DNA of 64,000 nucleotides from Helicostylum pulchrum (taxonomy: Eukaryota > Mucoromycota > Mucoromycetes > Mucorales > Mucoraceae), in assembly GCA_025677825.1 (NCBI GenBank), contig JAIXMO010000044.1, forward strand, positions 1-64,000. Direction: 5' to 3'. The notes under the pieces are model-generated. The model was not told where the DNA came from and searched no databases. It saw only the letters and a list, made by a program, of their open reading frames with translations. Below, piece after piece: positions 1-64,000 of the stretch (within the stretch, counting starts at the first letter, position 1; each line of letters begins with the position of its first letter). The position numbers and the translations under genes were made by a program.

Positions 1-810
1 CCAACATTCTTTTAATTATAGTAATGCCACATATAAGTAAGCATGTACTTTAATAAGCCTAAAATTTATGTAATTGAAATCGGACATTAATTTTTTGCTT
101 CTAACAGGTTCCGTTTTGGAATGGACTGGATTAAACAAAAAGAACTGGTCAGTAGAGCTGTAGAAGGTATAGAATTGGTCTATGACAGATTGAAAACACG
201 AAAAGTATGTTGCAACGAAGGAATTATGAACTTTTTAAATTCAGCCGACGCGGAACAGAAAAGGTGAAAGATTTTTTTTTACGCGGCATTTATCCTAATA
301 TTCATTGTTTTCATATAGTGTTCATAAGTTTATGAAGTCGTACCAATATCGAGAAAATAAGGGGTACGCCTTTTCTAATTGGCAAGCGTCCCAAGGTCAT
401 GCTTCTAGAAGCATGACCTTGGGACGACACATACAGATGAACCGTTCAAGCTATGTCGTACTTCCACGTCCAAACATCGATACAGGAAAAGACGTTTGTA
501 TCGCGAAACCATCAAGCAAATATATTTGAAGCGCGCTCATCTTGCTCGTCCCCTTCCAATCTGTGATTTGGTTCAAGACCCCAGAACGGTAGTAGCGTAT
601 GGAGACGCGTCTATCAGAGGAACGTATAAAGGGAAAAAAACACGTATATATTTAGTAATTTCGGTCGTATATATAGGGTATACAAAGTGCAATTGCTAAC
701 AATGCGATTGTAATACCAGTAGTCGAATTTCGTACGTCTATCACCTGCTTACATTGCCTCAGAAGATTAGAGGACGTGTACAACGATACGTTCTTAGAAT
801 GTAATCACCG
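1..810 (+). pseudogene. Fanzor (eukaryotic TnpB-like) nuclease relic
   Basis: Broken remains of a Fanzor-type RNA-guided nuclease gene. An acceptor (...taacag) near 108 opens a segment reading FRFGMDWIKQKELVSRAVEG. Further on, one frame reads RPLPICDLVQDPRTVVAYGD followed by ASIRGTYKG (about 555-635), and after a frameshift another reads AIVIPVVEFRTSITCLHC (about 706-760), then RRLEDVYNDTFLEC and a stop near 812. The AYGDAS block and the EFRTSxTCxxC block resemble, from my memory of the family, the RuvC core and first zinc-knuckle half of fungal Fanzor1 proteins. The terminal NRD motif is absent, and stops and frameshifts separate the blocks, so it is dead. A perfect 40-bp palindrome interrupts it at 387-426. 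The 5' part lies outside the window. Homology is inferred from motifs only. Confidence 0.6.
387..426. repeat. Perfect 40-bp palindrome inside the Fanzor relic
   Basis: The 20 bases from 387 are the exact reverse complement of the 20 bases ending at 426, with no spacer (centre tct/aga at 406/407). The sequence could extrude as a hairpin. It sits in the broken Fanzor gene between readable blocks. Confidence 0.9.
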
Positions 811-994
811 GTAATATTTTCTGTCACATTATGATTGTTGAATATAGCACTCAAACCTGTTTAACTTATAGAAAAAAAAATTGTTATTATGATCAAGATA
901 GCGAGAATAACGACTGCTGATCGTTTTTAAAATGTCTATAAAAAGACCTTCATTCAATAATATATAAAAAAATAATAGGTCCGAACCCGCGCGA

Positions 995-1002
995 CGACGT
1001 CA
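995..1002. promoter_or_regulatory. CRE-like site upstream of COX9
   Basis: cgacgtca, reverse complement TGACGTCG, lies about 90 bases before the COX9 start. It is one base from the ATF/CREB palindrome TGACGTCA. The same octamer occurs at 33683-33690. Binding is not shown. Confidence 0.3.
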
Positions 1003-1090
1003 CAATTTATCTCAGTTTAAGGCCCTGCTAATTGAATTTTTTTCTCTTTTTTTTTTTTACTCCATACATTTTTCTCCCCTCTCTGTAACA

Positions 1091-1258
1091 ATGATTGCTC
1101 CCATTACTGGTAGATTGCGCAAGTTAGTCATCAAGGATATTACCATTGCCCTTACCCTCGGTGCTGCCGGTGGTGCTGCTTGGTGGAACCTTTACCACAT
1201 GCCTAACGTCAACCGTCGCGATGCTTATTATGCTAAGCTCGAAGCTTCCAAGCAATAA
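1091..1258 (+). CDS. COX9: Cytochrome c oxidase subunit 7A (Cox9-like)
   Basis: Encodes 55 residues in one exon, beginning MIAPITGRLRKLVIKD and ending RRDAYYAKLEASKQ. This matches the fungal COX subunit VIIa (Cox9) pattern: an APITG start, a basic patch, one hydrophobic helix (about residues 17-35, ending in WW), then NxRxxxYAxLE. The family is a single-pass inner-mitochondrial-membrane subunit of complex IV, usually 55-60 residues, so length fits. There is no cleavable presequence, as in yeast Cox9. The start follows a long T tract and a CT-rich leader (1040-1090), a common promoter layout here. A (CAA)n tract follows in the 3' region (about 1275-1326). Confidence 0.88.
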   Translation: MIAPITGRLRKLVIKDITIALTLGAAGGAAWWNLYHMPNVNRRDAYYAKLEASKQ

Positions 1259-1277
1259 ATGCAAATAAAGCAACCAG

Positions 1278-1311
<34 letters not shown>

Positions 1312-1541
1312 CAAACAGCAACAACAATGAGGAACCGTTTTTTTTTTTAAAACTAAAAAAAACTCTACGTCAATTTAATATAAACTACTAAAAAAAAAAA
1401 AGTAATTTTGTTAAAAATAAAAACTTATATAGAATTTATATATTATTTATTTAATCTTTTCCGTATATGTGTGTGTGTGTGTGTGTGTGTATTTATATAT
1501 AAAAAGGGTTATTAGTAGATAGAAAGAGGGCTGTTGTTTCA
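1259..1541. other. 3' intergenic with simple repeats
   Basis: Shared 3' region of COX9 (+) and the ABC transporter (-). It holds a (CAA)n run near 1280-1308, A tracts and a (TG)n run near 1470-1492. No gene seen. Confidence 0.7.
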
Positions 1542-4500
1542 TCAAGTAAGGATATCAGTGTCTAAAGTAAGTTCATCTAAAATACCTGCTTTTTCACATA
1601 GAGATTGTAATAAACTGTGTTGTTTGTTTAACAATTCTACAGCAGAATCGTATTCGACAAGGTTACCTTCATCGAATACCATCACCTTATCATAGTTTAC
1701 AACGTCATGAAGCATATAAGGAATTACAATTAAAGTCTAACACAAAATATAAAATAAGTACAATAACAAAAAACTAGTACAAAAAAAATAATAATTACCG
1801 ATTCTTCAAACTCTTGGTCTATCACAGATTGAATAATCTCCTGTGATTCTGGACTTAACTGAGCTTCTTCAATAATCACTAGTTTCGTACAGTCTTGTAA
1901 TAAGGCTCTGGCGATACATAACAGTTGTCTTTCATACACTGGGAGTCGACGACCTTCTTTACCTAGATCTTTATCAAGGTCTTGTATTGCAGAGGACCCA
2001 GCGATATATACACTGCTGGTAGCTGTAACATCATGAATGGAAGGTCTTGCTAATTGAACCCGGTACAGTACTTGCCAAAGCGCGTAGTCGTCATACTCGC
2101 CAAACGGATCCAGATTACTTCGAACCGTACCACTTAGTAACCAACCATCTTTTGAAATAAAAGTAATACGTGATCGTAAGTCTTCAACACCAATCTATGA
2201 AACAAAGAGCTTAAAATTATGTATGTAAAAGTTTTTTTTTTTTTTTTTTTTTTACCCAGGCTATATTAACACCATCAATCTTAATCGATCCTCGCATTGG
2301 TTCCATAAATCGAAACAAGCAAGAAATTAACGCGATTTTCTCCGCACCTGCTCTACCAACAAGTGCAATTTTTTCACCAGAAAAGATATTAAATGAAATA
2401 TGTTTCAGGATTGCATCCGTTTCAGAATTTGTAAAACTGACCATTAGATCACGTACTTGAATAGCTGCAGTTGTAGGCCACTAAAATAAAATAAAATAAT
2501 CTGTTACTACTACTTTTTTTGCTCATTTGAAAATATAAAAACTTACTGCTGCAGGCGGCCTTGAACCTTCTACAATACTAGGTGGTTCTTGTGGCATATC
2601 CATATACTCATTAATCCTCTCTACCGCTTCAAAATGCATATCGACAGTGGTTGACTGTCGCATCAACCAATACACATACTCCAACAGACTTGTCGAGAAC
2701 GTTAACGCGATACCCGCCAACCCGGCATCTACGGTCTTAATCTTTTGAATCAACGTAACACTTATAAACAGCGATAAAAAGGTGCCCAACAATTCAACGC
2801 GTACAAAGAGCCAACGGTTGGTAGTCCACAGGGTATAAAACGGTCTCATATTATCGTCCAACCGAACAAACATCTTTTTCATCATGGTCCATTCTTCACC
2901 GTAGGCTCGAATGGTTGCCAACCCAGCTAAAGTGTCTGTGTACAAGTGGAAGATGGGCGGTCGACTTTCTGCGTTGAGCCGCTTTAGTTCGCGCGAGGCA
3001 CGAATATAGATTAATCCAATGTATAAGTAGAGCAACGCAGCTATTAAACTTGCCGCAAAGAATTGCGGAAGGATCATGCCGATCGTGAACACGACACCAA
3101 ATACCCCAAATACTGTTTGAAGCAGGAAATTAACGTGCCAGCCAATACTGGAATCCACCGTCTCCATGTCTTTACCGAATCGGCTCATGATTTGACTGAC
3201 GGGAGTGATATCAAAAAATTGTAAAGGTGCGTGACAGACGGATTGTAAAAGACCAAGGAACATACGGTTAGACGCGCGTAATGAACCTCGGTATTGAATC
3301 ACGGTTCGAATAAAGTTACAGGCGACGGTTACTAAACATAGGCCCAAGTAGATCATTACGTAGTGGTTGGAAACTGATGTTGGTTCTGCTGGCTGTTGTT
3401 CTGTTGGTTGAACGAAAGAGATACTATAGCGAGAGTATGCCATGGACCATACCTAATTAAAAATGTAACGTTATTTTATTTTTTCTTTTATAAAATTTTC
3501 TCTCTCTCTCTTTTTGAAAAAAAAAAATGGTTTTACCTTCCTTTAGCCAATAACCTTCAGAAATATTTGCTAAACGAGCAAGTAAAGTAAACAAGATGGC
3601 AGAGGTCCAATACTTCCATCCGCCACAAGCTGCATAATAAGTGGCATACGCGTAATCTCTGGACTTGTATACCAACCCTCTACTTTGATCTTGCTCTTGA
3701 CGAATAGAATCTGGTATAATGGAATCTGTATCAAAGAACTCTTCATCGAACAAAGTATTGTTATGTGTACTGTGCGTCTCTGGGTTATCAAACAAGCTGT
3801 CAATGACATCGGGATGCTCGGGTTCTTCTTCAATATCGGGTTTTTGGTTGGACCTTCTTCTCATCTTGATCAAGTTGACGATCTTTTCAGGGTTGGTCTC
3901 CGAGACTTGGACGGTGGCGTGGTTATTGTCTTGCAAAGTCATGTTGATAAATAAACGGGCGTCACGGGCCCAGAACATGTCGGGCCATGTCACTACCGCA
4001 ATAATCGTCCGGGCTTTCATAAGGTCGCCGCGGATGCAGTTTTCGTAGATAAACGTGGACGAGAGTTTGCCTAGTGCGTGGAAGATATCGTCGATCAAAA
4101 CGGTTTTTGCGCGAGAGTAGACAGCACGAGCCAAAGAAATTTTATGTTGCATTATTTCTATTTTATGTATACGATTATTAAAATTTGTGTACATACATGT
4201 GAAAAAAAAAAAAAAACATTTTACCGGAACCAGATATTCCTTGGTCACTGGTACATGTCAAATCTCCATTGTCAAATAACGATAGGTCTCTTAATAAATC
4301 ACACTGATGTAAAACGGCTCTGTACCTCGTATCATCCCAGGGCTCTGAAAACAAGATATTTTCACGAATTGTACCGTGTTCAATCCAAGGCTGTTGAGCT
4401 ACATACGCAACCTTGTGCAGGAGCAACGACCGATCACGTACCTTATCCATGGTTAAATACTTGGACGGTAACCAAACCTGACCATTGCCTTCCATATCGC

Positions 4501-7155
4501 CCAACAGAGCGGCCAAGGTACTTGTTTTCCCGGTGCACTGTGCGCCGGATATAATCGATAACTTACCGATTGGAAATAAGGTCGGTGGTACGACCAATTT
4601 AAAATTTGTTTGTTGTTGAGGCCATTCAAAAAGACAGTTGGTTCCGAACCCCACTTTGATTTGCTCTTCGTATGTTTGTTGTTGCTCGTGCTCGCGTTCC
4701 GGCGTGTTGAGAAATGCCGTGATGTGTCCTAAACTTATCTTGGCGTCGCTGTACGCCATAAACGCTTGAGGCATTACGTTTAGTGGGTCGCGAAGCATAC
4801 CGAACAAAACAATGCTTACAAACGCCGTACTACAAAAATGGCGTTAGATTTTTTTTTCCAGAAAAAGGGGAGGTTTTTACCTTGCATCCAAGGTCTTTTT
4901 TTCGACCATTGTGTACCATGCAAATGAAATAGTCGTTACAAATACAGGTGTAGCGAACCAAATCAGTCCTAGTATTGTGTTTTGTGTATAAAGTTTAATT
5001 AACTTTACGAGCTCATCATCACGCGCGTTCTTGCAAAGAAAAAAAAAAAAAAGTTAATATTGAAAATAATATGAAAAAAAAAACTTACTGTGATTGCTTG
5101 TTCCCATCTACGTTCAGAAGCCAAGAATTTAATAGTCTTGATTCCTTCACAGAGTTCACGTAATAATCGAATTCTCCAAGACTTTGCGTCGGCCAGATGA
5201 GTTTGAGCCATCATTAAACGACGACTGATATAGTGTGTTGAAGGTAATGCAACTACCATCACTATTAATCCGGCTAGAAATGAGTTGCCTAGAATTTGGT
5301 ACAGGAATATTACACCTGCTGCGATTTCTAACGGACAGGTATAAAATATCTATTATATACACATATATATAACCCTGCATGTTTAGTTTATTTTTTTCTC
5401 TCTTTTTATATATATATATATATATATATGTATACTTTACGTGGAGATAGGAAGCTAGTTCCGCTAATCTTTCTGTATCTTGACTCATTAAACTAGCTTG
5501 TTGTTGAATGGATTCATCCTGATTATCGTCTTCTTCTTCTTCCTCACCCTCGCCCTCCTCCTCCTCCTCTCTATCCTCATCTTGTTGGGATCTATTCTTT
5601 TTTGTATGATGAACTACTTTTAATCGAAGCGCATGAGCATAAATTTCGGCATTTAACATGTGGGTGATAGTAACATGCCACCTTCTTCCCCACAATAGAG
5701 TTTGAGAAGCCACCAAGGTACTGACTACATTACAAGCAAATAAAGCCACGCAATATAAATAACCTACTTCGGATGATTCATGCCCTTGCTGATGATGATG
5801 TTGTTGAATATAATTTAACAATTTCCTTAAAAAGAACGGGTTTGCATAGTGAAATAAAACAGCGGCTATGGCGGTAATGAACTGACAAACGACAATCTTT
5901 CGGTTGGAGTGGTAGATACGCCGGATCATGGTTTTCATGGAAATGATGGAGGTGGTGTTGGACTCGGTAAATAACCTATAGTTTTCTCGAGCGCGTTGAC
6001 GGATGGGTAAGGCCCAGAGTGATGCAGAGGTAAGACGCGATTTAAAAGCTAGTTTTAAAAGCGGGTTCATCCAACTGAACGTGATGGAAGAAAGTGGAGA
6101 TGCACAAGATTCTAAACTAAGAATACGGCCCTACAAAAAACATTTTTTTTTTTAGTAAGTGTGTGTGTCCCCTTACAAAAAGAAAAACTTTTTTTACGTT
6201 ACATTTCTTACGACTCTACCATCATGAAGGACTAACACACCATCATCATCATCATCAAAGTCAACTAATTCACCTTGATCCAATTCAGACGGAGAAGTAA
6301 TGATGACTATCCATAATATGAAGCATAATGCTAAATCAATACAGGCAAATGATTTTTCAATAGCAGAAGAAATAAACCAGTTATTATCTACGGTGAAATA
6401 ATAATCAAAGAATCGGATCATGGCCGATATAAATGTGATGGAGTAGAATGTCAAAAAGTGGTGGCTGTATCTAGTAAATTTTGAAGGATCAATTGGGTTT
6501 GTCGGCGTAGTGAATGATTTAATGACTAGGATTAAAATATAAATCTACGTATAAAGGAGAAGAACATTTTTAAATATATAGGAAATAGAATATATATATA
6601 AAAGGGACATACTCTGGGTATAAATGCAAGTCCAGGATCAATAACTTGGTACAGAGGAGGAATATGTGTTGAATCTTTGGATCGTTCAAGAATAGCACTC
6701 TCTAATCTCCAAGCAAACAAAAAAGCCCAGGAACTGATTTCCAATAAGGTAATAACTAACAATACAAGACTTCGTTTGAAAACAGAAACTGTCTTGGAGG
6801 TGGGTAATCGAAGGCAGTCATTGTCGTCAATCACTGTGTATTGGCGTTGGTATCGAGATATAGAGAATATCACACACGATGTAATAAAAAATAGTATTGG
6901 AAATAATCCATCTAAAATTCTATAACATAAAAGGGGAGTTATTTTATTGTGAAACACTGTAAATAAAGTAACTTTTTTTTTTTTTTTACGTTTCTCGATA
7001 ACAAGAATTAATAGTTAGAAAATGAGGATCAATCTAGAACATATACAACGAATATGGTATAATTAGCCTTTTTTTGCTGTATATAAAACAGGTGTTTTTG
7101 TTCTAGTAATTTAAACCTTTTCGCCTTGTTTCAATCCACAGAATGCTGTTGACAT
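1542..7155 (-). CDS. ABC transporter, ABCC/MRP family, with degenerate nucleotide-binding domains
   Basis: A gene of a dozen or more exons encoding a full ABCC transporter: TMD0, TMD1, NBD1, TMD2, NBD2. The proposed start at 7155 gives MSTAFCGLKQGEK, splicing to IDPHFLTINSCYRET then ILDGLFPILFFITS, like the TMD0 of MRP1/Ycf1-type pumps. TMD1 lies around 5000-6070, NBD1 around 4000-4700, TMD2 around 2570-3440 and NBD2 around 1542-2450. NBD1 keeps Walker A (GAQCTGKTST), a Q-loop (YVAQQPW), a variant signature (ISGSG) and Walker B (TVLIDD), but its H-loop reads VVTWPDM. NBD2 has GRAGAEKIAL for Walker A, FISKDGW for the Q-loop, LPVYERQ for the signature, LVIIEEA for Walker B and VIPYML for the H-loop, so all motifs deviate. 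The frame nevertheless stays open. Family members export conjugates or sequester them in vacuoles; ATPase activity here is doubtful. Exon borders and start are partly inferred. Confidence 0.8.
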
Positions 7156-7241
7156 GTGTATAAAATAATACTCTCTTTTTTTTTTTTTTTTATTATTATT
7201 ACTATTATTATTATTACACTCAAAAAAAAAAAGGGGTAACA

Positions 7242-7278
<37 letters not shown>

Positions 7279-7416
7279 AAAGAAACAGACAGAGAGAAGA
7301 AAGGAAACGTATACAAAAGAAAAGAAGGAAAAAAAAGGTTTTTTTTTTCTTGTCTAACGTTCAAAAAGGGGGTGGGTTTCTCGTTTCGGTGACGCGATTT
7401 ATAATTTTTTTTTTTT

Positions 7417-7998
7417 CTAATCAACAATGTTAACCTTAACAGTTTCTGAAGCTGTCATAACACCACGACGAAGTTGAATTACTTCAACGAAATCAAAAGC
7501 GTAAGATCCAGGTTTAAGGTTAGCAGGAACAGTCCATTGTTTACTGTAAGTCTTGTATTTATCTTCTAATGCAGTAATAGGACTAAAAAATATACGTAAA
7601 AACGTAGTCAGTTATCTATTTTTTTTTTTTTTTTTTTTTTTTTTTACTGATCGTTTTACCATTTGGGACTGATATTCTCAAGACGAGCTTGTTTCGTGTT
7701 TCCAGTTCTTGTATGGAAATTGACAGTTAATTGTTTTGCAAATCCGTTTGATACTTGATCTAATTTATACGAAAAAAGAGCAGAACAATGAGTAAAAAAT
7801 AGTAAAGAAGATATAATAAAACTTACTTAAAACTAATGGCTGCATGACATATTTAATAGTAATTTTTTCACCAGCAGAGATACTTTGACCATTGGAAGGA
7901 GACACAATTTTCATAAATTGAAGTTGAGAAAAAATATCTGCCATGGCAACTTGGCATAACAATACCATGACAACTAAACATAAACCAATATACTTCAT
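7417..7998 (-). CDS. Small secreted Kre9/Knh1-like protein
   Basis: Three exons (about 7830-7998, 7670-7760, 7417-7580). The start at 7998 gives a signal peptide, MKYIGLCLVVMVLLCQVAMA. The mature part begins with IVSPSNGQSISAGEKITIKY, the pattern of the Ig-like Kre9/KNH domain found in fungal Ser/Thr-rich, often GPI-anchored, surface proteins. It ends VKVNIVD with no hydrophobic GPI signal, so it is probably secreted. The second intron begins near gtaaaacg and contains a run of more than 20 T. The exact role is unknown; family links to beta-1,6-glucan assembly are weak evidence for this protein. Two other proteins of similar make-up lie at 25259-27255. Confidence 0.7.
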
Positions 7999-8894
7999 TT
8001 TACAACCGAAAAACTTTTTTTTTTAAAAAAAAAGAGGGGATAAAGAGAGATAAAGAGTAAAAAAAAAAGCTCGAGTTATAAATTAAAATGTGGATCCAAA
8101 AATAGAGTTAAATCTCATTTTGCACTGCACTAAAATTAGGACAGTACAACACTATACTTTTTGTATGTGTCACAAACAAATCCGTATTTAAATTGATTTC
8201 AATTAATGCCGGGAAATGATTTTTTTGAAAAAGAAAGGATTGAATATAACTAAAATAAGCATATTATTATGTATACATAATAATATTGGTACCCGCACCT
8301 GCAAAAAATAAAATAAAATTTGTGTATTTTGTCATTTAGAATTTTACAGTAACAGATTAACCAAAAATAAATAAATATCCCTCATTGTTTTTTTTGTCAA
8401 TTTAAATACAATCAACCTATTTGTGCTATTGTCTCTTATTTTAGTTTGGTAATTTACTATAGAGCTAGTATTGTACTACGCTTTTATGCGAGTGCATCAT
8501 ACATTAATCAAGTCCGTTAATTTGTCATATCAAAAAATGAACAATGGGTCCAAATCTCATTTACACACAAAACAAGTTGGAATTATATTTTTTTGGTAGC
8601 AACAACAAGTTGCAATGTGTGTTAAATATTATAACTCTTATTGACACACATACTAGTTTTGGAACAAAAGTAAGTGGACAATTGTTATACGCTCGAAAAA
8701 ACTCTCACTTTTTCTCTTTTGTTCCGTATAGAATCACTGTAGGTAACTTGGGCTGAGGGCGGCCTTTTTTTTAAAAAAAAGATGAAATGCGTCACTGTAG
8801 CAGACGAGAAGGTGGAAAAATAAAATCCCCGCCCCTAAAAAAATAAAATAAAAAACGCACCTTTCTCTTTTTTATTATTTTAATAAACTCCATC
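7999..8894. other. Intergenic region without recognised gene
   Basis: Divergent region between the secreted protein (-) and clathrin light chain (+). It holds AT-rich sequence and a T8A8 palindrome near 8765. A short open frame at 8544-8756 resembles nothing I know. Confidence 0.6.
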
Positions 8895-9748
8895 ATGTCT
8901 GACTTTGGCGATTTTAACACACCTTCAGAAGATCCTACCTCTGACTTTCTCGCTCGTGAAAGAGCTGCTTTAGGAGAAGATGCCGATTTCTTTACTTCGG
9001 ACTCACCTGCTTTAGCTGCCATGTCTCCTAGTATCTTTGAAGAAACAAATACTTTGGAAGGTCATACAAGCTCCATGAGCATTCATTCTAATCCTGGAGC
9101 TATGGTTGTTTCCTCTTCTTTTGATGAGGAGTATCCTAAACCAGAAGAATTAGAGACTTCTCACGTAACTATTTTTTTTTCTTTTCTTCATCTTGCCGTT
9201 TTATTTATGCCCTTTTTTTTTTAAGGCTTTCCATAAAGCAATGTTGCCAGAAGAAGAGCCAGAGACAGTTCGGTAAGGGTTGCAACTTTTAAAAAAAAAA
9301 GAAATGTATACTCATGTTATTGTAGTCAATGGCGTGAAAAGCAAAAGGAAGTTATTGCTGAACGTGATGCTATTTCAGAGGAAAAGAAGCAAGAAACTAT
9401 TAACCGTGCGCGCGAGGATATTGATAAATTTTATGAAGAGTATAATGATAAAAAGCAAAAGGCTATCGAAGAGAACAGGTAAAAAAAGAAAAAGAAAAGA
9501 AGATAAATGATGTTTTTATTGTGTGTGTTAACTTTTTTTTTTTTTTCTTAAGAGAGCGTGAGGAGACTACTGTAAAGAAAAGAGACGATGTTGCAGCTTC
9601 CAGTAACGTTTGGGACCGTGTTACTCGTGAGGTAGATACAACAAATGCCAAGACTGGGTATCATACAAGAGATATCACTAGAATGAAGGACTTGATGTTG
9701 GATCTTAAGAGAGATACTAAAGCTCCTGGAAACATCATTGAAGCTTAA
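8895..9748 (+). CDS. CLC1: Clathrin light chain
   Basis: Four exons (8895-9164, 9226-9272, 9326-9478, 9553-9748) join in frame to 221 residues. The N-terminus MSDFGDFNTPSEDPTSDFLA is acidic, as in light chains. The middle QWREKQKEVIAERDAISEEK is the heavy-chain-binding coiled coil, and the C-terminus has NVWDRVTREVDTTNAKTGYH followed by TRDITRMKDLML. Light chains coat the heavy-chain hub and regulate endocytosis and trans-Golgi budding. Length and domain order are normal. Introns are 53-74 bases and include T or A runs near their ends. The start is the first ATG after a T-rich leader. Confidence 0.92.
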
Positions 9749-9893
9749 ATAACAATCATAATAATAAAAACTTTAGCATTTAAGAAAATCTCCGCTTTTT
9801 TTTTTGTATTAAAAAAATACAATTTTTTGTGACCTTAAATCATGCCCTTTTTTTTTTTCTCTTTTCTTTTTTATCTTTTATTAAAAAAAAGGA

Positions 9894-12037
9894 ATGGAAC
9901 CAAATACAACACTACCAGATAGTGGAATAGACCAGCCTCTAGAAGAAGAAATGTACTCTTCTTGGGCATTGTTAATTCTAATGACGTTACTTATTGGTGC
10001 ATTATGGACAAGTTATTACTTGCAACTTCGACAGATTCGTGCAGTTCATGAAACTGTTATTTCCATCATGGCAGGTAAAAAGGAGTGAATACCTTTTCTT
10101 TTTATAAAAAAAAAAATCTTAACGCGCGGTTCAAAATAGGCATGTTTGTTGGATTGGTTATTAAGTTAGCTCCTGGCAACATTATTCAAGACATGGTCAA
10201 GTTTAAAGAAGGCTTCTTTTTTAATTTGTTGTTACCGCCTATCATTTTAAACTCTGGTTATGAACTAAAGAGGGTAAAATATTATATATGCAAAACGTAT
10301 TTTTTTTTTACTTACTTTTTTGTGCAGAGAAACTTTTTTCTAAACTTCGGTACTATCTTAACATTTGCTATGGTGGGTACGTTTATTGCAGCAGTTGTTA
10401 CTGGGTAAAAGTATATACGCAGAGGAAAAACCACAGTTCAACATGTATTAAACTTTTGTAATATTAGTGTGTGCACGTATTTATATGCGTTGATCAACCC
10501 AGAAGGTATAAGCATTTCTTTCCTGGACAGCATGATTTTTGGGTCGATTTTATCCGCTACGGATCCTGTAACTATCTTGGCAATTTTCAACCAATTACAT
10601 GTGGACCCTCAATTATTTTCCATTATCTCTGGCGAATCATTGTTAAATGACGCTGTCGCTATTGTTTTATCAGAGTAAAGTACGGAACAAAAAATAGAAT
10701 TTGTTGTATTTGATTTAAATTCTGTAGCTAACTTTTTATATATATGTGACATTAGCACACTTCGAAAATTCCGTGGACAGGATTTACACTTAGTTAATAT
10801 TGTAAAGGGCGTTGGATTGTTCTTGGGTGTGTTTTGGGCATCTACATTTATCGGTATTTTATTTGGAGTTGCAGTTGCGTTAATGTTAAAGTACTCACAG
10901 CTGTTCCGGTTCCCAAACATTGAAGCGTGTTTGGTCTTGCTGATGGCGTACAGCAGTTACTTCTTTTCCAACGGTACTCAAATGTCTGGTATTGTCACGT
11001 TGTTGTTCGCTGGTATTACGTTAAAACACTACGCCTATGATAATTTGTCAAAGTCAAGTAAACGAGCTACCAAATTCTTGTTTCAAATCTTGTCACAATT
11101 ATCCGAGAATTTCATCTTTATCTATCTCGGAATCAATCTATTTACGCAAGATGATTTAGACTACAAGCCATTATTTATCTTGGTCACCTTGGCATTTATC
11201 TGTATCGCTCGGTATGCTTCTGTAGCTCCTTTATCAATGATGATTAACGCTGTATGTAGAGCGTTGGGTAGAGACGATCAGTTGCCTAGAAATCATCAAA
11301 TGATGCTGTTCTGGGCCGGTCTTCGTGGAGCTGTTGCGTTTGCATTAGCGTCTGGTATTACGGGTGATAGTGCACCTGCTATGCGAACAACGATTTTAGC
11401 AGTGGTTGTATTAACTGTACTATTGTTTGGCGGTACCACCAGTCGTATGTTGCAAGTACTTGATGTTCGAACTGGAGTTATTGAACCAAACGAATCTGGA
11501 AGCGAAGGAGAAGAAGAAGAAGAAGAACCAGAAACCAAACGAAAGCATAAATATACCAAATTAAACAATACAGATGATGATTTATTGATTGAAACGGGTA
11601 CTAGTAGTAGTAGTGGTGGTGGTGGTAGTAGAAGATTATATCAAAACGATGATCAATCGATTGGAGGATTACTTTCAGGGCCACTTGGAGAACCTATTAC
11701 AGAAGACAGACCACCGCATTGGTTTGTGTCGTTTGATGAAAAATGGTTAAAGCCTTTTTTGACAAAGAAGCATATCCAGCAACGCAATTTAACACTTGCA
11801 GAGTATTGGAAGGAAAAGAGAAGAAAGATGGAAAGAGTCAATCGAAATATGTTGGATGGTATTCGGAGTATGGATGACGATGATGAAGATCATACGGACA
11901 CGTTAACCTTAAATTCTGTCAAAAGACCTCATTTAGGCAGTGCCTCAAAGATTGTTATTGGTTCCGGCAGAGTGTTTGGAAGGTCTCCTTCTGTTGAATC
12001 AGATGATGATGACTACACTAGTAATCGATTTCATTAA
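9894..12037 (+). CDS. NHX1: Endosomal/vacuolar Na+/H+ exchanger (Nhx1/NHE6-9 type)
   Basis: Five exons (9894-10074, 10140-10273, 10328-10404, 10468-10674, 10756-12037) give 626 residues. The family exchanges cytosolic Na+ or K+ for lumenal H+ in late endosomes. Visible signatures are [16 protein letters not shown] (amiloride-site region), [11 protein letters not shown] (ion-binding ATDP), [13 protein letters not shown], and [11 protein letters not shown] in a late membrane segment. About a dozen hydrophobic segments precede an acidic cytosolic tail with EEEEEEP, a short S/G run and a C-terminal DDDD cluster. The tail also carries [15 protein letters not shown], a motif typical of Nhx1/NHE tails. 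Starts 145 bases after clathrin light chain on the same strand. Confidence 0.92.
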
Positions 12038-12141
12038 ATAGCCTCCTTTCTTTATATATATAAACAATTATTTTTATTTTTTAAAGAAAAAAGAGTGTAA
12101 CTAACAATTACTAAATTTATACAATAACAATAACATCGCGA

Positions 12142-13026
12142 TTAAAACATGTACGGATTCATCATGGGTCCCATTCCACTACCATACGGCATCATTTGTT
12201 GCGGGTGATACTGCTGTGGTAAAAAGTTTTGTTGCGGATAATACGGTCCCATGGTCTGTTGTTGTTGCATCATCATATTATTTCTATACTGTTGCTGTTG
12301 TTGTAATTGATTCATCAGTAACATCATAAAATATGGGTTTTGTTGCTGCTGTTGCTGCGTCATCATCCAAGGTGGTATCATATTTTGAGAAGGTTGCATC
12401 ATCATTTGTTGTTGCGGAGGCATCATCATTTGCTGCTGTGGAGGCATCGTCATCATCATATTACCGCCTGGTTGTTGCGGGAAGAATTGTGGATGTGGTA
12501 ACGGAGGTAGTAAGTCTTGGTGCTGGCGGTGGTAGTGCTGAGGTGGCGGCGGTATGTATTCTGGCATATATTCTGGCATGTATTCTTGCTGGGGATAGTA
12601 CATTTGTTGTTGCTGCTGTATGTGCTGCTGTGGTTGCTGTTGTTGCTGTTGCTGTAATTGTTGTAATTGCTGCTGCTGCTGTAACTGCTGCTGCTGTATC
12701 ATCTGTAACTGCTCAGGATCCAACTGTTGTTGCTGTTGTTGTTGTTGCTGTTGTTGATTGTTGTTATTATGATCTCGATAGTACTGATACCCTAACGCTA
12801 GTGCACCGGCTAATCCTGCATTTCTCCAGAAATGGTTATGGTTGTTCTCGGCACCTTCACCGTCAACACGGTTTAGTAATGCATCGGTTCCGGCAAAGGT
12901 TGCTGCATTTTTAATCCAATCCATTGGTCCTGAACCTAAGAATCCTCCGCCTCCGCCTCCGTCTTCTCCTTGTTGAGGTTGATTTGTAACGTAGTTTTGT
13001 AGAAAATTATTTACGAGTGAGCCCAT
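12142..13026 (-). CDS. Q/M/P-rich low-complexity protein
   Basis: Single exon, 294 residues. The N-terminal 90 residues look folded (MGSLVNNFLQNYVTNQPQQG, a Gly6 run, then WIKNAATFAGTDALLNRV and a short Gly/Ala hydrophobic stretch). The rest is dominated by Gln, Met, Pro and Asn, with repeats such as MMMPPQQQ and EYMPEYMPEYIPP. I do not recognise the family. The composition is prion-like or adhesive-like. The ATG follows a run of about 22 T, so the start is well placed. The GCT/GTT-rich antisense frame is a shadow of the CAA/CAG codons. Confidence 0.65.
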   Translation of the reverse strand: MGSLVNNFLQNYVTNQPQQGEDGGGGGGFLGSGPMDWIKNAATFAGTDALLNRVDGEGAENNHNHFWRNAGLAGALALGYQYYRDHNNNNQQQQQQQQQQQLDPEQLQMIQQQQLQQQQQLQQLQQQQQQQPQQHIQQQQQMYYPQQEYMPEYMPEYIPPPPQHYHRQHQDLLPPLPHPQFFPQQPGGNMMMTMPPQQQMMMPPQQQMMMQPSQNMIPPWMMTQQQQQQNPYFMMLLMNQLQQQQQYRNNMMMQQQQTMGPYYPQQNFLPQQYHPQQMMPYGSGMGPMMNPYMF

Positions 13027-13610
13027 TTTTTTTTTTTTTTTTTTTTTTTGGTAGTGGTGGTAAAAAAGAGAGAAAAAGAAAAAAGAAAAAGAAAAAGCAG
13101 AATTTTTTTATTTACTTTTTTAGACGGGCACAATATTATCCATCTGTAAACCATACACAGTAATGTTTTTTTAAAACAGTGAAATGACATCAATATTTTT
13201 AGAGTTGTCAAAAATTGCAGTTTGTAAAATTTGCCAAGCCAAGCCAAAAAAAAAAAAAAGCGGGTAAATGGATGAGAAAGTAACATTTTAACTTTTTAAC
13301 GTATTTACTTTTTTTCCCCTGTGTATATCCTCACAGTATAAAGAGGACAACATTATATATTAAACTAATACAAGCCAAAAAAAAAAAAAAAAAAAAAAAA
13401 AAAAGAAAAAAAAGAAAGATTGTTTGGATTAAAGTCACACACATAAAAAGATCCACGCTTGAGAAAGGGATTCTTTACGCACAAAAAGAAAAAAGGCTGA
13501 TCTTTCTTCTTTTTGCTCTGCAGTGAAAACTCCGAAGTAAAAGATATAAAAAAGCAGAAAGATGGTTTTTTTTTCTTCTTCTCTTTTTATTCTGCAACCA
13601 AAAAAAAAAA
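13027..13610. other. Divergent promoter region with long A/T tracts
   Basis: Lies between the Q-rich protein (-) and the zinc-finger gene (+). A purine run of about 30 bases occurs at 13377-13404, and T tracts precede both starts. No gene recognised. Confidence 0.6.
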
Positions 13611-14417
13611 ATGTCTCATCATTCTAAAAAACCAAGCTTACCATCTATTCAATTTCTTTTAAACGAATCAACAGTATACCAAAGCAAGCCATCACCTTTA
13701 ATAAAGCCCATGATTCACAATACAACATCAGCTATTAGAAATAATAAATCAAGCCATAGTCGACAAAGTCACAGTATGAGTAGCCTTCCTTCTGAACTAC
13801 AACAACTTTCTTTATCTGCGCCAGCTTATGATATACCCGATAAAAGTGAAAATAATCAACCGAGTTGGATGATGATGATGCCATCTTCAATTGGCACTTG
13901 TTCAAATAGACCGCCTGGTGCGAGTCATGCAAGATCTAGCAGCTCATCTGTTGTCGGTGTGATAAGAAACCGTCATCAAGTTCACCGACGATCGGTATCA
14001 GCCAATCTACTAAATAATATGGAAAATTGTACTGAGCAACAACAACAAACAAGAGCTCGTACAGATAGTCCACCTCATCATGTTGAATCCACAGTTTGTA
14101 ATTCTAAAGAAACTTTAATTCATGCGTTAGATAATAATAACGGAGAAAAGAAAAAGATGGATTATGAAAATGTCTTGGTAGCAAGAGATGAACAAACTGG
14201 AAGATATTATTGTCCGTTTTGTAATAAGGCATTCAATAGACCTTCTTCACTAAGGATTCATACTTACTCTCATACCGGTGAAAAGCCTTTTGTATGTCAG
14301 GAAGATGGCTGTGGAAGACAGTTTAGTGTACAGAGTAATATGCGAAGACACATGCGTGTTCATAGATTAGGCCGATCAAAGCCAAAGTCTACTACTACTA
14401 CCACTCCCTTTGCTTAA
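13611..14417 (+). CDS. C2H2 zinc-finger protein (two C-terminal fingers)
   Basis: Single exon, 268 residues. Two adjacent C2H2 fingers lie near residues 199-250: YYCPFCNKAFNRPSSLRIHT, linker HTGEKPFVC, then QEDGCGRQFSVQSNMRRHMR. The TGEKPF linker is the classical DNA-binding type. The N-terminal 190 residues are Ser/Asn/Gln-rich and disordered, with KPSLPSIQFLL near the start. Fungal proteins of this shape are usually sequence-specific transcription regulators; the target is unknown. The ATG follows an A12 run. Confidence 0.82.
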   Translation: MSHHSKKPSLPSIQFLLNESTVYQSKPSPLIKPMIHNTTSAIRNNKSSHSRQSHSMSSLPSELQQLSLSAPAYDIPDKSENNQPSWMMMMPSSIGTCSNRPPGASHARSSSSSVVGVIRNRHQVHRRSVSANLLNNMENCTEQQQQTRARTDSPPHHVESTVCNSKETLIHALDNNNGEKKKMDYENVLVARDEQTGRYYCPFCNKAFNRPSSLRIHTYSHTGEKPFVCQEDGCGRQFSVQSNMRRHMRVHRLGRSKPKSTTTTTPFA

Positions 14418-15527
14418 AAAAAAAAAATTTGCTTCTTTTTTCTTGTCCTTCTATCCCGATTTGCCGCTGACGGAGTTGTGTGTGTGTGTAGGTGTGTGTT
14501 GTGTGTGCGATATAAAATCGACGTTAAAAAAAAAAAGTTCCCCTTCTATAATTAGACTTTTTTTACGTGTAAAAAAAAAAGATCTTCATTTATAATAAAT
14601 TTATACAGGCTCCCTGAAAACGGACAATGTAAAAAACTCAAATTGAAACATTTTCTTATACTTGGTGTGCAATTTTGTCGATCTGAAACTGATTAAAAAA
14701 GAGAGAGAGAGAGCGGAAAAACTCACGCCATTTTTTTTTTCTTATTAAAAAAAGCTTAAATTTTTCGCAAAAGTAACTAAAAGGTTACCGGAGTAGTAGA
14801 GTGTCACTTTTGGTGTCAATTGATAAAAAGAAGCCATGTTTCTCTCTTTTGAATTGTTTACCGAGTTTTTTGGGATTGCTGTACTACAGATTCTTTTTGG
14901 TCGTTTTTAACTGGACAAAATACATTCTCTTTTACTTTTTTAGAAAAAGAGAATCCCTTCTTGGTTGTGTCTAGACAAGCGGGAGAGTGCGGAAATTCGA
15001 CCGCGGGATACAGGGGGTCAGTTCGTTTTTTCTTTTTCTCTCTTGGAAAAAAGAGTGCCTAAAGTACATATCTACTATGCATATATAAAAGAAAGAAATA
15101 TATAATACACGCAAAAAGTAAAAAAGGTTAGCAAGCAGTAAAGAATGTTAATTGGCTTTTTTAAAAAGAGAAAAAACAAGTGTACGACACTAAAAAATAA
15201 AGATCATCTAAATATTCCGGAAGGAAGGGTCAGATACAGCTATAATATTTAGTTTTTAAACGTGCGACAACTTGAAAAAGAGAACTCCCCCTTTTTTTTA
15301 ATTGGTAGTAAACATTTTATTTTACTCTGTTTATTACAGAAATTTGTCCTGACAAAAAAATTCTGTAATCTAATTATGCAGCTCTATTTTTGACGTACTT
15401 CAAAGTTGTCAATCGCTACAGAATAAATAGTAAATGTACATGTACTTGAGAGTAAATTAAGGATTTAATTTATTTTCTGTATGCTGTTTTGATACACAAA
15501 GAGGAGAGAGGGGGGAATCATCCGAGT
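14418..15527. other. Intergenic region, no gene seen
   Basis: About 1.1 kb between convergent genes. It contains a (TG)n stretch near 14476-14505, GA repeats near 14700 and AT-rich DNA. No open frame with recognisable protein features. Confidence 0.6.
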
Positions 15528-15941
15528 TTAACGTTTAGCTGTATGAGCCAATGTAACAGAACTTTGTAAACTGTGCATTTGATATTTTCCAGAAGATATC
15601 AACGACTTGATTGTTTCCTACATGTATACACCGATTAGATTTATAAAAGAAAAAGCTTTTTTGTTGTCTTACAATATCCATCTCTTTACGGTGACGCTCA
15701 AAATCAGCTCTGGCCCACTGTATTAATTCTTTAGCGTCACTCTTTTCCATTCCTTTTGTGCATCGAACAATCTGTCTGTATAAAGAAATAACTTGTCCTT
15801 TTAAAAGAAACTGGTTTATGTGCGTCAGTATTTTTTGGTGTCGAACTTTATTTAGTTGCTTACGTGGTCCAAGGTCAAGCCTTTCTCAAAGAATTTAGGC
15901 ATAGGTGGTGCTTTATGAAATCTGACAAGTGTAGCCAACAT
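15528..15941 (-). CDS. LYRM2: LYR-motif mitochondrial protein, LYRM2-like
   Basis: Three exons (15864-15941, 15673-15810, 15528-15605) join in frame to 97 residues. Exon 2 reads FLLKGQVISLYRQIVRC, carrying the LYR tripeptide with upstream hydrophobics, followed by WARADFERHRKEMD. This is the Complex1_LYR arrangement (LYR, then WAR/EFR about 25 residues later). The C-terminal SSGKYQMHSLQSSVTLAHTA resembles the LYRM2 tail. LYR proteins work in the mitochondrial matrix with acyl-carrier protein in assembly of complex I or other complexes. LYRM2 is preferred because of the TLDH...LLKGQ lead-in, but other LYRMs are possible. It shares a 210-bp divergent promoter with mitochondrial uS17. Confidence 0.75.
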
Positions 15942-15949
15942 GGTATAAT

Positions 15950-15981
<32 letters not shown>

Positions 15982-16151
15982 GGAGATAGGGATGTGGGGG
16001 GGTTTTTTTTTCTTTTTTGTTGTTGTTGTCGTAGAAAGTGACCGCCGACAGTCACAAATCCCTTCGCCCAAAAAAAGTAACCCATCAAATAAAACATTTT
16101 TTTTTTTTTTTTTTCGTTGTTATTTTTTTTTAAAGCAGTACGCAGTCAAAA
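15942..16151. promoter_or_regulatory. Bidirectional promoter between two mitochondrial-protein genes
   Basis: The 210-bp gap between start codons holds an (ATA)n run at 15953-15979, a T17 tract near 16098 and a small dyad gtgac-N8-gtcac at 16038-16055. Function is inferred from the head-to-head layout. Confidence 0.45.
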
Positions 16152-16489
16152 ATGAGACAAAACTTTGTTGGAATGGTTGTTAGCAATGCTATGCAAAAGA
16201 CTATCAAGGTGAAAGTGACCAGTCAAAAGTTACATCCTATTGTTCTTAAGGTATTATAATTTTATTTTATTTTATTAGATCTCATACCCTGGTTATACAA
16301 GTAATTTAATTTTTTTTTTTGTAAATGTTGTAGACTATGAAATCTCACAAAAATTACCTTGTTCACGATGAAAACGAAGCTTGTAAATTAGGTGATGTTG
16401 TTCGTATTGAAGCTTGCAGACCTTTAAGTAGACACAAGCATTTCTCTGTTGCTGAAGTTATTAGAAGCACCAAGGATGTCACTGCATAA
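16152..16489 (+). CDS. MRPS17: Mitochondrial ribosomal protein uS17m
   Basis: Two exons (16152-16250, 16334-16489) give 84 residues. [20 protein letters not shown] is the canonical S17 start (the GxVxSxxMxKTIxV motif). It is followed by [20 protein letters not shown] and an [15 protein letters not shown] close. S17 binds 16S-type rRNA in the small subunit. The short bacterial-type form and lack of cytosolic S11 extensions indicate the mitochondrial protein. It is transcribed away from the LYRM2-like gene. Confidence 0.9.
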
Positions 16490-17091
16490 ATTTTCTTGGA
16501 TATGTAATAAAAAAAATCCACCAAAAGAAAGAAAGTGTACATATTTAAATATACCCCCCTTCCCCGTCATCTGTTTTTATTTTATTGCATGCAAAAAAAA
16601 GAGGTCGCAGGAATATAAAAATCATGTCCCGCAGAATGAGGTCATTTTTAAAGGTACCTGAAAGAACTTGTACCTGATTTTTTTAATCCGAGAAAAAAAG
16701 TATACAAATATTGCATATAAAACCCTTGCAGCGGTAAAAATGGATGAATATAGAGTTTTTTTTTTGTAGTGACACATTGTGCCTTTGAAAAAAAAAAAAG
16801 AATGATGTAAACATGACTCTTTTTTTATGTGTCTATGTGTGTGCGTATAAAAAAGGGTGGGACTACATGACAACATGCAGAAAAAAAATACTTGTTTTTC
16901 TGATAGCAAGTAAAGTTGTTTTAGCGTCATTACGCCGTTTGTTGTTTGTGTAGTATAAAGAAAAAATAACCGTGACATTTTTTTCTCATGATTGTTTTTA
17001 AAAAACCGCACATTTTACCAAAGAAGAAAGTTTTTTTTTTTTCCTTTCTTTTTTTCCCTTTTTCTCTCTCTCTCTTTTTCGCTTTAATAAA
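16490..17091. other. Intergenic region, no gene seen
   Basis: Contains several A and T tracts and a C/T-rich leader just before the kinase start (17030-17090). Short open frames on both strands are low-complexity. Confidence 0.6.
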
Positions 17092-19132
17092 ATGACAGAA
17101 GCAGCACAGCCGAACTTTGAAGGAGGAGGAACTACGATGATGACAGGGCTGGATGGATTTGGAAGTACATTTTTATTAGAAAAAAGAGATACAACGATAG
17201 CCGACCATATTAACTTTCAACTAGCCCAATATAATACTAATAGTACAGATTCAGCTATTACAGCATTTATTAATAATCATACTGCAAATAACAGCGATTT
17301 AATAGATCGGTCCAATCAAAATCAAGTAGAACATGTTCTTGAATGGTCACCAAATAAAAGATATTGTAGGTTGAATACGCTACTGGGAAAAGGTGCATTT
17401 AAGGTTGTACATAAAGCCATGGATCTTGAAGAAGGTTACGAAGTAGCGTGGAATGTGTTGCATGTAAAGTATATACTATATAAACCATGAAATAAACACA
17501 CACATTGTATACTAATACAAAAAAAAAAAAGATAGGGCATGATAATAACAAAGATGTCGGGCATGAGATCGAGATCTTAAAGTCAGTTCGTCATCCAAAT
17601 ATTATTGCGTTTCATGATGCTTGGTTAAGTGAAAACAGAACTGAATTTATATTTGTTACAGAGCTAATGACTTCTGGTACCTTGAGAGAATATATTCGTA
17701 AACTAAGTTTACCGAACCCTAAAATCGTAAAGAAGTGGAGCAGGCAAATCTTGAAAGGATTGGCTTATTTGCACGGTCATAATCCACCTATCATTCACAG
17801 AGATATCAAGTGCGATAACATCTTTATTAACGGTGCCCACGGTGAAATCAAAATTGGTGATTTGGGAACTGCTGAAAATATGTGGTTGGGCGATAAAAAG
17901 TATACCTTGATTGGAACGCCCGAGTTCATGGCTCCAGAGATGTACGAAGAAGAAGGGTACAATGAAAAAGTCGACTTGTATGCATTTGGTATGTGTTTGA
18001 TGGAGATGACCACTGGTGAATATCCCTATGCAGAGTGTACCAATACTGCTCAAATATACAAGAAGGTCTGTCAGCATATCAAACCAGATTCATTAGCTAA
18101 AATTCAAAACCTGCAAGTATTAGAAGTCATTCACAGTTGCTTATCTACCAATGAAAATGAGAGATTATCAGCTCAAGAATTGTTAGAATGCTCCTTTTTA
18201 GCTGTGGAACCAGATGTTGTCATATTAGAAAATGATCCATCCCATACCATTGTGACATTACAAGTCGTTTTCAAAGGATCTGATAAACTATCAGTAAAAT
18301 TTGAATTTAATACCGTGAGTTTCCTTCTTTATATATATATGTACGTATATATGCTTACAAAACATTTTTTTTTCTTGTAGCAAGAAGATACCCCTCAAGA
18401 AGTGGTAGCTGAAATGGTAAATATTTTTATTATTGTGCTTACACACACACGCGCACTTTTTTTTGACACTTTCACTAGATTGAAGAACAGGTGTTACCTG
18501 AAAGATACCAACAATGGATTACGTCTGAAATACACCGTATTTTAAGAGACATTGAAAAACAAGATACACAAGAAAACACACAAGCGGTTTGGCGAAGAGA
18601 AAACGATATTCGATCCGAGTTAGAGAAATCCAAAGTAGAGCTAGCTAACCTAGTAGAACGAGTCATCGAGTTTGAAAACAAGTGTGATCAATTGAAACAG
18701 CATGCAATCGTCACTGAAGAAAAGGAATTGCAAGCTTTAAACGAACTGGAAAAAGCGATTAAAGTTTATTACTATCAGCAGAATGAAGATACCATCATGG
18801 TATTGTCCGATGAAGAAGATGCCGTCTTGCATTTAAATAAAGTGCTGTCCAAAGGTAGTAAAAACTACATATAAAAACTTACATTTTCTAAAACCCAAAA
18901 AGTAGACTATTCGGATGACACAAGTATTGACGTATTTGTAAATGATGTCGCAAAAGCAACCAATCGTAGCTGTACAAAGGCTTCGGAATGGATTCAGAAA
19001 CTAGAGGGACAAGACATCATGACTGTGGGTGATTTAAGAGAGCTGCTAGACGAAGATTGGTCTAGTATCGGACTTACTGTATTCGCTATACGTGCCTTGA
19101 AAAATATGTTGCGCAGTGTTGATAACGCATAA
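17092..19132 (+). CDS. WNK-type serine/threonine kinase
   Basis: Five exons (17092-17463, 17532-18314, 18381-18416, 18479-18854, 18903-19132) give 598 residues. The kinase domain (about 105-370) has LLGKGAFKVVHKAM, where the Lys in the glycine loop replaces the usual subdomain II Lys; subdomain II reads EVAWNVL. This is the WNK hallmark. Others are VTELMTSGTLREYI, IIHRDIKCDNIFI, KIGDLGTAE and GTPEFMAPEMYEE. After it comes an OSR1-C-like segment (QVVFKGSDKLSVKFEFN then TPQEVVAEMIEEQVLP) and a coiled coil. The C-terminal 70 residues (WIQKLEGQDIMTVGDLRELL then DWSSIGLTVFAIRALKNML) look like a SAM-type helical domain. WNKs govern ion and osmotic signalling in animals; the target here is unknown. 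Confidence 0.85.
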
Positions 19133-19238
19133 TTTTTTTTTTTTCGCCAAGATTCTTATAAATCAGATGACTTTGTGATAATAATAAAAAGCCTCTTTTT
19201 TTTCTCTCTCTTTTTTCTTCTTGCCTTCTTTTAGCATC

Positions 19239-19952
19239 ATGTCTAATTTACATCACAATCCTCATCTTGAGTTGCCTCCTGCTCATGTTGCTCAACAGCA
19301 GCAACAGCAGCAAAACATACAACAGCAACACCATATTGCTTCAGTGTACCCACAGTTACCTTCACAAGATGAGTTGCCAAGCTATTCTCCTTATCCTAGT
19401 CCACAATACGCTCAGCAACCTCCGTATGTTCAGCAACCACAGAATAACAAGCAACAACAATATAACCAACAATATGTTCAACAACAACAGCAATATGCTC
19501 AACAACAACATAGCAGTCAACAGCAATATAACCAACCACAGTATAACCAACAACCACAACAAAATTTGTGTCATCACCCTCTTCCAGCACAACCAGCCTT
19601 TTACGGTACAATGGCTCCACCTAATATGAGCTCACCTGGTCCCACACACCCTCAAAACAGTCAACCGCCAAGCAGCGTCATTGGTATCCACGAACTAAAG
19701 ACCGAATCGGAACTTGTTCAGTGTCCTCACTGCCATCAGCTGGTACACACCGTGCTGGATTACGACGCTGGCGTATGTACCGGCCTATCCATTGCAGGGT
19801 TATTTTTAGCGGGTTGTAGTAACGGGCTGTGCTTATTGCCTTGGTTGTTTCCTTGGACCAAAGATGTTACACATCAGTGTCCTTCTTGCAGAGAAAAAAT
19901 CGCAACTTTTACTCGATTAGAAAGAGATACAAGAATTTTATCACCAGCTTAA
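19239..19952 (+). CDS. LITAF-domain protein
   Basis: Single exon of 237 residues starting MSNLHHNPHLELPPAHVAQQ. The first 150 residues are Gln/Pro/Tyr-rich (repeats of QYNQ, PSYSPYPSPQY). The C-terminal 70 residues form a LITAF zinc domain: VQCPHCHQLVHTVLDY, a hydrophobic insert (GLSIAGLFLAGCSNGLCLLP), then THQCPSCREKIATF. The two CxxC pairs join into one zinc site while the insert dips into the membrane face. Family members sit on late endosomes or lysosomes and recruit trafficking factors through Pro-rich tails. The in-frame TTG upstream is not used; ATG at 19239 follows a C/T leader. Confidence 0.88.
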   Translation: MSNLHHNPHLELPPAHVAQQQQQQQNIQQQHHIASVYPQLPSQDELPSYSPYPSPQYAQQPPYVQQPQNNKQQQYNQQYVQQQQQYAQQQHSSQQQYNQPQYNQQPQQNLCHHPLPAQPAFYGTMAPPNMSSPGPTHPQNSQPPSSVIGIHELKTESELVQCPHCHQLVHTVLDYDAGVCTGLSIAGLFLAGCSNGLCLLPWLFPWTKDVTHQCPSCREKIATFTRLERDTRILSPA

Positions 19953-19996
19953 TTTTTTTATTTTATACATTTTTTTTTTTTATTAGTTTATATAAA

Positions 19997-20948
19997 TTAA
20001 GCAGTTAAAACTTGGTCAAATTCACCACTTTCAATCTATATTCTTTTGGTTAATAAAATCATACACACACTTTTTTTTTTAAAAAAAATCCTTACCATCT
20101 CTTTGACAATATCTAAACCACCTAATAATTCACCCTTATAGAACAACATGGGGAAAGTAGGCCAGTCAACATGAGCCTTCATACCTTGTCTGACCTCATC
20201 ATCGGACAGGATATCAAAATGACCGTACTTTACATGTCTATCGTTTAATAAAGCTACTAATTGTCTAGAGAATCCACAACGAGGTTCGTCAGGTGTACCC
20301 TTGATAAATACCATGACCGGCTGCTTTTCAATAATCTCTTGAAGGCGTGTAGATAAATCTTTGTCCTTTGGTAACATCTCATGGAATTCGCCAGATTCAA
20401 TCATCTCTTTGATAATGTCTAATCCACCCATTAATTCACCGTTGACGTATACTTGAGGGTAAGTAGGCCAGTCTGAGTATGCCTTTAATCCTGTTCTTGC
20501 TTTAGTATTTTTTTTTATCTTACTCTTTTTATATATAAATTCTCTTACCTTGACGGACATCTTCATCAGCAAGAATATTAAATGAACTATACTTGACCTT
20601 TTGTGCTGCTAATAATTCAACCAATTGACGAGAGAAACCACAACGAGGCTAGTTTTTTTTTTAAAAAAAAAAATTATTATTAAAACCACTCATATGACTA
20701 ATCCAAATTTTGTCTTACTTGTTGAGGTGTGCCCTTAATGAAAATCATGACAGGAGCACTGTTGACAAGTGCTTTAAGACGTGAATTAAGATCCTTTACA
20801 GGCTTGACACCAGTCTCAGTTCCAGCGGCAGTTGTGTTGGCAAACTTGTTTAATACTCCCTTGGCGTGCTTTGCAACAGCGTTGGTTAATTCGGCGGCTT
20901 TGGCACCTTCGATTTGATCTGCAATTTTACCGCCCTACAACATGTATT

Positions 20949-20982
<34 letters not shown>

Positions 20983-21303
20983 TATGTACGGTACCTTAAG
21001 GATAATAAATGTAGGAACTGCAGAGATCTCAAAAGTTTCAGAAATATCAGGATATTCTTCTGCTTCAATCTAGATTACATGTGCGTTAATAATTTTATAA
21101 AGCCTTTTTTGTTGTTGTTTAAAGTATCTAACCTTTAAGAATTGAAGAGCAGGAAATTTACCTGCTAATTCAGCAAAGACTTCATTCATTTGTTGACAAG
21201 GTTCGGCCCATGAAGCCCAAAAGTTTAATACATGAACGGAATCTTTCTTGGATACCAACTCGTTGAATTGTGAATCAGAAGTAATCTCTGTTAAATTAGT
21301 CAT
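19997..21303 (-). CDS. GLRX3: Monothiol glutaredoxin 3/4 (PICOT), Trx-Grx-Grx
   Basis: Six exons (21133-21303, 20995-21069, 20719-20934, 20549-20648, 20096-20490, 19997-20035) give 331 residues. An N-terminal thioredoxin-like domain has the inactive site WASWAEPC. Two glutaredoxin domains follow, each with [10 protein letters not shown] and FIKGTP, and with [19 protein letters not shown] and [19 protein letters not shown]. The protein binds [2Fe-2S] with glutathione through the CGFS sites and works in cytosolic iron sensing and delivery. Yeast Grx3/4 have one Grx domain; the two-Grx form is shared with animal PICOT. The first intron contains a run of more than 30 T. Confidence 0.93.
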
Positions 21304-22960
21304 TTTTTTATTTTAGTAAAAAAAAGAGAAAGATAGAAAAATCTTTTTTTTTTTTTTTTACGTGATTGCTTTAAAGATTTAAGGCCTTTTCATTGGTACG
21401 TGTACGGATCAAGCTTTTTTTTTTAAAAAAGAAACAAAGATAGTGTAATTGGCTTTATTGAAACAGCAATTGACTTTATTTTAAGCAGCAATTGACTTTA
21501 TAGAAACAGTTATTTGATTTTTATTTAAATACCAAGTCGAGTGTCATATCAATCCATAAAGATTGTTCTTATCTATCCGCGTTGTATCTGATATGACGCA
21601 TTAGTCATATCTATCTTGTGTACTTGATTATATTTTGTACAACTTTGCAAACGGTTAGTAACAAATTTCTGCATATTCATCGACCACTGACATAAGCAAA
21701 ATAGGGGTCAGTAAATATATCAACTATCGAGTACAATAACAGTATCGTAACTCATTTCTATTTTTTTGGAAATAAAAAATTAAATCTTCCAATGATACGT
21801 CTTCATTTTTACTCAAAGATTACCAAATATGGTAATATCGAGTTGAATAAACTTTATTTATTATGGCGTATCCTTTACCTACTAGGAAAACTACTTCTAA
21901 GAGACGCCTCATTAGCGACCCTATGCAGAAGAGGATGTAATCAGTGATATTGATGAGCTAGAGGCTGGGATTTCCAGCTCAAACAATAAAGTTTATGCAT
22001 AAAAAAAAACGTGCCAACATACAACTTTATAGCCTACTACTAGTATGGCTGCTTCCTCTTAAAATAAGCCCAAGAAAACTCGTAAGGCTCGACCGGCAAA
22101 AAAAAAAAAGTATGCTAGTTGAAAACTCAGCAGCCGAATCACCTCTGTTATCAGAATCACCTTTGTTGCTCCTCAGCTTGCACTTAAGACTTCGTCAATG
22201 AAAGTACGTGTTAGCAGTAAAAATAATTCAAATTTTCCTGTCGAATATTTTCTCGACTAACTCGGCTTCCATATATACCTATCATTAGATTATTGAAAAA
22301 GTAAATTCATATAACGTTACAAATCTTCCTTTTTTTTTTCGAAATCGGTGACCTGTTTTGCTTATGAGCAACATTACTAAATATGAAAAAAAAAAGTACA
22401 TGGTAGCTTCAGGTGGGGCATTTACTAAAACGTAAAAGGAAGTAAAACTCGTATTTTGGCTAAGGAGTATGAATTTTTAAGGTTATAATGGCCTTATGGA
22501 AGATGAAGCATAGCATCTCAAACTTGCTCAAAATTCATATTCTTACTCCACCCACTTTATTTTGTAATGTCAGTCGCTGTCACTTCTGCACTTTTATTTA
22601 AACTACTCAAAATCGAATATTAGCACTTTCTCTTATTTTGCAATTATTATCTACTTATTAACTTTAACCAACAATATCAATTGGTATGAGTTAGCTATAG
22701 ATTATTATATTATTTCACTAACAACATATAATTCAATTGGTTTTTATTCTTTAAATAAATTAACTCTCCCATATTTCAAGGGAGACTTACTTTTTTTTCC
22801 GAAAAGAGGGGCGTCTATTTTTATTTTATTTTTTTGCTTGCGAACAGCCTTAGTGTTTTTTATTTTTTTTAATGCGTCTTGTTTACTATCATTTGACGTT
22901 TCTAGTTAATCGTAGCATTTATTGCTGATTCTTGAATTTTCTTTAATTTTCGAGTCACAA
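21304..22960. other. Gene-poor region with possible decayed ORF
   Basis: No intact gene. At 21863 an ATG opens MAYPLPTRKTTSKRRLIS. After a frameshift EEDVISDIDELEAGISS follows, and near 22060 a basic stretch KPKKTRKARPAKKKK. These could be pieces of one decayed basic protein, perhaps linked to the ORFs at 22960-24427. Otherwise AT-rich. Confidence 0.35.
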
Positions 22961-23014
22961 AAAAAATATATCATGATTGTCAACATTTGATCCCTTCTTT
23001 CTTTCTTTTTTCTA

Positions 23015-24427
23015 TTGTATGCCAATTTGATGCGACACAAAAGAAGACAAAAAAGTTTCTACATTTCTTGGGTTAGCAGGATTAATCCTCTAGCAGCCTT
23101 TTCAACGACAAATATTACAAAACGAAGAGTACCAAAGGATGAACATGAAAGGTACTTCTATGTGTTGAACGAGCAATTTAAAATTAGAATCATTCAAAAA
23201 ATCAATGAATGTCAAAAAAAAAAGAGGCTCGTTGGAAGACCTTTACAGCTCTTTGTCACAATTAACACAGCTTCCAAGAGGTGTCGTTTCGAATGCTGAG
23301 CATAGTATTAACGCTCCAGTGAATTCAATAGTTGTATTTCTAAATAGTCTAACAAAAAGAACTAAAAGAAAAAGCGTTGAACTTTGGAGAGATTATGTGG
23401 CAGAAGGAACTGCTGTAAAAATGGTACATAAAGAACAACAAATCTTGAATTAATTATTGCCAAAACGATATGCTCAAGTTATCATACTTGTGCCAGCTCC
23501 AATGGATAGAAGCTTTCCTATCAATGATACTGCAAAGAAGAAATACTACGAGTTGTTTCAACAGTCGCACCTGCATCTAATACACTCAACATATTTTGGG
23601 CCAAAGGGAACTACTGAAGCTAGTCTGCGTGACTCGTTTTATCACGATGCAATCACGGATATCGTCAAGCGTGATGAGAATCAAGTATATAGGAACCTGT
23701 TGCCTCATGTAATGAAAATAGCCAGAAAGAAGTACGTAACCAACTTCTTGAACATGTGGGCTGATAATTCGATTGTAAACAAAACCCTTAACAAACTCTT
23801 GAACACATTTCTTATCGTTCATCTATCACCTTCTCGTGACCGGCAGTTCCAAGAAAGGCTGAAAACATTAAAGGCAAGCAAAGACAAACGATATAAAAAA
23901 ACTCACCCTCCTAATATAAACTGTGTTATACCAAAGGAGTCAATATCTATTATTAAAAAGTCTTACAATGGTCGAAGAAGGTTGCTTGCCAACACAATAA
24001 AGAAGAGAGATCGATATCTTACGCAAGAGAAAGTGAGCTGGGTGGTCAAGTCTTGGAGAGCCTCTATGTCTCAGATGAGATTATATACATACGAAGCAGT
24101 TTTGGAAAAAGAGGTAAATATGATAATCAATGTATATCAAAAACATGTGATGTACTAATAATAAGTCTCATTCAGAAAGAGGAGCGAGCAGTGGGTAAAA
24201 TACTAGACCAAAAAGGACACAAAACTAAACAAGAGCAAAGGCCTAAACTTGGACATAAAGAAGATACCTCCCAAGGTAGAATCAACAAACTGAAACAAGT
24301 TATAAGGACAGCTCTTTTTGAAGACAAGAAGCCTATATGTAATACATATCTTGTCAGTAAATTGAAAGATATCTGCAGCAAAGAAGTAGTTACTCGCAAG
24401 GAAAAAAAAAAGTCTACGTATGGATAA
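23015..24427 (+). pseudogene. Unrecognised broken ORF cluster, possibly transposon-derived
   Basis: Overlapping open frames in different registers: 23015-23299, 23205-23453, 23457-24158 and 24053-24427. They look like one protein split by a frameshift in an A run near 23215, an in-frame stop at 23451, and a further shift near 24060. Readable blocks include FYISWVSRINPLAAFSTTNI, VELWRDYVAEGTAVKMVHKE, KRYAQVIILVPAPMDRSFPI and NGRRRLLANTIKKRD. Composition is basic and helical. I do not recognise the family. The 3' end lies 9 bases before an inverted-repeat element at 24437, suggesting mobile origin. No RuvC or zinc-knuckle motif is visible, so I did not call it Fanzor. Confidence 0.4.
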
Positions 24428-24436
24428 AGTGATAGT

Positions 24437-24507
24437 AGTACAGCAGCGGCTCTAGTTAAGGGTGTATTTCTCCAGGATCTTGGCCACCCTTAAATAGAGC
24501 CACTACA
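24437..24507. mobile_element. Miniature inverted-repeat element flanked by TA
   Basis: The left arm begins CAGCAGCGGCTCTAGTTAAG (then ggtg). The right arm, read as reverse complement, begins CTGTAGTGGCTCTATTTAAG (then ggtg). About 19 of 24 positions match, with a loop of about 20 bases (tatttctccaggatcttggc). TA abuts both ends, as for Tc1/mariner targets. A related sequence lies at 56097. Confidence 0.55.
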
Positions 24508-25258
24508 GTATATTTCACATTCTAGACCTATAACAACAATGAATAGAATAACTACATGCGTGATAATAGCATCTGTCAGATCCGAAAAAGTCTTTGAAAT
24601 AGCATGAAATAACCTTTTTAATATTTATAGCTACGAATAATCCGAACCTTAGTCGTATAATAATAGATACGTTACGTTTTAATAAGAGGGTGCTTATCTA
24701 TGACGGCGAAAATATATTGAAAGATACACAAGCGCTTAAATAGTTTGTAAAATTGTCTCAAAGATCAAAAAGATGTTCAATAATAAATTACTTGTTTCCT
24801 GCTTGAATACTGAAGTTAAAAAAAAAAAACTTTTCATTGAACCCCAAAAATGGTTAAAGCCGAACAAAAAAGATGTACCTACACAGAGAAAAAGTACGGG
24901 TACATACAAGTCTTGAAGACTATAATTGAGATGCATACAATTACCCGTTTTCACTCGATTTATACTAGCAAAGTTTATGTATTGTCTGGAACTAATATAT
25001 TTATGCACACAAACTATAAATAACAGCAAAAAAAAGGGGGGGGGGGAGGAAAGAGAAACATATTGTAATACACACAAAATACTTTATTGAAAGCGGCAAA
25101 AAAAAAAGGGCTTTTCTTTTTTTTAAATATATATGAATAGCATGTTATATGGGAAACGGAAGAGGTTTATAAAATAAATGAAAATGGGGGAATTTGTATT
25201 TTTTGGGAGGTTAAATAATTTCATTGTTACAATTTTCTTTGTTATTTTTCTTTTTTTT
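24508..25258. other. Intergenic region, no gene seen
   Basis: AT-rich. Includes a G9 run near 25037 and A/T tracts near 25098-25124. Nothing recognised. Confidence 0.6.
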
Positions 25259-26411
25259 TTAAGAGGAAGAAACCTTGAAAGCACCAGATTGGAAGCTACA
25301 AGTCTCGCCCTTAACTTGACTAGTAACATCAATCTTGTAGTAATAAGAAGCATTAGGGTCATACTTATCACTAGAGATCTTGAGATGATCCTTATAGATA
25401 AAAGCATTGGTTAAAGATTCTTTACCGGACCAGAGGGTATCAACTAATTGATCAGCACCATCAACAGCCTTATAGATTTCGACCTTGGTTAAAGAATCAG
25501 TTTGAGAAGCACCATCACGCTTTAATTCAACAGGGACAAAAGAATCAAGCATTAAGGTTTTTCCTTCAGCTGGAGACTTGACCGTTAAACCGAAACAGCC
25601 CTTGGCAAATTCGGGTTTATAATAGGTAGGATCGTCTAATGCTTGTGCATAAGATGTGAACCCAGCATCATTTTGATGAGAAGAAGTAGTGACTTTAAAT
25701 GTACGAGAAGTCTTGATACAATCAGGTCCATGTTGACCATCGATCATATTGGTGACCCAGACACTATAAATTACGCAAAAAAAAAAAAAAAAAATTAGTT
25801 TTTTTTTTTTTTTTTTTTTTTTTTTTCGTACAGTACGGTATCATTTAATTCCTTACCGATAATAATAAAGACCAGCAGCAGTATCAGCAGGAATATCATC
25901 AGAAATGGAAGCAGATGTTTGTAACTCATAACTACCAGCCCAAGTATTTTGAACGTATTTAGGGTTACCCTCACCATCGACTGAGTATAACTGTAGATAA
26001 CTTTTTTAATTAGTAGCTATAATAACAATAATAAAACTAATACACATACATCAAGACCTGTAATTGTCTTTGTGCGTTCATTAGGTACACGAGCTATAAA
26101 TAAATAATTAAAATGAGCAAATAGTGCAGAAAATTTCCCCCCCTCTTTTTTTTTTCCCTTTCCGCCAAATAGTAATACGTACTGACTGTAACGGTAGCAT
26201 TGTCACCAGCAACAAATACTTTATCCACTGAAGGAGCAGTTACTTCAAGTCCTATAAATAATAATTAATATTTTTATTTTATCTTGCTGTCATGAAAAAT
26301 AGAATTTTTACCATCACAGAACTTAGCGATAGCATCAGAGTAGCTGTCAGCTTTTACACTAGAAAAACAAGCAAGAGCAAAGATAGAAGCAGCGGTGATA
26401 GATAACTTCAT
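25259..26411 (-). CDS. Secreted protein with Kre9-like Ig repeats
   Basis: Multi-exon gene (last exon 25259 to about 25763) starting at 26411. The signal peptide is MKLSITAASIFALACFSSVK followed by ADSYSDAIAKFCDG. Exons then give LEVTAPSVDKVFVAGDNATV, LYSVDGEGNPKYVQNTWAGS and, in the final exon, GCFGLTVKSPAEGKTLMLDS and a C-terminus YKIDVTSQVKGETCSFQSGA. The two (L)xVxxPxxGKxxxxG-like blocks suggest tandem Ig-like beta domains as in Kre9/Knh1-type proteins; paired cysteines could form disulfides. No C-terminal hydrophobic GPI signal. The fungal surface or secretome role is inferred. A related secreted gene follows immediately downstream in reading orientation. Confidence 0.65.
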
Positions 26412-26646
26412 TTTATATACAAAAAAAAAAGAGAGCTTTTTTGTTTTTTGTATAGCAAAGAAAAGAAAAAGAACAAGGAGAAACGAAAATCTTTTTTTGT
26501 TTTTTTGCTACTTTTTTATAGTTAAAAAAAAGTGGGGGGTGGGGGTTAAAGAGAAAGACAGTTCAAATAGAATTTTAAAAAGGAGCTCATAAATTAAATG
26601 TGTGACACGACGAACCCGAATAAAGAAAAATGTAAATTAAAAATAT

Positions 26647-27255
26647 TTATAGCTTTACTACTTTGAATTTACCAGAATCAAACAAACATTCATGATTATC
26701 TTGTTGAACCAATACACTTTGAAAGAAATATTAGACCACAAAAATTAACAACATTGTTAGCTATACTTTACCGAAACCAGTAATCATTATTTACTTCAAG
26801 TTTACTTAAATCTTGTTGAATTGCTGTTACTTTTAAAAGATCGTCTTGTCCAATCCAAACTTGTTCTTGTACTTCTTTTCCTTCTTTTTCATGTAAAACT
26901 AATACTTTCTTTAAACTACTTGCTTTAACCGTATTACCTATTTTTTATTTTATTTTGTTAGTCTATAATAATATACTCACGCGCGCCTTCATTGTAGCGT
27001 GCATCTAATCAACCCCCTTCTTTTTACCAAGTATTAAATAACTAGTTGATTGATCCTCTGTTTGGTCAATAACAGAATCTGTTTTAGGATATAAAATCTC
27101 AATACCTATTATTAAACACCCCCATATTAATTTCTTATTTTTTATTTTCTCATTTTATCGCTATTACCTTGACACTGTTGCTGTTGTGCCAAAACAAGAG
27201 TAGTAGTAGTAATAGTAAACAAAAGACAAAGTCCTGATAAAATAGAATACTTCAT
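26647..27255 (-). CDS. Small secreted protein, Kre9-like fold suspected
   Basis: Four exons starting at 27255 with signal peptide MKYSILSGLCLLFTITTTTL followed by VLAQQQQCQG. Exon 2 gives IEILYPKTDSVIDQTEDQST; exon 3 (about 26773-26938) gives VLVLHEKEGKEVQEQVWIGQ; the last exon ends ECLFDSGKFKVVKL. The IEILYPKTDSV opening imitates the IxxPxxG start of Kre9-like domains. The length is short (about 130 residues). The gene runs in the same direction as the secreted gene at 25259-26411, head to tail upstream of it. Role unknown. Confidence 0.6.
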
Positions 27256-28577
27256 TTAGAAAAAAAATAAAAAGGAAAAAAAGGGCAAAAGGGGGGGACA
27301 CAAGAGAAGAGAGAAGCATTATAAAAAAGGTTAATAATAACTAAAAAGTGGCTTATAAAACGAAACGGTATGCGTATATAATTAGTTTTTTAAAAATACT
27401 TAGGGTCGTACAGTACCCCCCTTGAAAGGATTCAATCCCGAGTGGTTCAAAATAAAGAATCAAATGCTAACAAAAGCTACCACCGCACAGAGATTACCTA
27501 TTCCTCAAGATGCATATGGTTGGTATTTTATTTAGTAAAAGCGTTCGTACGTTGAAGGGGCTATTTTAAAAACCCAAACAGCCAAAACAAACAAAGTTTT
27601 ATTCATTAACGGCAAAAAAAAAAAAAAAAAAACGTTAGTCAGTTAGTGTTAAAAAGACGCAACACAATAGATGATCATATAAGTAAGCTATTTGGATCTT
27701 GACTTTTAGCGCGTTTTTCAGAAACACCAAAGCTTCTGGCATAATGTTAATACTTGATAAACGTGATACTCATCAACAGTATCTTTATGCTCGCAAACAT
27801 TAGTATCGTTTGATTGTATATAGACAATTTCGTTCAATTCGGCTCTGATGTTGCTATCAATCACGGGAGTATCAATAACCATAGTAATACCGGGTCTTAT
27901 TACGCTAAGAAAAAAAAAGTATATAATGTTACTTTACACTTACCTTTATATAAAGTACCAAACAAACGAAAAAAGGAGCGCGATATGCATACAGTCCGGT
28001 GGAGTACATTCGAACACTTCTAACAAGAAATGCTCTTATGCACGGCGGTTCCTTCGAGCCGTATCCGTTCGTATGAACACATATATATAGATAAAAATAC
28101 TTGCTGGTAAAGATATATATAAAAAATAAAAAATAAAACGAGAGCCGCTTTTATTCGTGATAAAGCCTATTTAGTCATTTTTAGGTAATGGCTTCTCTGT
28201 CAAAAATTGTATCGATACATATACAAAAAGACTAGACCGTGGTCACGATGACATGTTTGACAGGGACGATCAAATATTAGATCTGATGATACACACTTGT
28301 GATTTTTTTTAAAAAAAACAAATAAACAGAACAGCTCTAATCTATTCCTATTACTGAATAGTTACGATATTCCAGATCCCAAAAAGAGGAAATAAGAAAA
28401 TGTTAGTTTTAAAATTTAAATTCTATTAAAATGTTTCTGCTTTACCCGAAGTAATCAAACCACACAGGCGGCGAAGCACAACCCAGCGCACCAACCGCTT
28501 TAAAGCGTGTATTTTTCAGGTGGCCAGGGGCGAAAAAGATATATAATTTGTTAATGTTTAGAAAAAAGAGGAAAGTT
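27256..28577. other. Gene-poor region with possible transposon debris
   Basis: At 27411 the sequence tacagtaccccccttgaaag looks like the start of a DNA-transposon end, but no partner was found. An A18 run lies near 27614. Short frames at 27814-28090 are not recognisable. Confidence 0.4.
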
Positions 28578-29100
28578 TTACTTGTACAAAAATTTTGTCA
28601 TTGCAGAGATTCCTATTGCAGCAGCAGACATGACATCACGATTATCGGTTGCTCTTCCATGCTTGAATGCGGGACAATCAGGGTTTAAACAACGAGAAGA
28701 ACCAAGGATTTTTCTATTATCTGATGTTTGAGGATGAGCAATTAGGGAATAACAATACACACACAAATGGGAAGTCATATATTCGTCGGTCATGATAGTT
28801 GGTACATATCTGCTGTGTAACTTCTCCAGCCATTTCCCCCTCGTCTGTCATAACCCTTAATTGGACTTCCAACTCCAGCGCCAGCATTACCGATAGCCAT
28901 TAGAATAGATTTTTTGGAATTTCCTTTTACGAATCTGCGCTTTTTGGCAGCTACACGATCCTTAGTTCTATTTGTAAAAAGCTCAGAGGTTCTTCTTTAT
29001 ATAGACGAAACTCGAGAATAGTAAAACGAACGCAATCTATTCCTTTCTCTCGCATGGTACTACATATACAGTTTAATGCATGTTTGATTTTCTGCCTAAT
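28578..29100 (-). pseudogene. Second Fanzor relic (C-terminal core)
   Basis: On the minus strand the last exon reads TDEYMTSHLCVYCYSLIAHP then SSRCLNPDCPAFKHG and ATDNRDVMSAAAIGISAM. DEYxTSxxCxxC followed by CxxxxCP and NRDVxSAAxI is the TnpB/Fanzor pattern: the acidic RuvC residue, a four-Cys zinc knuckle, and the final RuvC Asp. Upstream, in another register, comes RTKDRVAAKKRRFVKGNSKK then AIGNAGAGVGSPIKGYDRRG, equivalent to the IGN/WGD block of Fanzor1. A one-base frameshift near 28830 separates them; restoring register gives WLEKLHSRYVPTIMTDEY. The N-terminal half is missing. It is clearly different from the relic at 1-810, so a separate lineage. Confidence 0.65.
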
Positions 29101-30333
29101 ATGTAATGTCATATAATATTTAGTATTAACTTACGTTATACTGTTTCTTTATATAGATCTCTCTCGAACTAGCCGGTTTTTCAAGCTTTGAAACGCCTTT
29201 CCCAAGTTGCTATAAATGTAGAAGATTGAGTTAGTTACAATTTACTCTTAATATTTATATATCGTTTTTCTTAGGCTATGGCCGTTTTATTATTTATTTT
29301 TGTGTCAAATCAAAGTATTTTTCCACAGTGATTAAATGTGATCTCGGGAAAGGATACTGGGTTTGCTGTGGTCTTAACGCTAACAAAGAAAATGATCTAA
29401 CACATAACCTCCAATTTTATCAGTGCTAGATATAATTCACCCCTTTTTTAAATACCAGAGATCTACTTTCTATATACGAGGAGTGAATACAAATCCGTGC
29501 ACAAAACTTTCTTGTAAATCACTCCTGCACATTGCTCTCTTTTAAAAAAAAGCATAATTTTTTTACGGCTGTATTCCCAATTTAGTAATCCTGTATAATG
29601 TCACACTTTTTTTTTAAAAAAAGGGACAATATATCTCCACTAATTAGCTCATAATACGTACATAAAGGATGTACTGTAATCACCTACTATGCGTTAATAC
29701 GTATAGATACTATTACTACTACACTGAAAAGACGAAAAGGGAATTCAATTTCCGTCAAGTCTAGTTAAAAAATCACTTCATACAAATCCAGAAAGAAAGT
29801 TTTATAGATTATTATACGTCAAAGAACAGAAAGCCCAATAATTAACTCGTTCTATTATATCCAACGTACAAGAGCTGTACTTAGGATCTGCTACAATCAA
29901 AAGAGAGAAAGAGATAGAGAGCCAATTATACTTGGCTTATACATATAAAAATAAGCGAGCTGCCTTTCTAATCCTAAAGAGCATGTAATTAGTTGTATAA
30001 TATTTGTAGTGCGTGGAGATATACAAACTGAATCTTTTTATTTATTTTTCACCCTCAATTTTAATGTAGAGTCTCCCCAAAAAAAAAGACTATACATCCG
30101 TACACACAAATAAAAACAGGCGTGTATATTTTCCTTACATAAAACATTGACGTTTTACCGGTACTCCCAAAAAAAAAAGTAATTGCACAACACCAAAAGT
30201 GTTACATGTCAAATAAAAAAAATAAAAAAAGTGACGTTGGAAATATTAAAACTCCATGGTGGGACCCCCCTCCTTCCAACGGCCCTGTCTCTTTTTTTTT
30301 TTTTTTTCTTCAATTCAACATTTTTTTAAAGCG
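29101..30333. other. Intergenic region, no gene seen
   Basis: AT-rich with T8A8-type palindromes (near 29545 and 29610) and no recognisable coding sequence. The last 100 bases are the C/T-rich leader of the next gene, with tgacgttg at 30231. Confidence 0.55.
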
Positions 30334-30621
30334 ATGAAATTGAAGCAACTTAAAGTAAGACCCAAGAAGATCCTTGAAGCCAGTCCTTGTATTGCCGAAA
30401 TGGGAGCATTATTTGAATGTTGGGCAACTGCTGGTGTTGATGATAAACGTTGTACAGCCATTGCAAAGTCTTTGACACTTTGTATGGGTAAACCTGTAAA
30501 GTATAAACTTACATGATTTAATAACTATGGTTTTTACTAACAAACAAATATTTAGGTTCAAAAAGCAAAGCACACCAACACAATTAATTATCATTTAGCA
30601 CGTTTAAGCAAACAATTATAA
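30334..30621 (+). CDS. MRP10: Mitochondrial ribosomal protein mS37 (Mrp10), twin CX9C
   Basis: Two exons (30334-30495, 30556-30621) give 75 residues. The start is MKLKQLKVRPKKILEASPC. The first motif is C-IAEMGALFE-C and the second C-TAIAKSLTL-C, each exactly CX9C. This fits the CHCH family, imported by Mia40 and oxidised in the intermembrane space; the basic N-terminus and size point to Mrp10/mS37 of the mitoribosomal small subunit. The longer frame from 30256 is not used; ATG at 30334 gives the family's usual start. The 60-base intron splits the C-terminal tail (VQKAKHTNTINYHLARLSKQ). Confidence 0.85.
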
Positions 30622-30888
30622 ATCCACTTTTTTTTTTGTACTATAATTCTTTAACTCAACAACACACACACACACACACACAACACACATATATATGGGG
30701 GGAGAAATACATACAAAAAACGACAAAAACCCTCAAAATATACAAACCCGATACACAACATATAACGAAAAACAAAAAAAAGTTATACAAATAATAAAAT
30801 AAAAAACGATAGATAGTTTTTATTTCATCCTTTTTTTTTTTTTTTTTTGTGTGTAAAAAGACATACGGATTTTTTTTTTCAAGTGTAT

Positions 30889-31548
30889 TTAATTATCAAT
30901 AGGAGAATATGAACGACGTCTTTGAAAGTTGTTAGTAGAAGCTAAAGGAGAGCGTGATCTTGATCTTAATCGATTACGTGTAGGCGAAGCGTTATTATAT
31001 CGGGGAGGGGACCTGCCCCGACGAGGAGAAGTAGAACGTTCGCGACGATATGGACTTCGTGATCTACTCTTATTTTGATTCGTATTATAATGATGTTGTG
31101 AGCGTCTATTATCAATATTCGACATTCTTGCCCACTAATATTAATAATTAATACCTTATTTATTCCGTATTTTTTTATATATATAAAAGTCCTTACTTGA
31201 ACACTTAGTGTATAACCGTCAATAGTTCTACCGTGCATCTCGTTAAAGGCATCTTCAGCGTCTCGAGTATTTTCGAATTCAACAAACGCATAACTATAAA
31301 TGGGTTTAACTCTTTTGGTCTTTTTTTTCTTTTTTGTTTTAAAAAAAATACTAAATCACTTTACGGTTTAGATGAGTAACTTTTTGGTGCAGGTATATCG
31401 CAACGAACAAGACGTCCATATCTATTACAAACGTGAGTAAACCCAACATTAACTAAAAAAAAGAAAACTAATACCTTTCAAATTCATAAGCAAGGTCTCT
31501 GGCACGAGTTCTAGAGTTAAACCCTGCAACGAATAATGTAGTCTTCAT
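30889..31548 (-). CDS. SR-type RNA-binding protein (one RRM plus RS tail)
   Basis: Four or so exons starting at 31548 (MKTTLFVAGFNSRTRARDLA). The RRM has RNP2-like TLFVAGF, then YGRLVRCDIPAP, RNP1-like YAFVEFENTRDAEDAFNEM and GRTIDGYTLSVQWA. The C-terminal exon is Arg/Ser-rich (KSRSRSPYRRERSTSPRRGR). This is the layout of small SR splicing factors that bind exonic enhancers and are phosphorylated on RS dipeptides. Orthology to a particular SRSF is uncertain. A (CA)n run and a T19 tract lie just downstream in the 3' region (30660-30850). Confidence 0.8.
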
Positions 31549-31689
31549 AAGAAAAGAAAAAAAAGTAAATATATGTAGAAAAAAAAAGGCGTTTTTTTTT
31601 TCCTTATTTTTTTTTCTTATTTTATAAACCACCCTATTTTCAAAAAGCGCTCCACTCTTTTTTTTATAGAAGAAAAAAAAAATATAACC

Positions 31690-32220
31690 ATGTCTATGAA
31701 CGATCTTAACCTTTATGAAAGAAAAGAGCTTTATGTCAACTTATACAAAAAAAAAAAAGAGAGAGCATTAGCAAGAGAAATTTAATGTTGCTGAAATTTT
31801 TATGGAAACAAAGAATAACATATTTGACCAACGAGATATTACGCTGAAAAGCGAAACTACTTTAATAAGCAAATTGCTCAGGATGACGAGACTTTGGAAG
31901 AGTATCATGTTCGCGTAAAGAACTATAAAAAAGGTAGTTCATATCAAGTCCAAATAAAGACAAGCAGGCTCTGGTGTGAAATTTGTACTGGAATCGGACT
32001 TTCACGGTATAAATATCGCTCGTAAAGGAGGATGGTCTAAGAAAGGCAAGCCTGTCAAAAGCTATTGTGCGGACCTCTCGCTCAATCTCCGTAAATTAAG
32101 AAAGTCTACATAGACGGTAGGAAACAAAAAAAGTATTATAGTACCTGTATAGATGGTTGTGCCCAAGAGTCATGGTAGTTAAAGAACCCTGGAAGTACAT
32201 CCGGTGTTTATTATTCTCTT
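31690..32220 (+). pseudogene. Transposase relic, probably Tc1/IS630 type
   Basis: An ATG at 31690 opens MSMNDLNLYERKELYVNLYK and breaks at an A12 run. Later pieces include VKFVLESDFHGINIARKGGW followed by SKKGKPVKSYC (about 31978-32070). ESxFHxINIxRKGGWSKKGxP resembles the DExGFxxxxxRxxGWSxxGxP block of IS630/Tc1 transposases, with the first catalytic Asp position occupied by Glu. Several stops interrupt it. The match is short and the call tentative. Confidence 0.35.
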
Positions 32221-32345
32221 GATTAAACGAGTATTTTAAGATAAACTGACTATTAAGACACGAGGAAAAAAAAGCAATGATTGTATGTTTATTTTATTAT
32301 ATATGACGATATTTTTTTTAAAAAAAGTTGTAATAAAGTCTTATT

Positions 32346-33389
32346 TTACTGTCTCCATCCCGCATTTAATTGCATCAAAGTAAGTACAGCGTCCATTGGA
32401 TATTCCGGCTTCTTTTTCTCCTTGGGTTCCTCTTCACTCTTTTCACTGTCATTCACAACAACCAGTGGAGAATTATGTTCACTGCTGGTAGTACTGGTAT
32501 TTGATGAAAGACCTTGGGTAACAGCCTGAACTTCTTCTTCGGTTTGTGATGAATTAGTTGTTGTCTGCATACCATTAGCCAAAGCCAACATACTATTATT
32601 CAATTGCTCCAGCAACTGTCTTTGTAAATCGGTAGGGAAATTTAACAACTTGTCTGCTGTGTCTGTATCAATTTGCGGTAAAGGTGTGTAATAATTCATT
32701 TGATCGTTTATTGTATTGTTATTGGTGTCCACTACATTATTGATAGTGGTTTCTGTAGTACCGGGTACACTCAATACGTTATTGACTATATGTTTTCTAC
32801 GCTCCTTATCCATACGCTTTTGACGACGTTTTTCAAATTCTTCTTTAATCCATTTCGTCTTAATTTCACTTTCACCTGGACCATACAATTTATTTGCTCT
32901 CTTGTTAACTCGACATCTTAAATCATTGTCTTTATCTAAACAGTTCAAAAAAAAAAATTTTCATGTCGTAAAATTAGAATTTTTTTTCTCTTTTGAAAAA
33001 TGTTTAAAAAAAAACTTACTTCTTTCTTCATTATGAATACGCCACTTCTTCTTTCTTTCTCTATTAGAAGCACGTATACTTTCTTTCTTTACATGATCTA
33101 CGTGAGATAAAGACATATGAAGCATATTTTGATCGACATCATTTGTATTGTTAGAAACGAGTTCAGCAGCTGCAGCGGCCGCTGCTGCCGCTGCCATAAA
33201 CCCAGGTGGCATGCCATGGCTATTGACTGCAGCTAAAACGGCTTCATGCAATTGTTCAAAAGGTTGAAAACCAGAACTGTTGGAGGCACTAGTCACAGTT
33301 CTATTGTCTGTATTAGAAGCAACGGTGGCAGTCTCATTGTTGGTAGTCACAGAGGTAGTCTCTTCGGTTTTAATATGCGTGTTTTCCAT
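32346..33389 (-). CDS. DUF3020-domain protein, probable transcriptional regulator
   Basis: Two exons (33020-33389, 32346-32935). The junction reconstitutes RASNRERKKKWRIHNEER followed by NKDNDLRCRVNKRANKLYG, the basic fungal DUF3020 signature. The N-terminal part is Thr/Asn-rich with a poly-Ala run (FMAAAAAAAAAAELV). The C-terminal part is acidic and Ser/Thr-rich (SEKSEEEPKEKKKPEYPMDA). The domain has been seen in fungal nuclear proteins; a DNA-binding role is plausible from the basic helix but unproven. The intron begins GTAAGT and ends TTTAG. Confidence 0.75.
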
Positions 33390-34122
33390 AGGGGACTATT
33401 CTTTTTTTTTTTTTAATATTTTAATATTTTATTTTTTATTTTTTTATAATATTAACCTTTTTCTTTTTCTTTTTGATGTATACTTTTGAACGTTTTACTT
33501 TGTAGTATCTTTCTTGCAACAAGAACCCTAAGAAAATATATGGAAAAAAAAAGTAGTCCTCTTTTTTTTATAACTATTTTTTTTACGCTATTTAAATTAG
33601 AAAAAAAAAGGAAAAAATCTGCTACATCCGTGTTTTCTTTTTCAACGAATAAACATAGCCAATAAGACGAGCAAACATAAAGTGACGTCGATAGTACAGC
33701 AGCAGCGGCTTTTAAGCCCAACATACACACACACTGTAAGCAATTTTTGTTGTACACCTGCAAAGTAATCAAAATGAATGACATGTGTTTCCTTTTTTCT
33801 CTCGTTCACACACATAATTTTATTCATCTCATAGTAAAAACTGTTCAGACGCTGGACATACATTTTGAAGTAGATCAATCTCGTATCTGCCATTCTACGC
33901 ATAAAAAAAAAAGTCTTATTTTGGAGCTTCCTTGCGATCAAAAAATTCACAATATCACGAGATAAGCCAATTGAACGTTATCACTAACAATTGTTACGGT
34001 TACACTTGTCTGTATACCTGTTATTTTTTTTACATAAAAATATTACGCCTTTTTTCTCTCCCATTCCTTTTTTTTTTTTTTTTTTTTCCTTTTGCTTATC
34101 AATCGATAATTTGAATGTCAAT
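33390..34122. promoter_or_regulatory. Divergent intergenic region with CRE-like site
   Basis: Lies between the DUF3020 gene (-) and the membrane-protein gene (+). TGACGTCG at 33683-33690 repeats the octamer upstream of COX9. The following gtacagcagcagcggct resembles the left arm of the element at 24437, which may be chance. Confidence 0.35.
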
Positions 34123-35025
34123 ATGTTTAGGGAACTAGTGTTTATCGCAACAATTCTAGGCGTAGCATCCTTAGGAACTGAAATAGGCATGTAACTTATT
34201 TATTAATAAATTTATATGCATCTAATACATCAAAAAATAAAATAAAAAATTAACACATATTTTTCTGTGCAGTGTTTCGATTTCGACCTGATAGTTTAAC
34301 TGGAGAAAAATACATTAACCAAGTAACGTGTAAACTTTTTTTTTTTATTCTTTTTATTCTAATTGTGTTACTTAAATATATGTAGAGTAATGCAGTACTT
34401 GCATGTACAGCTGTTGAAGTATTATCTTCTGTATACATAACCAGAGTCATTGAAACAATTTCACCCAAAAAGATGAAAATCATTACTGTTATTGTAATTG
34501 CTGCACTTATAACTGCTATTACATTTCGATCTATGTATGGATTTTTTTTACCTCTAGGAAATTCTCAACTCAGTTACGTTTCCTTTCGCTACTTTAAAAA
34601 AAAAAGTATATTAACCCACTTTTTTTTTAACATATAAAAACAAAATAGATTTGTATAATGCAACTTCTTTTTTTATTTGTTTAACTACAATTGTTTGGTC
34701 AGTATTTTGGTTCTTTAAAAAAGAAGAACCTTTAATAGATACAGTACCTATTGTATTGGACGAAAGAAACTATCGAGAACGACGCAGACCTACCAACAGC
34801 CGAGTAAATAGATCCGACGCAGATGATCACTATCATATCGATGGCGAAGCTTTACCATCTTATTACGAATTACCTGCACCTCCCTTATACGTAAAGGTCC
34901 CACCTGAATTCAGTGTACCACAAGAAGCGCATTCATCCAGTAGACCTTCTTATCAAAACAACACAACCATCATCGATATAATACCGCATCCTAATATATC
35001 TTCTAACTCAACTAATCAAAACTAA
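34123..35025 (+). CDS. Four-TM membrane protein with Pro/Tyr-rich tail
   Basis: About four exons. Exon 1 (34123-34186) MFRELVFIATILGVASLGTE; exon 2 (34273-34322) RPDSLTGEKYIN; exon 3 (from 34386) AVLACTAVEVLSSVYITRVI and MKIITVIVIAALITAITFRS; exon 4 (from about 34647) ATSFFICLTTIVWSVFWFF. These give four hydrophobic segments, followed by a cytosolic tail with LPSYYELPAPPLYVKVPPEF. The PPLY and PSYYEL motifs could bind WW-domain ubiquitin ligases. The first intron uses a GC donor. The exon 3-4 join does not stay in frame with the donor I can see, so that border is unresolved. Family not recognised. Confidence 0.6.
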
Positions 35026-35153
35026 TCAAACTTAAATCCATTATGTATAATTTAAAATAAAAAAATGCATAATTTTTATTATATAAACGCCAAAGAATGA
35101 TATACATTATACATGATTTATTATATGAATGCAAAAAAAAAAGGGATATATAT

Positions 35154-37011
35154 TTATTTTTCCTGTTGTACTTTAAACACTCCATTCAAAGTAGAATTAT
35201 TAGGTGCAGCTTCTAAATCCAAAAGCGTTGTTAAAAACCTATACATTTCCGTATTAAAAAACGGTTCTACTACAGTTCCCGCCGAATAATGTTTTTCCAC
35301 TTGAGGACCTCTAGCTGTAAAGATGGCTCTCATCTCCAACGCTAAATTATCATACCCATGAATACCGCGCGGTCTATAATCCAGTCCACTGTTAATATCA
35401 TAATCTGTACTACGTATAATCGAGTATCCAACATCCGGTATAAGCAAGATAGGTGCAATTCGGTCCGTAGCATCGTAATGGAATCGAGCAGGCATTTCGT
35501 CTCGTTTAAATACTTGAAACGGTACTGGTTGATTTTGTTGCACATACTGTTGAACTTCGTTATAAATTTGATCTAGCGCATAATCGGGAGCATTTTGCTT
35601 AGGTCGAAGACCAAGTAAAGGCCATGCCTCTCTGTCTCTTAAAAACGACTCGGATTCTTTAGAAAGTATGTGATCGTAAAAAATCAGTCTAGACTTATCA
35701 GTGGCAGCCATACCGTGATCACTGACGACCACAAGGTGTACGTGCGAATCCAAATTTCGAGTAGTTAAACCCTTCATTAAATGACCAATCGCATCATCCA
35801 TATCACTCAATACAGAATTAAGCTTAAAAAAAGCAAGTTAAAAAAAAAACGAAAGATAGAATATAAAATTCTAACTTACTTGCTTTCCATCAGGTCCACC
35901 ACCATGTCCCTTTTGATCAATCTGTGGAATATAAATAGAGATAGATTGCGGTCTTTGTTCAATAGGTAAATCCAACCAATTCAAAGCCAAATCCATTTTA
36001 TCTATAGCAGTAGTGCTTCTAGTATACGGTATATAATAATCGGGTTCGACGGAATCGATGGGTACGTTAGATCCAGGCCACATAACCACTGCTGATTTCT
36101 GGCCTTGTTTTTTACTAGTGACCCAAATAGGTTCTCCTCCCCACCACTTGGGTTCCCCACTAATAGCGGAATTTTTATGAATAAATTCTTGTTGTAATGC
36201 AGGATCAAAGAACTCGTTCGCTACAATGCCGTGTGCTTCAGGATACAGTCCAGTAACCAAAGTCCAATGATTTGGGAACGTAATAGACTTTTTTTTACAG
36301 TAAAATGTTTAATAAACACAATACAACTTCAGTATGTTATACACTTACAGGAAAAGAAGGGTTCATATACTCTGCTCTAATACCTTGCTCAGCTAAAAAA
36401 AAACACCCAGTTTTTTAATATAGTTTTTTTTTATGCATAAAAAAACCTTTTAAAACAAACCTAATAAATCAATATTGGGTGTAACTTTTCTGTCCAAATA
36501 ATCATTTCTAAATCCATCAAGGGATATGTAAATCACTGTAGAATCAAAGTACGCTGATCCATTATAATACAATGTATCTCTCTTTACCAAGATATCATCT
36601 AATTCACCGACCACAGCTTTAGTAGCAACAATAAAGCAACCTAGTACAAAGATAACGAGTAACCCCTTTAATAGATTATTCTTATATATGAGTTAACAAA
36701 AAAATAACAGAGTATGAATATTACATATATCGTACCACGGAAAATAAAGGTCGCTTGAAAGAACTCTTTGTTTTAGAAGGACTCCACTGCTCTTCCGCTA
36801 TACCCATCTCAATCACTTGACTCAATAAACCTTGGTTTTCTTCCGGTACTGCTTCAGTGCCTGAATGATAATTTTGTTCATCCATCGCAAGTGGAGATCC
36901 TGCTTTTCTACCCGCACTTTCAGCAACTAATACTCTAAAGTCTTGATTGCTCTTTCTTGTTCTTAACGAAAGTGAGCAATCCGTTTTCGTTAATTTAGGC
37001 GACCTCGACAT
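35154..37011 (-). CDS. Type II membrane nucleotide pyrophosphatase/phosphodiesterase (ENPP-like)
   Basis: About five exons starting at 37011 (MSRSPKLTKTDCSLSLRTRK). A cytosolic N-terminus of about 95 residues precedes one membrane anchor (LLKGLLVIFVLGCFIVATKA). The catalytic domain follows: VIYISLDGFRNDYL (first metal Asp), SITFPNHWTLVTGLYPEAHG (Thr nucleophile in TFPNH), IDQKGHGGGPDGK and VVSDHGMAATD (metal ligands). The C-terminal half includes HGYDNLALEMRAIFTARGP with the last His. ENPPs hydrolyse nucleotide or lipid phosphodiesters outside the cell or in the vacuole. The start lies only 91 bases from a divergent gene. Confidence 0.88.
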
Positions 37012-37102
37012 GTAATTGTATAAAGGATTAAAAAAAAAAAATTCTTTTTTTTATCCCTTTTTTGAGAATCCTATTTTTAAACATATTTTTCTGCAAACAA
37101 AA

Positions 37103-37740
37103 ATGAAGTTGAAGCATACTCGTAACGTTCTGCATCTTGCAATTACAGAATCTACAGTAAGTCGCTAAAAGAAGAAGAAAAAGATTTACTTTGCTTAAAA
37201 AAAAAAAAAAAAAAAAAAAAGGCATTACGAGCTGTGATCTACATTGCGGAAAATAAGATTGACTGGTACAACGAGAATGGTCTGCACGCTTTAGTTTTAG
37301 ACGCACTATATCCAGTTGTTATCAATAATTTGGTTGTCGATCAAGGTGCTGCTTTAACAAAGAGACAAAAGGTCGATAACCATACTATTCAAAGTAATAC
37401 TTTTATTTACAAAGAAGAGGGGAAATATTTAACTAATGTCAATGAATAGTGGATGGATTTCGTATCTTGTATCGATTTATACAACGCAATTCGCAGCAAA
37501 CATTAATTGAGACTGTAGATGTATAATATTTCTTTTATCACGCATACATGTAAACTAATACCAAAAGTATTATAGGAAAAAGATTTCACTTTTGCCGGTC
37601 AAGAAGAGGACGAAAAACCTATTATAAAAACCAAGTATAAACCCTTATCAGTATACCCATACCAGCTATTAATTGCGGTAGATGATGAATTATTTATGAA
37701 CAGTACCAAATCGTTAGATTCTTATTTTCAAATATTATAG
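37103..37740 (+). CDS. Small protein of unknown function
   Basis: Four exons join in frame (37103-37156, 37222-37393, 37450-37520, 37576-37740) to 153 residues. The start reads MKLKHTRNVLHLAITEST, then ALRAVIYIAENKIDWYNENG, then the VDNHTIQ-MDGFRILYRFIQ junction, and the end DDELFMNSTKSLDSYFQIL. Intron 2 has a clean branch site (ttaactaat) before AG. The unspliced frame runs into a stop at 37447, so splicing is needed. I do not recognise the family. Mixed helix and strand with an acidic C-terminus. Divergent from the ENPP gene with a 91-bp shared promoter. Confidence 0.6.
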
Positions 37741-37888
37741 AACGATATTTGCATAATTTTTATTGTTTTAAATAAACTGCAAGAGAGAGAGACAATTCTT
37801 TTTATATATATATACTTTTCTTGTGCGGTAAAAGAGGGTATCAATACGAGAAAAGTTATTTACACGGATAGGGGGGGATTTTTTCTTT

Positions 37889-40800
37889 TTAATGATGTTC
37901 TTCTCTTGGTCTCTTGTTAGATGGCCTTGTAGTGGTCGTAGCTGTATTTCCTGCTAGTTCTGACTCACCTTCTTCTTCATCATCACTAATCAAATCAATT
38001 ACTGTGATATTATTAGGTAATTCAGCATATTCTTCTTTTTTAGGAACTGGTGCCACTTCTTCGCACCTTTCCACATCAATAGAAACATCATCGCTACTAT
38101 CACCATCATCTCTTTCATCATCTGTATCAGGATCATCTACTTTTGTAATCTTATAGTTCTTATGATCCTTCTCAAACTCAATCTCTGCTGCATTCTTGGG
38201 TAACTTTTTCAATAAAGATTCCAACAATAAGTCTCTTGCTAATTCGTCAGGGTAGGCCGGTTTATTACAACAAGGACAAAACCATTGTGGATTATTACTT
38301 TCGTTGATTAATAAATAAGGAACTAAATCAAAGCACTAACATATATAAAAAAAAAACGTGATTAAAAAACCCCCCCCCTTTTCACCTTTATAATAAATTA
38401 CTTACATCGAGATGTTTACAGTTTTTACCACGAGTAGGTATTTTGAATTTTTTCAAAGAAATGGGACACTTTAAACTAAGTTTAACAGATCGTTGCAAGA
38501 TCACAATCTCATCATCATCTCCATCTTCCATACTTCCCAGGAAATTTCGAATCATCCTTTCAGTTTCTTCTACCTTTATAATTGATGCTTCAATCATTCG
38601 TTTAGCTGCATTGATACTAAATCGTTTATATATCTGAACACAAAAAAAATACGACTAATAACAATAAAACTGGGTTAATTTCCCCCCATCTCCCTCATTA
38701 AACACACTCTTTTTCTTTTTTTATATATGAATATACTTACGCATGCACAACCGATTTGATGAATTCTAATTGAATTCTCTCCAATTCTCAACATCCTTGT
38801 TAAATCAAACGGGACATCTTTACCGACATAAGGTGGTCCCGACCCATGCAAATTTTTCGATTTCTATAAGTCAAACCGATTAGCTTTTTTTTTCTTTTTT
38901 TTTGTAACAAACCTTTTAAATACAAAACATACCTTTTGTAATACAATCGCTTTACCATTCAACTCAACTTTCAAAGTCTGAGGCCAGTCGCATTTTCTCT
39001 CTACACCATCCTGATACCAAGATGTAAACGCAAACCCGATTGGAAACCTACCATCTCTTTCAATCAATATATCATCCGTTAGACTCAGCAAATCAAATTC
39101 AACTCTTGGTAAATAGAAAGTCTTTGTTGTGATCGTTTGATCATGCACTAATCGAAATGGTTTTACCGCATATTCATTACTAAATCGAAACCTAACTTTA
39201 TCCTTTTCTGGATCCAAAGCCTTTTTAATCACTTGTTGATGCAGAGTGGGTAAATGTAAAGGTCGAGGGTATGCAATAGGTGTAGTAACCGCTTTTGGAG
39301 ATGGCATAATATGTGGTAACGTAGGTGATGCTGTAGATCGATTTGTTGGAAACGTGTTTCTAGTGGGTGAAACCACAGGTGAATGAAGGATAGCAACAGA
39401 AGGCTGAAGAGTTGTAGTAGCTGCTGTACCTGATAACATTACTGGTCCACTAAATGGTGCTGCATTAGTTCCACTGTACGATACAGATGCAGATTGTGGA
39501 GATAAATGTGTAGCTTGTCCGTTATTATTCTTTAATAATCGTACGACTTGGTCTTGTAAATCCGCTGTCCAATGAACTGACTCTGCCGTTGTTGTTGCTA
39601 TTGAAGTTGGAGCAAGTGCTATATTTTGCGAACGCTGATTAGAAGATTGACCAGATTGATTGTTAAAGAAATTGTGTGATAAATGTTGTTGTCCTTGCTG
39701 TTGTCCTTGCTGTTGTTGCTGCGCATATTGTTGCTGTTGCATATACTCCTGTCGCGCCATTAGTACTGCTTTCTGACGTGCTCGTTGCTGAGTCAAGGCT
39801 TGGGTCTGTTGCTGCTGCTGTTGTTGCTGCTGCTGTATAGCCTGCTGTTGAACCAAATGTTGAGCCCGAAGCTGTGCTTGCTGCCGAGCCAACAATTGAG
39901 CTTGTTGTTGTGCTTGCTGCTGTGCTTGCTGCTGTGCTTGCTGCTGTGCTTGTTGTTGTGCTTGAAGTTGTGCATTTTGTTGAGCTTGAAGTTGAGCTTG
40001 TCTTTGCTGTAACAGCTGAGTTTGATGATGTTGTAACATCTGTTGTTGAGCTAACTGTGGTTGTTGTTGGTACTGCGTTTGATACTGCTGCTGTTGCTGC
40101 TGTATGTTGTTTTGTTGTTGTTGCTTTTGTCCTAATACATGTTGATTTCTTTGAATCTGTTGTTGTTGTTGTTGTTGCTGAAAAAGTTGTGGCAACAACT
40201 GTTGACGATGTTGATTAAACTGTTGTTGCATCAACTGTCGTTGTAACGAGCTTTGTTGAGCAGATGAAAGATGCAACGGTAATTGTGAATACTGAATAGG
40301 TTGTGGCGTAGCAGGTTGACTTGAAAAGGATTGTTGTTGGGGGGAAGTACTACCATCAAGTATACTTTGAACAAGCGCACCAAATGGTGAAGTAGTACTA
40401 GTAGTAGTAGTGGTAATAGGTGGGAAAGTAGATGTACTGGGTGATTGTGGTGTGTTGGAAATGGGAACTGATCTAATACTAGTAGTAGGCGATCCAGTGG
40501 CAGCGAGATTAGCCGAAGAGTAGGATGTAATTGATCCTTCACTAGGTCTTCTTACATGAGACACATTACAAGCGTCATTATAATATCTTCTAATAACGTC
40601 TAGTTTTTTTTTTATAAGCGTCAAGACAAAAACAAATAAAACTTTATATGTATGCATACATACCTCTTGCTATCTCTGACAAACCGCCACATCTTTCATT
40701 AGCAATTTTTAATATTTGTATACCAGACCACCTTCCATGTTCAGCATACTTTTCATAAATGGCAGTAATGCATTTAAGTAAAGCGTTTTCGTTTATTGAG

Positions 40801-41027
40801 CAATAAGCTCGATCGTCCTTTAACCACTCTAATAGCTCGTCACAAGCGTTTCCGTACAAGTGAAATACGCGAATGTCTCTTTCCAATTGTTCTAAACGTC
40901 TATTATTATTAGTGTATATCGTCTTGTTCTTTTCAGACAAAAGGAACTCGGAAGGTTGTATCGCAGCATTAGTGTCTGCTGACCCTTCAATGCTGATCAT
41001 GGGTAGATGAGAATCGCTATTATTCAT
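37889..41027 (-). CDS. ZMIZ/PIAS-like SUMO E3 ligase (SP-RING)
   Basis: About six exons. The chosen start at 41027 gives MNNSDSHLPMISIEGSADTN; an upstream ATG lies across a probable leader intron. The N-terminal 120 residues contain YGNACDELLEWLKDDRAYCS and a helical repeat (ILKIANERCGGLSEIARG), resembling the N-terminus of animal ZMIZ1/2. A long Gln-rich region follows (39600-40300; runs such as QAQQQAQQQAQQQAQ). A PINIT-like domain (FRFSNEYAVKPFRLVHDQTI, LKVELNGKAIVLQK) is followed by an SP-RING: LKCPISLKKFKIPTRGKNCK, HLDCFDLVPYLLIN and WFCPCCNKPAYPDEL. An acidic tail includes VIDLISDDEEE, a SUMO-interacting-like motif. It probably promotes SUMO transfer to nuclear proteins. Confidence 0.8.
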
Positions 41028-41852
41028 GGGTGAAGTGCTGCTTGTGGCTAATAAAAGAGAGAAGATTAGTAAATTCATTAAAAAAAAAAAGAGTTGTTTT
41101 TTCTGTACAATTACTATACTGAGCATTGAAAGAAGATAATTCTAATAGCGCGTTAGAGCAATGCACTGCACAAAAAAATAAAGAAAAAACACAGACTATT
41201 TTTTTTTTTTACCTGTTTCCGAAAACGAATTATTATAATTCATATACTATCTGGTGTTTGAAGTATTTGAAAGCAAAGAAAATAAAGAAGAAAAAAAAAG
41301 TTTTTTTTTATTTATTTATTATTATTTTGCGACATCCTCATTGGATACATTTTTGACGCGATGGGTTGGGTTGTCATGTTGGCAACATTTTTTTCTGACC
41401 ACATAAATATTTTTACAGTGGTTTCCCACTATCAATTAAAGTTTGTAAAAGACCATTAAGAAGAGACTCTTTTTTTTTTTTACTTGTAAAAAGTTTAAAT
41501 TTCTTCAGAAAAGAGAAACCGTGCATGAGACGGCGACGGAGAGAAAATAAGGGTTCGCATACCGGAATAATGTCCTTCCAGCTGTAATTCTGTATGTAGT
41601 CTTAAAGACACACACTAAGAAGGAAGCCACTTGAAGAGTAAAGTAGCAGCCCAAAAATACCACCACACCACACCACACCAGCCAGATAACAAGAAAATAC
41701 TGTTGTCAGTTTCGACCCAAAAGATGCTTGGCTGGAATAAAAAATAAAAGCCCTTTGAGATTCTCGTAGTTCATAATAATATTTAAAAAAGCAATTATAT
41801 TTCGTAAAGAGTCTGCGAATTTAAGTTTTAATTTCATTTTTTTTTTATTATT
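41028..41852. other. Intergenic region with a solo transposon end
   Basis: CAGTGGTTTCCCACTATC at 41416 resembles the inverted-repeat terminus at 60712 (see the element there). (ACCACACC)-type repeats occur near 41660-41680. No gene seen. Confidence 0.5.
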
Positions 41853-42929
41853 TTAATCCTTTTCTACAATTCTTTGTAAATGATCTTCAATTTCTTCGGT
41901 TGATAATGTACGGAAATCAGGTTCTTGTTTAGAAACAATACCAATTTCAATTTCACCAGCCTTAAAATCAACTGCTAAAACAGTAGATAAAGTTGTAATA
42001 GCAAGCTAATAATAATAATAATAAAAAAATGTTTAGTGTGCAAGTTGTCAAAAAAAAAAAATCCATTTTAGTAATACCTCAATTGTATCTTCCATATTCA
42101 ATTCAGGGTTCTTTTTCAACTTCTTTTCCAAATAATTCAATGACTCTTGTTGCTTGGCACCAGCAGATGTTGCTTTATATCCAACATAATATCCAGCAGG
42201 ATCACACTTGTATAATTGAGGTCCTAATTCATCATCATGACCAACCAAAATCATAGCTAACAAAAGCAACAACAAAAATCAGTATAAAAAAAAAGCGTGT
42301 ACCTTTTTTTTAAATATATATCTGTGTACTTACAAACACCATAAGGTCTCATAGCAGCTTGTTGTGTATATACTTGGTTAATATTAGCTACACGTTTAGC
42401 AAGCATATCAGTAGGGATTTCATAACCGTATTTATAACGGAACTCAGCTGCTTCTTGACGAGCTCTGGTTACTTGAGAACGAGCATCAGCTAAAATAAAT
42501 AAATTATATATTAGTCTCTCTCTCTTTCACTCTATTCCCATAAACATTTTGCTTTTTACCAATCATGCCAGTCATAACACAACCAATCTTGGGTGTTAAC
42601 TTGAATACATGAGTAATAGTTGAAGGATCTAACAATTTATCCTTTTTTTAAAAAAGAAAAGACGTTACTTTAAATTTCAACGAAACAGAATAAAAAAAAA
42701 CTTACAGGAACCTTTCTTTGAGTTACGATAACGCAACCATCACGTCCACGAACACCAACGGAAGTAATACCGCTGTTAGAAATAGCCTTGAAAGCATATT
42801 CTATATACCACTAAATTAACTACTATTTTATTTGAACTACTTTTAAAATGAATATTTACCAACTTGATATAATCTACCCTCGGGTGAGAAAATGGTAATG
42901 TGACGATCGTAACCTGCTCCACGACTCAT
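41853..42929 (-). CDS. PSMA6: 20S proteasome subunit alpha-1 (PSMA6/Scl1)
   Basis: Six exons starting at 42929: [20 protein letters not shown] then [20 protein letters not shown]. The [24 protein letters not shown] block is diagnostic for alpha subunits, and the variant fits alpha-1. Later exons give [60 protein letters not shown] and [20 protein letters not shown]. The end is HLQRIVEKD. Alpha subunits form the outer rings that gate the core particle and are not proteolytic. Length is about 245 residues, normal. The last intron acceptor follows an A11 run. Confidence 0.93.
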
Positions 42930-43364
42930 GTTTTATATAGATTAATTAAAGAAAAAAAGGTGAATAAAAGATGTAAAAAAAAAATACACTTGGCACACTT
43001 TAAACGCGCGTTTACTCTTTTTTTTTTTCAAACACGCAATCATTTAGAATCCTTATACCTACGTCACCCAGCATTGAATTCGTAGTTTCAATATACTAAA
43101 GTGGGTCTTTTGCGCAACACCAAACAAGCAAGTGTGTTTAACTAACTGCAGCAAGTACTGGGTGAACCTGGAACAGGTTGAACCAGAACTTTAAGCATTT
43201 GAATTTATCTGTTGAGTTTTTTATAAAAAAAAAATGAAGCGAAAAAAAGATGACAGTCTACTAAATCAGAGACCTTATTGTCTTTGTACCTGTCCACCCA
43301 AAATATATAAATAATTACCCTTAAACGGGTAAAAGATTGTATCAACACTTCTTTTTTTCTGCCA
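42930..43364. promoter_or_regulatory. Divergent promoter region with a dyad
   Basis: Between proteasome alpha-1 (-) and the MBOAT gene (+). At 43165-43179 aacctg-gaa-caggtt is a perfect 6+6 dyad, overlapped by a second gaacc at 43180. It could be a transcription-factor site. No yeast PACE (GGTGGCAAA) seen. Confidence 0.4.
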
Positions 43365-44502
43365 ATGTCTTCGTCGTTACTAAATATCACTTTACCAAAC
43401 CCTATTGTTCTACCAACACTTCAGTTAACAGGCCTGTACGCCTGCGTACTTGGTCTCGACTATATCCTACTTCGAAACCAAAATAACCTAGTCTTTATTT
43501 CCAAAAACTCTTTACGTATTGCCATGACAATAACTCATGCCATTATACCTTTAACTGTTGTCTCACCCCTCTCACCCAATAACGTTACTTTCGCTGCCGT
43601 ACCATGGTTTCTTGCTTCTTATAGCTCTTACCTTCCTACGCAAGAATTTACCTTAAAGGAATGGTTACGATCGCTCTATGATACTATTGTCGATCGTGAA
43701 GCGGACCACCATAATATACAACGATCAGGTTTGATAAAGGCCGGTAGAGGCTTATTAAAACTTGCAGTTTTATATTTTGGTATTGACCCATTGTTACCAA
43801 CTATGCCTGATCAAATGTTACAGTATCCTTGGTTAAGTCAAAAAAGTTTAATGGATACTTTTTTGTTTGGTATAAAGGCATATTTGGTGTTGGGTGTGGT
43901 GGATGTAACAACAGGGGTTGCGCAGGCTGTTACTGGATGGTGTATGGTAGATATGTTTGATTCGCCTTTATTAGCTACTAGGTAAAAAAAAAAAATGCGG
44001 TTCGCGTACGTAAAATACTAATTGTTAATTTAGTCCTATTGATTTCTGGAGGTACACACGAAAAAAAAAGTCTATGCTTAAACTAATCTATCTTATTTTT
44101 TATTACAGTAAACGATGGAACAAAACTATTCGTAACTTATTACACGCTCAAGTATTCACTTCTAACCACACCCCAAAAGATGAAAAAAAGAAACCTGTTG
44201 GATTTCTTTCTACAAACGCAGGCCGAGGTCTACTCTCATTTATTGTCAGTGGCGCATTTCATGAACTCATTATCTGCAGTGTCTGTCGAAAGCTAACTTT
44301 AGAAAACTTTTGTTTTTTCAGTATACACGGATTAGCGTGTATGCTAGAATCTAAATACTTTAACAAAAAGAAACCGACAACAAATATTGGAAAAGTCAGT
44401 AGAATAGCATGTCAATTAGGATTTATGGTTTTAACAGGTCGATTATTTTTAGCTCCGTTTCTTAGACATAAATTTACAGAGATATTACCTTTAACTTTTT
44501 AA
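43365..44502 (+). CDS. Wax-synthase-like membrane O-acyltransferase
   Basis: Three exons (43365-43981, 44034-44051, 44109-44502) join in frame to 342 residues. Hydrophobic segments occur throughout (QLTGLYACVLGLDYILL, SLRIAMTITHAIIPLTVV, LFGIKAYLVLGVVDVTTGVA). The exon 2-3 junction gives SPIDFWSKRWNKTIRNLL, the conserved FWxxRWN motif of wax-synthase domains, and exon 3 has SFIVSGAFHELIICSV with the likely catalytic His. Family enzymes esterify fatty acyl-CoA to alcohols, sterols or diacylglycerol in the ER. Exon 2 is only 18 bases but supplies the invariant motif. Substrate unknown. Confidence 0.8.
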
Positions 44503-44532
44503 TGAATAAATAATAGTTTTTTATTTAAATAT

Positions 44533-46749
44533 TTAAATAGGTACAGTTTCCTTCTTGAGCCAATCAACAGCTAATGGATCATCAGCAATAAGAGGCATCA
44601 ACTTGGTTAAACATTCTTGATGGTACTCATTAATCCATTTAATTTCAGAAGGAGATAAAAGTTCGACATTGATCAAGTTAAGACCAATAGGTACAATAGT
44701 AATATGTTCAAATCCAAGGTATCCACGACCACCAAAGTTATTAGGTGTATCAACATCTTTAACCAAGATAACATTTTCAATACGAATACCAAATTTACCA
44801 TCTTCATAATACCCAGGTTCATCGGTAACTGTCATACCAGCAGCAAGAGCAGTATCATTAAAATGAGGACGAATACCAATACCATGAGGTCCCTCATGTA
44901 CATTCAAGAAACTTCCAACACCGTGTCCGGTACCGTGAAGGAAATTAAGCCCGTCCTTCCAAAGTGCTTGACGAGCAAAAGGATCTAACAAGTAACCAGT
45001 AGTTCCTTTAGGAAAGATTGCTTCGTCAATAGCGATATGACCTTGAAGGACCCGAGTGAAGCACCTCTTTTCATAATCAGTAGGAGTACCGAAATGGAAG
45101 GTACGTGTGACATCTGTAGTACCGTCAAAGTACTGTCCTCCAGAATCACAGAGGTAGATTTGTGTAGGATCAATGACCTTACAAGTTCCCTTTTCTGGCT
45201 TGTAATGAATAATAGCTCCGTTGGAACCACTAGAAGAAATTGTAGCAAATGACAATCCAACAAAGTGTTCTTGTGCAGCACGGAATTGCTCTAATCGATC
45301 AGCTGCATCTACTTCATCTAATTTCTCACCAGATAATAACTTTTGCTCTAACCAGGCAAAATAATGGATAAGTGCTGCTCCGTCACGAAGGTGACAAGCA
45401 CGCATACCGTTTAATTCTTCCGGTGTTTTAATAGCTTTACGGTCGGTGATAAAAGATCTTTCTTCCAAGACATTTGTCTATTTTTTGGGAAGGGTAATTA
45501 GTGCCTTTTTTTTAAAAAAGAAAGAAAAAATGGTAAACTTACTTCTCCTACAGCAACCTCGACAGCTAAACTAGTCTTATTATTAACAATTAATTTTTTA
45601 CCATTTAAATCCAACTCTTTAAGATCTTGAAAGAGTTGTGAATATGCCTTAACAGTGACATCAGATCCCAAATGTTCTTTGACTTGTTCAGTTAATTTAT
45701 CCAAATCCAAATACAAGATAGCATTCTTTTCAGATACAATAGCATAAGAAAAGAAAACCGGGTTACATTCAATATCAGATCCACGAAGGTTAAACAACCA
45801 AGCTACTTCGTCTAAAGCAGATACAACTACACCAAACGTATGTTTGCTTTCAATATAGGCCCGCAAATCGGCCAACTTTTCTTGAATAGTTTTACCTAAA
45901 ACAAAAAAAGCGTTACCTTATTTAGTAATTCTTGACTTATTTAATTATTTTTTTACCAGTGTATTGAACAGGTTGCACAAATACTTTATCCTTTGGAGAC
46001 TCGGGTCTATCTTTACCCCAGGCCAGGTCAATTAAGTTTTCTTGGATAGGGACCAAACAAGAACCCAAGGATTCAAGTTGTAATGTCAATTGATGAGCGT
46101 CCACTGTAAATATACGTTAATACAACAACATAAAAAAATATGTTTTTTTCACGTTACCAGCATTAATAAGAGTAGGATCTAAACCAATTCGAGATCCAGC
46201 GGGAAGATTCTAGACAAAAAATATAAGACACATAATACACAAACATTATTATATACAAAACTTACGTTAATCAAATACTCTTGCCAAGTAGGTACACCGG
46301 GAATACCCTGCTTCATTAAAGTCCAGTTATCATCTAATTGTTGAGAAGCTTGTAAGAAATAACGGCCATCAGTGAATAAAGCTGCTTCTGTAGTTGTAAC
46401 AATAGCGAAACCTTAAAAAAAAAAAGTTTAGTATAACCGTGAGAAAAGTTTATTCTCTTAACATACCAGCAGAACCAGTGAACCCGGAAATCCAATGACG
46501 ACGTTTATCACAATCAGCGATATATTCACTCTACACACGTAGCCGAAATCAATAAAAAAAAACCCCACTTTTATTATCTAGTAGTCAACTTACTTGGTGA
46601 GCATCTTCAGAAGGTGCGAGGCTATTATATCGAGAGAATATTAGCTTTAAAAATTACTCGGTATATATAAACCCTTACAAGACATCGACATTATGTGCCT
46701 TCATTAATTCGCGAAGATTAGCTAAACGATCTGTTGTTACTGTAACCAT
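44533..46749 (-). CDS. XPNPEP1: Xaa-Pro aminopeptidase P (M24B)
   Basis: About eight exons starting at 46749 ([20 protein letters not shown]). N-terminal creatinase-like domains include [12 protein letters not shown] and [14 protein letters not shown]. The catalytic pita-bread domain in the last exon (44533 to about 45478) has [20 protein letters not shown] (two Asp ligands), [20 protein letters not shown] (His ligand), [19 protein letters not shown] (two Glu ligands). The enzyme removes N-terminal residues preceding proline and uses two metal ions. All ligands are intact. No mitochondrial presequence, so cytosolic aminopeptidase P1 is the best fit. Confidence 0.9.
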
Positions 46750-46994
46750 TTTTTAGTATATAAAAAGTATAACTCGAAAAGAAAAAAAAGAAAAATATGT
46801 TTTATAAAAAGCTTTTATAGCCGCATTAAGCAACGTCATTTTATTTTTAAAATGTTCTGTACGACAATATCTCGTTGTTGAGATATAATTTATCAACCGA
46901 CCTGTGCAAATGTTAAATTTTCTACACTAGGCCTTAAAAAAATCACAAAGATTACTAGCTACGGTGGGTTGTAATTTAATGATTATGATATTTA

Positions 46995-49900
46995 TTATAC
47001 ACGAGTCATGAGCCATTCTTCGGGATCCTCCACACCTACAAGTTCTTCAACAACAGTCAACAAAGCTTGAAGTTCATCCACAAACACAAGACTGTTCATC
47101 AGATAAGCACTGTAACTTGGAAACGAAGGGTCTGCTAAATCCTTTGGCTCAATCATAATCTTCTTTTCTAAAAGATTTACAAATCGTTGTCTGGATTCTA
47201 CTGGTGATATCATATAAGGCGGTAAAGACGTTTTAGATGAAAGTGTCGTTGATAAAAGTTTCAAGCTGGTAAGAATAGATGAAAGCTATACATATAAAAA
47301 ATATTAAAAAATTAAAGTTATATAATATATAAAAAATGTTACGTTACGTATTCTTTTCTTTCTTTCATAAGAATAGATCCAATATTTCTTCTCCATTCTG
47401 GACGAACTAAATGTAACGTAGAACCCTAAAAAACAATTGTGTTTAGTTCTACTAACCGTCCTTCTTTTAAAAAAAAATATATATACCATATTTATAACTA
47501 AATCAGACATATTATCTATTTTTTCTACAAGTGTATTATAACTCTTTTCGGGAAAGTACCCGCGAAGTGGAGGTTCATATTTAGCATCATGCAACAACGT
47601 ACGTTCTTCAGCAATCTGACGTCTAAGTTCCAAAGCCAATTTACCAAACGCTTTCACCACAGCCGGTTGCGCTCTCTGGCCAAGTGGTGCAATAGCGCTT
47701 GCGGATATAATACCATGTGCCTTTCCAATATCTCTAATCGTATGTGCCACTCTCTTTCGAAGTTCAACACGACTTGTAGGCGGGAAAGGGATAGCCAGTA
47801 GGATACCAGATGCAATAATGCCAATAATAATCAACAATAAACGTTTTCCTGCCACTGTCCAAATTTTATCATATGCACCCTCCTCTTCAAGGGTATAAGT
47901 ATACTCGTAGGATATAACCAAAAGCATGGTAATCTTAGTCATTAATGCTACAACCCTATATCTAGGTATAAAGAAAAATACATGGTATAATGGAAGAAAG
48001 CAAATAAAACAAACAAGTGGCATAGCGTAAGGGTTTCCTCGACATATTTCCCAAACTACAATGCCGCCGATACATCCAATGATAGATCCTCCGACTCGTT
48101 CAACAATTCTACAAAAAAAAAAAAAATTAGTATATTTTTAAACTGCATATATACACATATTTACCCAAAAATAAATGCACCAGTCATCGGAAACATCCAA
48201 AGCACTATAGTAATCATACACCACTGTCCTCTCCACTCCATATACCAAGTAAAATCCTGTGGTCTCCAAGCAGGGATCGCCAACAACACAACACCGACTG
48301 AAGTCTTGAGCGCGAAAAAAGTATTGGTATCACATAACCACTGACCGAACAAATACAAACCATAAAAGAACTTCTGAAACCAAGTTACGGGAGCTGAGAC
48401 ATCAGGGTCAACAAACAAATTGTTTCTTTTATTTGACAGTTTGGCTTCAAACACGTTACCACTGACATCATCTACGTGATCACTTCTACCATCTTGACGT
48501 GTAGATACGCGAACCATGTTGTTACCACTAGTTTGCTCTGAGTACTGGTCGACACCTGTACCAACATCTGCAGCAATATCAGAACTAGAAAGAATCCATT
48601 TCTTAAGCGTTTGATGAGGGAACCAGAATCTACTGTGTGTACGTTTTTCTTCTAACGATTCAATTAATTCCAACAATTTTAATACTTGTTTAGCGTGCTC
48701 TTTAAGGTTATGAATATACAAGTAGATTAAATACAGTGGTCCATTACGAGGAATATCTGCCGGATTTAATTCTAAAAATTTATAAAATACTGTATCGCTT
48801 TTTGAAATGGTATCGAGTTGTTGTATGGCATCCTTAATTTGTTGCGGAGTAGTCTTGGTATTCAATTGGTGTGCTTGCGGTTCGGTTGATTTTGGCTTTG
48901 ATACCCATATTCTAGGGAACGGCCATAGTATACTATTTAAAGTAGTTCGTGGATGATAATGAAGGTCTGCAATTCTACCTGACCCTTCTGTTGCTGCTTT
49001 AATACATAAATCTGACAGCTCAGTACATGTAGGTCGAATGTTCTCTACCGCTGATGTAAACGCATCGATAATACAAGGTTTCTTGAAATTTCTAAAATAA
49101 ATGTTCTTTGTATCTGAATTCAAGTAATTATTCTTGATGATCAAACTAAGTGCAATACCATGAAGGGAAGTACGCATTCCCTTGACAGAATTAGCAAGCA
49201 AACTACAATCTTTATCCGATATCCTTGAATAAATAATTTCTCGTTTAACTGCTCGTTTACAATCAATCATTAATAGAAATCCGTTTTGTAGCCTAGCTTT
49301 GACCGCAGGTAAGTTAAATTTGGTATCGTCGGGTGAAGGACAAAGAAACGCCTCTGAATGTTCTTTAAAAAATGCATTGTATCCGCCAAGTGTCATTCTC
49401 AACACACCTAAAAAATTATTAACACTGTCGTCTGGCCAAAGTAAATAATTAACGAGTAAAGCAATAGCACCCGCGAGAGCAACTGGTCGTAAAAATAACC
49501 ACTACATAATTACCCAAATTAGTACATATATATTTATCTAGCGCCATATCAAATACTAACAGTAATTTCTGGAACAAACTGACTAATTGCTGCACCATAC
49601 GTCATAGTGAACTATTCAATAGTAACGAGATCAGAAAATATATGTCGAAAAAAAATTATAAACTTACCGTTAACACAATACAAGCATTTACAGAACCGAA
49701 ATTAGCTATACATAAATATTTTGTTAGATATATTTTTTCTTTAAAAAAACATATATAAAGAAGTTACCTTTGGGTATTTTCATACGAATCAAATTAACAA
49801 CAAAAGTTCCCGAAAATAAAAAGACGGCTAAAACGACACAAGCAGGAACCTGTACAGGATTAGGATCCAATTTATCTCTGGCTAAGCTGGCCAAATAAGT

Positions 49901-50652
49901 ACCTAAAAAACTCCAAGCTGCAGCCAACAATGCACCCAATGTGCCAAGTATAACTGCCTAAATATAATATGCGGATTAGTCATTTGAAATGTTTATGTCG
50001 GTCATTGTTTTTTATTTACCTCGGTTTGAATACCTAAAACAAGCCGAAAAAAAAGTAAAATATTTTAGTATGATATACATATAAATTGCATGATATGAAT
50101 ATATATAAAAATTGTACAATATATATGTTTACCAATTGTTCTGACTGGAAAGTAAAATATGACTACAATAGGAATAAGTAAAATTGATTCTCCTGTCACT
50201 TCTCTGGTACTTGATGCGAAAATAAAAATTGTGCCGATCAATAAAGCAATTGACGCTTTAATCGTCTTTCGCATATATGAAAACATTGGTAACGAAGCTT
50301 TAAATCGGTTGAAAAGATTAGGCTTTTGCACTTTAGTACTGCTGTCTGGAATTATCAATTCCGGTGGTGGTGGCTGCGGTGCAGACGAAGTAGAAGTATT
50401 AATCTGTTCTTCATTTCTCTCTGCTTGTTTTGATAATAAAGATTTTCGAGAGGTCAAGTTTGGTAAATTAATGTTATTAAATGAATCTCGTTTTGTATCC
50501 TGGGAACTAGCATTATTCATAAAAGTAGGACTATATAAAGTAGTTTGCGCGTTTGAATCTTCGGTTGAATTTGAATACCATGATGATCTATTCGAGGTAT
50601 TTCTATCATGAGATTTTCTCAAATGATTTAGTTCGGTGTTATCTTCGTCCAT
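46995..50652 (-). CDS. BRE4/FUSC-like multi-pass membrane protein (aromatic acid exporter family)
   Basis: About nine exons starting at 50652 (MDEDNTELNHLRKSHDRNTS). A disordered N-terminus with APQPPPPELIIP precedes a first membrane bundle (KASIALLIGTIFIFASS, SILLIPIVVIFYFPVRTI, AVILGTLGALLAAAWSFLGT and more). A long soluble middle (48161-49405) carries RPTCTELSDLCIKAATEGSG and FPRIWVSKPKST. A second bundle follows (FFALKTSVGVVLLAIPAWRP, WYMEWRGQWCMITIVLWMFP), then a C-terminal soluble domain (SRVELRKRVAHTIRDIGKAH). This two-bundle layout matches fungal ArAE_2/DUF2421 proteins such as Bre4. Transport of aromatic or fusaric-type acids is a family guess. Confidence 0.75.
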
Positions 50653-50876
50653 ACTTTTTTTTTTTCAAGAAAGAGAAAAAAACTTAAACAATTGCTATTT
50701 TATAGTTTCAAAATATTGCAAATTCTTTGAAACTCCTAAAAAAATAAGAAACATTTTATTGGCTTGTCTGAAAAGGTTAAGGCAACAAAATACATGATTA
50801 TGTAAAAGACATTGCACATTGGTAATAGGAGTTCGTATCTAAAAGAGTTTTCGCTAATACAGGTTTTTAGTCTTAA

Positions 50877-51035
50877 TTGGTACGCTTGATTTTTTTTTTT
50901 TGGTACGGTTTAATTTTTTTTTTGGTATGACTCCAAAATAAATTTGGCACTTTATTATTTTTTTTGGCACGCATTTTTTTATTTTTGGTACGGTTTGAAA
51001 AAGAAGTTGGGACGAATTAATTCTTTTTTGGTACG
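50877..51035. repeat. Phased GGTACG subterminal repeats, left arm
   Basis: Copies of T-rich-GGTACG (variants GGTATG, GGCACT, GGCACG, GGGACG) begin at 50879, 50902, 50924, 50946, 50966, 50987, 51009 and 51030. Spacing is 20-23 bases, about two helical turns. These may be transposase-binding sites. Confidence 0.75.
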
Positions 51036-51128
51036 AAATACATTTTTATTTTGGATTAGATACGTAAGAAAAGTAACATACAGTGATAATATTTACCTTA
51101 AGCCTAGTTCTTTGTTAATACACCTGTC

Positions 51129-51617
51129 CTAGAAGGTCTCAGCATATCTGACCCAATCTTGGCAGTCTTGAACAGTAACAGATCCGCAAGCTCCAGGAAG
51201 ACGCGATGTCAAATTATCTGCTTTACCAAGTGGGCTTCTCTTGATATTGCTCTTTATTTTTGACCAGCATTCTTCGATCGGGTTTAAAAAAGGAGAGTAA
51301 GGAGGCATGAACAAAGGCTCATACCCTCTCTTATTAATAGCATCGATAACAAATGCAGAATGGCGAATTCTACAATTATCCAACACTATGAAAAAACCCT
51401 TTTTGTCGTGCTTATCAAGTGTGTCTATTGTTACTTCCAAAAACTTGACAATATGATATGCCGTGGTTCCCTTTTTCAAAGGATTTTTCTTCTCAGGGTC
51501 TTTTGCTTTTCTTTTTTTTTTTTGCTGGCAGGGTTCGCATACTCTTGTTCAAGCTTTTCTACAGCCGTCTTTGTTAAAGGCTCAACTTTTGAAAAATTGA
51601 CTGTTCCAAAATACGCA
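51129..51617 (-). pseudogene. Transposase 3' half, left copy
   Basis: The minus-strand reading matches the right copy residue for residue over the last 116 codons (from KKGTTAYHIVKFLEV to DWVRYAETF). It contains the second catalytic Asp (FFIVLDNCRIRH) and the Glu (FLNPIEECWSKIK). The copy begins at the palindrome centre, so the region with the first Asp is absent. A T12 tract (51511-51523) breaks the frame upstream of the long ORF, as in the right copy. Confidence 0.85.
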
Positions 51618-51618
51618 T

Positions 51619-52202
51619 ATGATAAGAGGGCGAGCTTGGTCCAAAGTAGGAGAGCCAGCGAATGTTACTGTTCACAAGCAAAGAGGTGCTAATATCAGTA
51701 CCGTTGGATGCATTGCGTATTTTGGAACAGTCAATTTTTCAAAAGTTGAGCCTTTAACAAAGACGGCTGTAGAAAAGCTTGAACAAGAGTATGCGAACCC
51801 TGCCAGCAAAAAAAAAAAAGAAAAGCAAAAGACCCTGAGAAGAAAAATCCTTTGAAAAAGGGAACCACGGCATATCATATTGTCAAGTTTTTGGAAGTAA
51901 CAATAGACACACTTGATAAGCACGACAAAAAGGGTTTTTTCATAGTGTTGGATAATTGTAGAATTCGCCATTCTGCATTTGTTATCGATGCTATTAATAA
52001 GAGAGGGTATGAGCCTTTGTTCATGCCTCCTTACTCTCCTTTTTTAAACCCGATCGAAGAATGCTGGTCAAAAATAAAGAGCAATATCAAGAGAAGCCCA
52101 CTTGGTAAAGCAGATAATTTGACATCGCGTCTTCCTGGAGCTTGCGGATCTGTTACTGTTCAAGACTGCCAAGATTGGGTCAGATATGCTGAGACCTTCT
52201 AG
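51619..52202 (+). pseudogene. Transposase 3' part, right copy (Tc1/IS630, DD34E)
   Basis: Starts GRAWSKVGEPANVTVHKQRG, the RxxxWSxxGxP block that follows the first catalytic Asp in IS630/Tc1 transposases, then CIAYFGTVNFSKVEPL. An A12 run at 51808-51819 shifts the frame; after it KKGTTAYHIVKFLEV leads to VLDNCRIRH (second Asp) and PPYSPFLNPIEECW (Glu), with 34 residues between them. The first Asp and the DNA-binding N-terminus are missing, so the copy is inactive. It is somewhat longer at its 5' end than the left copy. Confidence 0.85.
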
Positions 52203-52295
52203 GACAGGTGTATTAACAAAGAACTAGGCTTAAGGTAAATATTATCACTGTATGTTACTTTTCTTACGTATCTAATCCAAAATAAAAATGTATTT

Positions 52296-52454
52296 CGTAC
52301 CAAAAAAGAATTAATTCGTCCCAACTTCTTTTTCAAACCGTACCAAAAATAAAAAAATGCGTGCCAAAAAAAATAATAAAGTGTGCCAAATTTATTTTGG
52401 AGTCATACCAAAAAAAAAATTAAACCGTACCAAAAAAAAAAAATCAAGCGTACC
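52296..52454. repeat. Phased CGTACC subterminal repeats, right arm
   Basis: Mirror image of the left-arm array: CGTACC-type motifs followed by A tracts, with the same spacing of about 20-23 bases, ending gcgtaccaattaagactaaa next to the terminus. Confidence 0.75.
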
Positions 52455-52613
52455 AATTAAGACTAAAAACCTGTATTTAAACTCTATTTTTTAATTCTAT
52501 TGATCGTCATGGATGAAACTGTAATCTTTTTAAGTAAGCATATTTCTACTGATAGTTTTTATTTTTTTAGAAGACCAATGGTAATTTTTATTTACTAAAA
52601 AAATATAAATGTG

Positions 52614-54466
52614 CTACAAACGGGCTCGAGACGCCTCCAATCTTTGTTCTTCCTTGATCCATTCCTTCACCTCCCTTCGTAAAATTTTACCACTGGCACT
52701 TTTAGGCACTTCTTTGATAATACGAACTCCACCTCTCAATTTTTTATAATTTGTAACATTTTCCTCAACATATTTAGAAATCATATCTATTGTAGCGTTA
52801 TTATTTTCTACTGAAGGTTGAAGTACAACATATGCTCTTGGAAGCTCTGTTGCCTGTGATGAATCATATACGCCAACAACACAACAATCAGCTATACTTG
52901 CATGACTTAAAATTAACGCTTCAAGTTCTATTTAAATTACTTTTAGCCTTTTTTTTTTTACCCAGAATAATAATAATAATAATAAATTACCTGCTGGAGC
53001 AACTTGATAACCCTTATATTTAATCAACTCCTTCAAACGATCTACAATAAAAAATTCTCCAGTCCTTGAATCATATTTTGCAACGTCACCTGTACGCATC
53101 CAACCATCGCTAGTAAACGTTTCATTATTTGCTTTATCATCGTTTAAATAACCTTTCATAATAACAGGGCCCTTTAAAAGAATTTCGCCAGGAACATCAG
53201 GTCCAAGTTCTATTACCATCAATTCCCAAAATTATAAGTATTTCCTTGCGCAACAATGTTTTTTTTTACCTTTTCCGTTATCAATGTCTACTAATTTACA
53301 TTCCATATTGGCAATAAGAACACCTGTAGATCCTGCAGGACTAACTCCGATTTTTTGATATATACAACCAGCCGTTGTCTCTGTCATTCCATAACCTTGT
53401 CTTATTGGTACATTAATACGTAACTGAAGTGCCTCGATATGTTCAATACCGAGTGGAGCGGCACCACTACCAATCGTTCGAAGTGAAGATAAATCATATT
53501 TCAAAACCACATCACTTTTAGCAAAATGAACTGCGACAGGAGGAACAATAGGACCAATTGTAATTCTATACTTTTCAATCAACCGACAGATCAACTCTAA
53601 ATCATATCTAGGTACAATGACAATAGGTGTATTGGTATAAAACGCGCGAAGTACCAGAGTTGTTAAACCGAATATATGAAAGAAGGGTAAAAATCCAATA
53701 ATCACATCGTCTGGTTGGTTAGAATCAGTACCTTCAAAATCAGTTACCATCACCATTTGAGAAACAAAGTTACGGTGTGTCAGCATAACACCCTTTGCCA
53801 CACCTGTAGTGCCGCTTGAAAAGCAGATAAACGCTACATCGTCTGCAGCTTGAATCTCTTTAATTGGCAATATAATGGTATCGTTATCTGTGGCTAGAGA
53901 TCTAAAAGATTGAATTCCGTCTACTGACTCATCACCAAACAAGAAGATCATATCTTTTGAAATATTGTTTCGTTTAGCTATCTTTAACATGATAGGAAGT
54001 AAAGCCGGTATAGTAACGATGGCTTTAGCGCCTGATTTATTTACTTGGTGATTGAATTCGGCTTCGGTATAACTGGGGTTACTGTGATAATTATGTATAA
54101 ATGTCAATGTAACTGTGTTTTAAATTGTTTGAAATTTTTTAAAAAAAAAATTGTTTACCCTGGACTGATGATACACTGAGCACCCAACAAAGAAAAGTAA
54201 AGCACGGCATGATCATATTGATTCGGCGCAAAGACAGCTACCACATCACCCTTTTTTAAGCCAACTGTTTCTTCCCATGCATTTGCCAATCTTCCGCTAA
54301 GGCTCTTTGATTGTTGAAAAGAAAGTGACTTACCTGTCAAACCATCAATTAGTAACGGCCTGCTTTGAGGTCTAGTAGAATTAAATTGATTGGTTCTAAA
54401 CAAAAACGAATATATGTCGATATCTGGAATAGCAAGTGCTCGTCTTTTTGATCTAAAAATTGTCAT
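52614..54466 (-). CDS. 4-coumarate:CoA ligase-like acyl-CoA synthetase, peroxisomal
   Basis: Four exons starting at 54466 ([20 protein letters not shown]). Exon 2 (about 53270-54085) contains the AMP-binding motif [32 protein letters not shown], and QGYGMTETT. Exon 3 has [15 protein letters not shown] and [18 protein letters not shown] (hinge). The last exon holds [16 protein letters not shown] with the catalytic Lys. The protein ends SRARL, and the final ARL fits the PTS1 peroxisomal signal pattern. The enzyme activates a carboxylic acid via an acyl-adenylate to a CoA thioester; fungal 4CL-like enzymes usually take medium or aromatic acids. Substrate not determinable here. Confidence 0.9.
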
Positions 54467-55350
54467 GGTTATAAAATTAGGTAAAAAGAGAGAAAGAAAA
54501 GAGACAAAAAGGTAATTTTTAACAACAACAAAAAATGGGGAAGGATAATAGTTTTTTCCTGTGAGTTTTTCGCATAACTGCCCTCTTTTTCTTTTTTTTG
54601 TTCCCCGATAATTTGAAGTTTTCCCAAACCCAGTTACGATATTAAATACTCTGACTAAAATGATATTCAGTTGTAAGAGTTTACCCGGGTAATGTATATA
54701 TGCAACGGAATATTCCACTCTATCTTTCTAGGTACTCGTCTTTTTTATCGGCCGGTATCAACTTGCTATTGGCGGTAAGATTTAAGATTTAACCTTTACA
54801 CATACTCTTCTTTTTTTTTTAAAAAAAAAACCCTCATTTATTCTAGGTCACGAAAAAAAATAGTTACTATGATTTTCCCACAGTGTATAATATGAGTAAT
54901 GGACCCAACCTGGGTAAAAGAATACCTTTAATATTACGCGCGCACGCTAAGAATGGTATCGGTTTAAACGTAAACTTCATAAACCAAAGTTTGAAATTGT
55001 AGAAGAGAAAATATAGCAATTCTAGACATTGTGGTTGCAGTAATTGCACTGCTTAAAGAATGATCAGACAAAGCGTAAAAAAAAAAACCTTAAATATGGG
55101 TTTAATAAAATTTATTGCTAATTTATACTTTTTTTTTTTCTCGTCAAATATGCATATATAAAAGTATGATATGCTTTTATGCATACAATTATTCTTTATG
55201 TGGATCCTTATAAAACCCGGCTATATTCACGGATAACTAAGTATCTCTTACGAAAAGGTTATTTCTTACCTTCCTTGTCAGTCAAAAATCATACAATTTT
55301 TTTTTACTGTATAATATAGTTGTGGTTCTTTTTAATCATCGCGTCGATAA
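54467..55350. other. Intergenic region, no gene seen
   Basis: AT-rich, with a T10A10 palindrome near 54811-54830 and no convincing coding sequence. Confidence 0.55.
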
Positions 55351-55713
55351 TCAACAACAGGATTTTTCGGATGCTATAACTCTTACATTGGGACAATAAT
55401 CGGCCAGTTTTTCAAAGTAACCTCCTTGATTCCAAGCGTTTTCAGAGTCACGAATAGTCACATTAGAATTTATCCTGTTTACACGTCCTCCCAAGTGTTC
55501 TAATAATTGTAAAGTATTGAAAATCTTTTTTAATTGCGTACCGTAACTTGAAATATCAATGGTTTGATATACAGCTCGTTCTGCTGGCCTTTTCAATGCT
55601 TTACAAACAAGTTCGCATTGGAAAATAGTTTTTCTATCGTGTACTTTTTGGAGTATGTATTGTAATAACTCAGCTGTTAATTCGCTCCATGAGTGCTGAC
55701 TATAGTTTAGCAT
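55351..55713 (-). pseudogene. Truncated F-box protein
   Basis: 120 residues starting MLNYSQHSWSELTAELLQYI. The first 50 form an F-box (LTAELLQYILQKVHDRKTIF then QCELVCKALKRPAERAVYQT), the Skp1-binding module of SCF ubiquitin ligases. It then reads GGRVNRINSNVTIRDSENAW and KLADYCPNVRVIASEKSCC before a stop. Mucoralean F-box proteins normally continue with several hundred residues of leucine-rich repeats after such a lead, and none follow in the downstream sequence. It could be a truncated copy or an F-box-only adaptor; I favour a relic because mobile DNA flanks it. Confidence 0.55.
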
Positions 55714-55890
55714 TGTAATTTTACTTGATGATAAAAAAAAAAAAGGAAAAGAAAAGAAAGAAAACAGAGTCGTTTATGAAAAAAGATAAAACTAGAAAAA
55801 ACATTTGTCGCAGCAAGTCATTTTTTTTTATGATTAAACTTACAGTGAAAGCAACTCTCCCACCGATGGCTGAAATAAGCAAATACATAG

Positions 55891-55931
55891 TAGCTCAGTG
55901 GATAGTATCCTTAGTCCATTTGAGTCGAACT
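55891..55931 (+). other. tRNA-like fragment
   Basis: tagctcagtgg at 55891-55901 is a good tRNA A-box, and gagtcgaact follows at 55922-55931 like a poor, too-close B-box. There is no complete cloverleaf. It may be a tRNA or SINE remnant, or chance. Confidence 0.25.
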
Positions 55932-56096
55932 TAAAAAAACATGTCCACTGACATAATAAATTAATCAAGTACCTAAATCTGTGCCAATTACTCAATTTTG
56001 GTGGGTGACGTTTAATGACTCTCTTTTAAATAGACTTACAGTGTAAACTTCAAGTAGTTTTTGATACTAGGAGGACTTGATAAATTTGATTTATGG

Positions 56097-56131
56097 TACA
56101 GTTGCAGCTCTACTTAAGGATGGATTTCTCC
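56097..56131. repeat. Transposon terminus related to the element at 24437
   Basis: tacagttgcagctctactta followed by aggatggatttctcc matches the left end at 24435 at about 29 of 35 positions, including the TA-CAG start and the atttctcc end. No partner terminus was found nearby. Confidence 0.55.
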
Positions 56132-57349
56132 GACCGTCGTCCCCCGCTTTAACACCACTATTACCACTATTCTGTTTAAGGAAGGGATCCAATTTTACAA
56201 ATACTATGTTCTGTGATGAAATGATTATATTATTCAGTGATAACTTGTTATAAAAGGAACACTATTTTTTACCATGAACAACTCTCCATCTAATAATAAA
56301 GGATATAAAGGAACAAAGAGACTCATTCCTTTTTCTGTTTTTATTTTCCTTTTATCCATCTTTCACACAAGACCCTTTAAAAAGATGAGCCTTTACTCAG
56401 TAGCGACTTGTTGATTTTAATCTTTCGCAATATCCTTAATTTTAAAACTGGCTCACCTTTTTCTTCTCTCCACACGGTCGATCCAAAAAAGTGTGACATA
56501 TAACTTCTTTTTTTTTTTTTTTCATGCGCATTAAATAAATAAATTTGTTTGAGCAATAAGCACAAGCTGCTTAATATAAACGTACACTAAAATGGAATAT
56601 ATAAACATGTGAATAATAGTTTACATGAAATATTAAACCGTACAATATATTAGTTTAATAGAAGAATAAAGAAAAAAAGCAAATTGAACAATATCGAAAT
56701 TAATCAAATGTAATGATTAGGTAACTATAATATAATTAGATTATCATTGAAGAAGAGGAAGTGTGGTATCGCTAATCTGAGTTAAGAGTAAATAAATTAC
56801 CAATTGAATTACAAAAGAAAATGTAATTTGATATTACAAGTATAACAAAAGGTGATTTATGAATATAAGTTTATTAAAAGAGAATCATAAAGATTTAAAG
56901 AATAATAAGGATATTAAACAGATATAAACTCTGAGGTTATATTTATACCTGTTTACTAAGCATTTATAGTTATTGATTATTGGAATGATGTTAAGTCGGG
57001 ATATATTTGTATTAAAACTTGTAACATAGTCATTACATCAAAGCAGCAGGTATAAATATGAAAAAAAAGTGGGGATAATTAAATTTGATTTACAAAATCG
57101 ATACATAGAGCATTTGTATTAAGATAAGCGTATAAAAATAATATAAGAAGGAGTGAATAAAATGAATGAATATAAAGGAGTGTATAAAATGAATGTAAAA
57201 AATAAGGTTTCAAAGGAAGGAATAAAGATGTGAGCGTAAATTATGAGGCTTTAAAGGAAGGAATATAAAAATGAATGTAAATAGGCATATGAAAATAAGT
57301 GTAAAATGACATAAAATAAACGTAAAAAGGGGTATATAAGAAGGATCGT
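56132..57349. other. AT-rich gene-poor region with degenerate short repeats
   Basis: No gene seen. Between about 57130 and 57310 phrases such as ataaaatgaatgtaaa and aaggaaggaataaa recur imperfectly. This lies just 3' of the MULE/OTU segment and may be part of that element's end. Confidence 0.45.
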
Positions 57350-58036
57350 CTATTTACGACTATAATAAAGAACGGAATAATTTTCTTTACATATGTCAGG
57401 ATTTGAGCGAAATAATCGCTCGTGGTCCATATTAAGTACTGGCTTTATGAATTTCTTCAAACGACCAGTAGGTGTACGCTTGAATTCGACATAGTAGAAA
57501 TGATTGTGTGCTAAAAGGATCGTAATGGGGTGTTCGGCATTTCTTAAATCCATGTGAATCAACGGGAAAAATACTTGGGGCTCATGGTTGATTCTGATTT
57601 TCCCAGTCTTCAACATATTCCCCACGTAGTTCAAGATAATTACAGGTCTTTGGTAGGTATCCGCGACGACCTGAGGACAAGACAAGGTACTGAACCATAA
57701 AGGAGGGTCTTCCTCGTTGAGACAAGGTGACTTTTTCGAATTTAACCTTTTTATCATTTTATCTTTTTCATATTCTACTGTATTTTCCATTACAGGCTTG
57801 TAAAGTGTATCACAATACTTCAGGTATGTTTCAAACATATCATACTTGACTTTTAACCATCTACTTTGGACCTTGTAAATATCAAAACTGGTAGCACGAA
57901 AGCCGCAATTTCCGTCAGCACCTACATTGTGAATAGCGGCAATAGCATCGATAGGAGTTATACCTGTCCACCTAAATACTGCATCCGTCTTAGGATCACG
58001 GTAAGTTTCGACCTTATAATTTTTTTTTGGTTTCAA
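57350..58036 (-). CDS. OTU-family cysteine protease ORF within a MULE
   Basis: An uninterrupted 228-residue frame from MKPKKNYKVETYRDPKTDAV. It has the OTU core: GADGNCGFRATSFDIY (Asp-Gly-Asn-Cys with the nucleophile), then WFSTLSCPQVVADTYQRPVI, and near the end LLAHNHFYYVEFKRT, with His of the HFxxV motif. OTU proteases cut ubiquitin chains; OTU domains also ride on Mutator-like transposons. It lies directly downstream of the decayed transposase on the same strand, so it was probably its C-terminal domain or companion ORF. Unlike the transposase it has no stops. Host use is possible but not shown. Confidence 0.65.
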   Translation of the reverse strand: MKPKKNYKVETYRDPKTDAVFRWTGITPIDAIAAIHNVGADGNCGFRATSFDIYKVQSRWLKVKYDMFETYLKYCDTLYKPVMENTVEYEKDKMIKRLNSKKSPCLNEEDPPLWFSTLSCPQVVADTYQRPVIILNYVGNMLKTGKIRINHEPQVFFPLIHMDLRNAEHPITILLAHNHFYYVEFKRTPTGRLKKFIKPVLNMDHERLFRSNPDICKENYSVLYYSRK

Positions 58037-58059
58037 AAAAGTAATATTAGTTAGTTACT

Positions 58060-60530
58060 GAAATCGAATTGCTTTTTTTTTATCTATCGTAACGAGAAAC
58101 GTATTTTTCGACTTCAATGCATTCATCAGATTTGTTAGTCTTTACCAAGGCTTCAGTGCCAACAAACAAAGTCAAATTTCTTTTCTTCTGATCAATATTT
58201 AACTGCATCTCTTCAATCTCCAACAGTTTTCTTTTTTTTCGATATTATCATCTTCTTTTTCTTTAATATTTTTTGTTTGATATTCGTCAAACAACTCTTT
58301 ATTGGTCTGGAGTCTTTCCGTACTGCTTTTGACTCCTTGTTTAGCTTTACGTCCTTTTCTGTTAGTATTAACAGAAGGAGGTTTCAGCTCATCCATTCTA
58401 ATAGGAGGTGCCTCTATGGAGGACTTAGCCAACTCAAGTGCTTTGATTGCATCTGATATCTCTTGCTGTGTTTCGAAAGCAGAAATTTTGGTAAACATAC
58501 CATGCAGAAGCTTCTCAACACGAAGCAATAATCGATCCTTGTTGGTCGTATTAGGATTTTCACTGGACACTATAGTTTTAAAATAATGAATACAATATTG
58601 GTTGTTAGTTTTTATAACTACATTATTTAATTACCTTCTTGTTCCAAAACAACTTCATTAGCTACATCTATTATAAGGTTAGAGTCACATACTTCTATAA
58701 TAAAAATTACATTATTAGTTATCGATATGGAGCTAGTGCTCTTAATTGTTTTTTTTTTTTAGTTTTATCTTTGAATGATTTCGGTAAAAAAAAAATTAAA
58801 TACGATGAATATGTTTTACTTTATTTATCTTTTTTATAATCGAATAGTACAAAGGGATATCCTTTGAAAAATAAGAAACATCTATCACTCCCGCCCATTT
58901 TTTTATAAACTTACCATTTTGACCCTCATCACTTGCATATTTCGCATTTGTGCCGTTTGAAGTAATATCATTACTATCATTGTCTTCAAAGTCTACTGAA
59001 ACAAATAAAAAAAGATATGGTTAATAGAAGCTTTTTTTTAAAAAAAAAGTAAACATACTTTCATCTCGCTCAAATCTCCAACGCTCATCCACAATAAATA
59101 AAGGTAGAATCAGAGGACTGGCACTAATGATACAAGGACAAGGCAACTTGAATCTAATACGATCCCAACAATTACAATTATCACCTTTAGAGACAAAATC
59201 TTCTTGGAGAGAAAGAAGAGTGTTTTCACTAATTTTATCCATGGCAAGCCGGACTACTTTAAATACAAAGTTTTTGAAACGGTACTCCCTTTGAAATAAC
59301 CAGGCGTAACAATGGTCTGTTCGAAATTACCGAGAGCTTTTCTATACGACGTTTCATTGTAACTAGTCATAACAGCCTTGAAGGCAACTTCAGCTTCAGT
59401 GCGTCGAAAGTTGTATTCGACCAAACTAATTGATTTTCTAATTGCAAGCTTTAAACCCATGGTGTTCCATAAATGCCAGGTGCAAAGCAAGTGTTGACTT
59501 TCCGGAAAGATACTTTCAATGGCATTACGCAAAGCTTGTTCGTTATCCGTAATGAATACGGACGGTAACTGGAAATTAGCTTCGGCAGTCCAAACAGCTT
59601 CTCTCAACTCCTCCATAATCCACGTGTATGCCAGCTCAGTTTCGTTGATAACAAAAGCAGTAGCAATAGCAAACGTTTGTAAGCGGTTTATGCCTTTTAC
59701 AGAAGAAACATTACTAGAACCTACGATATTAACGAGAGACAATTTATGAGCATTGGTTTTATACGTAGCATCCGCTGTAATAGCTTCTGGCCATAATCTT
59801 GCTTCCTTGATTGCTTTCTCATGAATAAAAAAACACTTTTGATTTCTTGATCAGGCTTGACTTGAATACGGATTACATATTCTAAACTTTACAAATAGGT
59901 AACAAGAGAATACATCTCTTTATCGGTTCCACTTTTCAAGAACATACTTTGAATATTTTGGATATCTTTTTTAATAACGTTATTGTCGTTCAATGCTTTC
60001 AAAATCTAAAAAAAAGTCAATATTTATACTGGGGAGGATAATAATTAAATTGCATATATTTACATCCATAACACTAGTAACGAGATCCTTATGACCGGAA
60101 GACAACAAAGAAAATATGCATTATATAATTTCAGGCGTTTAATTACGATGAATTGCATAGGCGGTGACATCCTGAGAGATGGGATGGTTGTGAACCATGT
60201 AGTTTATAGTCACGGTATATCCATAAAAACTAATGAAAGCAGGACAACATAACTTCTGGATACTCTTTTTATATGGTTTTTTATCGGTTTCTGGAGGGAT
60301 CCAGTTGAGCCATTTGTAAGATCAATTACATCAGAATCGCCCTTTTCTTCCCGCTTGAAACCCGCGTGCTTGCAAATGTACAAAAACTGTCCTTTCTTGG
60401 GATGAGAGTCGTCAATCGAAGAAAAAACAACTTTAAAGGTTTTACCAAACTCGAGAATAGCTTCGTTCAGTTCCTCTCTGTTATTAAAGTGTTTTCCTAC
60501 ACCAAATGTACCGTCGAATTCAGCATACAT
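58060..60530 (-). pseudogene. Mutator-like (MULE) transposase relic with FAR1 and SWIM-like segments
   Basis: Reading on the minus strand: MYAEFDGTFGVGKHFNNREE opens a FAR1-type DNA-binding domain (YICKHAGFKREE; after a frameshift near 60320, KLCCPAFISFYGYTVTINYM and VHNHPISQDVTAYAIH). Next come HKDLVTSVMD and ADATYKTNAHKLSLVNIVGS, with the first catalytic Asp. Then PSVFITDNEQALRNAIESIF and LLCTWHLWNTMGLKLAI, the second Asp and C/H region. GDNCNCWDRIRFKLPCPC resembles a SWIM zinc motif with Cys in place of the final His. The tail includes SSENPNTTNKDRLLLRVEKL. Several stops (near 60142 and 60154, for example) and frameshifts make it non-functional. Confidence 0.75.
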
Positions 60531-60711
60531 GCTTTCACAATTACTTCTAGTTTGAAAACATTGTCACAATAATAGGAACTGCAATTACACTTTTAGATAT
60601 TTATGAATATAAGTAACCTTTGTATAAATCGAAATAGTTTACTCATGAAAATAAAAAATAAAAAATGCTGAACGTTTTTATTGATGTAAGAATAATCATG
60701 CACTCTTTTTA

Positions 60712-61627
60712 CAGGGTTTCCCACTATTTTTGGGAATAAATGTGGAAATTAATGGGATAAAAGTTGAACGAAGTTTAAACAAAATTTGAAAATTAATGGA
60801 AAGTTAATGGAGCAAAGTTTAAATATTAATAAAATGAAGTTAATTAATAATGCGACTTTTAAAGACATTTTAAGGTTTTACTTGTATCTTGATTATCCAA
60901 AGCGATAACTTTGGAGGAAAATTATTGAAGACGGGGTTTTTTCCAATCTTTAACCAGATTTGGCTTCTGGAAAAACTTGCTGGTTTTTGCGATGTGGCTC
61001 GTAAGCTAAAAACAATGTTTCTAAAATTAAGAACGGCAGCAAAGTCCCTGTTCCATAATCTATAGTTGTTAAATTCTTGAACATCTTCAGTAATTGTTTG
61101 TGGCTTTAAACATTTGAGATTTGTACATCCAAAAGTGATAAGAATACTTCTTTATAAAAACTTTGAACTGCATATTCTTCCAAATTAAGATTAGGCTCTT
61201 GAATAAATATATATCTTATAAATGAATATGTGTGAGTGACAATAACATGAACGTCATGAACGAGTTTCTTCAAATTTGAAAGGTATTGAGGTTTCCATTT
61301 TATTACAATAATTGAAGACTTTACGACCATAACTTTTTTATTGTCACTATTGCTAGTTGATAATGTATTCATCTGTGAAAATAAATGAGTGGAATATTAT
61401 ATTTAAACTTGTTAAAAACACTTACAGAGGTAGATTTTTCAATAGAATCCTGTAAAAAAGAAGGAAAAAGAGATTTTGGCAATATCAAAAAAAAATATTT
61501 TTTTGATATGTTTATAAGAGGTCAGATGGTTTATTATTAGATAGTCATAGCAGTTCCTTTTTTTATTATTATTGTAATTAAGTCCCAAAAAATTCAGAGT
61601 AAGTCCCAAAATTACTGGGAAATCCAG
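60712..61627. mobile_element. 916-bp inverted-repeat element carrying a deleted Fanzor gene
   Basis: The left end starts CAGGGTTTCCCACTATTTTT (then ggga). The right end, read inward, starts CTGGATTTCCCAGTAATTTT (then ggga), matching at about 22 of 28 positions. The CAGGG-type start is hAT-like. No target duplication is obvious. The interior encodes, on the minus strand, N- and C-terminal pieces of a Fanzor-like protein. Confidence 0.55.
60870..61372 (-). pseudogene. Third Fanzor relic, internally deleted
   Basis: An N-terminal frame (61106-61372) starts MNTLSTSNSDNKKVMVVKSS and has LKKLVHDVHVIVTHTYSFIR then YIFIQEPNLNLEEYAVQSFY, like helical N-termini I associate with mucoralean Fanzor proteins. 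Immediately downstream another frame reads EFNNYRLWNRDFAAVLNF (WNRD encoded at 61044-61055), then RNIVFSLRATSQKPASFSRS. WNRDxxAxLNFRxI is the final RuvC Asp block of that Fanzor type. The middle, including most of RuvC, is missing, so an internal deletion joins the ends near 61100. The acidic and Cys residues before NRD are also gone. Confidence 0.55.
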
Positions 61628-61632
61628 TATGT

Positions 61633-63379
61633 AACTGTTCGCATGAACGCCGATAAAAAAAAGAAAAAAGAACCTCCTTATTTGCCAAACAGTTAAGGAA
61701 AGTAAGGTGATTGGATGAAACGAAAGATGACATCAGTTTTAATTTCTTGGGGATTTATGAGCTCCATCCTTACCTAATTAAAGGGGCGCCTGGGCCGAAC
61801 GGTGTTGAAACCGCGGCTGAAGAAACTTTTCTAAGTTTCGTCATTTATATCTTGACATTTCTTCAGATCCGTTAGTAACATCAAAGTCCATGTTCAAACA
61901 CACTAATAAAAAGGCTTCATATTAGTATGAATGTATATACAGCTACAACTTATATTACGTACCAATTTATCGGAGTTATTGGGCACTGGACACTGGGGAA
62001 ACAGTTGCAATGATCAAATTCTCATGATATATTGCTCTAAAAGAGTAATATGATTAATTTGTTATAAATGTTCGGTTTTTTTTAGCTAGATATCTTACGT
62101 TAACTAATCTAAATTACTCTTTGTAACGGAAACCATGTACTAGGATTAAGGGACCATATCGGAATAAGAGTAGACAGCATTCTTGCGTAAATAGATAAAT
62201 GAGCTGTGTTCGTACTAAACCTTGGCATCAATAAAAACCTCTTGCCACCATTAAAAAACCTTTCAAGAGGAAAAAAATTAACGGGTACAAGAGGAAAAGA
62301 TAACCAAAGAGTAGCATTAGCTTGAAAATATAGAGGCAGCAGTTGTTACCAAAGGCCATAAAAGATTACTAACTAGCAAGAATTTTAGCCGGCCTTCAAT
62401 AAAGGTAAGTAACCTATTGTAGGATTGATTTATTATGAATAAGGATAGATACTTTACCAAGAGGATATGTAAATTTATAACACCTAAGTAGGTATTCGCT
62501 TTTCTTTTCAGCAACCATCTTGATTATCAGAACAGTGTATTTCTATAAAATAAGTAAAACTGAGTACCGTATATGAAAACTATTCTTTTCACTTATGAAA
62601 TTTATACTTCTCTCTTTTTTCTCGGATTATGCAGATGAAAAAAAATAAAGAAAGAAAGAAAAAAGTTGGAAAAGAAATGGAAGGTATTTATAAGAACAAT
62701 GAAAGTTTGATTTATAGTCTGAGATGTCCTGATATACGAGTTTTTTTTTTAAAAAAAAAAATCTTATTTCAATCCTTTTATGAAAAAGTAGATTCAAAAC
62801 AATACGTTAAGCTACAAAAATGAGGATATGTTGACACCCTCCATTCTATTGAAATACTTAGTGTTTGAAAGTATACTTAAGTACCGTAAAAAGATCGAGA
62901 GTAACAACATAACATGTGTATACTTTCATTATACTTGAGTTTCGTCCATTTTGATTGATGTAAGATGTCAATGAAACTTTATTCTAAACTCAAAAATAAT
63001 ATTTATTAAAAAAAAGAGAAATCTCTCGACTTCTAAACCATGAAAAATAGAAATATTTAGCGCCTACTTTCATTGTTTTCGAGTCTGGGTTGTTTCGATT
63101 GACGTAAAAGACGAATAGTTGAGTAATAGCATTTTTCAGTGATATATTCTTTTGGTTGAGCGCTAGAAGGAGTCTCTTCGCCCATTGCAGGTGTGAGTCC
63201 GCTGTTACTGATAAATATAGGTAAATATTTCTTTGTTTATACAGGAGGGGCATAAACGTATCTGTATTTTCTTTGCCTTTATAAATCTCTTTCTTTACGC
63301 CATCTGTCGACACTTTTTTATTTTACACTTTATTATAATCTATCTGCCATCTTAGATAAGTATTCCAATTCTGATTAAA
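61633..63379. other. Gene-poor region
   Basis: No recognised gene. A minus frame at 62990-63313 (MSTDGVKKEIYKGKENTDTF, with NQKNISLKNAITQLFVFYVN) has no family I know. A T10A10 palindrome lies near 62742-62761. Confidence 0.45.
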
Positions 63380-64000
63380 ATGTCAAGTAAGTGAAAAGAA
63401 GCTCTGTATGTGTATTTTAAACTAGTATTCATATCCTTTTCTGCTCAGGAAAAAGAAAGAATACCGGACCCGAACCAGGACCTTCCACTCGTCGAAGAAA
63501 AGATAATGATCCTCCAGTTGAGCCCCCTCAAGATCCAAATTTGCTTGAACTCCCTAATGAAATTGTTTACTTTACCCGCAAATGCAAAGTTAGTACACTT
63601 CTGAGTCCTCTATGTAATGGATATAGAGTAAGTATATAAATAGTACTATTGAGTATACATGCTGATAGTTTATTTTATTAGGACACGATGCGTACTATCG
63701 CCGAAGAATTTTCTATTCTTCGAAGAGATGCAGTTAATTTAACTCTCTTTATTGTTATACAATTCATGATAACCCAGCAAATTGAAATTAGGGAAAACTA
63801 CACTAGAAGAATAACGAATATTCAACGTGCTGCTTATCAATTAGTTCATGATCTTGATTTTGCTCGTCAATTACAATTGGATTTGGAAAACTTAAATCGA
63901 AATGTAGAAGTCCAAAGAGTACAAGAAGAGATTAATCATAACAATGTGTTAAATAACGTGCAAAATCAGTTGGACGAACGTATTACTGGTATTTAACCAA
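63380..64000 (+). CDS. Hypothetical coiled-coil protein, possibly continuing past the window
   Basis: Three exons join in frame: 63380-63386 (7 bases), 63449-63627, and 63682 onward. The protein starts MSRKRKNTGPEPGPSTRRRK, then DPNLLELPNEIVYFTRKCKV, MRTIAEEFSILRRDAVNLTL, FIVIQFMITQQIEIRENYTR, and a Gln/Asn/Leu-rich helix (DFARQLQLDLENLNRNVEVQ). The frame reaches a stop at 63994-63996, but gtattt at 63988 is a possible donor, so the gene may go on beyond the edge. The segment TMRTIAEEFSILRRDAVNLTL faintly resembles the N-terminal helix of the Fanzor relic at 61372. Family not recognised. Confidence 0.5.

Follow-up and report, generated by a model that had tools for sequence, protein, structure and literature searches.

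How an RNA-guided nuclease keeps a usable guide while it travels in transposons with ends dictated by a different enzyme is a question raised by a locus of the mucoralean fungus Helicostylum pulchrum in which the nuclease gene itself has largely disappeared. Within the 64,000-nucleotide stretch of contig JAIXMO010000044.1 that we analyzed (the window), a 916-bp element at positions 60712 to 61627 lies between 24-bp inverted ends and carries fragments of a Fanzor1 gene whose sense strand is the minus strand. What kind of transposon is this, and what has it kept of the guide (omegaRNA) system? It has exact ends, TA flanks, two deletions within its family, no nuclease core, a covarying hairpin downstream and an ATA upstream. 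Very probably it derives by internal deletion from a Fanzor1 transposon with Tc1/mariner-type ends, is non-autonomous and moved in trans, and has kept a candidate omegaRNA hairpin beside an upstream flank that would be an ATN-type motif.

Ends, copies and transposon class

The features that define the element are as follows.
60712 to 61627, minus strand: Fanzor1-derived non-autonomous element, 916 bp; both ends recur in five sister copies and one end in a sixth
61604 to 61627, minus strand: 5' terminal inverted repeat (Fanzor sense), from genome pattern searches
60712 to 60735, minus strand: 3' terminal inverted repeat (Fanzor sense), with an acceptor-like AG at 60724-60725
60710 to 60711, no strand: TA flank at the Fanzor-downstream end
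61123 to 61129, minus strand: internal-deletion junction of the short copies, with a putative ATG microhomology

Counted by eye, the ends CAGGGTTTCCCACTATTTTTGGGA (60712-60735, plus strand) and CTGGATTTCCCAGTAATTTTGGGA (61604-61627, minus strand) are identical at 20 of 24 positions, and the match extends to 22 of 28. A scan at a threshold of at least 17/22 returned one TA-flanked inverted-end pair around the coding remnant, and TA stands at both sides of the element. A DNA search of the 32-Mb H. pulchrum genome gave at least 19 matches to the element, and six sister copies were found in that genome, with 83 to 93% identity to the window copy in their main matches. The initial annotation had proposed a terminal-inverted-repeat element at exactly these positions, to be abandoned if no other copies shared its ends; its 22/28 count was reproduced, and five sisters (C139:112925, C93:360992, C113:175974, C88:348372-349826, and C129:104049) have both ends. 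The sixth, C139:1-793, is clipped by the start of its contig, and its single remaining end is the family end. Each of the 13 family ends that could be read is flanked by TA (six two-ended copies and one end of the seventh, L003). The window copy and five of the six sisters have a single internal deletion in common, with C129 shortened additionally; the C88 copy has 1443 bp between its ends, and its deletion differs from that of the short copies.

With up to three mismatches allowed, the end pattern occurred at 10 places in the genome, namely, the seven copies of the Fanzor family plus sites on C89, C107, and C92. At C89:299476, a 26-bp end of the window family with two mismatches sits on a broken DDE_3 transposase locus. 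The minus-strand transposase remnant that adjoins this end matches DDE_3 above the cut-off (E 9.1e-15) and, in a separate frame, HTH_23 just under it (E 9e-5); its first catalytic segment reads FLVEAG, in which we would have expected an aspartate. The open frame at C107 resembles a transposase by eye only and is at most a remnant, so no intact transposase with the family ends was seen among the end-pattern matches at C89 and C107. Among the matches listed in a genome-wide DDE_3 search, none fell inside the window element. Since it contains no transposase and shares its terminus with C89, the window element is, by its ends, a non-autonomous relative of Tc1/mariner transposons; the TA flanks and the C89 locus both place it in this class on sequence grounds. 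A Tc1/mariner transposase that recognizes these ends would move the copies in trans. The hAT-like assignment proposed initially, which draws on a CAGGG found at one end only, is almost certainly wrong, because TA flanks all six two-ended copies (TA/TA, with an 8-bp target duplication in none of the six) and a near-identical terminus lies on the DDE_3 locus at C89.

Elsewhere in the window, two opposed DDE_3 fragments with identical scores (51210-51467, minus strand, and 51864-52121, plus strand; E 8.6e-15) probably represent a mariner element that was duplicated in inverted orientation, and the small contigs C15, C18, C19, C36, and C75 have several DDE_3 matches apiece.

Fanzor-only mariner elements and Fanzor-less "ghost" elements are already on record. 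Bao and Jurka 2013 (PMC3627910) describe Fanzor1-only elements of the PUl-4 type that, like the window element, combine a Fanzor1 coding sequence without a transposase, mariner-type ends, and TA flanks. The mucoralean examples in the accessible passages of that paper either are MuDr-like and have 9-bp duplications or are left unclassified (MCi-2), whereas the window family has TA flanks, a common internal deletion, the hairpin, and the upstream ATA. The earlier suggestion that this arrangement may be a distinct family thus holds only weakly, given the mariner-end elements of 2013 and the ghost copies of 2023.

Fanzor1 remnants inside the element

On the minus strand, the interior reads exon 1 without a start codon, intron 1, an N-terminal exon, and then a C-terminal exon.
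61426 to 61450, minus strand: exon 1 remnant, with the start codon of the sister copies deleted (by-eye reading)
61373 to 61425, minus strand: intron 1 (GTAAGT...TTCACAG), read by eye and in agreement with the N terminus of Pilaira P0001
61126 to 61372, minus strand: Fanzor1 N-terminal piece; its C88 counterpart matches PDB 9cf0 with E 7.4e-42
60963 to 61125, minus strand: Fanzor1 C-terminal piece; matches PDB 9cf0 with E 6.5e-9
61020 to 61055, minus strand: WNRDFAAVLNFR, within the C-terminal piece

The N-terminal and C-terminal pieces are mutually out of frame. The latter matched one distinct PDB sequence, Fanzor 1 of Parasitella parasitica, to which the 206-residue N-terminal frame of the C88 copy also aligned, and L039, a relative within the H. 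pulchrum genome, matched both this protein (9cf0, E 1.1e-148) and SpuFz1 (8gkh, E 2.4e-44). Parasitella Fanzor1 (PpFz1; PDB 9cf0-9cf3) is accordingly the nearest solved protein to the window pieces; as described in the accessible text of PMC11423790 it is a full nuclease, whereas the window copy has its nuclease core deleted. A protein search in which 7993 candidates were scored yielded 59 relatives, headed by a 623-residue protein of Pilaira anomala (P0001) that is identical to the C88 piece at 150 of 205 aligned residues (73%). Since the annotated P0001 is missing its C-terminal WNRD exon, we do not call it intact. The C88 piece also had 67 matches in the H. pulchrum genome, the best-scoring one beyond its own family being 54% identical (at C84), so other Fanzor genes could act in trans.

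The RuvC nuclease core is deleted in all seven aligned copies, and none of them can therefore make the nuclease. These findings bear out the proposal that the element contains an internally deleted Fanzor gene, and, given the absent transposase, that it is a non-autonomous deletion derivative in a mucoralean genome. A 70-codon stretch tested in the N-terminal frame was broken in three of the seven copies, for which reason we judged the truncated N-terminal peptide unlikely to be functional. Pfam gave no Fanzor family for the coding pieces and no match for three Fanzor relatives, a result at odds with the precomputed label PF26935.1 on most of the relatives; a sub-threshold MGMT_N match of the C88 piece (E 0.014) was taken as chance.

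A hairpin kept after gene loss and a candidate flank motif

Three features next to the coding remnant may bear on the guide system.
60896 to 60915, minus strand: hairpin TCCAAAG-TTATCG-CTTTGGA, candidate omegaRNA stem-loop 1 (covariation 0.424 versus 0.171 shuffled)
61628 to 61631, minus strand: CATA on the Fanzor-upstream side, composed of CA and the flanking TA; a candidate for the target-adjacent motif (TAM)
60690 to 60709, minus strand: flanking DNA predicted to provide the guide, should the guide begin beyond the TA as it does in the Fanzor1 RNAs of PMC10711439

A hairpin with the loop TTATCG, 3' of the C-terminal exon, is common to divergent Fanzor families of this genome. Its stem is CCAAAG/CTTTGG in family A (the window family), TGCAG/CTGTA in family B (the YNRDM family), CCAGAG/CTCTGG in family C, and CCTGAG/CTCAGG in family D, and is less regular in families E (L050) and F (L035 and L012). 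It is shortened in two of the seven family A copies (C93 and C129), with the loop also changed in C93. We gathered 23 rows, aligned 16, and computed the statistics on 12, leaving out L049, L050, and the shortened C93 and C129, whose inclusion would lower the pairing. In these 12 sequences, 82.1% of the hairpin cells were paired (66.0% when shuffled) and 14 were changed on both sides (5.4 when shuffled); neither value was reached in 500 shuffles, nor was the covariation score (mean over shuffles, 0.171), although these counts are not probabilities because the sequences are related. Versions of the hairpin slid along the alignment paired at 21 to 49%. The number of pairs with both-side change (4 of 7; 117/500 shuffles as high) and the number of further pair types (9; 115/500 as high) were not above the shuffles.

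Genome-wide, the pattern AGTTATCGCT...AGGTA occurred at 26 places, compared with 3 for a reversed control. By-eye comparison of coordinates put 17 of the 26 within 1.8 kb 3' of Fanzor sequence (16 by protein match to the C88 piece, and C158 by DNA homology to L035). The window copy is missing from this list because AGG reads AAG there. The other nine are not adjacent to a protein match of the C88 piece (C81:840133, C84:331579, C85:70023, C86:254749, C89:163671, C94:353703, C103:514181, C147:630848, and C153:25459); some may be further ghost elements, with about three expected from the control. Rfam had no match for the candidate scaffold, and six hairpin-pattern stretches in viral contigs included no relative and came without the terminal pattern.

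A guide RNA near the element end had been anticipated from the start, and the covarying hairpin, kept 3' of the lost gene and across Fanzor families, is a candidate for its scaffold that is new here. The hairpin would correspond to stem-loop 1 of the omegaRNA. The accessible text of PMC11423790 gives the PpFz1 RNA as 75 nt, with stem-loops of 7 bp (stem-loop 1) and 4 bp (stem-loop 2) and a guide segment from C50; the window hairpin, with at least seven possible pairs, is likened to the 7-bp stem-loop 1 by description and not by letters. The closest precedent for gene-less copies is the ghost element Spu-1 of Spizellomyces punctatus (Saito 2023, PMC10432273, as far as its accessible text goes), which has no Fanzor ORF and, like the window element, retains its ends and an omegaRNA-like 3' region. 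In Spu-1, however, the ORF is gone and a 75-nt scaffold spans the 3' repeat, whereas the window element still has gene pieces and ~185 bp between hairpin and end. The trans-use part of our proposal is less novel because Spu-1 has been published.

The second trace of the guide system may be the upstream flank. In families A, B, and C, every upstream flank that could be read (14 of 14) has an A at position -3 and ends in ATA, a count that leaves out L003, L046, L036, and L038 (no readable 5' end). Family A has CATA in five of six flanks and GATA in one, family B has TTTATA in six of seven and AATA in one, and the single readable family C copy, L040, has GTATA, its other end being TT rather than TA. 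The mirrored T at position +3 downstream occurred in only 4 of 17 flanks (7 from A, 8 from B, and 2 from C, with L040 left out; Fisher P = 1.2e-5 for upstream versus downstream). This upstream ATA fits the target motif ATN that PpFz1 needs (PMC11423790, accessible text), and the CATA of the window may be compared with the CA that Spu-1 elements conserve upstream of their 5' repeat (PMC10432273, accessible text). One-sided ATA could thus be the mark of a nuclease with ATN as its target-adjacent motif. In this scheme, the guide of the omegaRNA would be read from flanking DNA beyond the TA, the omegaRNA of the window element could serve in trans for Fanzor protein encoded at other loci, and Fanzor made elsewhere would cut the empty site next to the ATA and favor retention of the copy. 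A scaffold and a target motif are hereby predicted for mucoralean Fanzors, and with several Fanzor1 families and derivatives that keep hairpin and ATA at hand, trans action on gene-less copies becomes testable.

It is also possible, if on the doubtful side, that the element is a plain dead relic, a mariner-moved deletion derivative whose hairpin, left over with no Fanzor role, persists because the ends are needed. The 83 to 93% identity of the copies to the window copy, the broken N-terminal stretch, the shortened hairpins, and the lack of an intact transposase among the end-pattern matches would all be expected of a relic, but an ATA on one side only, seen in 6/6 family A copies whose 5' end could be read, would not be predicted for a symmetric transposase choice, and it extends to family B (7/7) and family C (1/1). 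Rather unlikely, in our estimate, is that the A at -3 reflects a transposase target preference or part of the element end instead of a Fanzor motif. In its favor, CATA likewise stands upstream of the transposase locus at C89, and the outer letters are family specific (CATA in A, TTTATA in B); on the other hand, the A is not mirrored at the other end, and C107 reads CGTA.

When the flanks of 14 copies were joined and used to look for empty sites, the 40 candidates scored out of 85 gave no empty site for family A and no match across a family A or B junction; one match that crosses the junction by 24 nt, at C150:5206-5337, is a possible empty site of the family C copy L040. The upstream flank of L005 (C113) is repeated at C46:206573 and C145:38879 and that of L053 (C78) at C15:18182 and C141:7402; in both cases the similarity stops no more than 4 bases from the insertion point and is absent from the downstream flank. 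A second Fanzor1 family, of the [YD]NRDMAATLNFR type and 2.8 to 3.5 kb long (L039, L041, L042, L043, L045, L052, and L053), has TA-flanked ends with TTTATA upstream in 6/7 copies, and the number of AACCTAATTTTTTT repeats that precede the 3' end varies between its members.

A donor-like site beyond the hairpin

Two further features lie between the hairpin and the 3' end (a slash marks the donor boundary).
60880 to 60881, minus strand: GT of a splice-donor-like site, ACAA/GTAAAA in the window and ACAG/GTAAAA in six sisters
60736 to 60879, minus strand: indel-rich, G-poor spacer from the donor-like site to the 3' end; intron candidate

Donor-like sites follow the hairpin in families A (AG/GTAAAA), B (A/GTAAGT), C (AG/GTAATG), D (AG/GTATGG), E (AG/GTATTT, past an extra hairpin), and F (AG/GTAAGA), 13 to 17 nt past stem-loop 1 in five of the six families and later in the sixth. 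The coding introns of the same Fanzor genes, read by eye from protein homology, begin with donors that include GTAAAA, GTAAGA, and GTAATA, and their last letters are TAG. With a scoring matrix built from just nine donors (seven from these coding introns and two from exon 1), the probability of an equally good donor per 12-nt stretch was 0.004 for A (0.021 for the window copy), 0.10 for B, 0.019 for C, 0.032 for D, 0.20 for E, and 0.003 for F; these values are not independent because the families are related. Families C and F have TACTAAC, which we take to be a branch-point-like word, near the element end; in L035 this word was not enriched over the whole locus (3 versus 1.65 expected), and we set enrichment aside. 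An AG lies 2 to 20 nt before the element end in the six families, which is unremarkable by itself, the ends of D, E, and F being placed where copies stop matching.

The donor-like site past the hairpin suggests, from sequence, that splicing may remove the transposon end from the RNA. The intron would have its donor past stem-loop 1 and its acceptor in or beside the transposon end, and splicing would cut out the spacer together with most of the inverted repeat, joining a roughly 50-nt scaffold to a flank-derived guide; transposase ends and guide RNA would therefore be free of mutual constraint. By contrast with this scheme, the solution published for the conflict between guide and end is to build the transposon ends into the RNA (PMC10711439, accessible text). 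The modeled spliced RNAs of families A to F are 55, 46, 49, 63, 92, and 47 nt long. For A and C the predicted fold has two stem-loops, the second of them closed by the TA (z = -3.2 and -3.4); for B and D it is weaker (z = -1.75 and -1.78), and for F it fails against its shuffles (z = +1.2). Splicing is thus a live hypothesis and not a result, and we consider it unlikely at present that the mucoralean Fanzor1 guide RNA holds a spliceosomal intron and that ghost copies keep this cassette and donate guide RNA in trans. The same H. pulchrum Fanzor1 families make splicing testable as an answer to the end problem.

Several further lines were followed and dropped. The AG-free spacer is no proof of an intron, since the spacer has 2 to 3% G and 24 to 48% of shuffles are AG free; a second stem, formed by the UACAG on the donor side and the element end, was not significant against shuffles (P = 0.07 to 0.64 across the six families). 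Retroposed spliced copies of family A were not found, the pattern at two mismatches matching six genomic ends only, and no spliced Fanzor RNA appeared in the titles and abstracts of the literature surveyed, a coverage that mostly excludes subscription journals.

The reading set against splicing is a long unspliced omegaRNA that runs through hairpin, spacer, inverted repeat, and TA into the guide, and it is a serious contender, if somewhat short of an even chance. The Fanzor1 RNA of SfAV includes the repeat and the target duplication (PMC10711439, accessible text), and, whether the RNA is spliced or not, the CUG-UA of the element end could base-pair with the UACAG that precedes the donor-like GT. 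Yet the PpFz1 scaffold is short, because its guide segment begins at nucleotide 50 (PMC11423790, accessible text), and the unspliced 246-nt window strand folds no better than shuffled sequence (z = -0.71; 38/200 shuffles as good). The spacer is also more variable than the hairpin plus linker among the six short copies (C88 left out), with 618 gap-mismatch cells across 145 window positions in the former and 88 across 42 in the latter, and substitutions at 0.046 and 0.019, respectively.
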